Part shown: piece by piece, positions 1 through 64,000 of the stretch
Position numbering within the stretch: the first letter of the stretch is position 1
Layout: each line of letters begins with the position of its first letter
DNA from: Acidobacteriaceae bacterium
GTDB lineage: Bacteria; Acidobacteriota; Terriglobia; Terriglobales; Acidobacteriaceae
DNA: 64,000 nucleotides
Assembly (NCBI GenBank): GCA_025462735.1
Contig: JAOAPC010000020.1
Location: 1-64,000 of the forward strand
Reading direction: 5' to 3'
Translations under genes and position numbers: made by a program
Notes under the pieces: generated by a model
What the model was told of the DNA's origin: nothing
What the model saw: only the letters and a program-made list of their open reading frames with translations
Databases searched by the model: none

Positions 1-1312
1 AACCCGCTTGAGCTGATATGTCCGTGAAAGAGCCGTTTCCATTATTGCGATACAGAATTTTCGGTTCTTGAAAGTTGCTTCCCAAATGCTGCTTATCAAC
101 CTCGGGATAGACATGGCCATTCACCACCAGAAGATCGGGCCAGCCATCGTTGTCGAAATCGAAGAACATCGTGCCCCAGCCCAGATATTGCGTGTGCAAA
201 CCGAGGCCGGCCGCAAAAGTTACATCGTCGAATGTTCCATTGCCATTGTTTCGATAGAGGGTCGAAGTGTCGTCGGAAAAGTTGGTGCGGAAGATGTCGA
301 GTCTGCCGTCGCCATTGAAGTCGGCCACCGTGCTTCCCATGCCGGCCTGGGCACGTCCATCTTCATTGAATGCCGCGCCCGCGACCACGGCGACGTCGGT
401 GAAAGTGCCGTCATGATTGTTGTGATACAGAATGCTCGGCGTGCTGTCGCACGCTATGTATATGTCGGGCCAGCCGTCATCGTCATAATCGAGAGTAGAC
501 ACGCTCAAGGCGTAGTGACCGGCCGCTTGATCGATGTGCGCTTTGGTTGTTACATCCTCAAACTTTCCGCCGCCAAGATTGTGGTAAAGGATATTTTTCG
601 AGCCCGGCAGTCCGCGCGGGCCACACATCACCGGCACGCCCTTCCAAACGCACGAAGCACGTTCGCCTGGGCCAGGCGCGGTTGAAACATCGAAGTCAAC
701 ATAATTCGCTACGACCAAGTCGAGCAGACCGTCGCGGTCGTAATCGACAAAAGCGCAACCGCTGCCCCACGCTTTGCCGGATCCTGCGACTCCCGCCGGA
801 TCGCTGACCTCTTTAAAGACGCCGTGCTGGTTGTGATACAGCCGATTTTTGCCGTAGTAGGTTACATACAGATCTTCCCAGCCATCGTTGTCGTAGTCCC
901 CAACGCATACGCCTTGCCCCCACCCGGTGGCGACAAGGCCAGCTTTCACGGTGACGTCGCTAAACGTGCCATCATGATTGTTGCGATAGAGATGATTTGT
1001 GGGAGCCTTGTCGCCGGAAGGTCCATCGAGAGTTGTGCCATTCACGATAAAAATATCGGGCCAGCCGTCGTTGTCGTAATCAAAGATCGCTACGCCGGTG
1101 CCGGTGGTCTCGATGATGTACTTCTTCGTGTCCACGCCGCCGAACACGTTCATCATTGTGAGGCCCGCTTTGTCAGCTATATCTTCGAAATCCGCCAGCC
1201 GGGCCGGTTGCTCAGATTGCGTGTCGAACGGCGCAAGCAGCGCCGTGGCTACAAGAACAGCGATGAAAATCCGCCGGAAGATGCCGCGAATGCCATGAAC
1301 CCGAAAACGCAT
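1..1312 (-). CDS. CRTAC1-type FG-GAP/VCBS repeat protein, C-terminus outside the window
   Basis: The minus strand is open from an ATG at 1312 to the window edge, about 437 codons with no stop, so the 3' end is missing. The product begins with a short hydrophobic, export-like segment (about residues 8-28). It then has at least six FG-GAP/VCBS calcium-binding-like units, each with a core such as FDYDNDGWPDIFIVNG, GDYDNDGWEDLYVTYYG or ADFNGDGRLDIFRTNF, followed by LYRNN-type strands. This is the pattern of the CRTAC1/ASPIC-UnbV family, which forms a beta-propeller outside the cytoplasm. An ASPIC/UnbV C-terminal domain would be expected in the missing part. A GTG directly precedes the ATG and an in-frame stop lies just upstream. 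No strong Shine-Dalgarno is visible. It is divergent from a secreted TPR gene 96 bp away, a pairing common for this family. The partner or substrate is unknown. Confidence 0.85.
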   Translation of the reverse strand, partial: MRFRVHGIRGIFRRIFIAVLVATALLAPFDTQSEQPARLADFEDIADKAGLTMMNVFGGVDTKKYIIETTGTGVAIFDYDNDGWPDIFIVNGTTLDGPSGDKAPTNHLYRNNHDGTFSDVTVKAGLVATGWGQGVCVGDYDNDGWEDLYVTYYGKNRLYHNQHGVFKEVSDPAGVAGSGKAWGSGCAFVDYDRDGLLDLVVANYVDFDVSTAPGPGERASCVWKGVPVMCGPRGLPGSKNILYHNLGGGKFEDVTTKAHIDQAAGHYALSVSTLDYDDDGWPDIYIACDSTPSILYHNNHDGTFTDVAVVAGAAFNEDGRAQAGMGSTVADFNGDGRLDIFRTNFSDDTSTLYRNNGNGTFDDVTFAAGLGLHTQYLGWGTMFFDFDNDGWPDLLVVNGHVYPEVDKQHLGSNFQEPKILYRNNGNGSFTDISAQAG

Positions 1313-1408
1313 CACAACTGGAACATACTATATGCGGACGGAACCCGCGCGAGAGTGCACGGGCCAGCTTGGAGTGCCGTAGTAGCATGAAAAAGAAACA
1401 AAACTGCG

Positions 1409-3187
1409 ATGTTCTTTCGTCCACCAGCAAAATCTTTGGCTTATCTCCTGACTGTATTGTGGGTTTCGGCGGCGCACACGCTGGTCTGGGGCCAAGGTTC
1501 TAAGCAGCCCCCCATTACTCAAGACCGGGCCGAAGTAATTTATTCGCAGGGCATGGCGGCAATCGAGAAGGGTGATCTAGATCGGGCGCGGTTGTCTTTT
1601 GAGAAAGTTGTGCGTCTGGCACCCAGCAGCCCCGAGGCGCACAATTCACTCGGCTGGGTTCTCCTGCAGCTAGCACAGTTAGATTCGGCGATCACGCAGT
1701 TTCGCGCCGCTCTGAAGCTCCAGCCGGAGTTTCTCCAGGCACATGTGAATCTGGCTAATGCTTTATCCGGCAGGCACGATTTCGCGGAGGCCGAATCTGA
1801 GGCGCGGGAAGCTGTTCGCCTCGCTCCGAAAGATTCTGAAGCGCACCGAACTTTGGGCCGCATCCTGAGCTTCCGGGGAGACCTACCTGGCGCGATCGTT
1901 GAACTGCAATCGGCAATAAGTCTTGTGCCGAGACGCCCTGACCTTCACGATGATCTTGGATCGCTGTTTGAACAAACGGGCAAGATAGATGACGCTAGAG
2001 CTCAGTTTGCTGAAGCCCTGCGGTTGAAGCCGGATTATGTTCCCGCCGAGTTGCACCTCGGAATTGTTCTTTGGCAACAAAAACAGTTCGATAAGGCCCG
2101 CGAGGCCCTGGCCAACGCGGTTCAGGCCAACCTGCAAGATCCCCGAGCGCACTACTACCTTGGCCGCGTCCTAGAAGACGAAAAGCAGACCGACCAAGCG
2201 ATCGAGCAATTCAAACAGGCAACAACCTTACAGCCCGAATATGCCGACGCTCAGGAGAGTCTGGGACTCTTATCGCAACGCGCAGGCGAGACAGACACGG
2301 CGGTTACCGCATTTCGGAAACTCGTCCAGCTGCGTCCCGACGATCCGGATGCGCACAACAATCTGGGCTTGGCGTTAATTCAAACTGGAGACGCTGCCGG
2401 TTCGATGCCTGAATTTGAAACCGCCATCCGCCTTCGTCCGGATGATGCAGGTTACATCGAGAATTTGGGCACCGCGTACTTGCAGCGGACCGATTTCGAT
2501 TCAGCAATTAGACAGTTTCAAGCGGCTCTGAAAATTTCGCCGCAAGATGCGACCGCACACTACGACCTAGGCCTGGCATTGAAGTTGAAGGACCGGCTGC
2601 CGGATGCGATCACAGAATTTCAAAAGGCAGCGGAGCTATCGCCCGACCAACCTGACGTTCACTACACCCTCGGAATTACTCTCTGGCAGAAGGGAGAATT
2701 CCCGGAAGCCGAGCGGGAGTTGAGCGCTGCCACCGCCGCGAAACCCGACTACGCCGAGGCCTATTACACCTTGGGAACGGTGCTGAAGCAGGACGGAAAG
2801 CTGGAAGAGGCTGCCGCCGCCTTACGTAAGGCAATTGAGATAGATCCGGGACTGGTAGGAGCGCACACCAACCTGGCGGCAATCCTTCGACAGCAGGGTG
2901 ACGGCGCTGCCGCCGATGCCGAAAGCCGTCGAGCGCAGGAGCTATTCAAACAATCCAATAGCTTGCAGGCAGCCAGCTTCAACACTAATTCTGGGAAGAG
3001 GCTTCTCCAGGCAGGAGACGTGGACGGTGCCATCTCCCAATTTCGATCCGCAATTAACCTTGCGCCAGATTACGCCCCCGCACATCAGCTCTTGGCTCAA
3101 GCTCTGGCGCAAAAGGGGCAAAAGGCGGAAGCCGACGAGGAGTATCGCAAAGCGGCGCAGCTGGCAGGATCGAAACCGACGCCGTGA
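1409..3187 (+). CDS. Secreted TPR-repeat protein, about 15 repeats
   Basis: A 592-residue protein with an N-terminal signal peptide (about residues 1-28, ending near VWGQ). The rest is nearly all tetratricopeptide repeats of 34 residues, seen as recurring AHxNLGxxLxxxG...A...F..AL.L.P signatures from about residue 40 to 585. TPRs form an alpha-solenoid for protein-protein contacts, so the product is probably an extracytoplasmic scaffold. No catalytic domain is present. It is divergent from the CRTAC1-type gene and probably shares its promoter region, and it is convergent with the regulator at 3195-4469 with a 7-bp gap. TPR proteins are often paired with CRTAC1/ASPIC proteins in this phylum. 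A functional link is inferred from position only. Confidence 0.85.
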   Translation: MFFRPPAKSLAYLLTVLWVSAAHTLVWGQGSKQPPITQDRAEVIYSQGMAAIEKGDLDRARLSFEKVVRLAPSSPEAHNSLGWVLLQLAQLDSAITQFRAALKLQPEFLQAHVNLANALSGRHDFAEAESEAREAVRLAPKDSEAHRTLGRILSFRGDLPGAIVELQSAISLVPRRPDLHDDLGSLFEQTGKIDDARAQFAEALRLKPDYVPAELHLGIVLWQQKQFDKAREALANAVQANLQDPRAHYYLGRVLEDEKQTDQAIEQFKQATTLQPEYADAQESLGLLSQRAGETDTAVTAFRKLVQLRPDDPDAHNNLGLALIQTGDAAGSMPEFETAIRLRPDDAGYIENLGTAYLQRTDFDSAIRQFQAALKISPQDATAHYDLGLALKLKDRLPDAITEFQKAAELSPDQPDVHYTLGITLWQKGEFPEAERELSAATAAKPDYAEAYYTLGTVLKQDGKLEEAAAALRKAIEIDPGLVGAHTNLAAILRQQGDGAAADAESRRAQELFKQSNSLQAASFNTNSGKRLLQAGDVDGAISQFRSAINLAPDYAPAHQLLAQALAQKGQKAEADEEYRKAAQLAGSKPTP

Positions 3188-3194
3188 CACGATG

Positions 3195-4469
3195 TCAGCG
3201 GGCGACCTCCCGCAGAGCGACCAAGTCGGTGACCACTGGAACGCCGCGAGCGATTTTCACGTGCAGAACCGCTTCAAAAGGCTTGAGCACGCCATTTTCG
3301 GAGACGCTTAGTCGCAATAGCAGCTGTTCAAGAGAATCTTGTCTGCAGACATATTCCGCCGCCGCCTGCGTTCCAATCGTATTTGTGCCGGCCAGAATCA
3401 AAACCCAGCGCGCCGAATTCATCCCCGGCACCAGACCGATGATTGCATAGTCTTCAAGCACCGGCGTACCTGATGGACTGCCAAAGAACATTTTGGCCTC
3501 GCCCGCTCGCGGAGTGACATTGACAATCGCGATATCGCTTTTTCGTGGTCCCGAAGTCGCACGCTGAAATATAAAGTGGTGCGTGCTGGGAATATCGAGC
3601 AGGCTCAGGTTCTCCACCGGGGAGCCGACAAAGATCAGATTGTTATTTTGTGCGTCGTCCAGTGAGAACAAGCTTCCGCGTTTCACCCGAATCTGATGGT
3701 GCAACTGAGAGAAAACCTGATTCAGGTTATAAACCGCCAAGACCTCACCTACTCCCGTGTAATTGTCTGTTATGGTGTCGCGTGAATCGCGCGTGGGATT
3801 GAAGTAGCGCAACCCGACTTCCGGACGGCCAACAAACTGCCCATTGCTGAAGATGACCCACGGGGCGTCCGGTCCTGAAACGAATCCATTCCAAAAGACT
3901 TGGAACGCGGCGGGTGCCCTTTCGTCCAATTTTGAAGACCCGTTAGGTGTGATTTTGCCACTGAGCAGCGCAGCAATGCCGACAACTGCGAGAGTCAGCA
4001 GAATCGAGAGAGTCAATACCGCCCGCGAAGACTTCTCGGGCCGTGGACCGCCTTTCTGCTCTTGCCTCCTCGAAATATCTTGCAGGATTGTCTTGGTGGA
4101 CTCGGTTGCGGAATTAAAGGTTAAAGCATAGGTGCCCTTAGGCAATTCAACCAGGATGGAATCGTCAGTCCCTTCGGCAGAATAGTATTCGGAGATCTTT
4201 GAGCGCAGCCGGCTTGCCTGTACACGGACTAATGAATCCAGTTGCGGATCGAAATCGGATGGGCGACCGAACACCTCGGTTGCAATTTGATACTCCTTCA
4301 GCGGAACGCCGGGATGCCGGAGTGCGTGGTCCGCCAAATACCGCAGCAGCTTACACAGCGATTCGGATCCGTGGAGAGTATGGCTGTTGACCAGCCGGTC
4401 AATCTCGACGAGGCGCGGCTCGACGTCGGTTACATGCCCTGTTACGCCCACGGTAACAGAGAGTAACAA
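3195..4469 (-). CDS. Membrane-anchored winged-helix (OmpR/CadC-type) transcriptional regulator
   Basis: A 424-residue protein. Residues about 35-118 form a winged-helix DNA-binding domain of the OmpR C-terminal type, with LKEYQIATEVFGRP, then SLVRVQASRLRSKI for the recognition helix and LPKGTYAL for the wing. A basic linker is followed by one transmembrane helix at about 151-170 and a roughly 250-residue extracytoplasmic domain with no motif I recognise. The topology is that of CadC/ToxR one-component sensors. The gene is divergent from the TonB receptor at 5000-8722 and is the obvious candidate regulator of it. The ATG at 4469 is uncertain: a GTG at 4451 is also in frame, and a cluster of GTAAC boxes overlaps these codons, which suggests autoregulation. 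Confidence 0.85.
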   Translation of the reverse strand: MLLSVTVGVTGHVTDVEPRLVEIDRLVNSHTLHGSESLCKLLRYLADHALRHPGVPLKEYQIATEVFGRPSDFDPQLDSLVRVQASRLRSKISEYYSAEGTDDSILVELPKGTYALTFNSATESTKTILQDISRRQEQKGGPRPEKSSRAVLTLSILLTLAVVGIAALLSGKITPNGSSKLDERAPAAFQVFWNGFVSGPDAPWVIFSNGQFVGRPEVGLRYFNPTRDSRDTITDNYTGVGEVLAVYNLNQVFSQLHHQIRVKRGSLFSLDDAQNNNLIFVGSPVENLSLLDIPSTHHFIFQRATSGPRKSDIAIVNVTPRAGEAKMFFGSPSGTPVLEDYAIIGLVPGMNSARWVLILAGTNTIGTQAAAEYVCRQDSLEQLLLRLSVSENGVLKPFEAVLHVKIARGVPVVTDLVALREVAR

Positions 4470-4519
4470 ATCGATTCTGCAACTTTCAAGTCATAAACTT
4501 ACGGCGGGGTAACCGTAAC
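4429..4519. promoter_or_regulatory. Cluster of six GTAAC/GTTAC boxes, candidate operator
   Basis: GTTAC occurs at 4429-4433 and 4441-4445. GTAAC occurs at 4453-4457, 4463-4467, 4509-4513 and 4515-4519. The first four are spaced 12, 12 and 10 bp apart, and the middle pair forms the dyad TGTTAC-N7-GTAACA (4440-4458). Roughly helical spacing of short repeats is typical of OmpR-type binding sites. The cluster overlaps the start of the neighbouring winged-helix regulator gene and lies about 500 bp upstream of the TonB receptor. The sequence pattern is directly visible; operator function is inferred. Confidence 0.45.
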
Positions 4520-4999
4520 AAACGCAGTGAGACTTTCAAATTCAGAGGAATGGCATCATGCTTCCGACGCATTGTTGAACCTTGGATTTCGTCAGCGAAA
4601 TCCGGACGGGCGTTTTACTGTTTGCGCGCTGGAGTAAGTCGCCTGCAGAAAACTCGTGGGATTGCACGATTGGGTTGTCGATCTTCTCTTTCATCACGCG
4701 CGAATGCCGCTTCAGAATTCATGAGGCACCTGGTGTGTTGTGCGCCGAACAGTTCTCACGTTTTGAAATATCGATCATGTACTGATCGATATTCATTTTT
4801 CAGTAGAAGTGTTCCGAAAAATTCTGTTTGCTGTATATGTCTGCTGCGAAAGATCGTGGAACTCCGAATGATTTCAATGCGCTGGCGGGAATTGAGCTTC
4901 GGAACTCAAACTGCTTACCAATGAGTAATAGTTCTCTGCACACTCGAGTTCAAGTTGTCAGGCACTCAACCGGTTTTCCTATCGTGGGAGGAACTTCAA
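4470..4999. other. 530-bp intergenic region between regulator and TonB receptor
   Basis: No coding region with family resemblance is visible here. The stretch holds the distal pair of GTAAC boxes and a perfect 11-bp inverted repeat at 4767-4793. It ends with the ribosome-binding site GGGAGGAAC just before the ATG at 5000. Its length suggests a long leader or complex regulation of the receptor gene. Confidence 0.6.
4767..4793. promoter_or_regulatory. Perfect 11-bp inverted repeat upstream of the TonB receptor
   Basis: AATATCGATCA (4767-4777), five-base spacer TGTAC, then TGATCGATATT (4783-4793). The arms are exactly complementary. There is no T-tract long enough for a terminator, so a dimeric-regulator operator is the more likely reading. 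It lies 206 bp upstream of the receptor start codon. Confidence 0.4.
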
Positions 5000-7900
5000 A
5001 TGAAAAAGGCAGTCAGCTTTAGTGCTCTGCTCGTCGTAGCGCTCCTTTGTGGCTTGTGGACTTCGCGCGCTAGCGCCCAGGCGGTTTACGGTAGTATCTT
5101 CGGCACCGTAACTGATCCCCAGGGTGCCGCCGTCAACGGTGCCAAAGTTACCGTCACCGACAAAAACAAGGGAACAACCGAACAGACAACCACGAACGAG
5201 AGTGGCAATTACTCAGTCACCCACTTGATCCCGGACCCTTACAGCGTGAAAGTTGACGCGCAAGGATTCAAGGGAGCCGAACAGCAAGAGGTGACGGTCT
5301 CGGCGGATACCGGCGCCAAGGTTGACTTGGCCCTCCAACTGGGGTCGGCCTCAGAGTCAGTAGAAGTGACCTCCGAAGCCCCTCAGCTAAAGACCGACCG
5401 CGCAGACGTAGCGACGACTTTTAATGAGACATACGTCCAGGATTTGCCCATCATCAACCGGAACTTCACTCAAATCGAGTTGCTGTCGCCGGGCGCGCAA
5501 TATTTAGGTTGGGGCCACGCTGCCACGGAAAACCCGCAGGGCAGCGAGCAGATCATGGTAAACGGGCAGCATTTCAGTGGCACGGGCTATGAGCTCGATG
5601 GTACCGACAATCAAGATCCAATCTTGGGGATCATTGTTGTTAACCCGAACATTGACGCGATTACAGAAACCAAAATTACCACTGCGGATTATGACGCCGA
5701 GTTCGGCAAAGCCGTCGCTGGCTTGGTGACTGTCCAGACCAAGTCGGGCACCAATGCCCTGCATGGCGGCGCTTTTTGGTTCCGCCGCACCGATGCTACC
5801 GAGGCGCACGACCCGTTTCACCAATTCCGTACACCCGGCACCACCGGAAAGATCATGCCGCAGGACAGGTGGAACCAGTTCGGTGGGACTATTGGTGGTC
5901 CCATTATTAAAGATAAGCTGTTCTTCTTTGGCGACTACCAGGGAACGCGGCAGGCTAGCGGCAGTAGTTATAGTTTGACTCTCCCTACTGCGCTAGTCCA
6001 CAAAAGCTGCATAGGCCCCGGGGATGGCAGTGGGTTTTGCAAGCTGGATCAGTACACGTCACTCATCGGCAGCGGTGCAGGAGGCCTGATATACGACCCA
6101 AATAGCAGTAATCCCCTTTCCGATCCGAAGGGTAGCTCGCGCACTGCGTTCTGCGGACCGGCAGGGTGCGCGACTCAGCCGAACTGGATCCCGCTCAACC
6201 GGGTCGATCCCGTTGCTCAGAAAATTCTGGGGTTGCTGCCATTACCAACCGATCCCACCGCATTGCAGCAGAACTATAGCGCCTCCGGCAGCGGACCCTA
6301 TACGCAAAACAGCTTTGACACCCGCATCGACTTCAATGCCAGCCAGTCTCTGCAGGTGTTCGGACGCTTCAGTTTGGCGCGTTTTTCGCTATCAGGTAAG
6401 GGCCTCCTCGGCCCGATGGGAGGAGTCGGTACTGGCCAACTCGGTTTGGCAGGCAGCGCTGTCACTCACAATTACAGTCTTGCTTCCGGCTTCACCAAGA
6501 CGCTGAGTTCTTCGCTCCTTACCGACTTCCGCTTTGGCTACTTCAAGTACAATCCAACCACTCACAAGCCCGATGAGGGCAAGGATGCGGCCAAGGCCCT
6601 CGGTCTTGGAGGGCTGAACTTCGGCGATCTATTTACTTCCGGTCTGCCGCTTTTCGATGGTCTAGGCCCTGCGATCAACGCCGGAAGTGATCAAGGTACT
6701 TTCGCCATGGGCGACGGCCTAAACGTAGCGCGGTGCAACTGCCCACTCATTGAGAGTGAGCAGCAATTTCAGTTCGTGAATAACTGGACGAAGATGCGAG
6801 GCAACCACCAGTTTAGGTTTGGGGGAGACATCCGCTATGCCGAGAACTTGCGCGTACCCAGCGATGCCAACCGCACTGGCGAACTCCACTTCACGCAAGA
6901 CAACAACCATGCGAATAGTGGCAGCACGTCCCAAGGCGGCGTTGGCGGCTCTGGCTTCGCCAACTTCCTGCTGGGGGATGTAAACCACCTGGGTCGTTTC
7001 GTCAGCAGCAGCACGAATGCGGCGGAACGGCAGAAGCGGTGGTTCTTCTACGGGCAGGATACCTGGCGGGTAACATCCAAGCTGACAGTAAACTACGGCT
7101 TGCGTTGGGAGATTTACTTCCCGGAAAGCGTAAACGCCAAGGGTAACGGTGGATTTGCCAATCCAGTAGAAGGCATCATCCGCATCGGAGGCTATGGCAA
7201 GTACGGTTTAAATGGCAATATCAACAACAGTTGGAAGGCATTTGCGCCGCGCCTCGGGGTCGCTTATCAATTTACCCCAAAGACCGTCGTTCGCCTGGGA
7301 TACGGTCGTAGCTTCGACATGGGTGTGTTCGGTTCTAACTTCGGCCACGCCGTCACTCAGAACCTGCCCGTGTTGGTAAACCAGCAGGTAAATGCAAACA
7401 ACAATGGTTTCGCGACTGTCGACAACAATTTCAACGCGGCCTTTACCTTGGCGCAAGGACCGCCGGCGTACGCATTCCCACCGATTCCAAGTAACGGCAT
7501 ACTTCCTTTGGGTGGGCCGGCCAATAACGTACAGCCCCGCATGCGCCCGACGTTCCAGCGCTTGCCTACGCTGGACGCCTGGAACGCTACGGTTCAGCAT
7601 CAGCTAACTAATACAATGAGCCTGGAAGTAGGCTACGTAGCCAACAAGGGCACGCATGTTTTCGCTGGCAACGGACCTTCGTACGACCTGAACATGGTTC
7701 CCTACGGACCGGGCTCGGCAAAAGTGACAGTGGCAGGCCAGGCCCCGGGTTTCACGGCTGTCACGCCTTCTGATCAGAGACGGCGTTTCAACAACTTCTT
7801 CACCTATCCAGGGTTCATTGATCCCAGTACGAATGCGCCCCTGAAGTGCTGCACCGACGGAATCATGGGCAACTACTTTGGCAACGATGCCAACGCGCAC

Positions 7901-8722
7901 TATAACTCGCTGCAAATTAAGTTGGACAAGCGCTTCACCCAAGGCCTGCAGTTCATGTCCAGCTATGTTTTCTCGCACGCCACCAATCAGAGTACGGATG
8001 GCGGATACCTCTACGCTGTAGACCCGCGGCAAAGCACGGGCCCAGACGACTTCAATCGCAATCACATGGTTATCTTCAATGGCGTTTACCAGTTGCCGTT
8101 TGGGCGGGGCAAAGCGTTCCTTGGGGATTCTGGACGGGCCATGAACCTCATCATTGGGGGTTGGCAGCTCGGTGACACCGTCATCTGGGGTAGCGGTCTG
8201 CCTTGGACGGCGAACCTGAACGGTTCCGATTGCGGGCAGGTCAGCGATACCGGACCTTGTCTCCCGAACTTCAAGGGATCGTTCCATGTGGGTGCGAGCT
8301 CGTTCGATAAATCTACCCACAAGGTCACTTACTACACGCCAGTGTCCCCACTGGCCTACCCGACTGCGGCGCTGACGGTGAATACAGATACCTGCACCCT
8401 TGCGCGTCCGACTTCGGGTCCGTTTTCCATGGCGGCCTGCGGCACCGGCGGCAATGTTGGACGCAACAGCTTCCGTGGACCGGGTACGATCACGGACAAC
8501 TTGTCATTGTCCAAGACCTTCCAGATCACGGAACGTTTCAACACTGAATTCCGCATGGACACTTACAACCTGTTCAATCACCCGAACTTGGCGAACCCGA
8601 ATTCCTGCGTCGATTGCACGGATTCCAACGCCGGGAAAATTACCGGACTGGCAGGCTCCACCAGTGGCATTTCCAACAACGGCATGCGGTATCTGCAGTT
8701 TGGGCTGAAAATAGGGTTCTGA
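5000..8722 (+). CDS. TonB-dependent receptor, Oar-like, with carboxypeptidase regulatory-like domain
   Basis: A 1240-residue outer-membrane protein. The ATG at 5000 is chosen over an upstream in-frame start at 4955 because it follows GGGAGGAAC at a good distance and opens directly into a signal peptide (MKKAVSFSALLVVALLCGLW, cleaved near ASAQ at residue 27). Residues about 28-110 resemble a CarboxypepD_reg/Ig-like domain (GTVTDPQGAAVNGAKVTV). A plug-like region follows and then a large beta-barrel ending in a C-terminal Phe (LQFGLKIGF), as outer-membrane proteins do. No SusD-like partner is present. The next genes are a sugar permease and a sugar kinase, so a carbohydrate or glycan fragment is the plausible ligand; that is inference. 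A strong terminator follows at 8741-8773. Confidence 0.92.
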   Translation: MKKAVSFSALLVVALLCGLWTSRASAQAVYGSIFGTVTDPQGAAVNGAKVTVTDKNKGTTEQTTTNESGNYSVTHLIPDPYSVKVDAQGFKGAEQQEVTVSADTGAKVDLALQLGSASESVEVTSEAPQLKTDRADVATTFNETYVQDLPIINRNFTQIELLSPGAQYLGWGHAATENPQGSEQIMVNGQHFSGTGYELDGTDNQDPILGIIVVNPNIDAITETKITTADYDAEFGKAVAGLVTVQTKSGTNALHGGAFWFRRTDATEAHDPFHQFRTPGTTGKIMPQDRWNQFGGTIGGPIIKDKLFFFGDYQGTRQASGSSYSLTLPTALVHKSCIGPGDGSGFCKLDQYTSLIGSGAGGLIYDPNSSNPLSDPKGSSRTAFCGPAGCATQPNWIPLNRVDPVAQKILGLLPLPTDPTALQQNYSASGSGPYTQNSFDTRIDFNASQSLQVFGRFSLARFSLSGKGLLGPMGGVGTGQLGLAGSAVTHNYSLASGFTKTLSSSLLTDFRFGYFKYNPTTHKPDEGKDAAKALGLGGLNFGDLFTSGLPLFDGLGPAINAGSDQGTFAMGDGLNVARCNCPLIESEQQFQFVNNWTKMRGNHQFRFGGDIRYAENLRVPSDANRTGELHFTQDNNHANSGSTSQGGVGGSGFANFLLGDVNHLGRFVSSSTNAAERQKRWFFYGQDTWRVTSKLTVNYGLRWEIYFPESVNAKGNGGFANPVEGIIRIGGYGKYGLNGNINNSWKAFAPRLGVAYQFTPKTVVRLGYGRSFDMGVFGSNFGHAVTQNLPVLVNQQVNANNNGFATVDNNFNAAFTLAQGPPAYAFPPIPSNGILPLGGPANNVQPRMRPTFQRLPTLDAWNATVQHQLTNTMSLEVGYVANKGTHVFAGNGPSYDLNMVPYGPGSAKVTVAGQAPGFTAVTPSDQRRRFNNFFTYPGFIDPSTNAPLKCCTDGIMGNYFGNDANAHYNSLQIKLDKRFTQGLQFMSSYVFSHATNQSTDGGYLYAVDPRQSTGPDDFNRNHMVIFNGVYQLPFGRGKAFLGDSGRAMNLIIGGWQLGDTVIWGSGLPWTANLNGSDCGQVSDTGPCLPNFKGSFHVGASSFDKSTHKVTYYTPVSPLAYPTAALTVNTDTCTLARPTSGPFSMAACGTGGNVGRNSFRGPGTITDNLSLSKTFQITERFNTEFRMDTYNLFNHPNLANPNSCVDCTDSNAGKITGLAGSTSGISNNGMRYLQFGLKIGF

Positions 8723-8740
8723 TGTAGGTAGGGCACTCTC

Positions 8741-8773
8741 AAATGGGAGTCGTTTACGACTCCCATTTTTTTT
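8741..8773 (+). terminator. Rho-independent terminator after the TonB receptor
   Basis: A 12-bp perfect stem, AAATGGGAGTCG (8741-8752) with CGACTCCCATTT (8757-8768), TTTA loop, and a run of eight T from 8766 to 8773. It starts 18 bp after the receptor stop codon. Confidence 0.93.
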
Positions 8774-8774
8774 G

Positions 8775-8915
8775 CCTGAAAGCGACTGGGAGAAGATTGG
8801 TCAGGTTCCGAATGTTGTGTTCGTCGAGGGCATGGTGCAGAAGCACGATCATTATCTGCTTTATTATGGTGGCGCGGACAAGTATGTGGGAGTCGCGGAA
8901 GCTGACCTCCGCTGA
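8775..8915 (+). pseudogene. C-terminal remnant of a GH130 family glycosidase/phosphorylase
   Basis: This frame reads about 47 residues, including WEKIGQVPNVVFVEGMVQ and YLLYYGGADKYVGVAEADLR, then TGA. The pattern (N-VVFVEG, LYYGGAD, gVA) is that of the extreme C-terminus of GH130 beta-mannoside phosphorylases and mannosidases. There is no start codon or upstream part of the enzyme. The fragment begins directly after the T-run of the receptor terminator. I read it as the tail left when the rest of a GH130 gene was deleted or replaced. The family match is from recall of the motif, not a search. Confidence 0.6.
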
Positions 8916-8954
8916 GTAAGTTCTTGCGAATCAAGCCACGGTTCCGGATTTTCC

Positions 8955-9983
8955 ATGAAGCAGATTCTTCTCTTTGTTTTCGTATTCAGCCTTGCGGCTT
9001 GGCCTCAAACCGCGGTCAATCCGGCAAGCGTGCAGGCAACGAACTCTTCTGGCCCAGAATTCGCGCATGCGCGCCAGCTTCTCCAGCAGGGTAAATACGA
9101 TGAGGCCATCGCGGAGCTGCAGCAGCTGTCTGCTTCTCAACCGGGAATGGCGGGCCTGGCCCACGAATTGGGGACCGCGTATTACCGAAAGGGCGATTAC
9201 GTTCAGGCCATCAATACATTGAAGCAAGCCCTGGAGCAGCAACCCGCGGACAATGAAGCCATCCAACTACTCGGGATTTCTTATTATTTGGCTGGCAGGC
9301 CTGGAGAGGCGGTGCCGTTACTCGAGAAAGTCCAAACCTGGTATCCGCGGGCCAACGTGGATGCTTCGTACATCCTCGGCCAGTGCTACATCCAAACCAA
9401 GGACTATCCGCACGCTCGCCATGCGTTCGCCAAAATGTTTGACCTGCCGCCAGCCTCTGCTGGTAGTTATTTGCTGACTGCGCGCATGTTATTTCGCCAG
9501 GAGTTTGAGCCGGTGGCGCTGGAGTACGCGCAAAAGGCCGTAGCACTCGATCCCAAACTGCCACGAGCACACTTTCTTCTGGGCGAAATTCATCTTTTCG
9601 AATCGAAAATTCCCGAAGCGATCTCTGATTTTCAGTCAGAGTTGTCCCTGAATCCGAGTGATGCAGCCACTTATTACAAACTTGCCGATGCCTACTCGCG
9701 CATTCAGAAATTTGACGACGCCGAAAAGCTCTTGCAGCGGGCCATCTGGCTAGACCCGACTTCGACTGGTCCCTACGTGCTGATGGGGAAAGTTCTTGAG
9801 AAAAAAGGTGAACCAGAATTGGCAGTACGTGCCCTGCGACGCGCGGCAGCCATGGATCCAAATAATTCCATCACTCACCATCTTTTGGGCCAGGCATACC
9901 GCGACCTCGGGAACAACGAAGAAGCCGAGCGCGAGTTGAAACTTGCCGGACAACTGCAAGGGGCGGAAGATTCGAAACAGTAG
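8955..9983 (+). CDS. Secreted TPR-repeat protein
   Basis: A 342-residue protein with a signal peptide (MKQILLFVFVFSLAAWPQ, residues 1-18). About eight TPR units span residues 30-335, with signatures such as LLQQGKYDEAIAELQQL, YYRKGDYVQAINTLKQAL and RDLGNNEEAERELKLAG. It has no enzymatic domain and probably acts as an extracytoplasmic scaffold. It lies between the GH130 remnant and the sugar permease. No clear Shine-Dalgarno precedes the ATG. Confidence 0.82.
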   Translation: MKQILLFVFVFSLAAWPQTAVNPASVQATNSSGPEFAHARQLLQQGKYDEAIAELQQLSASQPGMAGLAHELGTAYYRKGDYVQAINTLKQALEQQPADNEAIQLLGISYYLAGRPGEAVPLLEKVQTWYPRANVDASYILGQCYIQTKDYPHARHAFAKMFDLPPASAGSYLLTARMLFRQEFEPVALEYAQKAVALDPKLPRAHFLLGEIHLFESKIPEAISDFQSELSLNPSDAATYYKLADAYSRIQKFDDAEKLLQRAIWLDPTSTGPYVLMGKVLEKKGEPELAVRALRRAAAMDPNNSITHHLLGQAYRDLGNNEEAERELKLAGQLQGAEDSKQ

Positions 9984-10105
9984 GATTCATACGCTTTGTC
10001 GCCCCAAGGAAATAACAGCCAAAGCGAGAATATCCGCGATTTGAGCTGCATTCGTGATAAAACTGTAGAAATTTCCAAATCAACTGCGAGGTCCAAGTCC
10101 GACCT

Positions 10106-11470
10106 ATGGCGACCATGAGCACCAAGAGCAGTCCTTCGGTTCAGACTTCTGGGGTTGCGGCCAGTTACGGCCCCGCATTAACCGTACTGACCACTTTGTT
10201 TTTCATATGGGGATCGCTAACGTCACTGAATGACGTGCTGATTCCGTTTGCGCAGCATGTGTTCACGTTGAACCTGGCGCAGAGCATGCTGATCCAGACG
10301 GCATTTTTCCTGGCGTACTTCATCATTTCCCTACCGGCGGCCAAAATCATCGACTGGATCGGCTACAAGCGCGCCATTATCGTGGGATTGAGTACCATGG
10401 TTGCGGCGTGCCTGCTGGTTTATCCGGCGGCGAAGATCCCTTCGTTTCCATTCTTCTTGACGGCGCTGATGGTTCTAGCAGCCGGGATCACGGTGCTGCA
10501 GGTTGCCGCTAACCCCTACGTCGCTGTGTTGGGCAGGCCACAGACTGCGTCCAGCAGATTGAATCTCACGCAGGCATTTAACTCTCTGGGGACAGCAGTT
10601 TTCCCGTTCGTCGGTGCCCGCCTGATCCTGGGGGAGACAGTCAGCGCGGCTGCACAATCGGCCTCTCAGGACGCCGTGATCAAGCTGTACGTGTACTTTT
10701 TTGCGATCGTACTGGTGCTATTGGCCATATTGTTCGCTGTTTTTAAATTGCCGAAGATGGAAAATGCCGAGCGCCACGGTGGCGAGAAGGTCAACGATTC
10801 GATTTGGAAACATCCGAATCTCCCCTTCGGAGCGATTGCAATTTTCGTTTACGTCGGCGCGGAAGTCGCTATTGGCAGCTCCATCGCGAATTACCTCGCG
10901 CTGCCTAACATTGGACATTTCGCATCTGGGGTTGCCGATCCTGCGGCACGTTATCACTCTGCTCTGGCAGTCGCCGCACGGTACATCTCGATTTATTGGT
11001 TAGGCGCTATGGTTGGCCGCTTCATCGGGTCGGCGGTTCTGCAGAAAGTGAAGACGTCGCGCGTGTTGGCGTTCTGTGCAACTATGTCAGCGCTCCTGGT
11101 CGTGGTCACCGTTCTGAGCAGCGGACACTTTGCGATGTGGTCGGTACTGTCGATTGGGTTGTTCAACTCCATTATGTTTCCCAGCATCTTCACCAGCGGT
11201 ATTGCTGAACTGGGACCCCTTACCGGCGACGGGTCGGGACTTCTGAATATGGCAATTGTGGGCGGCGCGATAATTCCATGGGTCGTCGGAAGAATTGGTG
11301 ACGCAATCAACCATTCCTGGTACCCATCGATGATCCAAGGCGAAACCAGTTGGGGGCAAGGCATTCACTTCGCCCTCATACTCGCGGCCTTCTGCTACCT
11401 CTATATTCTGTTTTACGCGGTGAGCGGCTCGAAGCCGAACAGCGAGCGCTACGGCCAGCGCGCTCTCTAA
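10106..11470 (+). CDS. Sugar:proton MFS transporter, FucP/GluP type
   Basis: A 454-residue inner-membrane protein with about 12 transmembrane helices. The first helix contains FFIWGSLTSLNDVLIPF and a later one contains LQVAANPYVAVLG. Both are hallmarks of the fucose/glucose-galactose permease family of the major facilitator superfamily, which import a hexose with protons. A second possible start, nine bases downstream (ATGAGC), would shorten the product by three residues. It is followed after 67 bp by a ROK kinase, so transport and phosphorylation of a free hexose is the likely combined role. The exact sugar cannot be told from sequence. Confidence 0.88.
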   Translation: MATMSTKSSPSVQTSGVAASYGPALTVLTTLFFIWGSLTSLNDVLIPFAQHVFTLNLAQSMLIQTAFFLAYFIISLPAAKIIDWIGYKRAIIVGLSTMVAACLLVYPAAKIPSFPFFLTALMVLAAGITVLQVAANPYVAVLGRPQTASSRLNLTQAFNSLGTAVFPFVGARLILGETVSAAAQSASQDAVIKLYVYFFAIVLVLLAILFAVFKLPKMENAERHGGEKVNDSIWKHPNLPFGAIAIFVYVGAEVAIGSSIANYLALPNIGHFASGVADPAARYHSALAVAARYISIYWLGAMVGRFIGSAVLQKVKTSRVLAFCATMSALLVVVTVLSSGHFAMWSVLSIGLFNSIMFPSIFTSGIAELGPLTGDGSGLLNMAIVGGAIIPWVVGRIGDAINHSWYPSMIQGETSWGQGIHFALILAAFCYLYILFYAVSGSKPNSERYGQRAL

Positions 11471-11537
11471 GCCGCGAAACCCATGCCCATCTGGGCATTT
11501 GGTAGAGACGCGTTCGTAAATTCAGAAAAGGCTCAGG

Positions 11538-12485
11538 TTGAATAAATCGCTCTGCGTTGGAGTGGACGTCGGCGGCACCAAAGTCGCCGCTGGTCTGGTG
11601 GACTCGAATGGAGAGATTTCCGCGCAGGTGCGCGTTCCCATGGTCTCGAATTCCTCTGCCGACGAGGGTTTAAACGCAGTACTGTCGGCCATCGCGCAAG
11701 TTATTCCGCGCGGCACTGATGGTGTTCGCGGAATTGGAATCTGCGCGCCTGGACCACTTGATCCTGACTCTGGCGTGGTCTTGAATCCACCCAATGTTCC
11801 TTGCTGGCGCAATTTCCCGCTGGCCGAATCGGTGCAAGAACGGCATTCGGTGCCGGTGAAAGTCGACAACGACGCTAATGCCGCAGCCCTTGCCGAGACA
11901 CGTTGGGGAGCCGCCCGCGGATATCAAAACGTTTTCTACGCCACCATTGGAACCGGAATCGGAACCGGAATTGTGTTCGACGGGAAGATATATCACGGAC
12001 GCACCGGATCGGCCGGAGAAGGCGGGCACGTCAGCATTGATTACAGGGGCCCGATCTGCGGCTGTGGCAAGCCTGGATGCATTGAAATCCTGGCATCAGG
12101 TACGGCAATCGCTCAGCGCGCGCGGCAGGAGGTCGCTGCCGGAGCAAAGTCATCAATGCTGGAGCTTGCGGGCGGAGATCCGGCGTCTATAACGGGAGAG
12201 ATTGTGCGCAAAGCCTCGGAGTCTGGCGATTCCCTAGCGGCAAAAATTTTGGGTGAGACCACTGAGATGCTGGCGCTGTGGCTGAGCAACATAATCGACT
12301 TGCTTGATCCGGAGGTAATTGTGATTGGAGGCGGAGCTGCGGCGCTGTACCGGCCCTTCCTTGGCAAGCTGCGCGAAAGAATTCCTCAATTCACGGTAAA
12401 TCCACGAGCCGATGAAGTGCCGATTATTTCGGCACGGTACGGCGCTGATTCCGGCATTGCGGGTGGTGCAGCGCTGTGTGCGTAA
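11538..12485 (+). CDS. ROK family sugar kinase (glucokinase-like)
   Basis: A 315-residue cytoplasmic kinase with a TTG start (TTGAATAAATCG) preceded by a purine-rich stretch. The N-terminal phosphate loop is DVGGTK (residues 10-15). The ROK signature runs through GTGIGTGIVFDG and SAGEGGHVSID. The zinc site is CGCGKPGCIE with the His of EGGH. The catalytic Asp lies in VDNDANAAALAE. ROK kinases phosphorylate glucose or other hexoses at the 6-OH using ATP. It pairs with the upstream permease. Substrate choice among glucose, mannose and fructose is not resolved. Confidence 0.9.
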   Translation: MNKSLCVGVDVGGTKVAAGLVDSNGEISAQVRVPMVSNSSADEGLNAVLSAIAQVIPRGTDGVRGIGICAPGPLDPDSGVVLNPPNVPCWRNFPLAESVQERHSVPVKVDNDANAAALAETRWGAARGYQNVFYATIGTGIGTGIVFDGKIYHGRTGSAGEGGHVSIDYRGPICGCGKPGCIEILASGTAIAQRARQEVAAGAKSSMLELAGGDPASITGEIVRKASESGDSLAAKILGETTEMLALWLSNIIDLLDPEVIVIGGGAAALYRPFLGKLRERIPQFTVNPRADEVPIISARYGADSGIAGGAALCA

Positions 12486-12624
12486 GGCGGCGTAAATCTG
12501 CTGCTGGGCCGAGGCTGACCAATGTTTCGTAAGTTGGGCAAACCAAAAGAGTCCCTCATGGAGACTCTCCGGTGTCCTTGCTGCACCGCCAGTTGGCTTC
12601 CCGTCTTGGGCTTGTGGCTGCGAA

Positions 12625-13914
12625 TTACTGGTGAATCTGCCCTTCCTTGGTTCCGTTGACCGGTTGAAATGCATTGCTCATGACGTATTGGGCCACCCCG
12701 GCTCCAGTCGCTTGGCCGTCATTGCAAGCAGAGCGGAAGTGAATGCCAGCAAAGACACGCGCATCTACGATTTCGGCAAGTGCCGCCGTAAAGTTCGGGA
12801 AAGAACGTACCACTCCGACCATGACGTCGGAACCCACGCTGAAGGAAGTTGCTTCGCCAAAGTAGTCCGCAAGCACGGTTGCGGCCGCGCTACTGACAGT
12901 CGAATGGCCTGAGGGATATTCCGGATGCGCGGGTGTGGCAAACAGAGGCATCCAAGCCGGATCTGCGCTCGTGTCACCGTTGCCGTCGGTTGCAGCCAAA
13001 GGTATCGCAGTCACAGGGCGCCAGAAAACGTAATGGTATTTAGCCTCCCAACAGGCGATGGCGGCATCTGCCATGGCTACGTTAAGCAAAGCTAATAGAC
13101 GAGCATTTTCGGATAACGTGCTGTGGCGCTGAGCGGCCAGTGAAACAGCAATGGTATCCCAGTAGTAGCTTGCCGTACTCGCGTTCCAAAATAGGCTGGC
13201 GAGAGTCTGATCGGCTGTACGAATCGAACTGGAAAAACTGCCCATCGATTTCGTTTCAAGAAAATCCGCCGTGTAGCGGGCGCTGTCCAATGCAGGAGGA
13301 CCGAGCGGCCGAAATTGCGAAGGTGAAAGAATCACCCACGGAGTCATGTAAGCGAACTGCGGCCCAGCACCCGGAAGAAATGCCGGCGGCGTGGGACGCC
13401 ACTCTCCAACGGCAGTTCCGCCCGTAAACGGTGGCGGCGCTGGAGAAAAGTGGTCTGTGCTGCGCCAAGCCCAAATCGCATCGGCGACCGTCTGTCCCCA
13501 GGCGATTCCCCTCGCAATAGAGTCGCTGTGCTCAGCCGCAGCACCGCTTGAGATTCCAGCCAGGGAGGCCTCTCGTTGCAGGTTAAGTGTGCTCTGCTGG
13601 CTAGGATATAACCTTACGAGTGCCGCATAAGCCGCCTGAACCGCAGCGGCCCGCCGAGAAGCTCCTGGTGGCGCGGCGGGTGGGACATGGATTGGGCTGT
13701 AACGACCCTCGATGCCATTCACGGCGTCGAACACGGAGGCTTGTACGATGGCTGCGTTGCGACTCATGAACAGTGGCGACGTAGGAGGTACGGCCTGAAG
13801 CGCCGCTGCGAACATAATGCGGTTCCATTGAGTTACTTCGTCGGCCCGCGCGGTTGCCGTGAAAAGGCTTGCCAATGCGGCCAATAAAAACCCCAACACA
13901 CGAATAGTTTTCAT
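12625..13914 (-). CDS. Exported vanadium-dependent haloperoxidase / PAP2-type protein
   Basis: A 429-residue protein with a signal peptide (residues 1-24, ending TARADE). The vanadate/phosphate pocket motifs are in the expected order: KYHYVFWRP (K-x6-RP), PEYPSGHSTVSSA (PSGH, the acid-base His) and ARVFAGIHF (the vanadate-ligating His). This places it in the bacterial vanadium chloroperoxidase-like branch of the PAP2 superfamily, which either oxidises halides with peroxide or acts as an acid phosphatase. The last motif usually reads HxxxD; here the residue four after the His is Ala. It stands alone, divergent from no clear partner. A perfect 18-bp palindrome lies 87 bp upstream of its start. 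Confidence 0.85.
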   Translation of the reverse strand: MKTIRVLGFLLAALASLFTATARADEVTQWNRIMFAAALQAVPPTSPLFMSRNAAIVQASVFDAVNGIEGRYSPIHVPPAAPPGASRRAAAVQAAYAALVRLYPSQQSTLNLQREASLAGISSGAAAEHSDSIARGIAWGQTVADAIWAWRSTDHFSPAPPPFTGGTAVGEWRPTPPAFLPGAGPQFAYMTPWVILSPSQFRPLGPPALDSARYTADFLETKSMGSFSSSIRTADQTLASLFWNASTASYYWDTIAVSLAAQRHSTLSENARLLALLNVAMADAAIACWEAKYHYVFWRPVTAIPLAATDGNGDTSADPAWMPLFATPAHPEYPSGHSTVSSAAATVLADYFGEATSFSVGSDVMVGVVRSFPNFTAALAEIVDARVFAGIHFRSACNDGQATGAGVAQYVMSNAFQPVNGTKEGQIHQ

Positions 13915-14271
13915 AAGACTCCTCTCTTATGTCGCAAGTCAGAACAGTCGCAGGTCTGACGGCCCGCGAAATCTGAAGTTGCAGGTGCAAATCAAGGTGA
14001 CTTGGTCTTAAGACCAAGCAGTCCGAACTAGCTTTCTAGACGTAATTCCGGAATCAATCAGTGGCCCACGAAACCATTCGCCTCTGGGGGTGTGCGCCTG
14101 CGAACGGTTGGAAACTGCTCTCCGGAGAGGCGAGTCCTGCGAAACGTACTCCTGTGACTTCCGAAAGTCAAGAAGCAAGTAAGTCAAGAATGAAGACGAC
14201 GAGGGTTACGCTTGCTGCCTCGCGCCTAACGGACTATAGGGGATTTCAAAGCTGCGTGAGTGTTGGAGATT
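13915..14271. other. Intergenic region between haloperoxidase and tRNA-His
   Basis: No gene is visible. The only clear structure is a perfect 18-bp palindrome at 14001-14018. A short GACTT-CCGA-AAGTC hairpin near 14157-14170 has no T-tract and was not called as a terminator. Confidence 0.5.
14001..14018. promoter_or_regulatory. Perfect 18-bp palindrome upstream of the haloperoxidase gene
   Basis: CTTGGTCTTAAGACCAAG is fully self-complementary with no spacer. It is placed where an operator of the divergently reading minus-strand haloperoxidase gene could be. Function is inferred. Confidence 0.35.
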
Positions 14272-14348
14272 TGGGGTGGGAGACGGGAATCGAACCCGCA
14301 ACCGTCGGAGCCACAGTCCGGTGCTCTGCCAGTTGAGCTACTCCCACC
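14272..14348 (-). tRNA. tRNA-His (GTG anticodon)
   Basis: On the minus strand the cloverleaf reads with acceptor stem GTGGGAG/CTCCCAC, D-arm GCTC...GAGC, anticodon loop CTGTGGC (anticodon GTG) and T-arm GCGGG-TTCGATT-CCCGT. Discriminator C73 is followed by an encoded CCA (14272-14274). The base before position 1 is G (complement of 14348), matching the extra G-1 that defines tRNA-His and pairs with C73. One C-A mismatch sits at the base of the anticodon stem. Confidence 0.95.
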
Positions 14349-14359
14349 AGAATCTTTTG

Positions 14360-14365
14360 ATTATA
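14360..14365 (-). promoter_or_regulatory. Probable -10 box of the tRNA-His promoter
   Basis: The minus strand reads TATAAT here, ending 11 nt before the mature 5' end of tRNA-His, a distance expected for a short-leader tRNA transcript. No good -35 hexamer is seen at 16-18 bp. Confidence 0.55.
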
Positions 14366-14412
14366 ACAAGGCAGAAGCAGCGTGACTGGAAGCGAAATGA
14401 AGCGCGGCGTTC

Positions 14413-15681
14413 TTACACTCTTCCTACGCCCACGTATTCAAATCCCATGGCACGCAGGCGGACGGAATCGAGGATGTTCTTGGTATCTACGATCAGAGGA
14501 CGCCGGAGGAGGGCCTTGATCTTACTGAAATCGAGTGCGCGGAATTCCGGCCAGCCGGTGGCAACCACGAGCGCTTCCACGCCTTCCGCCACCGCATACG
14601 GCGATTCGCAGTAGTGTATGGTGCCGTTCAGTTCGAGCTTGGCATCGGACATGGCTACTGGGTCATAAGCTCGCACCCGGGCGCCTCGCGAAACCAGGCT
14701 CTGAGCTAATTTGATCGACGCCGATCCGGCAACTGAGTTGGTATTCGGTTTAAACGCCAGCCCTAAAATTCCCACGTCTTTATTTTGCAGAGACTGCAGG
14801 TAGGAGGAGATTTTTTCGGCCATGCCATCGGCCAAGCATTGGTTCACTTCCCGGGCCGCGGTCAAAATCCTCAAGGGGACATGGTTCTCTTGCGCAAGAG
14901 TGGCCAGCGCATCCATATCAGACTGAGCGAACAGTCCCCCCATTGAAGCCCCCGCCTGCAAACAACGTGGCCCAATTTTCTTATCCAGGCCAAGAGCCAG
15001 CGAAAGGTGCACGGCGTCTCCGTTTACGCGCTCGCAGAGGCCGGCGAGTTCGTTGATAAACGAAATTTTGGTGGCGACAAAAGCAGTTGCCGCCTCCCGA
15101 GCCAATTCTGCGGTCGCGTGATTGGTCACGATAACCGGAACACCGCGCATCACCACCGGATGGAAGATCTGCTTGATAGAAAGCACAGCGTCATTCGAAC
15201 TCGTCCCGAGAATGATGCGGTCGGGCCAGTTGAAATCTTCGACGGCACAGCCGGCGGTAAAGAAAATCGGCTGGGAGACGACGATTGCTTTTAATCCAGC
15301 CTCCTGCAACCGTTTTTCCAGTGCCGCTCCGGTACCCACCGAGACCGGCGTAACGATCGAGAGAATCGGCGGCTTCGGCGCTACCTTGGCAATGCGAATA
15401 ACGAGTTCGGGGAGGTGCTGCGGAGTGTCCTCGGCCAGAAAAATCACGCCACACTTGCGCGCAAAAGAGTCAACATCGGTCGAATATGCCAGCCGTCCGG
15501 AACGAACGCTGCGTTTGATGACCTCACTCAGGTTCTTCTCGTGGAACGGCACTTTGCCCTGGGCCATTTCCACCATGAGGGAACTATCGGGATGGCAGCA
15601 GGTTACGGGAGTACCAAAGTCCGCCAAACAGGCTGAAGTCACTGTCCCCAGATACCCGGCCCCATAGACACCGATCTGCAT
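14413..15681 (-). CDS. UDP-glucose/GDP-mannose dehydrogenase family paralogue, probable pseudoenzyme
   Basis: A 422-residue intact frame aligned end to end with nucleotide-sugar 6-dehydrogenases. It has an N-terminal Rossmann GAGYLG (residues 7-12), a central TKISFINE helix, a C-terminal GLAFKPNT segment (residue 305 region) and AYDP. Active enzymes have a catalytic Cys in GGSCFPKD; here the segment is GGLFAQSD, with Phe251 at the Cys position and only the Asp (255) kept. The loop PEFLREG becomes PIFFTAG (Ile139 and Ala143 replace both Glu). The substrate-binding Lys and Asn become Arg195 and Thr199. The NAD-ribose Asp after strand 2 is His30. The fold looks intact but oxidation of UDP-glucose to UDP-glucuronate is unlikely. 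A regulatory or binding role, or decay without frameshift, are the alternatives. Confidence 0.8.
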   Translation of the reverse strand: MQIGVYGAGYLGTVTSACLADFGTPVTCCHPDSSLMVEMAQGKVPFHEKNLSEVIKRSVRSGRLAYSTDVDSFARKCGVIFLAEDTPQHLPELVIRIAKVAPKPPILSIVTPVSVGTGAALEKRLQEAGLKAIVVSQPIFFTAGCAVEDFNWPDRIILGTSSNDAVLSIKQIFHPVVMRGVPVIVTNHATAELAREAATAFVATKISFINELAGLCERVNGDAVHLSLALGLDKKIGPRCLQAGASMGGLFAQSDMDALATLAQENHVPLRILTAAREVNQCLADGMAEKISSYLQSLQNKDVGILGLAFKPNTNSVAGSASIKLAQSLVSRGARVRAYDPVAMSDAKLELNGTIHYCESPYAVAEGVEALVVATGWPEFRALDFSKIKALLRRPLIVDTKNILDSVRLRAMGFEYVGVGRV

Positions 15682-15860
15682 CGATTCTCCCGCGGTCCAA
15701 AAACGCTCAGCCCGTCGTATCTTTTATTTACGCTGTTGGTTGCGCTATGGGCAGAGTACGGGAGGGACATATGGCATGCGAAGAAGTACAGTAACGTTCA
15801 TGCCTGGTACTACGGAGTCCGCTCAGGAAGGCATTTGTAGGGTGTCGGGGAGGGCGGCAG

Positions 15861-16424
15861 TCAGCGCACGAGGCCGGAAGTCGGGACCAGCCGTTGTCCC
15901 AGTGGAATTTCGGCCAGATCAACCCAGCGGTTCTGGGCTTCCTCCCGGACGAAAGTCAAATCACGGACCTCGATGCAGCGGGATTGGTCGAACTCGGCCC
16001 AGCGGGTGCGGGCCACACGATACGCGTATTGAGCCTGGTCCTCGGCGCCCATTTTCACGATGGTCAGATGCGGCATGTAGGGCCATTCTTCGTGGCACGC
16101 CAGGGCATTGACATTCAGCCGGTCGTGCAATTCACGCATGCGGTAGGCGGCATGTGCGACCCGGATAAAAACCGTGGGCGTTACAGGAATAAAGGTCTCG
16201 ACTTCACCCAGCGAGACCTCAAACGGCTCAACTTCTTTACAGAGTTCCTCCATATTTTCGAGCGCGGCGGACTCCGTGCCATGAAGCAGGCGAGGTGGCA
16301 GTAACGTCACGTGGGCGGCAAGATGAGGTAGTTCTGGATGGAGTTCCTTGCGCAGAGATTCGACGAACTCTCCGACCGGATTCCTCACGTAGGCTACGAG
16401 TGCATAACGCTGGTTTCGCGTCAT
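15861..16424 (-). CDS. 2H phosphoesterase, LigT / 2'-5' RNA ligase-like
   Basis: A 187-residue protein with the two HxT motifs that define the 2H phosphoesterase fold: HVT at residues 38-40 and HLT at 119-121, about 80 residues apart as usual. Family members open 2',3'-cyclic phosphates in RNA or act on related cyclic phosphodiesters. It stands alone on the minus strand. The last codons run in a region with no neighbour that would show its substrate. Confidence 0.8.
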   Translation of the reverse strand: MTRNQRYALVAYVRNPVGEFVESLRKELHPELPHLAAHVTLLPPRLLHGTESAALENMEELCKEVEPFEVSLGEVETFIPVTPTVFIRVAHAAYRMRELHDRLNVNALACHEEWPYMPHLTIVKMGAEDQAQYAYRVARTRWAEFDQSRCIEVRDLTFVREEAQNRWVDLAEIPLGQRLVPTSGLVR

Positions 16425-16548
16425 GATGGCGAAAGAAGATTATAAACGCATCTAATGTGATGCGGGCCGGAGGGCGTACGGCTTGACGAATTTGCGGGCG
16501 AAGTTGATGATTTTCGGGCGGTTCAACTTGATTCCTCCGAGGTATGCG

Positions 16549-17631
16549 ATGACCCGTAGGCAATTGCGCTTCCACACTGACCTCACACCGACGGTACGGC
16601 ACATGATTTTCGCTCTTCTCGTTGCGCTGTTCGCGGTTGTTCCGCTGATGGCTGCTCCGCCTGCCGCGAAAAATGCATTGCGGATCTATTTTGTGGACGT
16701 CGAGGGCGGGCAAGCGACGCTGTTTGTGACCCCGGCGAAGGAGTCGCTGTTGATTGATACCGGCTGGCCGGGCAACGAAGAGAGAGACGCGAATCGCATA
16801 GTGGCCGCTGCAAAGAGTGCGGGCATTAGCAAAATTGACTACGTTTTGCTTACCCACTTCCACACTGACCACGTGGGTGGAGTGCCACAGCTTGCGGCAA
16901 AAATTCCAATCGGTACATTCATCGATCACGGCGACAATCGGGAATCGACGGACGCGGCCACGGTTGAGGGCTGGAATGCCTATCAAAAACTATTGGCTGG
17001 TGGTAAGTACAAACGCATTTCGGTCAAGCCTGGCGACACTTTGCCGGTGCGGGGAATTCACGCGGTAGCGGTGAGCTCTGATGGCGCTCTGATTGATCGT
17101 CATCTTCCCGGCGCAGGAAACGAAAATGCGAGTTGCAAGGATACGCAGCAGTACGCCGCCGACCAGACAGAGAATGCGCGCTCGCTCGGCTCCGTCATAA
17201 CCTTCGGCAAACTTCGAATTCTCGATCTTGGAGATCTGACGAGCGACAAAGAGATGGGATTGGTCTGTCCGCGGAACAAGCTGGGCAAAATCGATATCTA
17301 CATCGTGTCGCATCATGGATGGAGCCAGAGCGGCAGCCCCGCCTTGCTAAACGCAATTGCGCCGAAGGTGGCGATTATGGACAACGGTGCAAAGAAAGGC
17401 GGCAGTCCTTCCACCTGGGACATCATTGAGAAATCGCCCGGCCTGGAGAACCTCTGGCAGCTGCATTTTTCCGAGGAAGGCGGTCCGGCGCATAACGTGC
17501 CAGCAGAGTTTATTGCCAATGTCGAAGGCCCCGACGCCGGCAATTTCATCAAACTCACCGCGTGGCCGGACGGAAAATTTGAAGTGTTGAACTCAAGGAC
17601 ACACGAAACGAAGCAATATCCTGCAAAATGA
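16549..17631 (+). CDS. Exported metallo-beta-lactamase-fold hydrolase, ComEC C-terminal type
   Basis: A 360-residue protein. The ATG at 16549 follows GAGGT at 5 nt; a TTG at 16483 and an ATG at 16603 are also in frame. After a basic start, a hydrophobic export segment covers about residues 19-38. The zinc-binding motif THFHTDHVGG follows strand IDYVLL. Later GDLTSDKE and SHHGWSQSGS match the ComEC/Rec2 soluble domain group rather than classical beta-lactamases. It may hydrolyse a phosphodiester or other ester outside the cytoplasm. No competence membrane domain is attached. Confidence 0.8.
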   Translation: MTRRQLRFHTDLTPTVRHMIFALLVALFAVVPLMAAPPAAKNALRIYFVDVEGGQATLFVTPAKESLLIDTGWPGNEERDANRIVAAAKSAGISKIDYVLLTHFHTDHVGGVPQLAAKIPIGTFIDHGDNRESTDAATVEGWNAYQKLLAGGKYKRISVKPGDTLPVRGIHAVAVSSDGALIDRHLPGAGNENASCKDTQQYAADQTENARSLGSVITFGKLRILDLGDLTSDKEMGLVCPRNKLGKIDIYIVSHHGWSQSGSPALLNAIAPKVAIMDNGAKKGGSPSTWDIIEKSPGLENLWQLHFSEEGGPAHNVPAEFIANVEGPDAGNFIKLTAWPDGKFEVLNSRTHETKQYPAK

Positions 17632-17666
17632 CGTTCCCGGCTTCGTCGTGAGGAGAGCGGGAACGT
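17631..17666. repeat. Inverted repeat between the MBL gene and etfB
   Basis: ACGTTCCCG (17631-17639) and CGGGAACGT (17658-17666) are exactly complementary, with an 18-base loop and no T-tract. It starts within the stop codon of the metallo-hydrolase gene. It could be a transcript-end hairpin or a regulator site for the etf operon. Confidence 0.4.
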
Positions 17667-17734
17667 TGCATTGCCGTCGCTAGCCTCGGCTATACTAATT
17701 GGTTTGTCTGTTCGCCCTTATCGCGAGGAATCGT

Positions 17735-18505
17735 TTGAAGATCCTGGTTTGCGTTAAGCAAGTGCCGCAGAAGGATGCTCCGCTGAAGCTGAACGAGAGC
17801 GGCACCTGGATCCGCGAAGACGTCTCTTACGAAGTTAACGAACCGGACGCATTTGCGCTTGAGGAGGCGCTGCGCCAAAAAGAGAAGCACGGCGGGGAAG
17901 TGGTCGCGATCACGGCCGGGCCGGCACGGGCACAGCAGGTCCTGCGCGAGGCTCTGGCCAAGGGCGCAGACCGGGCCATCCATCTGGAAGACCCCGGATT
18001 TGTAGGGCTGGACGCATTCAATACCGCACGAGCGTTTGCGGCGGCCATCAAAGATGAGAAGTTTGATCTCATCTTTACCGGGTTGCAGTCCGACGATTAT
18101 GGGTTTGCGCAGACCGGCGTAATTCTGGCAGACCTTATGGGCTGGCCGCATGCGACCATCATCATGCAGATTGAAAAGAGTGATGGCGGCATCAAGGTGA
18201 AACGCGAACTCGAGGCGGGATACTTTCAATTCGTCGAGATGCCGCTGCCCGCAGTGCTCACCATACAGTCCGGTATCAACAAGCTTCGCTATGCGACTCT
18301 AATTGGCATCAAGCAGGCGAAGAATAAGCCGCTGCGAAAAGTGACGCTGGCAGAGGTGCAGTCCGCGATTGGCGCGAATTTGCAAAAAATTGAACGCATG
18401 TATATTCCGCAGAAAACCAAGAAGACCGAGTACCTTGAAGGAAGTCCGGGGGAGATCGCAAAGAAACTGGTAGACAAGCTGCGCAACGAAATTCGTGTGC
18501 TGTAA
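17735..18505 (+). CDS. etfB: Electron transfer flavoprotein, beta subunit
   Basis: A 256-residue subunit of the FAD- and AMP-carrying electron carrier that takes electrons from acyl-CoA and other dehydrogenases. The TTG at 17735 is preferred because it gives the canonical KILVCVKQVPQKD start and follows GAGGAA at 4 nt; another in-frame TTG at 17699 has no Shine-Dalgarno. The family features NEPDAFALEEAL, AGPARAQQVLREALAKGAD, FTGLQSDDYGFAQTG and the C-terminal SGINKLRYATL are all present. It opens the etfB-small membrane protein-etfA group. A TATACT at 17691-17696 may be its -10 box, without a good -35. Confidence 0.93.
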   Translation: MKILVCVKQVPQKDAPLKLNESGTWIREDVSYEVNEPDAFALEEALRQKEKHGGEVVAITAGPARAQQVLREALAKGADRAIHLEDPGFVGLDAFNTARAFAAAIKDEKFDLIFTGLQSDDYGFAQTGVILADLMGWPHATIIMQIEKSDGGIKVKRELEAGYFQFVEMPLPAVLTIQSGINKLRYATLIGIKQAKNKPLRKVTLAEVQSAIGANLQKIERMYIPQKTKKTEYLEGSPGEIAKKLVDKLRNEIRVL

Positions 18506-18520
18506 GCAGGAGGAGAACCG

Positions 18521-18763
18521 ATGTCTGGCAAGCAGATGATTCGTATGGAAGAAGTTCAACTCGGCGGCGATGAGACCAAGGGCGCGGTTTTTATGACCAT
18601 CGGCAAGCTGCTGCTCTGGACCGACCTGATTTTCCTAGCGTTCGTATATAGCGGCATCAAGGGCGGCTCGCACTTGTACGCGTACTGGACGCTATTGCAA
18701 GGCGCGATTGGCGTGACCCTGCTGATAGTCGGATGGATACAGCGCGGCCCGCTTACCGACTAA
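18521..18763 (+). CDS. Small two-helix membrane protein inside the etf operon
   Basis: An 80-residue protein with a strong ribosome-binding site (AGGAGGAGAA, 15 bp after etfB ends). The first 20 residues are polar. Two transmembrane helices cover about residues 26-45 and 51-70, ending IQRGPLTD. I do not recognise a family. Its position between etfB and etfA, translated at high initiation strength, suggests a subunit or membrane tether for the electron transfer flavoprotein; this is inference. Confidence 0.8.
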   Translation: MSGKQMIRMEEVQLGGDETKGAVFMTIGKLLLWTDLIFLAFVYSGIKGGSHLYAYWTLLQGAIGVTLLIVGWIQRGPLTD

Positions 18764-18800
18764 TGACTGACTGATTCTTCCCAACTTATTTCTCAGATAT

Positions 18801-19796
18801 ATGCCTGAAACCATTCTGGTCGTTACCGAACAACGCGAGGGCAAACTCAACCGGGTTTCCTGGGAGACGCTGGCCGCTGGGCAGGCGATCGCGTCTGAAA
18901 CCGGATGGACGCTCGAAGCAGCGGTTATCGGGGACGGAGTCAGCGCCATCGCGAATGAGATTGCGGCCAAGAAGACCGCAAAGGTTTATGCCGTCGAATC
19001 GCCTGCGCTCAAGACTTACACGCCAGACGCATTCTCGGCAGGGCTCAAGCAGTTCCTTACATCCAGGCAGCCGAAATTAGTTCTTATGCCGCACACCTAC
19101 CAGGTGCGTGATTTCATCCCCAAGCTTGCGACGGCGATGGGACGTTCGGTTGTGAGCGACTGCATCGGATTCCGCAAAGATAAAGATGGCGGCAAGCTAC
19201 TGTTCACGCGCCAGATGTTTCAGGGCAAATTCGCCGCAGATGTGAGCCTCCAGTGCGATGCGCCTTGGTTTGTAACTTTCCAGAACGGCGCCTTTCGCGG
19301 AGACAAGGTCGAGACTGGCGCAAGCGCGGCGCCGGTGGAGGTCGTCAAAGTAGAAATCCCGGCGGAGACGGTTCGCACAAAACCACAGGAAGTCTTCAAA
19401 GAGGCCAAGCAAGCGGTCGACCTTACGCAAGCCGAAATTATCGTGTCTGTCGGGCGCGGGATTAAAGAACAAAAGAACATCGAACTCGCGAAGCAACTGG
19501 CGGATGCTCTCGGCGGAGAGATTGCGGCTTCACGTCCTATCTGCGATTCAGGCTGGTTGCCGATGGACCGCCAGATCGGCTCTTCCGGCCAGACGGTTGC
19601 GCCAAAGCTTTATCTGGCTCTGGGAATTAGCGGAGCTATTCAGCACATTGTGGGCATGAAGGGCGCGAGATCAGTAGTCGCGATAAACAAAGATCACGAG
19701 GCACCGATTTTCGAAATCGCAGATGTGGCTGTGGTCGGCAATCTTTTCGACATCGTGCCGCCGCTGATCGAAGAAGTGAAGAAGGCGAAGAGCTAA
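18801..19796 (+). CDS. etfA: Electron transfer flavoprotein, alpha subunit
   Basis: A 331-residue subunit that binds FAD in its C-terminal domain. Key family features are PHTYQVRDFIPKLATAMG in the N-terminal half, VSVGRGIKEQKNIELAKQLAD, then RQIGSSGQTVAPKLYLALG and SGAIQHIVGM, followed by AINKDHEAPIFEIAD. It pairs with EtfB to pass electrons to ETF-QO encoded just downstream. Its TAA stop codon lies inside the left copy of the repeat that brackets the next gene. Confidence 0.95.
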   Translation: MPETILVVTEQREGKLNRVSWETLAAGQAIASETGWTLEAAVIGDGVSAIANEIAAKKTAKVYAVESPALKTYTPDAFSAGLKQFLTSRQPKLVLMPHTYQVRDFIPKLATAMGRSVVSDCIGFRKDKDGGKLLFTRQMFQGKFAADVSLQCDAPWFVTFQNGAFRGDKVETGASAAPVEVVKVEIPAETVRTKPQEVFKEAKQAVDLTQAEIIVSVGRGIKEQKNIELAKQLADALGGEIAASRPICDSGWLPMDRQIGSSGQTVAPKLYLALGISGAIQHIVGMKGARSVVAINKDHEAPIFEIADVAVVGNLFDIVPPLIEEVKKAKS

Positions 19797-19832
19797 GGTT
19801 TCAACGTTTCGAAGGTTTCAAGGTTTCTGAGG
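19794..19832. repeat. Left inverted repeat of the four-helix-bundle cassette
   Basis: About 39 bp built from GTTTC words (TAAGGTTTCAACGTTTCG then AAGGTTTCAAGGTTTC). Its reverse complement matches the repeat at 20301-20340 closely, with a shared core TGTTTCAAGGTTTC/GGTTTCAAGGTTTC. It starts at the etfA stop codon and also supplies the last codons (SETLKPSKR) of the gene on the minus strand. Confidence 0.75.
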
Positions 19833-20184
19833 TTGAAAGCGAGTCGAGCAAGCGATTCAAAAGTCCTAAAACCTGGAAGGTTTGCGAATCAAGGGTCTGC
19901 TGGCCTTGTTGTTGGAGATAGCCAAGGTCGTGCGCGATTACAAGTTGAGTCTCGAGTTCGAGAATTGAACCTCGCGCCTGACCTAAGAAGTGCCGGAATT
20001 CTCCCCTCGTGAGACGACCTTGGCCCTCCGCAATATTGGAAGGAATAGAAATTGCTGCCCTTCGGACTTGGGATGTCAGGCCGAATAATTCAGACCTTGG
20101 GAATTGCTCGGTTTCTCGATAGACAAGTGTCGCGAGATCCTTCGCTTTCCTCCAGACCAGAAGTTCACGGTACGTGCGGCTCAA
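19801..20184 (-). CDS. Four-helix-bundle protein, S23 / 23S rRNA intervening-sequence family
   Basis: A 127-residue protein with the family start YRELLVWRKAKDLA, then ELFGLTSQVRRAAISIPSNIAEG and ARGSILELETQLVIA. Members form a small four-helix bundle, first known from proteins encoded in 23S rRNA intervening sequences; their function is not established and they occur in many scattered copies. The gene is antisense to the etf operon and is bracketed by inverted GTTTC-rich repeats. The C-terminal tail is encoded by the left repeat. The arrangement looks like an inserted cassette. Confidence 0.9.
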   Translation of the reverse strand: MSRTYRELLVWRKAKDLATLVYRETEQFPRSELFGLTSQVRRAAISIPSNIAEGQGRLTRGEFRHFLGQARGSILELETQLVIAHDLGYLQQQGQQTLDSQTFQVLGLLNRLLDSLSTSETLKPSKR

Positions 20185-20300
20185 GTTAGTCTCCTCGGAT
20201 TACTTTAACGGTATGAGGTCGACGCAAATCACTTCACGGTATTTGCTTTTTGATTTTGTTTCATTTCGGAATCATCGCCAAGCCCGACTGAAAGGCTGAG

Positions 20301-20340
20301 CCTTACGAAACCTTGAAACATTGAAACTTCGAAACCTTAC
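20301..20340. repeat. Right inverted repeat of the four-helix-bundle cassette
   Basis: About 40 bp (CCTTACGAAACCTTGAAACA then TTGAAACTTCGAAACCTTAC), the inverted partner of 19794-19832. It ends two bases before the ATG of the ETF-QO gene, so that gene has no separate Shine-Dalgarno. Confidence 0.75.
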
Positions 20341-20342
20341 AA

Positions 20343-22058
20343 ATGCTTATTTTCCGCAAACCTCCTGAAGACATCACTCGCCCGCAAATGCCTGCCGACG
20401 TTGTCATCGTTGGCGGTGGGCCGGCGGGAATGGCTTGTGCCTTGCGGCTTTCTCAGCTGATTGAAGAGCACAATGCGAAGAATCCCGACTCGCAGCTGAG
20501 CAAAGAAAATATTTACGTTTTAGAGAAGGCCCGTGAAATTGGCCAGCACTGTCTTTCTGGCGCGCTGCTGGATCCGCGGTCCATGCGCGAATTACTCCCC
20601 GGATTTGAAAAAGAAGCGCCGCTGGATTCGCAGGTCACGAAAGAGGCGGTGTATTTCCTTACCAAGAAGGGCAAACTCAAGTTTCCCATCACCCCCCCGC
20701 CATTGCGTGACCACGGCAACTATTTGATCTCGCTAAACCGTTTTGTGAAATGGTTGGGCGGCAAAGTTGAGGAAGCGGGAGTCACGGTCTTCACTGGATT
20801 CGCCGGATCGGAGTTGCTGTTCGATGTCGACCGGGTGACCGGCGTTCGCACCGACGACAAAGGCCTCGACAAGCGGAACCAGCCGAAATCGAATTTCGAG
20901 CCTGGGTATGATCTGCAAGCCAAAGTTGTGATTCTGGCCGAGGGCACGCGCGGTTCGCTCACCAACCAGCTCGTCAAGAAATTCGATCTGGCGAAAGACC
21001 GCAATCCTCAAACCTACGGCCAGGGAATCAAGGAACTCTGGGAAGTTCCTTCGGGTCGAATTGCCCCGGGCGAAGTGATCTACACCATGGGCTGGCCGCT
21101 TACTTCACGCGAATACGGTGGCGCATGGATTTATGGCGGCAAAAACAACATCGTCTCACTCGGATTCGTAACTGGGCTGGATTATCCCGATCCGCGGCTT
21201 GATCCGCAGCGCGTGCTGCAGGAATTCAAGCGACACCCATTTGTGGCAAGACTTCTCGATGGCGGCAAAATGATCCGCTACGGGGCGAAGTCCTTGCCTT
21301 ACGGCGGCTGGTGGGCGATTCCGCCATTGGCGGGAAATGGCTGGATGGTCCTCGGCGACTCTGCCGGCTTTCTGAATTCGCAGCGGCTCAAAGGAATTCA
21401 TCTCGCAATCAAGAGCGGCATGTTGGCTGCCGAGACTGCTTTCGAGTCTTTGAAGAAAAATGATTTCTCGGCCGCCTCACTCGGTAATTTTCAAAGCCGC
21501 GTCGAAAATAGCTGGATCAAAGAAGAGCTTTGGAAGGTGCGCAACTTTCACCAGGGGTTTGAACACGGTTTCTGGCGCGGGATGCTGCACGCCGGTATCC
21601 AGCAGTTCACGGGCGGACGCGGCATCCGTAGCCGTTATCCTGGAACGGCCGGCTACACGCGCATGAGGAAACTCAGTGAGTTACCCGCGGATGGTGGGGC
21701 GGAAGCACATTTGCTTGGACCGGCCAAGGGCGATGGCAAGCTGACGTTCGACAAACTGACAGACCTTTATCACTCCGGTACGAAACACGAAGAAGATCAG
21801 CCCGCCCATTTAATCATTCATGACACTAACATCTGCGAATCACGATGCGTTCTTGAATACGGCAGCCCTTGCCAGAACTTCTGCCCCGCGAATGTTTACG
21901 AAATGCTGGATGACTCTGCTGCGCCGAATGGCAAACGCATTAGCTTGAATCCGTCGAATTGCGTGCATTGCAAAGCCTGCGATATTCACGACCCGTACCA
22001 GATCATTACATGGGTTCCACCTGAGGGCGGAGGCGGGCCGAATTATGACGGTATGTGA
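20343..22058 (+). CDS. Electron transfer flavoprotein-ubiquinone oxidoreductase
   Basis: A 571-residue membrane-associated flavoprotein that moves electrons from reduced ETF to quinone. The N-terminal FAD site is VVIVGGGPAGMACALRL (residues 20-36), the FAD C-terminal strand is GWMVLGDSAGFLN, and the C-terminal [4Fe-4S] domain has CESRC, YGSPCQNFCP and NCVHCKACDIHDP. It ends with the family signature PEGGGGPNYDGM. Its natural place is after etfBA, and the four-helix-bundle cassette separates them. Complete and full length. Confidence 0.95.
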   Translation: MLIFRKPPEDITRPQMPADVVIVGGGPAGMACALRLSQLIEEHNAKNPDSQLSKENIYVLEKAREIGQHCLSGALLDPRSMRELLPGFEKEAPLDSQVTKEAVYFLTKKGKLKFPITPPPLRDHGNYLISLNRFVKWLGGKVEEAGVTVFTGFAGSELLFDVDRVTGVRTDDKGLDKRNQPKSNFEPGYDLQAKVVILAEGTRGSLTNQLVKKFDLAKDRNPQTYGQGIKELWEVPSGRIAPGEVIYTMGWPLTSREYGGAWIYGGKNNIVSLGFVTGLDYPDPRLDPQRVLQEFKRHPFVARLLDGGKMIRYGAKSLPYGGWWAIPPLAGNGWMVLGDSAGFLNSQRLKGIHLAIKSGMLAAETAFESLKKNDFSAASLGNFQSRVENSWIKEELWKVRNFHQGFEHGFWRGMLHAGIQQFTGGRGIRSRYPGTAGYTRMRKLSELPADGGAEAHLLGPAKGDGKLTFDKLTDLYHSGTKHEEDQPAHLIIHDTNICESRCVLEYGSPCQNFCPANVYEMLDDSAAPNGKRISLNPSNCVHCKACDIHDPYQIITWVPPEGGGGPNYDGM

Positions 22059-22064
22059 GGACAA

Positions 22065-22850
22065 ATGGCGATGATTTACAGGCAGTCGTTTCTTGTGATT
22101 CTGATTCTTTGTGCCTCTGCCGTCGCACAGACCACTGGGCCGCAAGTGACCCTGCCTTCCAGCGGCTACGCTGGGCTGGACCAGTATCGCGCTTCGCGGA
22201 TCGCGATTTTCGTCAACGACTACGGAGAACTTGCCCGTTACAAGGATGCTAATGCCGCGCTGAAGGCCCGTGCTCCAAGTGAGGACCGGGTGGTCTTTTT
22301 TGGCGACTCGATTACGGACATCTGGAAGCTCGACGAGTCATTTCCCGGCAAGCCCTACATCAATCGCGGAATCGGCGGCCAGACAACTTCGCAAATGCTC
22401 GTGCGATTTCGACAAGACGTGATTGATCTTCAACCCAAGGCGGTCGTCATGCTGGCGGGCACCAACGACATTGCAGGGAACGCGGGGCCGATCTCGAACC
22501 AAGACATAGAGGCGAACTTGGCTTCTATGGCTGAATTGGCACGGGAACACGGTATCCGGATGATCGTCTCGTCAATTCTGCCGGTAAATAACTACACGCC
22601 TGAATCGCAGGATTTTTTCGCCCAACGTCCTCTCGCGAGAATTCTGGCGCTGAACGCCTGGCTACAGGATTACTGCACCAAGAATCACTCGACGTATCTC
22701 GATTATTTCAGCGCTATGGTGGACACCAAGGGCCTGCTTCAGCGCGATCTGGCCAACGATGGCCTACATCCCAACAAGGCAGGCTTCGCTGTCATGGCGC
22801 CGCTTGCTGAGAAGGCAATCGAGAGAACGCGGCAATTCTCCGCGCCATGA
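22065..22850 (+). CDS. Secreted SGNH/GDSL-family hydrolase
   Basis: A 261-residue esterase/acylhydrolase-like protein with a signal peptide (residues 1-21, cut near AVAQ). Block I is FFGDSITD with nucleophile Ser82, block II is INRGIGGQTT, block III is LAGTNDIAGN, and block V is DGLHPNKAG with the catalytic Asp and His. It resembles platelet-activating-factor acetylhydrolase-like lipases used on acyl or acetyl esters of glycans. It begins six bases after the ETF-QO stop codon but has no evident link with it. Confidence 0.88.
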   Translation: MAMIYRQSFLVILILCASAVAQTTGPQVTLPSSGYAGLDQYRASRIAIFVNDYGELARYKDANAALKARAPSEDRVVFFGDSITDIWKLDESFPGKPYINRGIGGQTTSQMLVRFRQDVIDLQPKAVVMLAGTNDIAGNAGPISNQDIEANLASMAELAREHGIRMIVSSILPVNNYTPESQDFFAQRPLARILALNAWLQDYCTKNHSTYLDYFSAMVDTKGLLQRDLANDGLHPNKAGFAVMAPLAEKAIERTRQFSAP

Positions 22851-22982
22851 TTCTTTGTCCCTTTCTTTAAGGCAGCGCATCTATAATTGAGTTGAGTTTC
22901 CGACCGCCTTGGCCTTGGGAATACCCGGCTGGGGCGGTGGTGAGTGATTTTCTTGGCGTACTCTGCCGGTGTTCTCAGCGTG

Positions 22983-23012
22983 CTCTGCGGTTAAAAGCTC
23001 TTAACCGCAGAG
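22983..23012. repeat. Perfect inverted repeat of CTCTGCGG words
   Basis: CTCTGCGGTTAA (22983-22994), six-base loop AAGCTC, TTAACCGCAGAG (23001-23012). Flanking sequence on both sides continues with permuted copies of the same words (TTTGCG, CTCTGC), facing each other. It belongs to the dispersed repeat family seen in several other gaps of this window. Confidence 0.7.
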
Positions 23013-23048
23013 GCCGCAAAGATTTCGCAAAGGACGCAGAGAAAAACG

Positions 23049-23160
23049 CTCCGAGGGTGTAGGTGGAAACGCCTGCGCCTCCCGTTTCCGAAAGGAAACA
23101 TTGGAAAGGAGACGACTGCCGGGATTCCTCCCGCCTGCCGTGCCTTCCCTCGAAAAGCCA
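23049..23160 (+). ncRNA. Probable molybdenum-cofactor-responsive leader (Moco motif) of moaA
   Basis: The leader holds a hairpin GTTTCC-GAAA-GGAAAC (23084-23099) with a GNRA tetraloop, nested inside CTCC/GGAG pairing (23079-23082 with 23108-23111). A second hairpin GGGA-TTCC-TCCC follows near 23121-23132. A GNRA-capped hairpin inside a longer multi-stem leader directly upstream of moaA is what is known of the Moco RNA motif, which represses molybdenum-cofactor synthesis genes when the cofactor is abundant. I could not run a covariance-model search, so the assignment rests on structure and gene context. Confidence 0.5.
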
Positions 23161-23174
23161 ACGCCCAGAGTTTT

Positions 23175-23188
23175 AGGAGTTAACGCTG
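23175..23188 (+). promoter_or_regulatory. Ribosome-binding site and CTG start of moaA
   Basis: AGGAG at 23175-23179, six bases, then CTG at 23186-23188. An in-frame TAG overlaps the Shine-Dalgarno (23174-23176). No ATG, GTG or TTG lies between this stop and the radical-SAM cysteines, so a non-canonical start is required. Confidence 0.6.
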
Positions 23189-24229
23189 ATCCTCACCGAC
23201 AAATTCGGGCGCGCCATCACCGATCTGCGGATTTCCGTCACCGATCGATGCAATTACAAGTGTGTCTATTGCCGTACGGGCAACGAAGGGGCAGTTTACG
23301 GTGAGCTGCCGTTTGCGGACTATTTGCGAATGGCGCGCGTCCTGGTGTCGCTCGGTGTCACGAAGATTCGAATCACAGGTGGTGAGCCGCTGTTGCGCAA
23401 GGGCGTGGTGGATTTTGTGCGCGAGCTGGCGAAGCTGCGGCCTCAGGGGCTAAAGCCCGTCAACAAGAGTGCGGCAATTGGCACGGCTGAAGCCATGCCC
23501 TTCCCACAAGCCCTCGATATCGCGATTACCACGAATGGACATCTCCTTGCCGATCTAGCGAAGCCGCTAAAGGATGCTGGGCTGAATCGAGTCACCGTCA
23601 GTATGGATGCGGTCGATGCGGAGCGTTTCGCGCGCATCACTCGCGTGCCGGGCGGCTTCGATCATGTACTCGCCGGAGTTCGCGCTTCCCGCGAGGCCGG
23701 ACTGTCGCCGGTTAAGGTAAATTGCGTCCTCATGCGCGGGTTTAATGAGGACCAGGTTGTTCCTTTTGGCAAGTTCGCGCGCGAAGAAGGCGTGATCGTG
23801 CGATTCATCGAATTCATGCCGCTTGAGGAAGACCGGGTGTGGTCGCCTGAAGTAGTTGTCACCATGGATGAGATTCTCGAGCGCATGAGTGAATATCGTC
23901 CGCTGGTCGAAATTCCACACGAGCGCAGCGAAACCGCGCGGCGATACCGTTTTGACGATGGCATCGGCGAGATTGGGATTATTGCTCCCGTGTCCCATCC
24001 GTTCTGCGGACATTGCAGCCGCATTCGGATCACCTCGGATGGCAAGATCCGCACTTGCCTGTTTTCAGTGTGGGACCACGATCTTCACGAATTGATGCGG
24101 CGCGGCGCGTCGGATGACGATCTGGTCGGCTTCATCCGCGATGTTGTCAGCAAAAAAGAAGCGCGTCATCATATTGGTGAGCCCGATTTTGTTCCGGCAT
24201 CGCGGACCATGGTGCATATCGGGGGCTAG
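23186..24229 (+). CDS. moaA: GTP 3',8-cyclase MoaA, molybdenum cofactor synthesis
   Basis: A radical-SAM enzyme that converts GTP to 3',8-cH2GTP, the first step of molybdopterin synthesis. From the CTG at 23186 it has 347 residues, close to the usual size. The N-terminal cluster is CNYKCVYC, followed by RITGGEPLLRKG. The C-terminal cluster is FCGHCSRIRI with a third Cys in KIRTCLF. The essential C-terminal Gly-Gly (MVHIGG) is present. An ATG at 23324 would remove the first cluster and is rejected. No other moa gene is adjacent. Expression is probably controlled by the leader upstream. Confidence 0.9.
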   Translation: MILTDKFGRAITDLRISVTDRCNYKCVYCRTGNEGAVYGELPFADYLRMARVLVSLGVTKIRITGGEPLLRKGVVDFVRELAKLRPQGLKPVNKSAAIGTAEAMPFPQALDIAITTNGHLLADLAKPLKDAGLNRVTVSMDAVDAERFARITRVPGGFDHVLAGVRASREAGLSPVKVNCVLMRGFNEDQVVPFGKFAREEGVIVRFIEFMPLEEDRVWSPEVVVTMDEILERMSEYRPLVEIPHERSETARRYRFDDGIGEIGIIAPVSHPFCGHCSRIRITSDGKIRTCLFSVWDHDLHELMRRGASDDDLVGFIRDVVSKKEARHHIGEPDFVPASRTMVHIGG

Positions 24230-24330
24230 CTGTTGGCCGTCAGCCATCAGCTCTCAGCGACCCCCGTAGCCCCAGAACCGACCATCGAACGCAGAAAGTA
24301 TTTATCCCAGCATGATTTTCCAGCGTTTTT

Positions 24331-24407
24331 CCTTCGTGAAACTTCGTGTCCTTCGTGGTTTCTGCTTCTAAAATCATTCAACCGCCGAGATCGCCGAGTG
24401 CGCCGAG
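24331..24407. repeat. Dispersed word repeats (CTTCGTG and CGCCGAG types)
   Basis: CCTTCGTGAAACTTCGTGTC and CTTCGTGGTT (24331-24360) are permuted copies of one octamer. Then ACCGCCGAGATCGCCGAGTG and CGCCGAG (24381-24407) are permuted copies of another. The same two families recur at 26816-26842, 43738-43842 and 47916-47950. Confidence 0.65.
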
Positions 24408-24473
24408 CAAATCAACGAAATTGGAAGTAGCGTATCGTAGTACTTCCATCAATCTGAAGTCCGGATCTTCTCT

Positions 24474-25289
24474 GTGAGACTCTGTGCCCTCTGTGGTTCA
24501 TGTATTTTGATGTTGGGGTTGGGCACCTCCGGCTTTGCGCAAAAGACTTACCTTGGGTTTGATCGCAATGACTATCCGAGTGATCAGAACCTCAAGGTGT
24601 TGCACGAGACTTTCTCCTACACCGGGTATTGGCTGAGCAATCCTCCCGGAGAAAACACAAATAGCTGGGTTGGCAAGCGACAGGTCTTACAATCGGCCGG
24701 CTTCGGATTTCTTGTGCTGTTCAACGGCCGGCTCGACAAACAACTGCGACGAACTCCCGCCGTCCTCGGCCAAACTGATGGACAAGCAGCTATCACGTCG
24801 GCTCGGCGCGAAGGTTTTCCAGCACACACAATCATCTTTCTCGACATCGAAGAAGGTGGCCGTATGCTGCCCGAGCAGAAAGCGTATATCTACGCCTGGG
24901 TTGACGTAGTGAACGCCGCCGGATTTCGTGCAGGAGTTTATTGCTCTGGCATTCCGGCTAGAGAAGATAAGAAGACGACCGTCGTTACTGCGAAAGACAT
25001 CCGCGACAACGCTCAAGGAAGAAAAATTACATACTGGGTCACGAATGACGTTTGTCCGCCCTCACCCGGATGCAGCTTTGCAACTCCTCCTCCTCGGCCT
25101 GCAGACAGCGGAATCGATTTCGCCGACGTGTGGCAGTTCGCGCAATCGCCTCGGCGCAAAGACTTCGCCGCACAATGCCACAACTACAATCGCGACGGAA
25201 ACTGCTATCCACCGGGCATTGATCCCGCTACTCGCCTGCATGTAGACGTGAACACGGCGACCAGTCCGGATCCATCTTCCGCAAGATAG
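24474..25289 (+). CDS. Secreted DUF1906 glycoside-hydrolase-like protein
   Basis: A 271-residue protein. GTG at 24474 gives a short hydrophobic export segment ending near GFAQ (residue 23). The mature part starts TYLGFDRNDYPS and has the barrel-like features GFLVLFNGR, IIFLDIEEGG, AGFRAGVYCSG and DFADVWQFAQ of the DUF1906 family, which is related in fold to GH25 lysozyme-type enzymes. The catalytic activity is not proven for the family. The first codons are encoded by a copy of the CTCTGTG word repeat (24468-24499), so its signal peptide start may have been acquired from a repeat. Confidence 0.7.
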   Translation: MRLCALCGSCILMLGLGTSGFAQKTYLGFDRNDYPSDQNLKVLHETFSYTGYWLSNPPGENTNSWVGKRQVLQSAGFGFLVLFNGRLDKQLRRTPAVLGQTDGQAAITSARREGFPAHTIIFLDIEEGGRMLPEQKAYIYAWVDVVNAAGFRAGVYCSGIPAREDKKTTVVTAKDIRDNAQGRKITYWVTNDVCPPSPGCSFATPPPRPADSGIDFADVWQFAQSPRRKDFAAQCHNYNRDGNCYPPGIDPATRLHVDVNTATSPDPSSAR

Positions 25290-25653
25290 ATAAGACACCC
25301 AGGTGCGCGTTCACGCGAGGCGAGGGCGCCCGCGCCACATAACTAAGCACACGCTTCCAAAGTTGCACCTGCACGGCAAACAGTGCACAATGTAGCTGGA
25401 TACTCCGTACATCAGGCGCCAGAAAAAGCGACTCCTTCCGGTGCTTGCGAGCATCCAACTATTAGTAACGAGTGGCTTCAACATCCCCGTGGGCTGGGTG
25501 CCGATTCGGTTCCGAGTTTTGGAAAACGACGACGCGCAGTGAGTCCGCTGGAGCCGCTGAGAGGCTTTCAACATCCCCGTTCTGGATTTGAGCTGTTTCC
25601 ACAGGTGACGCCTGTGAAGCCGTCTCTTGCAGAGCTGAAAGCGTGATGACTAT
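25290..25653. other. Intergenic region upstream of nadA with a direct repeat
   Basis: No coding region is supported. TTCAACATCCCCGT occurs twice, exactly 90 bp apart (25477-25490 and 25567-25580), each preceded by GGCT or GGC-like bases. No promoter or structured RNA could be assigned with confidence. Confidence 0.5.
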
Positions 25654-26766
25654 ATGGCTACGGCAGCACAAGTTTGCAGTCTGGATAATTATCTCGTTCT
25701 TCCCGATCACACCATGGATGACCGCATTGCTGCGGCCCGGCAAGAGCTCGGCCGTGAATTGGTCATTCTTGGACATCATTACCAACGCGATGAAGTAATC
25801 CGCTTCGCCGACTTTCGCGGCGACTCTTACAAGCTTTCTCAGGAGGCGGCGCAGGCAGGCGGCAAATATATCGTTTTTTGCGGCGTGCACTTCATGGCCG
25901 AGAGCGCGGATATTCTGGCGCGGCCCGGGCAAGTCACGATTCTCCCTGATCTGAACGCTGGGTGCTCGATGGCGGACATGGCGGAAATTACTCAGGTTGA
26001 AGACTGCTGGGAAAACCTGGTCCGTGCCGGCGTCACCAACGACGAAGGCGATGGCGTTACTCCAATTACCTACATGAACTCCACGGCGGCGATCAAAGCG
26101 TTTTGCGGGGAACGTGGTGGCGTGGTCTGCACGTCCTCAAACGCTGCGGGAGCTTTCCAGTGGGGATTCGCGAAGACTCCTAAATTGCTTTTCCTCCCCG
26201 ATCAACACCTCGGCCGGAATACCGGATACAAACTTGGTATCCCGCTGAACGAAATGGTCGTGTGGGACCCCTACATGCTGAATGGAGGTGTCGATCCGGA
26301 GCGGCTGAAGAAGGCTCGCGTCATCCTCTGGAAGGGACACTGCTCGGTCCATCAACGCTTCCTGCCTGAGCACGTGGACAACGTGCGCGCAAAATATCCT
26401 GGCATCCGCGTGATTGTGCATCCCGAATGCCGCTGGGAAGTTTGCCAAAAAGCGGACGGGATTGGATCGACAGAAGGCCTCCTAAAAATGATTCGCCAGG
26501 CGCCTGCCGGCACAATGTTCGCCGTCGGTACGGAAATTCACTTGGTGAACCGTATGGGCAAGGAATTCGCGGCGGAAGACAAGAAGGTGATCACGCTTAA
26601 CGACTCCGGCTGCCTGTGCACGACCATGTTCCGCATTTCGCCGCAGCACCTGTGCTGGGTGCTGGAGAACCTTGTCGAAGGAAATGCTGTAAATCAGATC
26701 AAAGTGCGCGATGACGTAAAGCACTGGGCGAGAGTGGCCCTGGACAGGATGCTGGAAATCCAATAA
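25654..26766 (+). CDS. nadA: Quinolinate synthase NadA
   Basis: A 370-residue [4Fe-4S] enzyme that condenses iminoaspartate with dihydroxyacetone phosphate to quinolinate in NAD synthesis. Key features are LGHHYQRDEVIRFAD, CGVHFMAESADIL, NAGCSMADM (Cys104), STAAIKAFCG, HPECRWEVC (Cys259) and SGCLCTTMFRI (Cys322), the expected cluster ligands of the long-form NadA. No nadB or nadC lies in the window, so the iminoaspartate source is elsewhere. No clear Shine-Dalgarno precedes the ATG. Confidence 0.94.
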   Translation: MATAAQVCSLDNYLVLPDHTMDDRIAAARQELGRELVILGHHYQRDEVIRFADFRGDSYKLSQEAAQAGGKYIVFCGVHFMAESADILARPGQVTILPDLNAGCSMADMAEITQVEDCWENLVRAGVTNDEGDGVTPITYMNSTAAIKAFCGERGGVVCTSSNAAGAFQWGFAKTPKLLFLPDQHLGRNTGYKLGIPLNEMVVWDPYMLNGGVDPERLKKARVILWKGHCSVHQRFLPEHVDNVRAKYPGIRVIVHPECRWEVCQKADGIGSTEGLLKMIRQAPAGTMFAVGTEIHLVNRMGKEFAAEDKKVITLNDSGCLCTTMFRISPQHLCWVLENLVEGNAVNQIKVRDDVKHWARVALDRMLEIQ

Positions 26767-26815
26767 CTGTCGTTGATCTTTGGTCGCTCGTCGTTGGCCA
26801 TCCTTAAAATCATTT

Positions 26816-26842
26816 ACCGAAGAGATCGCCGAGTACGCCGAG
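26816..26842. repeat. CGCCGAG word repeat
   Basis: ACCGAAGAGATCGCCGAGTA then CGCCGAG, a second copy of the element at 24381-24407. It is flanked on the left by TCGTTGATC...CGTCGTTGGCC and on the right by GGCCAACGACG copies (26885-26935), another word family facing inward. Confidence 0.6.
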
Positions 26843-26966
26843 ATATTCAGGCCGTTGCGAAATGCGCGTTTCCGCCTTTGCCAACGGCCAACGACGAACG
26901 ACCAATGACGCTATATAAACCATCAACGGCCAACGACGGTTTGGACTAGAATAGCTACATACCCCT

Positions 26967-27401
26967 ATGTCTTCCCGCACATTTACTCTCGATGAAGCGC
27001 AGGACCTTCTCTCTGTGCTGGAATCTCTCCTGCGCAAGGCGCTCGACGGCAAGAAGGTGATTGAATCCGTCGATGCGGAGATGCAGGCGGTTGCGCACCG
27101 GGTCTTCCTGAATGGCGGGATGTCGCTCAATATCGTTCACCTCGCTGGACGCAAAGCCGAGCGCGAAAAAACCTTCCAACGAGTAAAAGACGCCATGGAT
27201 GAGATCGACGCCATGGGCGTTCAGGTCAAGGACCTCGACATTGGCCTGCTCGATTTCCCCTGCGAAGTGGATGGCCAGATTGTCCTGCTCTGCTGGAAGT
27301 TAGGGGAGAAGGCGATTACCCACTGGCATGGCGTGAGCGAAGGTTTTGCCGGGCGCAAGCCTGTGGATTCGCGCATCGCGAAGGCAAAACGGACCCATTA
27401 A
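26967..27401 (+). CDS. DUF2203 family protein
   Basis: A 144-residue cytoplasmic protein. The N-terminal half is helical (FTLDEAQDLLSVLESLLRKA). The C-terminal half has the family signature VQVKDLDIGLLDFPCEVDGQ, LLCWKLGEKAITHWHGV and EGFAGRKPV. The family has no known function; the conserved Cys, Trp-His and Gly-Arg residues suggest a small binding domain. It stands alone after nadA. Confidence 0.8.
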   Translation: MSSRTFTLDEAQDLLSVLESLLRKALDGKKVIESVDAEMQAVAHRVFLNGGMSLNIVHLAGRKAEREKTFQRVKDAMDEIDAMGVQVKDLDIGLLDFPCEVDGQIVLLCWKLGEKAITHWHGVSEGFAGRKPVDSRIAKAKRTH

Positions 27402-27586
27402 GCTTCCGCTCCAGGTTCTACTCTCCAATTTTTGCTCGCAAGTCCTTGTTCCACCCTCGTTCTAATTCCAAGCAGGGATGTTGTCACTCGTTGGTACAGG
27501 GCCTGATTTCGGTCTGAATCTCTCTGCTACAATTTTGTCGAGTTGCAAGGTGGCAATGCGGTTCGTCTCGCGTCAGGACTTAATCC

Positions 27587-28195
27587 ATGGATAGTTACAG
27601 GCCGAAGCTAGCGCTCTTTGCCGCGATTGCGTCTCTCGTCATTGCCGGGGGGTGCACTGGGTTTTTCGTTAGCCCGACACTGACATCGATATCGATCACT
27701 CCCAACCCGGTTTCCGTCACGGCTGGACAGACGCAACCTCTGGTTGCAACCGGTGCGAATAACGATGGGAGCAGTAGCAATGTTACAGGCCAGGCCACTT
27801 GGACAAGTAGCGATACGAATTCGACTTTCATAAAGCTTAGTCGGACGGGCGTCGTTACTGGTATTCAGAACACCACAACTCCTATCACCGTCACTGCCAC
27901 GTTTAAAGGCATCAGCGGCACCGATTCCGTTACGGTTGGTGCGCAAGCAGTCACGGTCACATGCAGCAATTGCACCAACGGGAACAGCATTAGCATCAGC
28001 AGCGGCATTTCCCCCACTATCTCGTCGAACGTCGCTGCAAATTGGACGTCGAGCAACTCCACCATCATTAGTGTCAGTGGTACGAACACCACAACTCCAA
28101 CCGCGACCTTAGGCGGCACCACTGGCTCCGTTACTATTACCGCTACGGCCACGTCTGGCGGGGGCAGCGGGACTTTGCAGATTACAGTTCAGTAG
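27587..28195 (+). CDS. Putative lipoprotein with bacterial Ig-like (Big_2) domains
   Basis: A 202-residue protein. Residues 1-23 form an export signal ending with a lipobox-like IAGGC. Two Ig-like units follow: residues about 32-117 (LTSISITPNPVSVTAGQTQP ... ITVTATFKGISGTDSVTV) and a shorter second unit rich in Ser, Thr and Asn to the end. Such domains are used in surface adhesion or as spacers. There is no catalytic domain. The composition is strongly Thr/Ser/Asn-rich compared with its neighbours. Confidence 0.72.
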   Translation: MDSYRPKLALFAAIASLVIAGGCTGFFVSPTLTSISITPNPVSVTAGQTQPLVATGANNDGSSSNVTGQATWTSSDTNSTFIKLSRTGVVTGIQNTTTPITVTATFKGISGTDSVTVGAQAVTVTCSNCTNGNSISISSGISPTISSNVAANWTSSNSTIISVSGTNTTTPTATLGGTTGSVTITATATSGGGSGTLQITVQ

Positions 28196-28402
28196 TTTTG
28201 CAGCCATCACCTCAGAATAAGTAACCACATCGGACCGGCTATTTTGTGCGTGGTTCTTGGCATGAGCCAACAGTACATGCTCACTGCTGGTTGTCCACTT
28301 AGGTTCCCTCTCCTTTCGTAATCTACTGTCTTTTTCTTTGTCGCGATAAAGTCCTTTCCAGCAAGTCGCAAGCCTGCTCTCAATAAAACTTGAGGATTAG
28401 CA

Positions 28403-29224
28403 ATGAAGTACTTTATCGTGCTCGCGTTACTTGTGTGCCTTATTGGTTGTGGGACCGCGGTGAATCCGGCTGCGCCAACCACCAGCACAGGCCAGCAGAT
28501 CCAGAGCCAGACTCCGCCACCGCCATCGCCCCCACCGCCATCGACACCTCCGCCGCCGCCAGCGCCGCAGACCTATGACATGCTTTCGTGGATGACGATG
28601 GATCCAACGCTTGCATCGAGCCATCACATGTCCGGGACGGCAAACCCGATCTATACCACCGTGCTCTCAGACCGCTTCTTTTGGACGAAAACCGGCCAAG
28701 GCTATCCGTGGGACATCCAGCTCTACGACGACAAATACATTTACCTGTGGGTCACGGAGCTGAATTGGCAGAATCCGAGCACCTACAAGGTATTCCACGA
28801 TCCGGTGTTGGGCAATTACAACCTGCCGCTGGTGCCGCGATTTGCGCAGGGCGGCTTTCCGGGATCGAAGGTCACGGTTCCAGCTTCGAATTCGACTTAC
28901 GAAACCCACAGCGACTGCAACACCTTTGTCACTCAGAAGCTCGGTGGGGTGGTGAACACCGTCTGGGGGCCGTACACGGAAGCGTTAGGCGGCGACCTGC
29001 CCGCGAATCTGCAAACCCTGGTAATCAGCTACCAGTACAGTTGCGACAGCAATCTGCAGAATTGCCAGAACAAAGAGGAGTTTCACATCGCCAAGCCATA
29101 CGGCCTGGTGAAATGGCAACACCAGAAACTTCAGGCGGATGGGACCTACGCTACGCCTGACAACGTCACATATATAAACAGAGTTCAGGCGGGACAGGTT
29201 AAGCCATACACTACCTGCTTCTAG
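28403..29224 (+). CDS. Putative lipoprotein with proline-rich linker, unknown domain
   Basis: A 273-residue protein. Signal peptide with lipobox LIGC (Cys16). Residues about 33-55 form a proline-rich spacer (PPPPSPPPPSTPPPPPAP), then a globular domain of about 215 residues with four or more Cys (DCNTF, YSCDSNLQNC, TTCF) that could form disulphides. I do not recognise the domain. Its last 14 bp overlap the 3' end of the convergent GT39 gene. Confidence 0.7.
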   Translation: MKYFIVLALLVCLIGCGTAVNPAAPTTSTGQQIQSQTPPPPSPPPPSTPPPPPAPQTYDMLSWMTMDPTLASSHHMSGTANPIYTTVLSDRFFWTKTGQGYPWDIQLYDDKYIYLWVTELNWQNPSTYKVFHDPVLGNYNLPLVPRFAQGGFPGSKVTVPASNSTYETHSDCNTFVTQKLGGVVNTVWGPYTEALGGDLPANLQTLVISYQYSCDSNLQNCQNKEEFHIAKPYGLVKWQHQKLQADGTYATPDNVTYINRVQAGQVKPYTTCF

Positions 29225-30851
29225 CGCTACTGGGTAGCATCGGCATCGTTATCTTTGGGCGCTGAATGGCACAGAGTAAAAGGTTCGGTCCGAAATTGCG
29301 CGGACTCCCGCCCAGTCCCCGCAATTCGTTCAGCCAATCTTCTTTTTTGTCATCAATCCACCCCGACTGAAACAAGTACAAGGTCGTTTCCTTCGGCACT
29401 CCTTGCCAGGCATTGGCCAGCAATGCAGGAAAGCTATCTCGGTCAAATCCAGCTTGTGTCGCCGCCGAGGTAAGCACGTAATAATTTCCGCAGCGCAATT
29501 TCAGCAGCGGTTGTTCCGGCGCGAAGGGAAGTGCCATCCCTTCGTCGCAAAGATAGTAGTTAAGAACCACACTTCCCTGAGCGTCGGTGAACAGCACCGA
29601 ATCCGGCGGCAGAGAGCGCAAATAGTCCATCGCTTGTCGCATCAGTTCGCGGCGTTGATTTCCGGGACGAATGTATGGCCCTGAGGGTGAAGGGAAAAGA
29701 TTGCAAATCAACATTGCAGCGCCGAGCAGCACAGGCTTCAAGAAACCTGCCGCCGCGGTTGGGCGAATGATCGGCAGCAGATCAAGTCCGATTGCGATTC
29801 CGGGAAAGGCAAAGAGGGCCAACAGCACGTCATGACGCGTTCCACCGTAGGGGTAAATTCCAGCGATAGCGAGAGCGAGCGTGATCAGAAATGGCAGGGC
29901 CAGTAAGATCGCCAATTCGCGTCTCCATGGCTTGGGATCACCTCGATGGGCAGAACGCAGCAACATAACGATCGCGAGCACAAACAAGCCGAGTCCAACA
30001 ACGCCAATTGTCCCTTGGCTAAAGAAATACCGAAACAGCCGCAATGTCTTCGTCCAGGCGAACGCCGGAAGATAGTCTTCGCCATGCTGAAAGATTGAGC
30101 CACGCAGCCAGGTTGCCGCGATCTCGGAAGAGATCCCCATCTGTCGCAGCCTGGAGACCTGCGACCGGAACAAAAAAACGCAGATGAACAGAGCGCCAGT
30201 TTGCCCAGCGATCCAGGCGGCGGTCACTCGTATCGGCGGCTTCGCTCGCAGGACGCGTGATAGCGCGTAAATAGCGGCTGCTGCGGCGAAAATGAGGGCC
30301 GAATAATGCGTGAGCAGCGCCAGGTATAGTGCACCAGTAGAGAGCCCTATCCATTCCACCGACTTTTCAGCGAGAGCCTGCTCAAGCGAATCCAGGGAAC
30401 ATGCACAGAAGAGCAGCAAGAACGAATACTGTCTAAGCTCTGCTGAGAGTGAGACTAGCGATGGCATAAACAGAAAGAGCGCTAACGCCAACCACGCCGC
30501 CTTTTTGCTCGCGACTTTCTCAACCCACAGGAACATCACCCAGCAAAACAGGGTTCCGGCGAGAACGAATGGAAGTCGCAGGAAGAATTCAGAGCTCCCG
30601 AGACGAGACCAGAGGTGAAGAAAGAGAATCATCAGGGGAGGATGGGCCGTGGTCAGGCTCGCTTCGTAGGCGAGTCTTAGCGAAGGCTGATGAGAGAGAA
30701 AATAATGAAGAGCTTCGTCTGGATTGAGAAATGTAAGCCATGAAAGGCGCAGTCGCAGCAAAAATCCTGCCAGAACAAGAGGCAAAATGAACCAGTTTGT
30801 GCTCGCGAGAGATTGCGTTTCCTGGTCCGGCAGCGTGGCTGTGATTGCCAT
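29211..30851 (-). CDS. GT39-type (PMT/ArnT-like) membrane glycosyltransferase
   Basis: A 546-residue protein with about 10-12 transmembrane helices and a C-terminal soluble tail of about 150 residues. The first extracytoplasmic loop has LNPDEALHYFLSHQPSL, where the acidic pair of the GT-C fold sits, followed by TTAHPPLMILFLHLWSRLGSSEFFLRLPF, typical of family 39. Such enzymes transfer a sugar from a polyprenyl-phosphate donor to proteins or lipids on the outer face of the membrane. It is divergent from the sulfatase-family gene, and a role in envelope glycan modification with that group is likely but inferred. Confidence 0.82.
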   Translation of the reverse strand: MAITATLPDQETQSLASTNWFILPLVLAGFLLRLRLSWLTFLNPDEALHYFLSHQPSLRLAYEASLTTAHPPLMILFLHLWSRLGSSEFFLRLPFVLAGTLFCWVMFLWVEKVASKKAAWLALALFLFMPSLVSLSAELRQYSFLLLFCACSLDSLEQALAEKSVEWIGLSTGALYLALLTHYSALIFAAAAAIYALSRVLRAKPPIRVTAAWIAGQTGALFICVFLFRSQVSRLRQMGISSEIAATWLRGSIFQHGEDYLPAFAWTKTLRLFRYFFSQGTIGVVGLGLFVLAIVMLLRSAHRGDPKPWRRELAILLALPFLITLALAIAGIYPYGGTRHDVLLALFAFPGIAIGLDLLPIIRPTAAAGFLKPVLLGAAMLICNLFPSPSGPYIRPGNQRRELMRQAMDYLRSLPPDSVLFTDAQGSVVLNYYLCDEGMALPFAPEQPLLKLRCGNYYVLTSAATQAGFDRDSFPALLANAWQGVPKETTLYLFQSGWIDDKKEDWLNELRGLGGSPRNFGPNLLLCAIQRPKITMPMLPSSARSR

Positions 30852-30907
30852 GTGAAAGCTCTATTCTATTCGGGACGCCAACGCTCATCCTGCTAAACTG
30901 ACTCAAG

Positions 30908-32863
30908 ATGATTTCCTCCCGCGACGCACAAGCCGTGCCTGCGGCTGCTGCCTCCCAAACCCACAGAATGCCTAACCTCGAACTCGCTCCAACTTCTGCG
31001 CCGCTGAGATCGGTGTTCTCAATCGCGGTGTGGTTTGGAATTGTCGCTGGATTTGGCGAGGGCTTCGGACTACTACTTTTTCAGCGGATCAACTGGCGCC
31101 AGTGGGCGCGAGTTATGCATGTTTCGAAAGAAATATTGTGGATTTCGCCAGTTGTCAATCTCTGCTTGTTTCTGCTGATCGGGCTTGCGGTCGCGTTAGT
31201 TTCGCGCATCTTCCGACGGATTCCTGCTGTCCGAGTGCTGGTATTTCTTCTTGTTTTTTTCACTACATACGACTGGCTGATGCTTAGCGGACACTTCTAC
31301 CGACGTGCGGGGCTCCTATTTGCCCTGGGAGTTGCTGTGGCTTTCGGCCGCTGGTTCGGCAAACATGAAACAGCCTCCGTGAGAGTGTGGCGCAGGTCTG
31401 TGCCGTGGTTGGCCGCGTCTCTCGCGATGGTCACAATTGCGATCCAAGGCGGAAAATGGATCGCTGAAGAACGCGCGACGTCAAATTTGCCGGTTGTTGC
31501 GGCGGGTTCTCCCAATGTTCTCGTCATTGTTGTAGATACATTGCGCGCGGACCATCTCTCTTCGTATGGCTATTCCCGGGCGACCAGCCCCAACATCGAC
31601 CGGCTCGCGCGAAGTGGCGTGCTTTTTGAGAATGCGATTGCGCCCTCTTCCTGGAGCTTGCCCTCACACGCGTCTTTCGTTACCGGACGAACTGTGCACG
31701 AGCATGGCGTGGGAAACGTCCAGCCGATGCCGTGGATGGGATGGGGCAATGCCGGCCTAAATGGACTGCCTACACTGGGCGAAGCTTTACAAAAACAGGG
31801 ATACCGGACGGGAGCGTTCTCCGCGAACCGGATTTATTTCACCAGCAACGTTGGCCTCGGTCGCGGCTTCGTTCACTTCGAAGATTATTTCGACAGTGTG
31901 GGGGATCGCTTTGTGCGCACGCAGTTTGGAAGAGAGTTTGCGCGGCTGTATATGAACCGTAGCGCGAAGAGCAGGTTTACCCGGGCTTTCCAATATTTCG
32001 GACTTAGCGCTTGGCTTGATAAAGACTCGGAAGGTTCCGGCGACTATGGCGGGATATACGGAATACGCAAGCGCGCGGACGAAGTGAACCATGAAACTCT
32101 GCATTGGGTCGCGCGTGACCGGCAGCATCCGTTTTTCGCGTTTTTAAATTATCTCGATGTCCATTTCGGATATGGCGGGCCGGCAGGTTACCCGAAACCT
32201 GCGTGGGACAAGGGAACCACAATTGATGAGTACGACGCCGGGGTGAAATATACCGACGATTCCGTCGGCCGATTGCTTCACGGCTTGGATTCCATGGGCG
32301 TGCTGAAGAATACAATTGTGATTATTACTTCCGACCACGGCGAGTCGCTGGGTGATCATGGCCTCAGCTTCCACGGAGCCGCGTTGTATTGGGAGCTGGT
32401 GCATGTGCCGCTGATCGTTTCTTATCCAAATCAGTCTTATTCGAATCAGTCCTTTCCAGGGCACGTTCCGCAAGGAGTCCGGGTTGAGCAGCCGGTTGCG
32501 AACGCCGCCATCCCGAATACGGTTCTAAGTTTGGTTGGCGCGAAGGAGAATCCATTTGCAGGTCCAACGCTGGCGGGATTATGGGGACCGTCTGCTCCCG
32601 AAAACTGGCCGAATGTAGTTTCCGAACTGCCTCAGACGAACACAATCGTCCCCGCAGATCGAGCCATGCAAGGCAAAATACCGATTGCGACCGATGGCTG
32701 GATGACGTCAGTAATTTCACCGCAGTGGCAACTCATCCGTCACGAAAGGCTCGGTAGCCAAATCTATAATTGGAAGGGCGACCCAGGCGAATTGACGGAC
32801 CTGGCCAATACGCCGCAGGGGCGTGCCGCAGTTGCCGCTCTAGCACGAGATATTTCGCGCTGA
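30908..32863 (+). CDS. Membrane-anchored sulfatase-family (alkaline phosphatase superfamily) protein
   Basis: A 651-residue protein. Residues about 38-190 carry four to five transmembrane helices. The extracytoplasmic sulfatase-type domain begins with NVLVIVVDTLRADHLSSYGY, whose acidic residues bind metal. The nucleophile segment is SSWSLPSHASFVTGR, so the residue at the formylglycine Cys position of true sulfatases is Ser, as in phosphodiesterase-like members. ITSDHGESLGDHG supplies further metal ligands. It may cleave or transfer a phosphate or sulfate ester on surface glycans. It heads a row of three superfamily genes on the plus strand. Confidence 0.85.
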   Translation: MISSRDAQAVPAAAASQTHRMPNLELAPTSAPLRSVFSIAVWFGIVAGFGEGFGLLLFQRINWRQWARVMHVSKEILWISPVVNLCLFLLIGLAVALVSRIFRRIPAVRVLVFLLVFFTTYDWLMLSGHFYRRAGLLFALGVAVAFGRWFGKHETASVRVWRRSVPWLAASLAMVTIAIQGGKWIAEERATSNLPVVAAGSPNVLVIVVDTLRADHLSSYGYSRATSPNIDRLARSGVLFENAIAPSSWSLPSHASFVTGRTVHEHGVGNVQPMPWMGWGNAGLNGLPTLGEALQKQGYRTGAFSANRIYFTSNVGLGRGFVHFEDYFDSVGDRFVRTQFGREFARLYMNRSAKSRFTRAFQYFGLSAWLDKDSEGSGDYGGIYGIRKRADEVNHETLHWVARDRQHPFFAFLNYLDVHFGYGGPAGYPKPAWDKGTTIDEYDAGVKYTDDSVGRLLHGLDSMGVLKNTIVIITSDHGESLGDHGLSFHGAALYWELVHVPLIVSYPNQSYSNQSFPGHVPQGVRVEQPVANAAIPNTVLSLVGAKENPFAGPTLAGLWGPSAPENWPNVVSELPQTNTIVPADRAMQGKIPIATDGWMTSVISPQWQLIRHERLGSQIYNWKGDPGELTDLANTPQGRAAVAALARDISR

Positions 32864-32969
32864 TTTGAGACCAAAGAGACTATGACATCGCCGTTCCAGC
32901 TGAGACAATTGATAGCTTAAAGGCAGGAAGTCCCGTAAAATTGTTTCAACGCTCATTCACGGAGATTGC

Positions 32970-33164
32970 ATGCATTTCGATTTGCTCGCGTTCTACGGTG
33001 GCCCCGACCAGGTGATGACCGTCACTTCTGGGATCGCCAGCATCATTGGCTTTTTGCTGATTTTCTGGCACAAGCTTGTAAACGCGTTCTTCAAATTGTT
33101 TGGACGTACACCGAAGCCCTCTGACGCGAGCGCGCCCCAGGACACGACCAAAACTTCCTCCTAG
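32970..33164 (+). CDS. Small membrane protein
   Basis: A 64-residue protein with one transmembrane helix (residues about 17-33, VMTVTSGIASIIGFLLIFW) and a basic cytoplasmic tail (FFKLFGRTPKP). A GGAG ribosome-binding site lies 5 bp upstream of the ATG. It sits 9 bp ahead of the first of two phosphodiesterase genes and is probably cotranscribed. Family unknown. Confidence 0.68.
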   Translation: MHFDLLAFYGGPDQVMTVTSGIASIIGFLLIFWHKLVNAFFKLFGRTPKPSDASAPQDTTKTSS

Positions 33165-33172
33165 GTCATTCA

Positions 33173-35047
33173 TTGCGCAAAAAGGTGATCGTAATTGGAC
33201 TGGACGGTCTTGAGCCCAGTATTGTCGAGTCCATGCTCGAGCGCGGAGAACTTCCGAATCTCGCGCGTATCCGGCAGTCGGGTTCCTACTCACGGATTAA
33301 AACAACCTACCCTGCGCAGACTCCGGTCGCGTGGTCATCTTTTGCAACCGGCACGAACCCCGGCGGGCATGGAATTTTCGATTTCATCTCGCGCGACCCG
33401 GCGACTTACCTTCCCGATGCAGCGTTGAGTCACTTTGAGCGTCCGAGAAATATTTTTGCTCCGCCCCGAGTTGCAAATCAGCGCAAAGGCGTGCCGCTGT
33501 GGCTTGAGCTGACGAAGGCCGGCATTCCCAGTGTTGTTCTGCGATGCCCGTGCACATTCCCGCCGGATGAAGTAAATGGACGAATGCTTTCCGGAGTTGG
33601 GGTCCCTGACCTGCGCGGTGCGCAAAATAAGAGCACGTTTTATACCCAGGATACAAATGCATCTGCGCAGGAGAGCGAACAACTCGTGCTTCTTGGCCCT
33701 GGAACCGAACTGCACACACAGGTAATCGGCCCACGAAATGCGCGGCAATCCGCGGCTGGTGACGCCGTCTGCGAAATCAGAGTGCAGGTAAAAAAAGATC
33801 TAGGCATGTTGTCGATCGAAACCGGTGGAATGCTGGAGCGAATCGATGTTGCCGAAAAATCCTGGAGCGAATGGGTACGCTTTAAATTCAAATTATCGAT
33901 GTTGCAATCGGTCACCGGGATTGCGCGCATTTACGTAAAGCAGATCGCGCCCCACGTTGAGTTTTATGTCTCTGCTGTGAATTTTGATCCTGCCGCGCCC
34001 ATCTTTCCGATTTCTACTCCTGCCAGTTATGCGAAAGATCTGGCGGCGGAGATCGGACTATTTTCAACATTGGGGATGGCCGAGGAACACAATGGCTTAA
34101 ACAATGGCCGGCTAGACGAGCGAGCTTATCTTGCGCAATGCGAATTAGTGCTCGAGGAACGTGAGCGGCTGATGCGGTTTGAATTGGAGCGCTTCACAGA
34201 AGGATTTTTCTTTTTGCTCTACGACACTCCTGACCGCGTACAGCACATGTTGTGGCGGTTTCGCGACCCCGAGCATCCGGGATATGATCCCGATCTGGCG
34301 CGAGATTACTCCTGCCTCATCGAGGAGCACTACGCACGTTGCGACAAACTACTCGATCCAGTTTTGGACAAGGTGGACGAAAACACGCTCTTAATTGTGC
34401 TTTCGGACCATGGATTCAACACATTTCGCCGCGCGTTCGATACAAATATCTGGCTTCAGCAGAATGGACTGCTCGCGCTGAAAAATGGCGGTAAGCCGCG
34501 CGAGGACATGGAGGAAGGACCTGCGGCTGTGGACTGGTCCCACACTTACGCATACGCCGTCGGCCTTGGCGGAATTTACTTGAACCTCAAAGGCCGTGAA
34601 CGCGAAGGAATTCTCGAAGAGGGAACTGAAGCAGAGCGCGTGCGATGGGCGATTCAATCCGGACTCGCGGGAATTCCGGACACCGTTACTCAGCGTACGG
34701 CCGTTCGAAATGTCTTGCGCCGGGAAGAGCTTTACTCAGGGCCTTACGCCGCCAATGCGCCGGATCTTTTAGTGAACTTCTCTCCGGGATATCGCGTTTC
34801 GTGGCAGAGCGCGGTCGGCGGTTTCGCCAATGCGCTCATTGAAGACAACACGCGCCGCTGGAGTGGAGACCACATTATTGACCCGGACGCCGTTCCAGGA
34901 ATTTTGTTTATGAACAAATCCCTTGTATCGCGAAACTCCGCCGCTAACGGTGGAAAGATTCCCAGTATTGTTGACCTCGCGCCCACAATCCTGAATTATC
35001 TAGGAGTTCCCGTTCCGCAAACTATGGAAGGGACTTCGATACTCTGA
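33173..35047 (+). CDS. Alkaline-phosphatase-superfamily phosphodiesterase, first copy
   Basis: A 624-residue cytoplasmic or exported hydrolase without a clear signal peptide. It starts with TTG at 33173. Family features are KKVIVIGLDGLEPSIVESML (metal Asp), YPAQTPVAWSSFATGTNPGG (nucleophile region) and LIVLSDHGFNTF (metal Asp/His). The internal DALSHFERP and C-terminal VDLAPTILNYLGVPVPQTMEG are typical of type I phosphodiesterase/nucleotide pyrophosphatase proteins. It is followed 1 bp later by a second member of the same superfamily. Confidence 0.85.
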   Translation: MRKKVIVIGLDGLEPSIVESMLERGELPNLARIRQSGSYSRIKTTYPAQTPVAWSSFATGTNPGGHGIFDFISRDPATYLPDAALSHFERPRNIFAPPRVANQRKGVPLWLELTKAGIPSVVLRCPCTFPPDEVNGRMLSGVGVPDLRGAQNKSTFYTQDTNASAQESEQLVLLGPGTELHTQVIGPRNARQSAAGDAVCEIRVQVKKDLGMLSIETGGMLERIDVAEKSWSEWVRFKFKLSMLQSVTGIARIYVKQIAPHVEFYVSAVNFDPAAPIFPISTPASYAKDLAAEIGLFSTLGMAEEHNGLNNGRLDERAYLAQCELVLEERERLMRFELERFTEGFFFLLYDTPDRVQHMLWRFRDPEHPGYDPDLARDYSCLIEEHYARCDKLLDPVLDKVDENTLLIVLSDHGFNTFRRAFDTNIWLQQNGLLALKNGGKPREDMEEGPAAVDWSHTYAYAVGLGGIYLNLKGREREGILEEGTEAERVRWAIQSGLAGIPDTVTQRTAVRNVLRREELYSGPYAANAPDLLVNFSPGYRVSWQSAVGGFANALIEDNTRRWSGDHIIDPDAVPGILFMNKSLVSRNSAANGGKIPSIVDLAPTILNYLGVPVPQTMEGTSIL

Positions 35048-35048
35048 A

Positions 35049-36503
35049 ATGAAGATTTGTGTTCTAGGTCTCGACTGCGCTGCACCGGAAGTTGTTTTTG
35101 GCGACGAGCGCCTGGTGAACCTTCGACGGCTGATGGATGCCGGAGTTTACGGAAGGCTCGAAAGCGTGACTCCTCCCATCACTGTGCCCGCGTGGATGTG
35201 CATGTGCACCAGCCAGGACCCGGGTTCTTTGGGCGTATACGGATTTCGCAATCGCGTTGATTATTCCTATGACAAGCTCGGATTTGCGAACTCGGCGTCG
35301 ATTAAGGCGCTTGCAATTTGGGACCAGCTGGCGCGGGAAGGGAAGCGATCGATTATTGTAGGTGTGCCGCCGAACTATCCTCCGCGCCGGATTAATGGCA
35401 TCAGCATTGGGTGTTTTCTCACGCCTGATACGACGAAAAATGACTTCACGCACCCCGCCAGTTTCAAAACGAAAATTCAGGAGCTGGTGGGTGAGTATCC
35501 AGTTGACGTGAAGAATTTCCGCACCGATCGCAAGGACTGGTTGAAGGAAGAAATTTTCCGCATGAGCCAGAAGCAATGGAACGTGGTGCATTGGCTATTG
35601 AAAGAGCAGGAGTGGGATTATTTCCATTTCGTTGATATCGGTCTCGACCGTATGCACCACGGCTTTTGGAATTATTTCGACGAAAAGCACGTGCAATTCA
35701 AGCCAGGAAATCCATATCAGAACGCGATTCCGGAATATTACTTGTGGCTGGATGAGCAGATTGGGAAGGCGCTGGAATTACTCGATCAAGATACGGTGTT
35801 GCTGGTTGTTTCCGATCACGGCGCTCAACGGCTCGATGGCGGCATTGCGGTGAACGAATGGCTGATCCGCGAGGGGCTTCTTGTACTGAACGAGTATCCC
35901 AACACGCTTACTCCTTTTGACAAGCTAAATGTGAACTGGAGCAAGACGCGAGTATGGAGCGAAGGCGGTTACTATGCGCGGGTGTTTTTCAACGTGCAGG
36001 GACGGGAGCCGAATGGCGTGATTCCGGCTGGCGAATACGAAGCTTTTCAGAATGAGATGAAAGCCAAACTGGAAGCCCTATCCGATGACAAAGGACAGCC
36101 GCTTAACTCTCTCGTATTCAAGCCCAAAGAAATTTACAAAAACGTGCGCAACGTTGCGCCTGATTTGATTGTTCATTTCGGGGGCCTCTTCTGGCGCTCG
36201 ATTGGAACGGTTGGCCACTCGGCGATCCACGTGCAGGAAAACGACACCGGACCCGACGGCTGCAATCACGCGCAATACGGAATGTTTATTTTGGCCGCTC
36301 CGAACTGCCCACTGCGAGGTGAATACCAAGGCGCGCGATTGCTGGACATTGCACCGACACTGCTCGATCTCGCCGGTTACGAAATTCCCGAGACCATGCA
36401 AGGGCGTTCGCTGGTTGCCGGAATGGAAAAGAAATCTTCCGGCAATGGACCGGCAGACGACCAGATCATCCATGACCGCCTTTCCGGCCTGGGATACGTG
36501 TAA
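35049..36503 (+). CDS. Alkaline-phosphatase-superfamily phosphodiesterase, second copy
   Basis: A 484-residue protein. It starts MKICVLGLDCAAPEVVF, has the nucleophile segment VTPPITVPAWMCMCTSQDPG, then FHFVDIGLDRMHHGFW, VLLVVSDHGAQRLDGG and DIAPTLLDLAGYEIPETMQG. It is one base from the previous gene, so translation is almost certainly coupled. The two proteins share domain order but are clearly diverged. Substrate is unknown. It converges with the AsmA gene 17 bp away. Confidence 0.85.
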   Translation: MKICVLGLDCAAPEVVFGDERLVNLRRLMDAGVYGRLESVTPPITVPAWMCMCTSQDPGSLGVYGFRNRVDYSYDKLGFANSASIKALAIWDQLAREGKRSIIVGVPPNYPPRRINGISIGCFLTPDTTKNDFTHPASFKTKIQELVGEYPVDVKNFRTDRKDWLKEEIFRMSQKQWNVVHWLLKEQEWDYFHFVDIGLDRMHHGFWNYFDEKHVQFKPGNPYQNAIPEYYLWLDEQIGKALELLDQDTVLLVVSDHGAQRLDGGIAVNEWLIREGLLVLNEYPNTLTPFDKLNVNWSKTRVWSEGGYYARVFFNVQGREPNGVIPAGEYEAFQNEMKAKLEALSDDKGQPLNSLVFKPKEIYKNVRNVAPDLIVHFGGLFWRSIGTVGHSAIHVQENDTGPDGCNHAQYGMFILAAPNCPLRGEYQGARLLDIAPTLLDLAGYEIPETMQGRSLVAGMEKKSSGNGPADDQIIHDRLSGLGYV

Positions 36504-36520
36504 CGGTTTCTGCTTCGTTC

Positions 36521-38290
36521 CTACTTCGGCTTCTTCTTTCCGAACAGCCCACCGACAGCGTCCACTACGCCTTGACCATTTTGTCCGCCAGGGATTTGCG
36601 ATCCCAAGCCTTTGCCTAGGTTTTTGCCTATCCCGCTGCTCAGCATACCCTTCACGTCCGGAACGAATTTAGGATCGGAAGCAGTACCCTGAATAAAGAA
36701 CGGGATGCCCCCGCTCGCCCCCTTGCTGCCTATCCCGGCGAGCGATGAAACTCCGCCCACCGCGCCCCCGCTCAGGTTGGCTTTCATTTTGTAATCCAGC
36801 GCGTTCGAAGGACTTACCGTGCCGTTGCCAGTCACAGTTCCGAGCGATGGCACGACGAGATTGACATTTTCGGTTTGAATCCCGGTTGGCGCTACGCGCA
36901 CATTTGCGCTGAAGTTCTGGATAGCGGTGTCCGATCCGGTCTTCACTCCGCTCAGCATGGAAATGGCTGACATTTTTGAACCCAGATCGAAACCGTGCAG
37001 CTTGGTATTCACAAGCTTCACAGGGCCCGCGATGACGAGCTTATCGACCGGACCGTTAATGGTCATGTCAGCCGAAAGCGTTCCGCCTTGCAGTGACGAG
37101 CCCGAAGGAAGTGTGACCCCAAGGGCCGGAAGCAGGGTTTCGAGATCGTCCACTGGCATGTTGTCTGCGTTGAGTTTCAAATGCAATACAGGAGAGTCGC
37201 CTTGCAAATCGTAGGTGCCCGTAAGTTTGGCGACGGCTTTTCCGACGATCACGTCTCCCTGAAGCTGGCCAGTTTGTTTTTCCATCTCATAAGTTGTTTG
37301 GTACTTCATGTCAACCGTGCGTTGCGCAGGAGCGCCCTTAGGAGAGAGCTTCAGCCTGTCGAGCGTAGCATCGCCATTGCTTTTGGCCTGAGTACCGTTG
37401 GAATCAATCGTGCCATCGAAATTCGCAACGCCAGACATACCGGAGCTTGGATCAACAAATCCCGAGGCAGCAAAGTCAAAACCTTTGACATTGATCTTTG
37501 CTTGTAAAGGGGTCATCGACGCATCGGTCGAATTGATAGGACCCCCAGCGCCGTCGAGCTTCGCGTTTCCACCGCCCGGGAGGTCCGCGGTCAAAGTGAA
37601 GGGGAACTGAGAGCTGTACGAAAAATTCTTTACGGTTAAGTCCACATTCTTGTACACGTGCGCCTTAGCTGGCGCCTTGGTATCCGCAACTGAAATTTGT
37701 CCGCCCTTAATGCTGAGTTTTCCCACCGACAAGTTCTGCTCAACTGACGACTCAGATTTTGGGTTTGCCGCCTCATTTGGATTTTGCGCGGCGCTCCTAC
37801 CGGGAGTCGCCGGAGAAGTTTTCTTCGCTTCAGTGCCTGATGGCGGCGCAGCCTGCCCGGCGCTCGATGCCGGAGACGCTCCAGTCTTTTTTGTCGGGCT
37901 GGCAGCTCCTAGAGTTGAAAAATTCCATTTGCCCGAGCGGTCGCGCAGCAGGTTGACCTGAGGGTCGGTAAGGGTCAAGTTCGTAATATGGATCGTCTTC
38001 GAAAGAATGAGCGGCAACAGTTCGACTCCCACATCCAGTTTCTGCGCTTTGATGAAAGGCGACTTACTAAACGAGGGATCATCGGCAATGGCAATGTTGT
38101 CGGCAGTCAGGCTTCCCGACCAAAGCGACAGACTGAGGTTGCCTACGGTGACATTGCGGCCGAGAGCGTTCGTCAGCTCAGACTCAATCCGTGGCCGATA
38201 ATCGTTGACGTTGACCACGAAAGGAAGAACCAGAACAATGACGATCAAAACTGCGATTACGATTGCGACAATTTTCAAAGCTCGCTTCAT
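36521..38290 (-). CDS. AsmA family protein
   Basis: A 589-residue protein with an N-terminal signal-anchor (residues about 5-27) followed by the AsmA start VNVNDYRPRIESELTNALGRNVTVGNLSLSLWSG. A Pro/Ala/Ser/Lys-rich low-complexity linker covers about 130-185. The C-terminal part is repetitive (LVVPSLGTVTGNGTVSPSNALDYKM). AsmA-like proteins are long beta-groove proteins that move or influence lipids between membranes in diderm bacteria. It ends in a Gly-rich, Lys-rich tail. Confidence 0.85.
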   Translation of the reverse strand: MKRALKIVAIVIAVLIVIVLVLPFVVNVNDYRPRIESELTNALGRNVTVGNLSLSLWSGSLTADNIAIADDPSFSKSPFIKAQKLDVGVELLPLILSKTIHITNLTLTDPQVNLLRDRSGKWNFSTLGAASPTKKTGASPASSAGQAAPPSGTEAKKTSPATPGRSAAQNPNEAANPKSESSVEQNLSVGKLSIKGGQISVADTKAPAKAHVYKNVDLTVKNFSYSSQFPFTLTADLPGGGNAKLDGAGGPINSTDASMTPLQAKINVKGFDFAASGFVDPSSGMSGVANFDGTIDSNGTQAKSNGDATLDRLKLSPKGAPAQRTVDMKYQTTYEMEKQTGQLQGDVIVGKAVAKLTGTYDLQGDSPVLHLKLNADNMPVDDLETLLPALGVTLPSGSSLQGGTLSADMTINGPVDKLVIAGPVKLVNTKLHGFDLGSKMSAISMLSGVKTGSDTAIQNFSANVRVAPTGIQTENVNLVVPSLGTVTGNGTVSPSNALDYKMKANLSGGAVGGVSSLAGIGSKGASGGIPFFIQGTASDPKFVPDVKGMLSSGIGKNLGKGLGSQIPGGQNGQGVVDAVGGLFGKKKPK

Positions 38291-38467
38291 GGGACCTCCG
38301 GTCCGGGAGCATACATTTGGATGATGTGTCCGCCGCTGGAGTAGGCTAGAAATCGACGTAAGTCTAACAAAAATCGCTAGGCTTCAGACTTTGCCGGCGA
38401 TCCGGGCCCGGGCAGAGAGAGAAAGGAGCCTAGACATAGCAAAATAGGCTGGGACCCGGCGAAATGC

Positions 38468-38497
38468 TTGACACTGATGCAGAGTCTCTGCTGTAGT
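38468..38497 (+). promoter_or_regulatory. Probable sigma70-type promoter of the LacI-type regulator
   Basis: TTGACA (38468-38473) and TGTAGT (38492-38497) with 18 bp between. The -35 match is perfect, the -10 match is 4 of 6. It lies about 55 bp before the chosen ATG and excludes a TTG start at 38468. Confidence 0.5.
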
Positions 38498-38551
38498 GTC
38501 CGCCAGCGGAGGCTGCAAGTTAAAGCGCCAGGCATACAAGGCAGGCCGGTC

Positions 38552-39610
38552 ATGGTGACTATTCGCGAGGTCGCGAAGGAGAGCGGTTTTTCGTCAACCA
38601 CTGTTTCCATTGTTTTAAACAACGCGCCGCTGGCCCGCTACATTCCCGATACAACGAAGAAGCGAATTGAGCGCGCTGCCAAAAAGCTCGGGTACCGCCC
38701 CAACCTATTTGCCCGTTCACTTCGCAATCAGCGCACTCATACGGTCGGCGTCATGGTTTTTGACATGACCGATCCCTACTGCACGCCGATTCTGCGCGGT
38801 ATCGAGAATACGCTCTTCCACGCTTCGTTTCTACCCATCCTCACGGACGTACACAACGAGCGCAGCCGCTTCGAGCGCTACCTGGAGATGCTGCTCGATC
38901 GCCGCGTCGAGGCTTTAATCGTAGTTGCCAACTGGCTTTTCGTTGAAATTGACGTGCTTGGCGATTTGGAAAAGGCCAACCTCCCGACCGCGATGATCGG
39001 CCGCGAACTCGAAGCCGGCTCCATCAGTTCGGTGACCGTCGACAACGAACTCGGGGCTCATGCCGCCATTGAACACCTGTTCTCGCTGGGACATCGCCGA
39101 ATCGCGTTCATTCGAGGCCCCAAGCGGATTACCGATACCGCCCCGCGTTGGAAAGGCGTCCGCAATTTCGCAAAAGCGCACGAACTGGAAATCGATGCGG
39201 CACTTGTTCTCGATCTCCCGGAATCGAGCGATCCTATTTCCAGCTTCGAAGCGGGCTACAAGCTAACCGAAAACCTGATTCGCCAGAAGCGTCCCTTCAC
39301 CGCGTTAATGGCGTTCGACGATATGACTGCGCTAGGCGCAATCCGCGCATTGAGCAAAGCCGGAATCAAAGTTCCGGAGCAGTGTTCGGTAATCGGCTTC
39401 GACGACGTTGCCCACTCCAGTCTGCTCACGCCAGCATTGACCACTATTCGGCAGCCTATGGCGGAAATGGGCAAGATGGCGGTGAACATAGTTTCCGAAG
39501 GTATCGCAGCGGTGCAGGAAAAGAACAAGATCATCGCCCAACATCGCAAGCTCATGCCGGAGCTGGTGGTTCGCGACTCGACGGGCACCCCTGGCCCGGC
39601 CAGATGCTGA
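38552..39610 (+). CDS. LacI/GalR family transcriptional regulator
   Basis: A 352-residue repressor-type protein. The ATG at 38552 gives the canonical N-terminus MVTIREVAKESGFSSTTVSI with helix-turn-helix residues and hinge ARYIPDTTKKRIERAAKKLGYRPN. The periplasmic-binding-protein-like effector domain follows (VGVMVFDMTDPYCTPILRGIE ... TALMAFDDMTALGAIRAL ... VIGFDDVAHSSLLTPALTTI). LacI-type proteins usually sense a sugar or nucleoside. No sugar gene is adjacent, so its target is not evident. A promoter is predicted just upstream. Confidence 0.9.
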   Translation: MVTIREVAKESGFSSTTVSIVLNNAPLARYIPDTTKKRIERAAKKLGYRPNLFARSLRNQRTHTVGVMVFDMTDPYCTPILRGIENTLFHASFLPILTDVHNERSRFERYLEMLLDRRVEALIVVANWLFVEIDVLGDLEKANLPTAMIGRELEAGSISSVTVDNELGAHAAIEHLFSLGHRRIAFIRGPKRITDTAPRWKGVRNFAKAHELEIDAALVLDLPESSDPISSFEAGYKLTENLIRQKRPFTALMAFDDMTALGAIRALSKAGIKVPEQCSVIGFDDVAHSSLLTPALTTIRQPMAEMGKMAVNIVSEGIAAVQEKNKIIAQHRKLMPELVVRDSTGTPGPARC

Positions 39611-39707
39611 ATCGGACTGAGAGAGCAATCTAATGATTGCGCGCTATCAGGTGCGCTTTGCCCACATACCCAAGTCCGATGATCCCAACCATAGCAGTGG
39701 GCATTCT

Positions 39708-40910
39708 CTATCCGACGGCAACATGCTGCGGAGCGGGAACGACCGCGGCCAGTGCTTGTTCCAGGTCGGCGATGAGATCATTCACATTCTCGATTCCAAC
39801 CGAGAGGCGGATGAGCTGCTCAGTTATGCCCATTTTTTGGCGATGCTCGGCCGAGATCATCGCATGGGAAGTCAGCACCGGAAGTGAAACCAGTGACTCT
39901 ACTCCGCCGAGGCTTGGAGCCAACGCAAACAGCCGAAGCGACTCGCTGACTTTTTTGGCATCTTCACCGCTGCCATCCACTTCAAAGCTGAGCACGCCGC
40001 CCCCGCCCTTCATCTGCTCCATGGCGAGTGTGCGCTCGGGGTGACCTTTGAGAAATGGATACTTCACTGATCGCACCTTTGCGTGTTGTGACAGGAATTC
40101 CGCAACCCGCAAGGCGCTTTCGTTCTGTCGTTCTACGCGCACCGCAAGGGTCTTGATTCCACGAAGCAGAAGAAATGCCGCATGCGGGTCCATGACTCCG
40201 CCGAGCGTAGTCCGGGTTCCGCGAATTCGGTCGATCAGCTCACGACGGCCGACTGCAGCGCCACAAATCAGGTCTGTGTGTCCGCCGAAATACTTGGTTC
40301 CTGAATGAAGTACCACATCGATGCCGAACTCGGTTGGCCGCTGGTTGATGGGCGTGGCGAAAGTACTATCGATCAGAGTAATGAGCCGATGCTCACGGGC
40401 AATCGCAACGGCTTTTCGAAGATCGACTACTCGCAGCGTGGGATTCGTCGGCGACTCAAGATAGAGCAACTTGGTATTTGGACGGATGGCGCGTTCATGC
40501 TGGTCGTACTCGGTCGTGTCCACGAAAGTGGTTTCAATGCCCAGCTTCGGCAACCACGTTGAAAGAAATTTTGTGACGCCACCGTATATGTCGCGTTGAG
40601 CAACGATGTGATCACCGCTCTTTACCAGGGCCAGGATGCTGGTCGTAATTGCGTTCATCCCCGACGCGAACAGGAGAGCGGCATCTGCACCTTCGAGTTC
40701 AGCAATCGCGCTCTCGACCGCAGTGTGGGTTGGATTCCCGTAGCGCGTGTAGAACATGTCTGTTCCGGTAGCGCGCAGCTGCTGGTCGGAATCCGTCACT
40801 TGAAATGTGGAAGTCTGATAAATCGGCTGGGCCATCGGCGCATTGCGCTTTTCAAAATCTTTGCTGCCGTGAACGGATTCCGTTTCGGGATGAAACCGGT
40901 GTCGCTTCAT
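39708..40910 (-). CDS. Cystathionine gamma-synthase / Cys-Met metabolism PLP enzyme
   Basis: A 400-residue fold-type I PLP enzyme. ATG at 40910 is preferred to a GTG at 40916 since AAGGAG is five bases upstream and overlaps the GTG. Key residues are YTRYGNPT, FASGMNAITTSIL, LESPTNPTLRV, LIDSTFATPIN (PLP Asp), VLHSGTKYFGGH with the Schiff-base Lys, and SLGGVESLVSLP. This family includes cystathionine gamma-synthase, gamma-lyase and methionine gamma-lyase. Sequence alone does not settle the reaction. The neighbouring gene is an SDR, not another methionine enzyme. Confidence 0.88.
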   Translation of the reverse strand: MKRHRFHPETESVHGSKDFEKRNAPMAQPIYQTSTFQVTDSDQQLRATGTDMFYTRYGNPTHTAVESAIAELEGADAALLFASGMNAITTSILALVKSGDHIVAQRDIYGGVTKFLSTWLPKLGIETTFVDTTEYDQHERAIRPNTKLLYLESPTNPTLRVVDLRKAVAIAREHRLITLIDSTFATPINQRPTEFGIDVVLHSGTKYFGGHTDLICGAAVGRRELIDRIRGTRTTLGGVMDPHAAFLLLRGIKTLAVRVERQNESALRVAEFLSQHAKVRSVKYPFLKGHPERTLAMEQMKGGGGVLSFEVDGSGEDAKKVSESLRLFALAPSLGGVESLVSLPVLTSHAMISAEHRQKMGITEQLIRLSVGIENVNDLIADLEQALAAVVPAPQHVAVG

Positions 40911-41010
40911 GACCACTCCTTATACGCCTGCAATGCTCATAGACTAACTTTCACCGTCAAGCTCGGCAAGCGCGACCGCTTACCCCAATCGGAATATAAT
41001 CTCGGAGCGT

Positions 41011-41799
41011 ATGGAAACTGGTCTACGAGGTCGCGTCGCCATTGTAGCCGCCTCCAGCCAGGGAATTGGGTGTGCGACCGCCGAGGCCTTTGCCGCAGAA
41101 GGCTGTCGCCTAGCCATGTGCGCCAGAGACGCGCAGAAGCTTCAGGCTGCCGCGGAAGCAATTCGACAGCGGTTTCGTGTGGATGTGTTTGCAAAGGCTT
41201 TGGACGTTACAGATGCCGGCGCCGTGCACAACTTCGTGGATGCCGTCGCTGAAAAATTTGGCGGGGTTGATATTTGCGTGATCAATGCTGGCGGGCCTCC
41301 GGCAAAAGGCTTTCTGGCCGCCAGTATTGAGGAATGGCGCAAGGCGATCGATACAAATTTCCTGAGCACGGTGTACTTTGCACGAGAAGTCATCCCACAG
41401 ATGCAAAAGAAGCGCTGGGGCCGGATCATTACTCTGACTTCAATTTCGACCAAGCAGCCAGTACAAGATCTAGTCTTGTCAAACGCATCGCGCGCTGCGG
41501 TGGTTGGCTTGATGAAGAGCCTGGCCAATGAGTTTGGGAAGGACGGCATTCTGGTAAATAATGTCGGGCCGGGTTACACCGCGACAGACCGGCTGAAGGA
41601 ATTGGCCCGTGCGAGATCAGCTTCACAAAATAGAAGTGAAGACGAGATTTTCGCCGCCTGGGCCAATGATTCGGCGTTGAAGAGAGTCGGGCAGCCCAGC
41701 GAAGTCGCGGACACAATTGTGTGGCTCGCATCGGAGCGCGCGTCATACATCACCGGGCAGACAATACTAGTGGATGGAGGAGCTTACAAAGGATTATGA
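41011..41799 (+). CDS. SDR-family protein with atypical catalytic motif
   Basis: A 262-residue short-chain dehydrogenase fold: [40 protein letters not shown] and [11 protein letters not shown]. The cofactor-loop TG is replaced by AA (AASSQGIG). The YxxxK catalytic motif is SNASR (Ser157 and Arg161), while the upstream Ser (Ser144, TLTSIS) is kept. A subgroup of SDRs with this LSNxxR pattern is known and of unclear activity. A TATAAT at 40995-41000 lies close to the start. The stop overlaps the start of the cupin gene (ATGA at 41796-41799). Confidence 0.85.
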
Positions 41800-42269
41800 G
41801 AGCCGCGAAAAAGAAGAGTGCGTCACTGAAATCCAAGCGAAAGAAAGTGACGAAGCGCGTCGGTTCGAAACAAGCTGCCTTGAAAAATACCGTGAGTTCA
41901 CAGGTACCCGATGACGCCGCTCTGAATTGTCTCTCCTGGAATGATGTTCATCTTGAGACAATGAATCCCCTGCTTCAACGCCAGCTGATCGTTGGCACTC
42001 AAGTAATGCTCGCGCGCGTGTTGCTCAAGAAAGGCTGCATCGTCCCGCTGCACAGCCATGAGAACGAACAACTCAGCTACATTCTTGAAGGTGCGTTGAA
42101 GTTCTGGATTGACGGAAAAGAAATCGTCGTGCACGCGGGCGAGGTGCTGACCATCCCGCCAAATATGCCGCACAAAGCTGAGGCGCTCGAAGATACCGTG
42201 GACCTGGACATCTTCCATCCCCCGCGGGCTGACTGGCTCAACAAAACTGACGCATACCTTCGCAAATAA
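41796..42269 (+). CDS. Cupin-domain protein with lysine-rich N-terminal tail
   Basis: A 157-residue protein starting at the ATG of the ATGA overlap with the SDR gene. Residues 1-30 are strongly basic ([21 protein letters not shown]). The cupin core has [16 protein letters not shown] (metal-binding His-x-His and Glu) and the second strand [20 protein letters not shown] with NMPHKAEA. Single-domain cupins of this type bind a metal and may isomerise or sense small metabolites. Translational coupling to the SDR indicates a shared pathway, unknown. Confidence 0.85.
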
Positions 42270-42339
42270 ACGCCAGCGACGTCCGGCCCGAAAGCGTACA
42301 AGGACGCCAACATCGCTCTGCTATTCTTATGGTTCCTGC

Positions 42340-43698
42340 ATGAGCGAACAGGCGACCAAAACGGGCACCAGTATCTCGATGCTCCGCTGCATTGGATGCG
42401 GACGTACCGCGCTCGCCGACCGCTTTCGCTGTGAGCATTGCCGCGATTTGCTGGAAATTATTTATCCCGGATGGGATGAGCGAGGTCCGGGTGGGCTGAG
42501 TTCCGCCGCTCTCAAACAGCTGTGGCGCAACCGCCGCTCTTCACTCGATCCGGTTGATCAGAGCGGAGTTTGGCGGTTCCGCGAAATTCTCCCCGAAATT
42601 TCTTCGCACAAAATTATTACTATCCGCGAGGGTAATACTCCGGTTTACGAGTTGCCACACTGCGCAAAGAGCGCAGGCATGAAACAGCTTTTTGCCAAGC
42701 ACCAGGGCATGAATCCTACAGGTTCGTTCAAAGATACGGGCATGACAGTGGCGGCATCATTTGCCCGGCACGCAGGGTATCGGTGGGTGGCGTGTGCTTC
42801 GACGGGAAATACGTCCGCTTCGATGGCTGCGTATGCGGCGCGAGGAGGCCTCCACAGCCTGGTACTGATTCCCGACGGGAAAATTTCCTGGAGCAAGTTA
42901 TCGCAGTCGCTCGACTACGGCGCGATCACTTGCCAACTCAAAACTGATTTCGACGGCTGCGTTCGTGTTCTTAACGAAGTGGTTGAGCGCATGCCGGTCT
43001 ACTTGTTGAACTCGGTCAATCCGTATCGCGTGGAAGGCCAGAAGACCGCCGCATTTGAACTGCTCGAACAATTTGACTGGCAGCCTCCGGATCACATCAT
43101 TGTGCCCGGCGGAAATTTGGCGAACTCGTCGGCGATCGGCAAAGCGCTGCGGGAAATGAAGCAGCTTGGGTTTATTTCGCAACTGCCGAAAGTCTCAGTG
43201 ATTCAGGCGGAAGGCGCGAATCCGCTGGTGCGTACCATTCGCGAAACAAGCGGAGAGAAACTGGTTCCAGTTCACGCCGAGACAATGGCAACGGCCATTC
43301 GCATCGGCAATCCAGCCTCATGGAAGAAGGCTTTGCGCGTAATTCGGGAAACCGGGGGCACGGTCGAGCAGGTGAGCGAGGTCGAAATCGCTGTGGCCAA
43401 AGCAGAAATCGGCGCGGAAGGTATCGGATGTGAGCCCGCCTCAGCGGTGACCCTAGCCGGACTAAAGAAATTGGTGAAGAGTGGATTTGTGAAGGCGAAT
43501 GAGTCTGTCGTGCTCGTGCTTACCGGGCATCTTCTGAAAGATTCAGAATTCACGCTTAAATTTCATCGCGGTGACCTGTTTACCGGAACTCCGCAGCAAT
43601 CCGAGGCCGAGGTCGTGAAGACTCACCAACGCGCCCCGCTGGTTTTGGAGCCAAGTGTTGACGCGGTAATCGCATTGCTGCAATCAGCGGAGAAGTAG
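42340..43698 (+). CDS. thrC: Threonine synthase
   Basis: A 452-residue PLP enzyme that turns O-phosphohomoserine into threonine. The N-terminal zinc ribbon has CIGC (Cys17, Cys20) and CEHC (Cys31, Cys34). The PLP Lys is in NPTGSFKDTG (Lys131), and GNTSASMAAYAA plus VPGGNLANSSA are PLP-phosphate loops. It is followed by thrB after 195 bp, which contains an inverted repeat. Confidence 0.93.
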   Translation: MSEQATKTGTSISMLRCIGCGRTALADRFRCEHCRDLLEIIYPGWDERGPGGLSSAALKQLWRNRRSSLDPVDQSGVWRFREILPEISSHKIITIREGNTPVYELPHCAKSAGMKQLFAKHQGMNPTGSFKDTGMTVAASFARHAGYRWVACASTGNTSASMAAYAARGGLHSLVLIPDGKISWSKLSQSLDYGAITCQLKTDFDGCVRVLNEVVERMPVYLLNSVNPYRVEGQKTAAFELLEQFDWQPPDHIIVPGGNLANSSAIGKALREMKQLGFISQLPKVSVIQAEGANPLVRTIRETSGEKLVPVHAETMATAIRIGNPASWKKALRVIRETGGTVEQVSEVEIAVAKAEIGAEGIGCEPASAVTLAGLKKLVKSGFVKANESVVLVLTGHLLKDSEFTLKFHRGDLFTGTPQQSEAEVVKTHQRAPLVLEPSVDAVIALLQSAEK

Positions 43699-43737
43699 GT
43701 TCCTCAGGCCCTTTGTGATCAAAGATTCAAAGGCATT

Positions 43738-43842
43738 AACCACGAAGTCGCACGAAGGAAGACGCCTCTAACCGAAAGAACAATGCAGCGATCGAAGTGT
43801 TGTGCTCCATAGCAAGTTTTTCCTTCGTGTACCTTCGTGGTT
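43738..43842. repeat. Inverted word repeat between thrC and thrB
   Basis: Left arm AACCACGAAGTCGCACGAAGGAA (43738-43760, 23 bases) and right arm (43820-43842) match as inverted repeats at 20 of 23 positions. The arms are made of CACGAAG/CTTCGTG words. The 59-bp centre has no recognisable gene. It is a small non-autonomous, MITE- or REP-like element. Confidence 0.7.
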
Positions 43843-43893
43843 GGAGGTTTTAGGGTTTTGTGACCATCGAGGAAACAAAAAAACATCACCACC

Positions 43894-44817
43894 ATGAACG
43901 AATTCCACATCAGCCTTCCAGCGACTTCCGCTAATTTGGGACCGGCATTCGATACGGCTGCGCTGGCGCTGGATTTGTCATTACGGATCAGCGCCACCAA
44001 AGCAAAGCAATATTCAATACTTGCGAGCGGCCGCGATCCTGAAATCTGCGGTCAGGTTGAGAACCACCTGATTCTGACCACTTATCGCGAAGTCCTGGAA
44101 GCGGAAAGCAAGCAGTCGGTCCCGCTGGCGCTCAAAATAAAAAACAAATTTCCCATTGGCAAAGGGTGCGGTTCGTCTGCCGCGGCCCGGCTTGCTGGCA
44201 TTGCGCTCGCAGTGCACTTCGGAAAGCTGAGATGGAACAGCAGCCGCATCATCGGCGAAGCCTCGGGGCGCGAGCGTCATTCGGACAATGCCGCGGCATG
44301 CTGGATGGGCGGAGTAACTGTGTCGCGCATGTCGGGAGACGGGGAGGTGCAGGTAGCCCGTTTTTTGCCGAAGGCAAAGTGGCGGTTGCTGCTGGCGATC
44401 CCGGATGACAGGCTATCCACGGAAAAAGCCCGTGAAGCCTTACCGCGCCAGTATTCACGCCACGACGTGGTAGCCAACATTCAAAACTCGATGTTGCTGT
44501 TGGCTGCGCTTTTTCAAGGCGACCGGAAATTGCTGGCTTCCTCGCTCGAAGACCGAATCCATCAGCCTTATCGCGCCGAGCTTTGCCCGCTTTTGCCGGC
44601 GCTTAAAGACTTTCCAGAAGGAAAGGGAGTATTAGGTGCAGTCTTGAGCGGCGCTGGGCCTTCGGTTCTGATGTTCCTAGATACCGGCACTCCTCCTGAA
44701 AGAACAAAGGCTAGAGTGGCGGATCACTTGGAAAAAGTTGGAATGAAGGCCGAACTAGTACTTACGTCAATTGCGAAACGGGGTGGCGAAGTTTCGTTCC
44801 TGCGTCGTTCGAGATGA
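43894..44817 (+). CDS. thrB: Homoserine kinase
   Basis: A 307-residue GHMP-superfamily kinase that phosphorylates homoserine with ATP. N-terminal FHISLPATSANLGPAFDTAAL, the ATP-loop FPIGKGCGSSAAARLAGIAL and C-terminal GAVLSGAGPSVLMFL are diagnostic. It follows thrC. It ends 4 bp from the convergent zapA gene. No aspartokinase or homoserine dehydrogenase gene is adjacent. Confidence 0.92.
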   Translation: MNEFHISLPATSANLGPAFDTAALALDLSLRISATKAKQYSILASGRDPEICGQVENHLILTTYREVLEAESKQSVPLALKIKNKFPIGKGCGSSAAARLAGIALAVHFGKLRWNSSRIIGEASGRERHSDNAAACWMGGVTVSRMSGDGEVQVARFLPKAKWRLLLAIPDDRLSTEKAREALPRQYSRHDVVANIQNSMLLLAALFQGDRKLLASSLEDRIHQPYRAELCPLLPALKDFPEGKGVLGAVLSGAGPSVLMFLDTGTPPERTKARVADHLEKVGMKAELVLTSIAKRGGEVSFLRRSR

Positions 44818-44821
44818 GATC

Positions 44822-45157
44822 TTACCCGGTGCGCCGAGTTTCGTGCAGGACCTCGTCGAGAGCTTCCAAGAGCCTGCGTGCCCGCTTCGAAGAGTCAGAG
44901 ACTCCGCCGTCTACCGTCCCTTTGAGAAGATGATATTCGTCGGCGATATTGAGCGCGGCAAGAACTGCGAGGCGGGAACTATCAACCGTGTGAGTTTGGT
45001 CGGCCACTGCGCGCATCTTGCTATCAACGTATTCGGCCAGTTTCAGAATGTATTCGGGGTTGGTTCCGCGCAGGTTATAGGCTTGATCGAATATCTCGAC
45101 CCGCACACTGGTATTGCTGGTGTCCTGAGTGGGCGGATGCTTGGTGGCTGTTGCCAT
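44822..45157 (-). CDS. zapA: Cell-division protein ZapA
   Basis: A 111-residue protein. VRVEIFDQAYNLRG is the family start, then DPEY-like NPEYILKLAEYVDSKMRAVAD and VDSSRLAVLAALNIADEYH. ZapA bundles FtsZ at the division site. It follows the coiled-coil gene at 45175-45471 by 17 bp, in the order zapB-like to zapA. Confidence 0.88.
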   Translation of the reverse strand: MATATKHPPTQDTSNTSVRVEIFDQAYNLRGTNPEYILKLAEYVDSKMRAVADQTHTVDSSRLAVLAALNIADEYHLLKGTVDGGVSDSSKRARRLLEALDEVLHETRRTG

Positions 45158-45174
45158 AATTCTGTCCTGCGCGT

Positions 45175-45471
45175 TCAGCTTGCCGCTTGCTCTTCCGTAA
45201 TGTGATCGATATGTGACAACATTTTTTCGACCCGCGCGCGAATGTCTTCACGTTCTTTGCGCAAACCGACCGTCTCGCGCCGCAAGCTATCGACTTCTTC
45301 TTCCCGCTCCTCAAGTTGTTCGCGCAAGCGTTTCACATCACGTTCTGCAGTGGCTCGCGCCTCCTGAGCCGACTTGTATAGCTCAATAGTGCGATAAATT
45401 TTGTCTTCGAGGGCCTGAAAATCGTCGGCCGGAACCTGTGTGGATACCTCTTCTGCCATTCTTAAGGTCAT
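45175..45471 (-). CDS. Coiled-coil ZapB-like protein
   Basis: A 98-residue, almost wholly helical protein. Residues about 15-90 form a heptad coiled coil rich in Glu, Arg and Leu (LEDKIYRTIELYKSAQEA, ERDVKRLREQLEEREEEVDS). AGGAAC lies 8 bp before the ATG. It is upstream of and next to zapA, so a FtsZ-ring accessory role like ZapB is inferred. Confidence 0.75.
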   Translation of the reverse strand: MTLRMAEEVSTQVPADDFQALEDKIYRTIELYKSAQEARATAERDVKRLREQLEEREEEVDSLRRETVGLRKEREDIRARVEKMLSHIDHITEEQAAS

Positions 45472-45662
45472 GATTGCCGTTCCTGAGGAGAAAAAGTTGA
45501 ACTCTTGAGCGCAGTATACTCCAGAACTCCTGTGGGAAAGTTCAGGAAATTGTGGCCGGTACCGTCGAGTAATGAAGCGTTTCTGAGTTCCTGGCAGACA
45601 CAGCCCGAAGGACTATGTCCGCATCTACTATCCGTTATCCGTGCCCGATGAGGAGGTTGTTT

Positions 45663-46013
45663 ATGGCTGAAGGCCCCAAAATTACCGCGGAAGAACTGAA
45701 GCGGAGGATGCAAGCTGGCGAGGATTTCACCGTTATAGACGTGCGGAACCCGAAAGCCTGGGCGGAATCTGATGTGAAGGCAAAAAACGCCGTTCGCGTG
45801 CCGCTCGATAGTCTCGAGCAGTATCTGCCAAGAATCCCTAAAAACAAACCGATTGTGACCTATTGCACGTGACCCGGCGAAGGATCAAGCGCCAGTTTGG
45901 CGCAACAACTTCAGCAGCGGGGATATGACCAGGTTTGGGCACTTGTGGGCGGATTCGATGCCTGGCAAAAGGCTGGACTTCCGGTTGAGCGAAAAGAGAA
46001 AGCTGCTGCCTAG
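45663..46013 (+). CDS. Rhodanese-like protein, candidate selenoprotein (UGA as Sec70)
   Basis: AGGAGG six bases before the ATG at 45663 fixes the start. The N-terminal part (ITAEELKRRMQAGEDFTVID, VRVPLDSLEQYLPRIPKNK) is a single rhodanese domain. At 45870-45872 a UGA follows IVTYCT; reading through it gives PGEGSSASLAQQLQQRGYDQ, WALVGGFDAWQKAGLP and a normal end at TAG (46011-46013), 116 residues in all. The UGA stands at residue 70 in Cys68-Thr-U-Pro, where relatives carry the second Cys of a CTCP loop. A SECIS-like hairpin lies just after it. Sulfurtransferases of this kind are a known selenoprotein class. A single TGC/TGT to TGA mutation or a base-calling error is the alternative. Confidence 0.62.
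45889..45903 (+). promoter_or_regulatory. Candidate bacterial SECIS hairpin
   Basis: GCGCC (45889-45893), loop AGTTT, GGCGC (45899-45903); the loop can close to GUU by an A-U pair. It starts 16 nt after the UGA and the loop G is 23 nt after it. A lower stem GAAG (45879-45882) with CTTC (45909-45912) is possible. A hairpin at this distance with a G among the first two loop bases fits what is known of bacterial SECIS elements read by SelB. Confidence 0.55.
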
Positions 46014-46071
46014 AATTTAGTGGAGCTTTTCCAAGCAGCGCTTAACTCAGAACGATTGAGCAGGAAAAGGT

Positions 46072-47862
46072 TCAGAAGCCCGGCGGCCGTTCGTTCACCA
46101 CCGCAAAAGCATTTTCGAGTACGATGCCTGCCTCTCCCAGCGTGCCCTCGTCGAACAAGCGTCCGATCAAAGTGACTCCGTGCGGGACGCGACGCGGCGG
46201 TGAGAGTTTCGGTAATGGGTGATTTGGATCGGGTGCCCAATCGCTTCGCGCCTCTGAGACCTCCACAAACCCAGCACGCAGTGTCAGGGACGGATGTCCG
46301 GTGAAGTTGGTGATGGTGAGCATCTCGTCACGCAGCGATGGCACTAGCAGCAGATCTACCTCTGAAAAGACCCTCGCCATTTCTTCCGCGACCTTGCGCC
46401 GGAACCGATCGGCCTGAACAAAATCTACTGCTGACAGGAATCGTGACTGCCGGAACACGTTCGGCCAAGCGTCAGGAACCTGCACTTTTAGTTGGTCAAC
46501 CTGGTGGTTGAGAGTGATCTCTTCGAATGCCGCTGCTGACTCGGCGAAAAGAATCAGATCGAGTGAGTCATAGGGCCAATCGGGAATCGAGACCTCGACC
46601 GGAGTCATGCCCAGCTTCTTTACCGTTTCGAGCGCGGCACGATCCACCTCCGTAGCTGGCGCCTCATTCATCCATTTAGGGAAATAGCCCACGCGCAGGC
46701 CGTGAACGCTGGTGCCGGTTTTGAAGTCGAGTTTGCTCGGTACGCTAGCGAGGTCGCCAGGATCGGGTCCGTAAATAGCATGCAGGACCAGCATTGCGTC
46801 TTCAACGGTGCGAGTCATGGGGCCGAGTTTATCGAGCGACCAGCAGAGAGTCATGGCACCGGTGCGTGGCACACGCCCGTAGGTGGGGCGTAGCCCGGTA
46901 ACTCCACAGCGCATGCTGGGGCCGACGATGCTGCCCCCAGTCTCACTACCTATCGCGAAACCCACCAGGCCGGCTGCGGTCGATGCGCCAGGACCTGCGC
47001 TTGACCCGGAGGAACCCTCTTCCAGCAGCCAGGGATTCATGGTCTGTCCACCGAACCAAATGTCATTCAAGGCCAGAGCCCCGAGGCTGAGCTTGGCGAC
47101 CAGAACAGCGCCCGCGTCGTGCAAGCGCTTCACAACTGCGGCATCTTTCGCAGGTACTCGGTCGCGGAAGGGCTCTGCCCCATAGGTCGTGGGGATGCCA
47201 GTGGTGTCCAGTAGGTCTTTTGCCCCCCAAGGGATTCCGTGGAGCGGTCCGCGATACTTGCCGGCGGCGATCTCGGCATCGGCTTGCTTCGCCTGCGCGA
47301 GCGCAGGTTCACGTATGAGAGTGATTACGCAACGCAGTCTGGGATCATAGCGCTGCAGCCGTGCCAGATAGATATTCGTGAGCCGTTCTGAGGTAAGCTT
47401 TCGTTCCTTGATCCATCGGGAGAGCTTGGTCACCGGCGCGAATGCAATGTCTTCGTCACGTGACGGGAGTGGGCCGGGATTGGTATTGCTTCGAACAAAT
47501 TGATCGTGCTCTGGACCGGCTTTCTGTCCTGGAAGAATCGGGTCCCAGCGCAATGCTGGCGCGAGCGCCGGTTCCAAAGATACTTTTCGCGGGCCGGTGC
47601 GCCGCTCATAAAGTGCGGCCATATTGGATCGCCAACTGCTTGCCGCGACCTCGCGCTCGCTTTCGGTCAGCTCGATTTGCACCAGTCTTTCAGCTTCGGT
47701 GAATGTCGTGGCCGAAACTTCCGGTCCAACTTGAGGGCCGGTGCCGAATGCGGGCGGCGTTCCGGGAGGTGGTTCGGTTGTTTGTGCGGCAGCGCCAACC
47801 GCAGCCGCGCCCAACAAACCTGCTGAAGCATGAATCAGAAATTGGCGACGTGATCTGGACAT
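46072..47862 (-). CDS. Tat-exported amidase-signature enzyme
   Basis: A 596-residue protein. ATG at 47862 is preferred to one at 47883 because AGGAG lies five bases upstream and it opens a twin-arginine signal (SRSRRQFLIHASAGLLGAAA). The amidase-signature triad is Lys in GAKDLLDTTG, cis-Ser in GSETGGSI and nucleophile Ser in GSSGSSAGP. Family members hydrolyse amides or amidated peptides and glutamine-like substrates. An N-terminal region of about 100 residues has no strong match. Substrate unknown. Confidence 0.88.
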   Translation of the reverse strand: MSRSRRQFLIHASAGLLGAAAVGAAAQTTEPPPGTPPAFGTGPQVGPEVSATTFTEAERLVQIELTESEREVAASSWRSNMAALYERRTGPRKVSLEPALAPALRWDPILPGQKAGPEHDQFVRSNTNPGPLPSRDEDIAFAPVTKLSRWIKERKLTSERLTNIYLARLQRYDPRLRCVITLIREPALAQAKQADAEIAAGKYRGPLHGIPWGAKDLLDTTGIPTTYGAEPFRDRVPAKDAAVVKRLHDAGAVLVAKLSLGALALNDIWFGGQTMNPWLLEEGSSGSSAGPGASTAAGLVGFAIGSETGGSIVGPSMRCGVTGLRPTYGRVPRTGAMTLCWSLDKLGPMTRTVEDAMLVLHAIYGPDPGDLASVPSKLDFKTGTSVHGLRVGYFPKWMNEAPATEVDRAALETVKKLGMTPVEVSIPDWPYDSLDLILFAESAAAFEEITLNHQVDQLKVQVPDAWPNVFRQSRFLSAVDFVQADRFRRKVAEEMARVFSEVDLLLVPSLRDEMLTITNFTGHPSLTLRAGFVEVSEARSDWAPDPNHPLPKLSPPRRVPHGVTLIGRLFDEGTLGEAGIVLENAFAVVNERPPGF

Positions 47863-47915
47863 GAGCTCTCCTGGGTAAGGCATTGTAGCTCGGAGCTGCG
47901 CGCATGCCCTCGTCG

Positions 47916-47950
47916 TTTCCTTCGTGTACCTTTGTGTCCTTCGTGGTTAA
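47916..47950. repeat. CTTCGTG word repeat
   Basis: TTTCCTTCGTGTACCTTTGT then GTCCTTCGTGGTTAA, another copy of the family at 24331-24360 and 43820-43842, lying between divergent genes. Confidence 0.6.
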
Positions 47951-48067
47951 TGCTTTGGATTTGCCCTGGCCAAGCGACGGTTTTAACAAGAGTCTATTTT
48001 TCACATATGATGACCAGTTCACAATCACTGAACTTTGCAAAGGAAAATCGTTTGTCGAGGGGGACTC

Positions 48068-51000
48068 GTGATTCGATCATTTCGTGCTATTCCAATCGGT
48101 TTGGTCTGCGCGATTATTTGTCTCTTGCCGCATGCAGCGAGCGCGCAACAATACCCGGAAAATTTCTATCAGGAGATGCACTGGCGTATGATCGGGCCAT
48201 TCCGTGGTGGCCGGACGAGGGCTGTCGCTGGGGTTCCGACCCAGCCGAACGTTTTTTATATCGGCGCAGCCGATGGCGGCGTCTGGAGGTCGAATGACTA
48301 TGGACGCACCTGGAACCCGATCTTCGACAGCCAGCCGTCGCAGTCCGTCGGAGCTATCGCTATCCCAGCTTCGGATCCCAATATTGTTTATGTCGCTAGT
48401 GGTGAAGGTTTGCAGCGACCCGATCTGTCGGTGGGTAATGGAATTTATAAATCTACCGACTCAGGCAAAACATGGACTCATTTAGATCTTCGCGACGGAC
48501 AGCAAATTCCAGCGTTGGCAGTTGATTCGCGCAATCCAAACCGCTTGTTTGCAGCTGTGCTTGGACATCCTTACGGTCCTAACCAGGAGCGCGGAATTTT
48601 CCGCTCGACTGACGGTGGCGTGACTTGGCAGAAAGTGCTTTATAAGGACGAAAATACCGGCGGCTCGGACGTTGAAATCGATCCATCGAATCCCGACGTT
48701 ATTTACGCATCGCTGTGGCAATCGCGACTTGGGCCATGGGAGGACAGCAATGCCTTCTCAGGTACTGGGGGTGGGTTATTCAAGTCAACTGACGGCGGCA
48801 ACACTTGGAAAAAACTGACCAAAGGATTGCCCGATGATCTGGTACAGATCAATGTCGCGATTGCTCCGAGTCAACCGAGCCGGCTCTACGCAACCGTTTC
48901 AACCACTCATCCTTCGGCGTACGCGACCGGCCAAGGGCTAGGATTCTACCGCTCCGACAATGGCGGCGAGAGCTGGACTCGAATCACGGATGATCCACGT
49001 CCGGCGATGAAAATCGGCGGCGGCGACTTGCCAGTGCCGAAAGTCGATCCGAAAAACCCTGACATTGTTTACGTCGCGAGCATTGTCACCGTCCGCTCAA
49101 GCGACGGCGGAAAAACTTGGACTTCTATTCGCGGCGCGCCCGGCGGAGATGATTATCAGAACCTTTGGATCAATCCCGAGAACCCGAACATTATTCTTCT
49201 GGTTGCGGACCAGGGCGCGATTGTAAGTGTGAACGGTGGGGAGACCTGGAGCTCGTGGTACAACCAGCCGACCGCGCAAATTTATCACGTCAGCGCGACG
49301 GATACCTTTCCCTATAAAGTTTGTGGCGGACAGCAGGAGAGCGGTTCGGTTTGTATCCTGACCCGCGGTAATGATGGCGAGATCACGTTTCGCGATTGGC
49401 ATCCAGTCGGAGTGATCGAGTACGGCTACGTTGCGCCGGACCCACTTGATCATGACATCGTTTATGGCGCAGGCCGGAATGAGGTTTCACGTTTCCACTG
49501 GAGTACTGGCCAGGTTGAAAACGTCACTCCTATCCCGATCCGCGAGAAGTATCGTGTAGATCGCACCGAACCGATTATGTTTTCGCCGGTCGATCCGCAT
49601 GTCCTCTACTATGCAGCCAATGTCTTGTTTGAGACCAAAGACGGTGGGCGCTCCTGGCAGACGATTAGTCCCGATCTCGCCCGAGAACATCCCGGAGTGC
49701 CGCCAAGCGTCGGGGATCAGGCAACGCTGAACCCAAAAGCCGAAAAGCAGCGTGGTGCGATTTATGCGCTCGCACTGTCATTCAAGAACGTGAATACCAT
49801 TTGGGCCGGGACGGATGATGGACGGGTTTGGACCACCAAAGATGGCGGCAAAAACTGGAAGGATGTTACTCCGCCCGCGCTAACACCCTGGAGCAAAGTT
49901 ACTCAGATCACCGCCTCGCATTTTGACGACGAAACCGCCTACGTTTCGGTTAGCCGCCTTCGTATCGATGACATGCACCCGTACATTTACCGTACTCACG
50001 ACGCAGGCAAGACGTGGCGTGAAATCACCGGTAGCCTGCCGGGCGACTCTCCTGTAAATAGCGTTCGCGAAGATCCGCTCCGCAAGGGGCTGCTATTTGC
50101 TGGGACAGAAACAGCGGTGTGGGTCTCGTTCGATGATGGCGACCACTGGCAGTCGCTGCAATTGAATCTGCCGCACACTTCCATGCGCGATTTGTTGGTA
50201 CACGAGAACGATCTAATTGTTGCCACACACGGGCGTTCGTTCTGGATACTTGACGACATCGCACCGCTGCGGCAGCTTACCCCTACTATCGCGAATTCTG
50301 AGACTGGCGTACCTCACCTCTTTACGCCGGCGCCCGCCTACCGGGTGCGCCGCGACACTAATACTGACACGCCGCTCCCGGCTGATGAACCGGCGGGAGA
50401 AAATCCTCCAGACGGAGCCATCCTCGATTACTTGGTGCCGAATTCGGCCTCAGGCCCGGTGACGCTCGAGATACTGGATGTGCAGGGTAAGCTGGTTCGG
50501 AGCTATTCGAGCACAGACAAGCCAGAGCAGACGCAAGAGGAGTTAGAAAAACAACTGATCCCACTCTACTGGCTGCGGCCACAAAGGATTCTTTCCGCTG
50601 AAGCTGGCATGCACCGGTGGGTCTGGGACTTACGCTATCCGCCGCCTCATTCAATCGAGTACGAATATCCAATTGCAGCCGTCCCTCACCATACGCCGAG
50701 ACATCCGCTCGGGCCACTCGTGTTGCCAGGAAAGTATTCGGCGCGGTTAACTGCCGGCGGACACACAGAAACAGCTGAGTTCACGGTGAAGATGGATCCC
50801 AGGGTGAAAGCTTCGTCCGCAGACCTGCAGAAGCAGTTCGATTTGGAGATGAAACTTGCGTCGGGAGTAAGTAAGAGCTCAGAAGCGCTCGCGCAATCTC
50901 GGTCGCTTCACGAGCAAATATCTAAACTTCTCGAAGGGGCCGCCGGTCAGATAAAGGACTCGCTCACAACGCTGGATAACGAAGTCTCTGAATTGCTGAA

Positions 51001-51295
51001 AGGCAACAAAGCACTCAAGCCCAACAGCGCGCCACAACCAGCGCTAACTGACACGACTGCAAACTTGACCGCACTCTACAAGGCGATTGATCAAGCCGAC
51101 GCCGCACCAACCGCAGCGCAGATAGAAGCTGCCACAAAGAACGAAGCTGCTTTGGAAACCATGTTAACCAAGTGGAATGAGCTAAAGAGCCGGGATATTC
51201 CGGCATTGAATCAACAGCTAAGGACCGCAGGACTTCCGGCGTTACAGTTAGACCTCCCGCCACAGCAGCAAGAGGGTGGAGAAGACCAGGAGTAA
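48068..51295 (+). CDS. Secreted BNR/Asp-box (VPS10/sortilin-like) beta-propeller protein
   Basis: A 1075-residue protein. GTG at 48068 has GAGGGGG four bases upstream; a TTG at 48035 is less likely. A signal peptide ends near ASAQ (residue 27). At least ten Asp-box units follow, such as YKSTDSGKTWTHL, FRSTDGGVTWQKV, FKSTDGGNTWKKL, RSSDGGKTWTSI and RTHDAGKTWREI, which build large beta-propellers. The last 300 residues hold a beta-rich domain with GKLVRSYSSTD and then a long helical tail. It resembles glycosyl hydrolase-annotated sortilin-type proteins of this phylum. No catalytic residues were identified. Confidence 0.88.
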   Translation: MIRSFRAIPIGLVCAIICLLPHAASAQQYPENFYQEMHWRMIGPFRGGRTRAVAGVPTQPNVFYIGAADGGVWRSNDYGRTWNPIFDSQPSQSVGAIAIPASDPNIVYVASGEGLQRPDLSVGNGIYKSTDSGKTWTHLDLRDGQQIPALAVDSRNPNRLFAAVLGHPYGPNQERGIFRSTDGGVTWQKVLYKDENTGGSDVEIDPSNPDVIYASLWQSRLGPWEDSNAFSGTGGGLFKSTDGGNTWKKLTKGLPDDLVQINVAIAPSQPSRLYATVSTTHPSAYATGQGLGFYRSDNGGESWTRITDDPRPAMKIGGGDLPVPKVDPKNPDIVYVASIVTVRSSDGGKTWTSIRGAPGGDDYQNLWINPENPNIILLVADQGAIVSVNGGETWSSWYNQPTAQIYHVSATDTFPYKVCGGQQESGSVCILTRGNDGEITFRDWHPVGVIEYGYVAPDPLDHDIVYGAGRNEVSRFHWSTGQVENVTPIPIREKYRVDRTEPIMFSPVDPHVLYYAANVLFETKDGGRSWQTISPDLAREHPGVPPSVGDQATLNPKAEKQRGAIYALALSFKNVNTIWAGTDDGRVWTTKDGGKNWKDVTPPALTPWSKVTQITASHFDDETAYVSVSRLRIDDMHPYIYRTHDAGKTWREITGSLPGDSPVNSVREDPLRKGLLFAGTETAVWVSFDDGDHWQSLQLNLPHTSMRDLLVHENDLIVATHGRSFWILDDIAPLRQLTPTIANSETGVPHLFTPAPAYRVRRDTNTDTPLPADEPAGENPPDGAILDYLVPNSASGPVTLEILDVQGKLVRSYSSTDKPEQTQEELEKQLIPLYWLRPQRILSAEAGMHRWVWDLRYPPPHSIEYEYPIAAVPHHTPRHPLGPLVLPGKYSARLTAGGHTETAEFTVKMDPRVKASSADLQKQFDLEMKLASGVSKSSEALAQSRSLHEQISKLLEGAAGQIKDSLTTLDNEVSELLKGNKALKPNSAPQPALTDTTANLTALYKAIDQADAAPTAAQIEAATKNEAALETMLTKWNELKSRDIPALNQQLRTAGLPALQLDLPPQQQEGGEDQE

Positions 51296-51421
51296 GCCGA
51301 AGATACTGTCGTAGGACTGTCGTAGGACTAAGGTGTTATTTCGCGGAGTAAAGAATATCTAGTAGCCAAGATACTCCTATTGCATCTACAATCTGTTGGC
51401 TGTTACTAACTAGGGGGAACA

Positions 51422-51787
51422 ATGTCAAACCTTAACTCCGCGCTCCAGCAGCTGCGGGAAGAGCGAAAGCAGGCGCAATCGCAAGTAGAGAAGTTGGATC
51501 AGGCTATTTCGGTAATCGAAGGGTTATCCGGACGGACCAGCACCCGAGGGGGCGCGACAAGCAATCGCTCCGGCCGCTCGCTCTCGGCTGCCGCCCGCAG
51601 GCGCATCTCTGAGGCGCAGCGCGCAAGATGGGCACAACGGAAGAAGCAGGCCACTTCGTCATCCTCAGGCCCAAGACCGGTGGTCGCGGGCAGAAAGCCG
51701 TTATCAGTGTCGGCCCGTCGCAGAATTGCTGCCGCACAGAAAGCGCGGTGGGCAAAGTTCAGGGCGCAGCAAAAAGCGGCTGCTTAA
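51422..51787 (+). CDS. Small basic protein with coiled coil and duplicated ARRRI..AQ.ARWA motif
   Basis: A 121-residue protein preceded by AGGGGGAACA. Residues about 3-35 are a coiled coil (LQQLREERKQAQSQVEKLDQ). Two similar basic units follow: LSAAARRRISEAQRARWA and LSVSARRRIAAAQKARWA, separated by a Ser/Pro/Arg linker. The C-terminus is Ala/Lys-rich, like histone H1 tails. A nucleoid- or RNA-binding role is a reasonable guess; I know no characterised member. Confidence 0.78.
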   Translation: MSNLNSALQQLREERKQAQSQVEKLDQAISVIEGLSGRTSTRGGATSNRSGRSLSAAARRRISEAQRARWAQRKKQATSSSSGPRPVVAGRKPLSVSARRRIAAAQKARWAKFRAQQKAAA

Positions 51788-51846
51788 TTCTTCCGGTGCA
51801 AAATCGGAGGGTTTGAAAAGTCTTGAACTGCTGAGAAAGGGCCGAC

Positions 51847-53085
51847 TTACACCGTCACGCTTTCTTTCTTAGCTGCGTAGTGAGAGTCGACATAATCGTC
51901 GAGGATACCTATAAATTCCTCGACGATTTTTTCTCCGCGAAGGGTCGTCATTAGTCGGCCATCGACGTAGACCGGGGCCTTGGGCTCTTCAAAAGTGCCG
52001 GGGAGCGAGATACCGAGACTGGCATGCTTGGATTCGCCGGGGCCGTTCACAACGCATCCCATGACAGCGACTTTCATCTCTTCGACGCCAGAGTAACGCT
52101 GTTTCCAGACCGGCATTTGTTCGCGCAAGTAGGTTTGGATCTGTTCAGCCATCTCCTGGAAAAAAGTGCTCGTGGTGCGTCCGCAACCGGGGCAGGCTGT
52201 AACCTGTGGATTGAAGCTGCGGATGCCCAGCGACTGAAGAATCTGCTGCCCAACGCGAACCTCTTCGGCGCGGTCGCCGCCGGGTGCGGGGGTCAATGAA
52301 ACCCGAATAGTATCGCCGATCCCGTCTTGCAGCAGGATTGAAAGACCTGCGCTGGAAGCGACAATCCCCTTGGCTCCCATCCCTGCTTCCGTAAGTCCCA
52401 GATGGAGTGGATAGCTGCAACGGGCAGCCAGTGATCGATAGACGTCGACCAGGTCCTGCACTCCGCTGACCTTGGCGCTGAGAATGATCTGATCGGGGCG
52501 CAGGCCGTATTTTTCAGCGAGCTTTGCTGAATTCAGCGCACTCACGACCATGGCTTCCATCGTGACTTCGCGTGCGTCCTTGGGCTCAGACGAACGGGAG
52601 TTTTCGTCCATCATGCGGGTGAGTAGCGACTGGTCGAGTGATCCCCAATTCACCCCGATGCGCACCGGCTTTTGATTCTCAACCGCGACTTCAACCATTG
52701 TACGGAAGTTGGAATCATCTTTGCGCCCCACACTGACATTTCCCGGATTGATGCGATACTTCGCGAGTGCCCGAGCACAGGCGGGATATTTCTTCAGCAG
52801 GATGTGCCCGTTGTAATGGAAGTCGCCAATAATGGGAACGTCGATCCCACGCTTATCAAGCTGCTCCACAATGTGGGGCAGCGCAGATGCAGCTTCGTCG
52901 TTGTTCACCGTCACTCGAACCAGTTCTGATCCGGCGCGGGCAAGGGATGCGACCTGCTCGACGGTGGAAGCGATGTCGGCGGTATCGGTGTTGGTCATCG
53001 ATTGCACCACAACCGGTGCATCCGAGCCCACGCGAGCATTGCCGATGGTGCAGGTGACGGATTTACGGCGTTGAATTGAGGCCAT
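51847..53085 (-). CDS. ispG: 4-hydroxy-3-methylbut-2-enyl diphosphate synthase
   Basis: A 412-residue [4Fe-4S] enzyme of the MEP isoprenoid pathway. ATG at 53085 gives the canonical start ([12 protein letters not shown]); an ATG at 53136 would add 17 odd residues. TIM-barrel features are [33 protein letters not shown] and RINPGNV. Cluster ligands are in [13 protein letters not shown] and [12 protein letters not shown]. It ends the run dxr-rseP-ispG. Confidence 0.95.
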
Positions 53086-53116
53086 GTGGAAGCTACAGTT
53101 TAGCAGCTTAGGTGAC

Positions 53117-54454
53117 TTACGGCAGCCTCTGTGCAATCGTCTTGGCGATGTCGTTGTAGATCACCATGGCAGCGAACAAGATCAGGAAGACAAATGCTGC
53201 CTGATAGATACGCTCCTTAATGGTGACGCTGATATCGCGGCCCATCAGGCTCTCGATGAATAGCAGCAGGATCACTCCGCCATCCATGATTGGGATCGGC
53301 AGCAGGTTGAAGATGCCCAGGTTCAGGCTGATGGCGGCACACAAGCCGAGAAGCGGCGTCCAGCCTTTCTCTTGGGCGGCAGCGCCAGTCTGTTGGGCAA
53401 TGCCAATCGGCCCAGAGACCGTCTTCAGAGAGGCTTTATGCTGAACCAGTTTTCCAACTAACTGAAGCAGAATCACTGAATAACGTTTGTTGTCGGCAAG
53501 GGAATGGCTAAACGCCTCCGGCAGCGACAACTTAGTCACCGTGGTTTGGTAGAAATTTCTGAACCCCAGGCGGTAATGTTTTTCGGTAGCGCCGGGAGTA
53601 TCCGCGAGAACCGGGACAACTGTGACATTGAGGGTACTGCCGGCTCGTTGAACCTCGAGCTGCAACGGCTTGTTCTTAGTTTGCTGAAGGCTCTCAATCA
53701 TTGCCTGAATTGACGGCACCGGCTGGCCATCCACGGAGATGATCTTGTCTTGCGGCTTTAAACCTGCTTTGGCCGCGGGCATGCCGGGTTCCAGGTCGCC
53801 TATGATTACTGGCTCATCGGGCGACCACCCCGCCGAACCCGCTCCTGAGGAGGTCACCGCCACAGGAACAACCGAACCTTCAATGTTCTGATCTCCCCGC
53901 TGCACCGCGAAACTGAGGGGCTGGTTCGCGCTCAGCAACTGCTTGATTTCCACCTGCTCCCAGGTTGGATTCTTGACACCATCGATCTGGACGATACGGT
54001 CTCCGGGTTTAATCCCCTGTTTTTCAGCAGGAGAACCGTGTTCCACCCAGCCCACAACGGCAGGCTGGTCCATGTACGAAGCGTGCTCGTAGTGAACCAT
54101 GTACACGGCGGTCAGTAGAACCACCGCCAGCAGAATGTTCATTACCGGGCCCGCAATTGCAATCAGGAAGCGGTGCCACCGAGGATGATTGAGGAACTCG
54201 CGAGGATCATCGGAGTGCTGATCCATCGGATTTTCGCCGCTCATCTTGACGTAGCCGCCAAAAGGAAGCGCGTTGATGCGGTAGTCGGTTTCGCCTCTGC
54301 GAAAGCCAAACAGTCGCTTGCCGAAGCCGATGGCGAACTGCTCCACCCGCACGCCCAGCAGCTTGGCCACGGCATAGTGGCCAAATTCGTGGATCAAGAC
54401 CATAAAACCGATGACAATGACGAAATAAAAGGCTGAAATGAAAAATTGATTCAT
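53117..54454 (-). CDS. rseP: RIP metalloprotease RseP (site-2 protease)
   Basis: A 445-residue intramembrane zinc protease that cleaves anti-sigma factors. HEFGH is at residues 22-26. Two PDZ-like regions cover about 105-190 ([28 protein letters not shown]) and 200-280 ([23 protein letters not shown]). The third zinc ligand is in [11 protein letters not shown]. Its position between dxr and ispG is common in bacteria. The stop is only about 30 bp from the ispG start. Confidence 0.94.
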
Positions 54455-54463
54455 AAATATTGG

Positions 54464-55669
54464 TTAATTCTCTCGGGTCCCAACGCCGACGGGGGATTTT
54501 CCAGTTGCTCCCCGGGCAGCGATCTTGTCGCGGGCACTGGCTCTGGCCTTCTGGTCCACCGCCAGCACATCTTTAATAGATTCCAATTTGCCCACCGGCG
54601 TTTCAGAAACCACGTCTTCAATGAGTTTAGGGATCTCCTGAAACCGGATACTGCCCTCTAGAAACGCGGAAACCGCAACCTCGTCCGCGGCGTTCAGGGC
54701 AACTGTTTTGCCGCCTCCGGCGGTCGCAGCCTCATAGGCCAGGCGCAAACAAGGAAATTTTTCCACGTCGGGAGGGCAGAAATCGAGGTGCCGTAAGTCA
54801 CTGAGACTAAAGTTCAGATCGGAAGTTATACGCTCTGGATAAGTTAGCGCATACAAAATCGGAAGGCGCATGTCCGTGACCGAAAGCTGAGCAAGAATGC
54901 TGCCATCAACAAATTCGACCAGCGAATGAATCGTGGACTGCGGATGAACAATCACCGAAACCTGCTCCGCCGGAATGTTGAACAATCGGCAGGCTTCTAT
55001 CACCTCAAATCCCTTGTTCATCAGAGTCGCCGAGTCAATGGTGATCCGGTTCCCCATTTTCCACGTGGGGTGGTTCAAAGCCTGCTCCACTGTGATATCG
55101 GCAAATTTAGATTTCGGCGTATGTAGGAATGGGCCGCCGGAAGCAGTGAGCCAGATGCGCCGCACTTCCTCAATACGCCCCCCACGAAGGCATTGGTGGA
55201 CGGCATTATGTTCGCTGTCGATCGGAAGCAGCGGTTTGCCCTGCCGGCGGGCCTCCGCGGTAATGAGCTCTCCGGCAGCGACCAGACATTCTTTATTGGC
55301 AAGCCCAACAGTTTTGCCCGCACGAACCGCCTCGTATGTAGCTTCAAGTCCTGCGACGCCGACGATCGCACTCACCACAAAATCGACTTCCGGGTGGGTA
55401 GCGATGTTGACGTTTCCGGCGGCGCCATGAGTGACTTCAATTTCGGTGATCCCGGCAGATTTCAGTCGCGATTTCAGGTTTTGGGCATGAGACTCGGCAG
55501 AAACCGAGATCACACGCGGACGCCAGCGCTGGGCCTGCTCAAACGCAAGCTCTAGGTTGCGTCCCGCGGCCAGCGTGACCACCTGAAATCGATCCGGAAA
55601 CGATTCGACCACATTCAGGGTGCTGCGGCCGATGCTTCCCGTTGACCCCAAAATCGCGATGCGCTTCAT
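54464..55669 (-). CDS. dxr: 1-deoxy-D-xylulose 5-phosphate reductoisomerase
   Basis: A 401-residue NADPH enzyme of the MEP pathway. ATG at 55669 gives MKRIAILGSTGSIGRSTLNV, the usual NADPH-loop start, rather than an upstream ATG at 55711. Metal and substrate residues are in PIDSEHNAVHQCL, TASGGPF, DSATLMNKGFEVIEA and HPQSTIHSLVEF. It has 9 bp to rseP and probably forms one operon with rseP and ispG. The usual upstream cdsA and uppS genes are absent here. Confidence 0.95.
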   Translation of the reverse strand: MKRIAILGSTGSIGRSTLNVVESFPDRFQVVTLAAGRNLELAFEQAQRWRPRVISVSAESHAQNLKSRLKSAGITEIEVTHGAAGNVNIATHPEVDFVVSAIVGVAGLEATYEAVRAGKTVGLANKECLVAAGELITAEARRQGKPLLPIDSEHNAVHQCLRGGRIEEVRRIWLTASGGPFLHTPKSKFADITVEQALNHPTWKMGNRITIDSATLMNKGFEVIEACRLFNIPAEQVSVIVHPQSTIHSLVEFVDGSILAQLSVTDMRLPILYALTYPERITSDLNFSLSDLRHLDFCPPDVEKFPCLRLAYEAATAGGGKTVALNAADEVAVSAFLEGSIRFQEIPKLIEDVVSETPVGKLESIKDVLAVDQKARASARDKIAARGATGKSPVGVGTREN

Positions 55670-55792
55670 GGATGTAGATATGGTACTAGAAACAGTGTTC
55701 GAGGCTTTCACTGGCAGAATTCAGACGCTAGAGCCTTGCTCCGCGGTGACCCCCGTAACCGCGTGACAGCCTTAGGGCAAGGCCCGCAGTAG

Positions 55793-58369
55793 ATGCGATT
55801 TTATAATCGCGGCGTGGCCCAGCCATCCAAAGCCGGAGCGGCATTTCTGTTTCTCTTTGGCTTGCCGTTCTTTGGATTCGGGCTTTTTGCCGCATTCGCA
55901 TTTCTCTCCTCTTCGCCTTCAGTCCACAAGAGCGGCGACCCGATTGCTGGAGCGGTTTTTGCATTGGTTTTCGCGCTAATTGGCGCCGGGTTGATGGTCG
56001 GAGCCGTTTATGGATATCGGCGGCTCAAACAGGATCAAGCGATCAAAGAAGCCAATCCGAACTCTCCCTGGCTGTGGCGGTCTGATTGGGTGACCAACAG
56101 AGCTTTAAGTAGAAACCGCAATTCCATCTTTGGCTGGTGGATCGGGACCGTCTTAGTGAGCATGATTGCTGTGCCGATCCTGACCACGAATCTTCCACCC
56201 TTGCTCCGGAATTCCGATCCGAAGGCGCTCATCCTAATTGGCTTTTGCCTATTTCCTTTGATTCTCCTGGCCGGAGCGCTGCGTGCCACTCTGCGTCGCG
56301 AATTTTACGGCAATACTTATTTCGAGTTCAGTTCGCTGCCGTTCTCCCCGGGCAAGCGTGCTGCCGGACAGATTCACCTTCGGCTGAACACGTCAGCCTC
56401 GCACGGCATAGACCTGCGGCTTTCCTGCATCCGCCGCATCGTGACCGGGTCAGGAAAAGAACAGAGCACGAACGAAATTGTGCTTTGGCAAGACCAGAAG
56501 AATGTGCCACAAACCGCATTAGCCGTAGTGCCGATTGGCACCGCGATTCCCGTGGACTTCGGTATTCCTCAGGATGCCTACGAAACCAACCACGACGAAT
56601 CTCGGGACCAGTTGCTCTGGGTGTTGCACGCTCAAGCCGATGTCCCGGGCATTGACTATTCGGACGATTTTGAAATTCCTGTTTTTCGCTCGGGACCCAA
56701 GACCGCACAGGCGGAAAATCCGGGTGCAAACTTCAAATCCGGATTCGCCTCCTCGTTTAGTGGTTCCGCGGCGGCGGGCACGGCTCCGGCATTCGAATCG
56801 GATTCCAGCGAGGTGTCCGCACCGGTTAATCCGAAGGTCGTGGTCTCGACAACAAGCGATGGATCGACGGAATTCTACTTCCCTGCATTTCGCAACCGGA
56901 ATCAGACATTTGGGTTGTTTTTGTTCACCTCGATTTGGACGGGTGTTGTCTATTTCCTTGCGCATTCGCGAGCGCCTTGGTTTTTTGCCCTCGTATTCGG
57001 TTTGTTCGATCTGCTTCTAATTTACGGCTGTTTTCAGAATGCATTCGGAATTACGCGGATTGTGGTCGGCAACGGGAAAATAACTTGTCTGCAGAAAATA
57101 TTCGGCTCAGGCACAAGGCGCGAAATTCCATTCAGTGATGTTCAAGCGGTGGTCGCCGGCATGGGAATACAAAACACGAACGCGACCAATGGTTTTTATC
57201 GTGTGCGTGTGCAGACAAAAAGCGGTGGGAATTTCTCCCTCGTCGACAACATTGCCGATCGCCAGGAGGCGCGTTGGGTCGTCTCACAAATTGAGAAGCT
57301 CGCAGGGCTGAAAACGGACACGCATGTGGCTTTGCAAGATGCACTCGGTCACGATTACGCGCCCCCTCCGCAGCGCCAAACTTCCGGAGCGACAGTCACA
57401 CAGAGCGTCCGCCGTCCAAATAAAGTAGCGCTGCTGATTGGCTTATCGACGTTCGGCATGTGGACCGCCTTTGTTGTCTACAAAATGGTTGGCGTTCAAC
57501 CCTCGGTGCCTCGACAGGGCAACTCGGCTAGAGCCAAAGCTAGCGGGCGACAAAGTCTCCCTCGTGTGCACTACACCCCGCTCACCGATGATGATGTGCA
57601 GCGGCTGCAGCAGTTGCCTCCGCAGGAGCAAGCGGAGGAACTTCTTGACCGCGCAATTGGCCATGACCAGCGCGCGCTCGAGTTGTTCGAGCAGAATATC
57701 GGGTCACCAGATTGGCTCGGAAGGATCAAGCTGACCGACCGCATGAAAGAACTCGAAAGGCGCTCAGAGTATTCCACCGATCTGCGAGTTCGCTATGCGA
57801 ACGCCGATTTGAACTTATCCATGGATGGATGGGCCAAGACTGATGAAGCGGCCGAGCAACTGATCGAGCGCGCTCGTGCTGATGCCCATTACCGCGCGGC
57901 TGCGGCTTACTTTATGGGAATGCTGGCTGGCCGCGGCGTTGCTTACGATCGGCTCTATCCGGTATTGCTCGATTATGCGAAGCATGATCCCGATGCAACC
58001 GTGCGCGTGTGGGCAGTCGAAGGGATGCGTTATTTAGGGACCGATGAAGCCCTTGATCAACTCTTCGACTCGTTTGTAAGCGATCCTTCGAATCAGGTCC
58101 GCGACCGCGCAGGCTGCAACGTTTCCGATTGCGGCAACTTCAAACGCACGCAGCGAATGCGTATGGTTAGCAAGTTCATTTCGTTGGCGGCGGACCCGAG
58201 CACTTCGTCGCAGATGCGCAACTGGAGTTTCTTGGCGCTGCGCGAAATCACCGATGAGAATCTTCCGAATGACGTTTCAGCCTGGCAGACCTGGAACGAC
58301 GAACATGGTGCTGAAAAGCTTGCGCAGTTCGAGCAGGCCGACTGGTGGCAAGTTCGCGGCGACGAGTAA
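55793..58369 (+). CDS. Large membrane protein with C-terminal helical-repeat domain, unknown
   Basis: An 858-residue protein. Transmembrane helices lie near residues 17-40, 50-70, 105-130 and 145-165, and two more in the middle near 375-415. A beta-rich soluble stretch separates them. A third segment near 545-565 (VALLIGLSTFGMWTAFVVYK) leads to a C-terminal helical region about 600-858 with HEAT-like units (PDATVRVWAVEGMRYLGTDE, EALDQLFDSFVSDPSNQVRD). I do not recognise the family. It is divergent from dxr. No partner gene. Confidence 0.6.
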   Translation: MRFYNRGVAQPSKAGAAFLFLFGLPFFGFGLFAAFAFLSSSPSVHKSGDPIAGAVFALVFALIGAGLMVGAVYGYRRLKQDQAIKEANPNSPWLWRSDWVTNRALSRNRNSIFGWWIGTVLVSMIAVPILTTNLPPLLRNSDPKALILIGFCLFPLILLAGALRATLRREFYGNTYFEFSSLPFSPGKRAAGQIHLRLNTSASHGIDLRLSCIRRIVTGSGKEQSTNEIVLWQDQKNVPQTALAVVPIGTAIPVDFGIPQDAYETNHDESRDQLLWVLHAQADVPGIDYSDDFEIPVFRSGPKTAQAENPGANFKSGFASSFSGSAAAGTAPAFESDSSEVSAPVNPKVVVSTTSDGSTEFYFPAFRNRNQTFGLFLFTSIWTGVVYFLAHSRAPWFFALVFGLFDLLLIYGCFQNAFGITRIVVGNGKITCLQKIFGSGTRREIPFSDVQAVVAGMGIQNTNATNGFYRVRVQTKSGGNFSLVDNIADRQEARWVVSQIEKLAGLKTDTHVALQDALGHDYAPPPQRQTSGATVTQSVRRPNKVALLIGLSTFGMWTAFVVYKMVGVQPSVPRQGNSARAKASGRQSLPRVHYTPLTDDDVQRLQQLPPQEQAEELLDRAIGHDQRALELFEQNIGSPDWLGRIKLTDRMKELERRSEYSTDLRVRYANADLNLSMDGWAKTDEAAEQLIERARADAHYRAAAAYFMGMLAGRGVAYDRLYPVLLDYAKHDPDATVRVWAVEGMRYLGTDEALDQLFDSFVSDPSNQVRDRAGCNVSDCGNFKRTQRMRMVSKFISLAADPSTSSQMRNWSFLALREITDENLPNDVSAWQTWNDEHGAEKLAQFEQADWWQVRGDE

Positions 58370-58427
58370 GGGCATAAGCATTCGTCCGTCCTTCACACCG
58401 CAAAACTCCGTCGCGGAATCCAGGTAC

Positions 58428-58988
58428 TTAGGAGTGCGTGGCGAACCCTTTTCGCCGTTGTTCGCTGTAGCGGGACAGAGCGTCGCTGATCACCGGGTAA
58501 GCCTCGCCGGCTGGACGGATTTGGTCCACCTCAACCGCTTTGCCTTCAAGTTGCTTGTAGTCCTGGAAGAAGCGGCGCAGCATTAGCAGTCGGTGAGGCG
58601 GCATCTGAGCAGCTTCGGTGTAACTGTTGAACTCAGGATCTTTGGTGGCGACAGCGACGATCTTGTGGTCTTTTTTCCCCGAGTCGATCATGGTCATCAG
58701 ACCAATAGTCCGCGCATAAATCATGGTGAGCGGAACCACTGCCTCCTGGCACAACACCAGCACATCCAGAGGGTCGTCGTCTTCGGCGAGCGTTTGCGGA
58801 ATGAAGCCATAGTTCGCCGGATAATACACCGCCGAATAAAGCACGCGATCCAGCTTGATCAGACCACTATCTTTATCGAGTTCGTACTTCACGCTCGATC
58901 CGAACGGAATCTCAATGATGCTGTTGAACTCCTGTGGCAGCTTCCTGCCGGGAGTTACATCATGCCAGGGGTGGAGCATACGATTCAT
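58428..58988 (-). CDS. ppa: Inorganic pyrophosphatase, family I
   Basis: A 186-residue soluble enzyme splitting pyrophosphate to phosphate. [41 protein letters not shown] and [16 protein letters not shown] are diagnostic; the DDDPLDVLV cluster binds Mg2+. Full length for the bacterial class. It precedes the divergent ccmE gene by 54 bp. Confidence 0.94.
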
Positions 58989-59042
58989 TGTAGCGGAACC
59001 CCAAGCTTGACCGTGTTTTAAGGGGCGAGTAGAGTTTTATTA

Positions 59043-59510
59043 ATGTCCCCGCAAACTGCTAAGTTCCTGAAGTTTGGCGGCGCCATGGTGATAATCCTGC
59101 TGGCGCTCGGATACCTTGCGTTTACCGGGGTGCAGGAGAGCAAGAGTTACTACGTCACCATCAAAGAATTGCGCGGCATGCGCGACGGCGCTTACTCGAA
59201 GCGCCTGCGGGTTGCAGGGAATGTCCGGCCAGGTTCAATCAAGCGCAGCGGAACAAATGTGAACTTCACGCTTGTCGAGAGTGACCAGATTCTGAACGTG
59301 GTCTACAACGGGACCGAACCACCACCCGACACGTTCAAGGACAATGCTCAAGCCCTGGCGGAGGGCAAGTTCGGGCGCGATGGTGTCTTCTACGCAAAGC
59401 AGATACAAGCCAAATGCGCATCGAAGTATGCGCCGCAACAGCAGACAACTCCTAATATGACTGCTGTCCCGCCTGCTACGGCTCCCGCAAACAACTCATC
59501 ACAGATGTAG
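59043..59510 (+). CDS. ccmE: Cytochrome c maturation protein CcmE, CxxxY variant
   Basis: A 155-residue periplasmic heme chaperone anchored by one helix (residues about 10-28). The OB-fold features RLRVAGNVRPGSIKRSG, FTLVESDQILNVVYNG and EGKFGRDGVFYAKQI match CcmE. The heme-binding His of the HxxxY motif is replaced: the segment reads KCASKY, with Cys125 and Tyr129, the CxxxY form known from the system I* CcmE of archaea and some bacteria. It starts a ccmE-A-B-C-D group. Confidence 0.9.
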   Translation: MSPQTAKFLKFGGAMVIILLALGYLAFTGVQESKSYYVTIKELRGMRDGAYSKRLRVAGNVRPGSIKRSGTNVNFTLVESDQILNVVYNGTEPPPDTFKDNAQALAEGKFGRDGVFYAKQIQAKCASKYAPQQQTTPNMTAVPPATAPANNSSQM

Positions 59511-59606
59511 TGTCTCGGCGCGTGCTCAGAGTTCACAGCCTGCTTTTTGCCTCTCCTAATCTCCGTTAATAGACCTCCGCAAGTGCTATAACAGTGCTTC
59601 TGATTC

Positions 59607-60281
59607 ATGGCCGAAATTCAACTCAATGACTACGCGGTCACCGCAGACGGTGTGGTCAAGCAATTCGGGCGTTTCGCCGCGCTCCGCGGAGTCACTGCCC
59701 ACTTCGCAGCTGGGAAGTTGTATGTAATCCTCGGCGACAACGGTGCAGGGAAAAGCACTCTGTTGCGAACAATTGCGGGACTGGCGCAGCCCACGCGCGG
59801 CACAATTTCGGTTCTGGGTACCACCAGTATAAAAAACCTGCGCGCTCAAATCGGCTACATGGCCCACCCCTCATTGCTTTATGACGAAATGAGCGGGATA
59901 GAAAACCTTCGCTATTTCGCCGGACTGTACGGTGTGCCAGAAGCAAGGTGCCGCGAGGCAATCGAGGCGGTGAATCTGGATCCCGATCTCGAGCGGCTCG
60001 TAGGTCAGTACTCGCAGGGAATGCGACAGAGAATGTCACTGGCGCGGGCCATTCTGAACGATCCCAAATTGTTGCTGCTTGACGAGCCTTTCTCGAATGT
60101 CGATTTCCGTTCCGCTCACGAAATGGCGGCGCTGTTGGCGAAGATACGCGACCGTCGGGAAACTTTATTCGTGGTGACTCATCAGCCGGGGCTGCTTCAG
60201 TCAATTGCAGATGAATTCGTTTACATGGAGGCCGGGAAAATTACCGATCGTAGTTCGAAGCTCCGGACGACCGAACAATGA
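59607..60281 (+). CDS. ccmA: Heme exporter ATP-binding protein CcmA
   Basis: A 224-residue ABC ATPase. Walker A is GDNGAGKST (residues 43-51), signature YSQGMRQRMSLARAIL, Walker B LLLLDEPFSNVD and the H-loop THQP. With CcmB and CcmC it drives release of heme-loaded CcmE. Its stop overlaps the ccmB start (60278-60281). Confidence 0.93.
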   Translation: MAEIQLNDYAVTADGVVKQFGRFAALRGVTAHFAAGKLYVILGDNGAGKSTLLRTIAGLAQPTRGTISVLGTTSIKNLRAQIGYMAHPSLLYDEMSGIENLRYFAGLYGVPEARCREAIEAVNLDPDLERLVGQYSQGMRQRMSLARAILNDPKLLLLDEPFSNVDFRSAHEMAALLAKIRDRRETLFVVTHQPGLLQSIADEFVYMEAGKITDRSSKLRTTEQ

Positions 60282-60952
60282 GCTTTCTCGAAATCACGCG
60301 AGCGACACTCGCCAAAGACATTCGCCTGGAGTGGCGCTCGAAGGACGCGATCAATGCCATGCTGTTTTTCGCGTTGCTAGTAGTCGTGATCTTCAGTTTC
60401 GCTTTTGATCCGACGGCGGAGGAATCGCGGAGGATCGCAGGCGGGTTGATCTGGGTGGCATTTTTGTTCGCGGCGGTGGTTGCTTTGAATCAGACCTGGG
60501 CACGAGAGCTGCGCAACCAGGTGCTCGATGCATATCGGGTATCGCCCGCGCCCGCGAATCCGTTATTTCTGGCGAAAGCGTTTGGGAATTTTATTTTCGT
60601 AAGCGTGCTCGAAGCGGTCATGACACCGTTGTTCGTCGCGTTCTATAAACTGCGGGTTCTCGGCCCAGCTTGGGAGCTCATTCCCATCGCGCTGCTAGGG
60701 ACGTGGGCACTGGTAATCAACGGCACGTTTTTCGCCGCAATTTCTTTGCGGACCCGGAGCCGCGAGATCATGCTGCCTCTGCTCTTGTTTCCCATTTCCA
60801 TCCCAGCTCTTTTAGGAATGGTGAATGCGACCACGGCAGTTCTGACCGGAGAAGAATCTGCACGGTTTTGGATCGCGCTGCTTATGGCGTATGATGTCGT
60901 CTTCACCACAGCATCTCTGCTGATGTTTGAGTTGGTTCTCGAAGCAGAATGA
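60278..60952 (+). CDS. ccmB: Heme exporter membrane protein CcmB
   Basis: A 224-residue protein with about six transmembrane helices. VAFLFAAVVALNQTWARELRNQVLDAY, PLFLAKAFGNFIFVSVLEA and LLFPISIPALLGMVNATTAVL are typical of CcmB. Overlaps ccmA and ccmC by four bases on each side, so the three are translationally coupled. Confidence 0.92.
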   Translation: MSFLEITRATLAKDIRLEWRSKDAINAMLFFALLVVVIFSFAFDPTAEESRRIAGGLIWVAFLFAAVVALNQTWARELRNQVLDAYRVSPAPANPLFLAKAFGNFIFVSVLEAVMTPLFVAFYKLRVLGPAWELIPIALLGTWALVINGTFFAAISLRTRSREIMLPLLLFPISIPALLGMVNATTAVLTGEESARFWIALLMAYDVVFTTASLLMFELVLEAE

Positions 60953-61635
60953 AGCGCGGCTTTACACTACTGGCCCTTGTCACTGCGCTCTTGCTCAGTT
61001 TTGCGCTCTATGAGGCGCTAATTGCCGCACCCACCGAGCAGACGATGGGCAATGTGCAACGCATCTTTTATTACCACGTGCCGTCCGCATGGACCGCGTT
61101 CGTCCTGTTTCTCATCAATTTTGTTTCCTCTATTGTTTACCTCATTCGTCGTAACCCGAAGGCCGACATACTCGCGCTGGTCAGCGCTGAGGTGGGAGTG
61201 GTCTTCTGCACGGTTGTCATTGTCACCGGTCCCATCTGGGCGAGGCCGGTGTGGGGAATTTGGTGGGCCCCCGGCGATATTCGCCTGACCACGACGCTTG
61301 TTCTGTGGCTGATCTACATTAGCTATCTCGTTCTTCGCCGATTTTCGACTAGCGGAAGAACTCCCGTGATCGCCGCGGTCGTCGCCATCTTTGGCGCGCT
61401 GGATGTGCCCCTGGTTTATTTTTCAATTTGGTTCTTCCGCACTCAGCATCCGTCCCCTGTAATCGGCGGCGGGGGCTCACTCGATCCGCGGATGGCGCGC
61501 GTGCTGCTGATCAACTGGGCGGCATTTATGTGCCTGGCTTGGCTGCTCTCCTGGACGCGCTACGAACTGGAAGTTGCCAAGCGCCAGGTCGAAGAAGCGC
61601 AGGCGCTCGAATCGCTGCTGGAGGGCTCGCGATGA
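60949..61635 (+). CDS. ccmC: Heme handling protein CcmC
   Basis: A 228-residue protein with six transmembrane helices. The WWD-type loop reads VWGIWWAPGDIRLTTTL (residues 101-117). YYHVPSAW (His43) and TQHPSPVI provide the two conserved heme-axial His. The usual WVWD after WW is replaced by APGD. CcmC presents heme to CcmE. It overlaps ccmD by four bases. Confidence 0.92.
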   Translation: MKRGFTLLALVTALLLSFALYEALIAAPTEQTMGNVQRIFYYHVPSAWTAFVLFLINFVSSIVYLIRRNPKADILALVSAEVGVVFCTVVIVTGPIWARPVWGIWWAPGDIRLTTTLVLWLIYISYLVLRRFSTSGRTPVIAAVVAIFGALDVPLVYFSIWFFRTQHPSPVIGGGGSLDPRMARVLLINWAAFMCLAWLLSWTRYELEVAKRQVEEAQALESLLEGSR

Positions 61636-61757
61636 AGTCGATGAATTATCTCTATGCCGCGTATATCGCGACCTGGGTCATTCATGGGACGTATCTAATG
61701 ATTCTCGCCCGCCAATATTCGCGAGTGCGCAAGGAGATGGAAAGTCTCCGCAAGTAA
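61632..61757 (+). CDS. ccmD: Small heme-exporter protein CcmD
   Basis: A 41-residue protein starting at the ATG of the ATGA overlap with ccmC. One transmembrane helix covers about residues 6-26 (LYAAYIATWVIHGTYLMILA) with a basic tail (RQYSRVRKEMESLRK), the usual CcmD layout. It ends the ccm run; no ccmF, ccmG or ccmH follows. Confidence 0.75.
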   Translation: MKSMNYLYAAYIATWVIHGTYLMILARQYSRVRKEMESLRK

Positions 61758-62063
61758 GCAGTCAGCAATCGGCATTCAGAGTTCACTTTCTTCCCCGTCG
61801 GCATCTCTGGATGAATTCCCCCGCATCAGACATGAAGAACCGCAAATCCACAATTCCGGATTCTAGGGGGCAAAACTTGACAGCCTATCCGTCAGATGTT
61901 TAAGTAATTACTTACTTTAAGCCATTCAGGTAGCGGGTGCGCAGGCCGGCAGGACAGCCAAACCGAATCCCTAACCAGGCATGCATCTCACCCGTTGGAG
62001 TGATCGCGCCTCAGGCGTTTTTCTCCCATACTTTCTCCATGAACCGGAACTCGGAGGGTTTTG
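61758..62063. other. Intergenic region between ccmD and the SBBP protein gene
   Basis: It contains one word-like repeat (GCAGTCAGCAATCGGCATTC near 61759) and a perfect 14-bp palindrome TAAGTAATTACTTA (61901-61914) next to a TTGACA (61877-61882). It ends with GGAGGG five bases before the ATG at 62064. Confidence 0.5.
61877..61914 (+). promoter_or_regulatory. Possible promoter with palindromic operator
   Basis: TTGACA (61877-61882) is a perfect -35. The expected -10 window falls on TTAAGT within the palindrome TAAGTAATTACTTA (61901-61914), which would let a regulator block polymerase. The -10 is weak (3 of 6). Confidence 0.3.
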
Positions 62064-64000
62064 ATGGTTAATCGCAATGGGGTTGGGCCAGCTTTTGCGC
62101 GGGCACGCGGCCTGGTTTTGCTGGCTCTCTTGATCCTCGGTGCCGTTCTGCTGTTCAAGTACGACGTCTCAGCGCCACATTCCTCGCTTTTGCGGCCTTC
62201 GTCTTCCGCCCGGCTTCAGGCTTCGCTTGCTCGGCTTCCTATGAGTTTTGAGCCCAACCAGGGCCAGACCGATACCCGAGTGAAGTTCATGGCCCGCGGA
62301 AACGGATATGGCCTGTATCTAATGTCGTCGGAGGCGGTGCTAACTCTTCCGCAACGTTCGCCAACTGGTTTGCAACAAGCCGCGGTGGAAATGCAGCTTG
62401 CCGGTGCGAACCAGCAGTCGGAGATGGTTGGTACCGAACAGCTCGCCGGGCATAGCAACTATTTCATCGGGAATGATTCTTCGCGCTGGCTTCGGAATAT
62501 CCCTCAATTCGGACGCGTTCAGTACCGCGGGGTTTATCCCGGCATCAATCTTTCTTTTTACGGAAACCAAAACCGGCTGGAGTATGACTTCGAAGTTTCT
62601 CCGGGCAGCGACGCACAACAGATCGAGCTGAATTTCAAAGGCGCTACGAATGTTTCCGTCGTCGGTAATGGGGATCTCGTGCTTGGGCTAGAAGGCCGTG
62701 AACTACGCTTTCAATCTCCGCATATTTATCAGAAGTCGTCCGCTGGAGTGCAGACCGTAGCGGGTTCGTTCGTGCTGCGCGGCAAGAACAGCGCCGGCTT
62801 CGAAGTCGGTCCTTATGACCGCAGCCGGACGCTTGTGATCGATCCAGTGCTCGCGTTTTCCAGTTATCTGGGCGGGACGGGCAACGAGAGCTGCACAGCG
62901 ATCACTGGCGCAACCGCCGGATTTGTTCCGCATTGCCCGGCAATTACCGTTGACTCCGGCGGCAGAATTTATGTGGCTGGAGCAACCACGTCGACCGGGA
63001 CCTTCAGCGGAGTTACCCCAAACATAACTAACACCACGGGGGGAACTCAAAACGTTTTCATTTCGCGCATCAGCCTAAGTAGCTCAGCAGGCGTCACGAC
63101 TTCGAGCCTGGATTACGTGACCTACCTCGGTGGCTCAACTGGGGCGACTCCGGTAGTCCAGTATCCCACCGGCATTGGGGTGGACAGTGGATTCAATGTG
63201 TACGTTGCCGGAACCACGAATGCGTCCAATTACCCGACGACCCCATCGGCTTACCAAACCGTGACGGCTTCACTCGGGAATAATCATGCTTTCGTTTCTA
63301 AAATTGACCCGACGGGATCGTTCAACCTCTATTCAACCTATCTTTCGGGTGGCGGAGTGGATACGGCTTCTAACATGGCGCTCGACAGTCAGGGCCGCGT
63401 GTACGTCATTGGAACCACGACATCCTCCAATTTACAAACGACGATAGGTGCCCTCCAGTCGGCTCCCAATGCGACCAACCAATTTTTCTTCGGCAAGATC
63501 AATCCCGCGCTGAATACGGTAAACAGCCTGCAGTACTTGACCTATATCGGAGGCGGCACTCCCGCGAACGGCGTTGTGGTCGGCGGCGCGGTGGCTGTGG
63601 ACGCTAGCTTTAATGTTTATTTGGCCGGTGGAACAAACTTTACCGACATGGGAACTCCCCCCAATCCGTGGATTGTGAACCCGTACCAAGCCGGAGCCCA
63701 GGGTAATCTCGACGTCTGGGCTGCCAAGCTAAACGCGCCTTCCGCGAATATCCAGCAATACACGCTGGCATACGGAACGTACTTCGGAGGAAGCGGCAAT
63801 GATGTTGCCTATGGCGTAGCCAGTGACGGCACCGATACTTACATCACCGGCTCGACCACTTCGACTAACATCACGGTGCCAACCACAACATTGCCTTTCC
63901 AGACGGCGAATGGTCTTGGTGCAAGCGACGCCTTCGTCGCGAAATTCGGAGTTCCCGCCGTTTCTGGCACTACGCAAGGAACGGTGCCGCTCGACTATTT
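62064..64000 (+). CDS. Secreted SBBP beta-propeller repeat protein, C-terminus outside the window
   Basis: About 645 codons are visible, open to the right edge. GGAGGG lies five bases before the ATG at 62064. A hydrophobic anchor covers about residues 15-32. Residues about 60-265 are a conserved head (FEPNQGQTDTRVKFMARGNG ... LVIDPVLAFSSYLGG) of the kind that precedes SBBP repeats. Repeats include FSSYLGGTGNES, VTYLGGSTGATP, STYLSGGGVDTA, LTYIGGGTPANG and GTYFGGSGNDVAY, which build a large beta-propeller. Such proteins are common surface or secreted proteins of this phylum with no defined role. Confidence 0.88.
   Translation, partial: MVNRNGVGPAFARARGLVLLALLILGAVLLFKYDVSAPHSSLLRPSSSARLQASLARLPMSFEPNQGQTDTRVKFMARGNGYGLYLMSSEAVLTLPQRSPTGLQQAAVEMQLAGANQQSEMVGTEQLAGHSNYFIGNDSSRWLRNIPQFGRVQYRGVYPGINLSFYGNQNRLEYDFEVSPGSDAQQIELNFKGATNVSVVGNGDLVLGLEGRELRFQSPHIYQKSSAGVQTVAGSFVLRGKNSAGFEVGPYDRSRTLVIDPVLAFSSYLGGTGNESCTAITGATAGFVPHCPAITVDSGGRIYVAGATTSTGTFSGVTPNITNTTGGTQNVFISRISLSSSAGVTTSSLDYVTYLGGSTGATPVVQYPTGIGVDSGFNVYVAGTTNASNYPTTPSAYQTVTASLGNNHAFVSKIDPTGSFNLYSTYLSGGGVDTASNMALDSQGRVYVIGTTTSSNLQTTIGALQSAPNATNQFFFGKINPALNTVNSLQYLTYIGGGTPANGVVVGGAVAVDASFNVYLAGGTNFTDMGTPPNPWIVNPYQAGAQGNLDVWAAKLNAPSANIQQYTLAYGTYFGGSGNDVAYGVASDGTDTYITGSTTSTNITVPTTTLPFQTANGLGASDAFVAKFGVPAVSGTTQGTVPLDY

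Follow-up and report, generated by a model that had tools for sequence, protein, structure and literature searches.

What is the function of a protein that has the architecture of a nucleotide-sugar dehydrogenase and in which the residues that contact substrate and cofactor are replaced? This question is raised by a gene on the minus strand (14413..15681) of a 64,000-nucleotide stretch of Acidobacteriaceae DNA (positions 1 to 64,000 of contig JAOAPC010000020.1, assembly GCA_025462735.1), which is called the window here. NDP-sugar dehydrogenases form a large and well-studied family, and the 422-residue product of this gene carries all three Pfam domains of the UDP-glucose/GDP-mannose dehydrogenase (UDPG_MGDP_dh) family, N-terminal, central and C-terminal, in order and above the gathering score, with catalytic, NAD-contact and UDP-contact residues replaced. 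An initial annotation of the gene had described the fold-defining segments as kept and the frame as free of frameshifts and stops. Both descriptions held: GAGYLG, TKISFINE and GLAFKPNT were found at residues 7–12, 204–211 and 307–314, respectively, and the frame of the window copy is intact, with zero internal stops. Against the model TIGR03026 the protein scored 271.1 (cut-off 189.8), which means that automatic annotation is likely to call it a nucleotide-sugar dehydrogenase, and it reached the cut-off of none of the five equivalog models compared. A phmmer search gave the Sphingomonas UDP-glucose dehydrogenase (UGDH) 4a7p as the best solved-structure match by sequence (E 9e-86, residues 2–421). 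We refer to the protein as the look-alike.

Structure prediction indicates that the UGDH fold is retained. The first model, built from an alignment of the subfamily only, had a pLDDT of 81.2 and a pTM of 0.66; its top-ranked matches were UGDH chains with TM of only 0.46–0.48, owing to the domain placement. This model aligned best to GDP-mannose dehydrogenase 1mfz (Z 26.1, rmsd 5.2, 382 residues), a Z within 1 of those of several UGDHs, whose rmsd was 17–19. The second model, for which eight viral UGDHs were added to the alignment, reached a pLDDT of 89.7 and a pTM of 0.81 and gave TM 0.94 and rmsd 1.7–1.8 Å when compared with the best chains of 4a7p and 3gg2, its domain arrangement being partly imposed by the added viral rows.

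Residues of the active site were called from an alignment with the ordinary copies of the same genome and with 4a7p, 3gg2 and 2y0e. The catalytic Cys is replaced by Phe251, the loop Glu pair by Ile139 and Ala143, the Lys by Arg195, the Asn by Thr199 and the NAD Asp by His30, with Asp255 kept, exactly as the initial annotation had listed them. Further replacements at conserved positions, absent from that list, are Thr by Pro112, Arg by Ala318, Arg by Lys401 and Phe by Cys240. GxG and Lys311 are retained. Roles for Cys276, Lys220, Asn224, Asp280, Thr131, Arg260 and the loop 265–280 of human UGDH are given in the sections of PMC3184952 used here, and those of PMC12493151 give Glu165 and Arg346 as NAD contacts and Arg442 as a contact of the UDP ribose. 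The pocket residues of the window protein were assigned provisionally, by alignment, shared motifs and human numbering. We take human Cys276, Lys220, Asn224 and Asp280 to be Phe251, Arg195, Thr199 and Asp255 of the window protein, Thr131 and Arg260 to be Pro112 and Lys235, the loop 265–280 to be the stretch 240–255, and Glu165, Arg346 and Arg442 to be Ala143, Ala318 and Lys401. Ser130, Phe265 and Glu161 were likewise provisionally matched to window positions by motif and human numbering, and the window residues that we assume to correspond to the loop wrapping UDP-glucose in the human enzyme are changed as well.

The replacements were followed through 109 distinct full-length or near full-length orthologues with identity down to 56%. 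Of these, 39 (the window copy among them) belong to genomes of the same family as the window, and the other 70 to named Acidobacteriota records taken irrespective of family; 11 partial loci were left out, including five that represent a single gene of genome G004. They were compared with 33 ordinary relatives, seven from the genus and 26 from other families, in all of which the catalytic Cys, the Lys, the Asn, the active-site Thr and both Glu are present. Among the orthologues the fixed REPLACEMENTS are clear: Cys251, Lys195 and Asn199 each occur in 0/109, as does the first Glu of the NPEFxxEG loop (Glu139), and the second (Glu143) in 6/109, the window protein having neither Glu. The initial annotation had left it to be checked whether the replaced residues are conserved, and they largely are. 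Phe251 and Thr199, together with Pro112, Cys145, Glu148, Asp85 and Lys401, are found in 109/109, Arg195 (His in the one exception), Arg277 and Cys240 in 108/109 each, and Glu196 in 105/109. The stretch between residues 83 and 112, which sits in the NAD domain, has 29 residues in 108 orthologues and 30 in one, nine fewer than the 38–39 of the ordinary relatives (33/33). The statement that only Asp255 remains was right for the window copy and does not extend to the subfamily, in which this position is Asp in 97, Glu in eight, Asn in two and Gln in two of the 109. At position 143 the listed residues are Asp (58), Asn (19), Pro (16), Ala (7) and Glu (6).

Fifteen columns are at least 95% conserved both in the subfamily and in the ordinary relatives, with different residues. 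Seven of them (111, 112, 195, 199, 240, 251 and 401) correspond to active-site or UDP-contact residues named in the sections of PMC3184952 or PMC12493151 used here; nothing in the analysis ties the other eight to the pocket. In another 53 columns, conservation is at least 95% in the subfamily and below 75% in the ordinary relatives. Most of the site has thus been rewritten and then held instead of drifting, with position 143 as the exception. Position 30 is His in 84, Asp in 22 and Gly in three orthologues. A switch to NADP, by GxGxxA plus His30, may be possible; the two changes are not coupled (Ala12 with His30 in 19/109, Ala12 with Asp30 in 5/109, Gly12 with His30 in 64/109).

The dN/dS comparison that the initial annotation had called for gave values far from 1. 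By the NG86 method, 42 close pairs were taken with each sequence used once; one had no computable dS, 40 of the remaining 41 lay within 0.01–0.10 and one at 0.21, and as many dS values exceed 1 the exact ratios are rough. The window copy and its nearest relative, that of G004, gave dN 0.041, dS 1.50 and dN/dS 0.027. Purifying selection on the gene is strong. The length of the orthologues is 421–424 residues in 106/109. In a tree of 78 rows the subfamily forms one clade with support 100/100 on a stem of 1.13 changes per site; a long-branch warning applies to L161, which adjoins the subfamily, and L133 and L137 (identical to L166 and L172) were placed inside it and counted in no group. Two broken copies were found, both in draft assemblies. 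The G004 copy (L200, contig G004:C492, about 2785–3990) has a deletion of ~67 bp and a frame shift, which may be a recent loss or an assembly error. The copy in G059 is in two pieces, the first of which contains stops, and may likewise reflect an assembly error.

The look-alike is one member of a subfamily. An orthologue is present in seven of the eight genomes of the genus, broken in one (G004), and the eighth genome is 65% complete; in the taxonomic family it is present in 69 of 150 genomes, counting matches of at least 56% identity, fragments included. When one genome per species was scanned, 107 relatives were obtained, and the best 80 of these 107 all carry Acidobacteriota titles. Neither 297 genomes of the phylum nor 299 of the class gave a match as strong outside the family. 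In the class scan (299 genomes) the E value drops from 2.9e-203 to 1.1e-124 with nothing in between, and nine proteins picked among the next-best matches have Cys, Lys, Asn and Glu139 in 9/9 and Glu143 in 7/9. Intermediates between the look-alike and ordinary relatives were thus not seen in these sets.

The conserved neighbour is the upstream gene (15861..16424, minus strand), which encodes a 187-residue 2H phosphoesterase (PF13563, E 1.2e-21) of YjcG/PRK13679-like type. Its nearest NCBIfam model is the uncharacterised PRK13679 (55.8 bits, cut-off 129), and its nearest relative in the PDB is B. subtilis BSU11850 (2d4g, E 2e-7). Both HxT/S motifs are conserved: His38, His119 and Thr121 are present in 91/91 aligned copies, and position 40 is Thr in 80 and Ser in 11. 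In 89/109 loci the 2H gene is found no more than 1.1 kb upstream, on the same strand; in four it is 1.8–4.6 kb off, and in 16, three of which have less than 300 bp of upstream sequence, it was not seen. Among the 150 family genomes, with the same identity threshold and fragments included, both genes are present in 61, neither in 71 and one in 18 (look-alike alone in eight, 2H gene alone in ten), giving a Fisher p of 2e-22 uncorrected for shared ancestry. A relative of the 2H protein was found in ten of 199 genomes of a phylum sample, five of them in the window's family.

Directly downstream of the look-alike gene is a tRNA-His (GTG) at 14272..14347 (minus strand), found within 600 bp in 64 of the 102 loci with enough sequence. 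In five loci that have the 2H gene and lack the look-alike, this tRNA follows the 2H gene directly in three and no tRNA is present in the stretch covered in two; the adjacency of the genes may therefore be an inherited position and not a sign of function. Other neighbours are less frequent: once the reading-frame shadows of the two genes were set aside, the next real-gene clusters occur in at most 23 of 82 loci, and no conserved pathway gene other than the 2H gene was found in these 82. Beyond the tRNA in the window lies a gene for a PAP2-superfamily protein (12625–13914, minus strand, E 7e-8), which we take, as an impression only, to be vanadium-haloperoxidase-like. Two other readings of the neighbourhood were dropped. 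A search of PADLOC-DB with the look-alike and the 2H protein gave no match for either at E 0.001 and no other neighbour is as widespread as the 2H gene, so that a role in anti-phage defence was abandoned. Salvage of ADP-ribose cyclic phosphate through a KptA-type 2'-phosphotransferase, considered as a link to the 2H protein, was abandoned since PF01885 was found in 0/150 family genomes (the control matched 3/14).

A conserved element precedes the look-alike gene by some 90–150 bp, mostly 110–139 bp, before the start codon. Its 24-base consensus, GTACANNNCCCTCCCGTGCGTTGC, was matched with at most five mismatches in 60/106 loci and in 0/530 shuffles, a count biased in its favour by a consensus built from the same loci; the diverged window copy (15751..15774, minus strand) has six mismatches, a level reached by 5/530 shuffles. 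A putative promoter of the form TTG-spacer-TAnAnA was found in 65/108 loci, with 2.2 expected by shuffling, and TAAATA at 15725..15730 (minus strand) is, by consensus match only, the -10-like hexamer of the gene's own putative promoter in the window. Of 12 whole genomes searched with a 23-base version (at most two mismatches), six contain it once each, always before the look-alike gene, and six lack it. Genome G013 has the element before the look-alike gene though its 2H gene is 4.6 kb away. Elsewhere in the window, on the plus strand, two tandem matches to the nadA-motif riboswitch (RF03013; 25474–25642) stand just upstream of the gene for quinolinate synthase NadA (25654–26766), and a match to the molybdenum/tungsten cofactor riboswitch (RF01055; 22962–23127, 36.5 bits, threshold 36) precedes a radical SAM/Mob_synth_C gene (23324–24229).

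Taken together, the results suggest an explanation that we regard, as a whole, as somewhat probable. A copy of UDP-glucose dehydrogenase, arising once as an old duplicate or by transfer, would, in one lineage of Acidobacteriota, have given up the NAD-dependent oxidation of alcohols; its pocket would have been rebuilt from a different set of residues, now fixed; and it would today be kept as a ligand-binding protein that oxidises no NDP-sugar. Judged by its residues, the look-alike is very probably not an NDP-sugar dehydrogenase, since the two-step oxidation known for the family is abolished when Cys, Lys, Asn and Thr are missing; the usual use of NAD is made less likely by the replacement of the Glu and Arg that contact it and by the shortened stretch. 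By sequence some residual activity may be possible, as Asp255 (in 97/109), GxG and Lys311 are kept. The change in the UDP-wrapping loop argues against UDP-glucose, and the nucleotide-sugar sensor proposed in the initial annotation is less likely than was implied there, the match of these positions being provisional. Since NAD- and UDP-contact positions are both replaced, the ligand has probably changed, and the renewed fixation of the pocket is what binding of another ligand, or catalysis of another reaction, would be expected to produce. Instead of UDP-glucose plus NAD, the rebuilt pocket probably accommodates some other small ligand, and such binding would be the reason why its residues are fixed. 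Tentatively, the work of the look-alike may also be coupled to that of the neighbouring 2H phosphoesterase, for example by binding its substrate or product or by gating the enzyme. The earlier proposal of selection for a non-catalytic role stands as far as selection is concerned, given the fixed residues and the low dN/dS; the word non-catalytic would mean only that the chemistry is not that of UGDH, and other chemistry would be possible.

We would thus place ligand binding first, new chemistry second and a scaffold third. New chemistry would mean that the rebuilt pocket (Arg195, Glu196, Thr199, Glu148, Cys145, Cys240, Arg277 and Asp85) does a different reaction, perhaps on a nucleotide derivative. 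Many polar or charged positions newly fixed in the subfamily (Asp85, Cys145, Glu148, Thr199 and Lys401 in every orthologue, Arg277 and Cys240 in all but one, Glu196 in 105) would suit such an enzyme, and PMC10211241 mentions pseudoenzymes whose catalytic residues have migrated; nevertheless, these positions form no recognisable catalytic constellation, the Lys/Asn pair of the oxidoreductase and its active-site Thr are gone, and apart from the 2H gene no conserved pathway genes lie alongside, so that we hold this reading to be possible at a rather low probability. It is unlikely that the look-alike is a non-catalytic scaffold or subunit, selected for its surface and not its pocket, with the 2H protein or another protein as partner: the seven fixed differences at active-site or UDP-contact positions would be needless for a pure scaffold and co-retention with the 2H gene is imperfect, even though the linkage in 89/109 loci, the very high overall conservation and the eight fixed differences not tied to the pocket would agree with it.

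Whether the look-alike serves an active UGDH as its sensor or regulatory partner, the idea of the initial annotation, can be judged from the ordinary copies. As that annotation had advised looking for, active-type paralogues do exist: the window genome has two ordinary UGDH copies, 37% identical, with all catalytic residues, besides further proteins with PF00984, the central domain of the family. Such a partnership would also be in keeping with the oligomeric nature of UGDHs, where the substrate bound in one subunit is contacted by residues of another (PMC3184952). However, no UGDH gene is a conserved neighbour, and in G066 (2.2 Mb, 100% complete) and G097 (98% complete) the look-alike is the sole PF00984 match, the 2H gene being present in both. 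The look-alike is therefore not a general helper of active UGDH, and it can be kept without any active homologue if these drafts are as complete as estimated, in which case an obligate role is contradicted. We consider this role very unlikely. Least probable by far is a pseudogene caught before loss of its frame. The broken copies of G004 and G059 would speak for it; against it stand dN/dS far below 1, fixed residues and constant length, on which the reading was rejected, and because the replacements are common to 109 Acidobacteriota orthologues they do not belong to one decaying copy. The reading as a pseudo-dehydrogenase turned ligand-binding protein is therefore the one that we retain.

The fixed catalytic replacements, spread over a whole clade, would illustrate cleanly how an oxidoreductase fold can be put to a different use. 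They also give a defined system in which a new ligand can be sought, with one gene, one frequent partner, one upstream element and two genomes without the parent enzyme. A further and rather doubtful suggestion is that the look-alike is a new enzyme or receptor whose metabolite, derived from a nucleotide, has so far escaped recognition, and that it and the YjcG-like 2H phosphoesterase make up a module of two proteins that handles nucleotides in one lineage of Acidobacteriota; if so, the module would be kept even in a 2.2-Mb genome with no other nucleotide-sugar dehydrogenase detected. As a caution, synthesis of UDP-glucuronate in these soil bacteria should not be inferred from the look-alike gene.

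Among known systems, UDP-glucose 6-dehydrogenase of the TuaD/UgdG type (4a7p, 3gg2) has the same three-domain architecture and fold; the look-alike differs from it in lacking the catalytic Cys, the Lys, the Asn and the first loop Glu, in its replaced NAD and UDP contacts and in a stretch of the N-terminal domain that is nine residues shorter. GDP-mannose 6-dehydrogenase (1mfz) belongs to the same superfamily at 19% identity, whereas the catalytic residues of that family are absent from the window protein, and the best alignment of the first model to 1mfz is to be read with its unsure domain placement. Five close UGDH-like proteins encoded on IMG/VR viral contigs (L225–L229, about 1001–2158 each) also lack the catalytic Cys, with Asn in its place (GGINLPRD), and the C-terminal PF03720 domain was not detected in L225. 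Unlike the look-alike, they retain Lys, Asn and the second Glu of the loop, and at ~22% identity to the window protein they appear from their sequences to be a second Cys-less UGDH branch, in viral contigs. No description of a catalytically dead UGDH subfamily was found in the literature searched, which was mostly open-access, and UGDH, UDP-glucose and nucleotide sugar never occur in the main text of PMC10211241. This review defines pseudoenzymes by conserved catalytic motifs missing from the sequence, and such motifs are absent from the look-alike. With the pseudoenzymes of metabolic families described there, the look-alike shares the missing catalytic motif, the retained fold and a gene under selection, and its subfamily would accordingly be classed, by sequence, as a pseudoenzyme of a known family.
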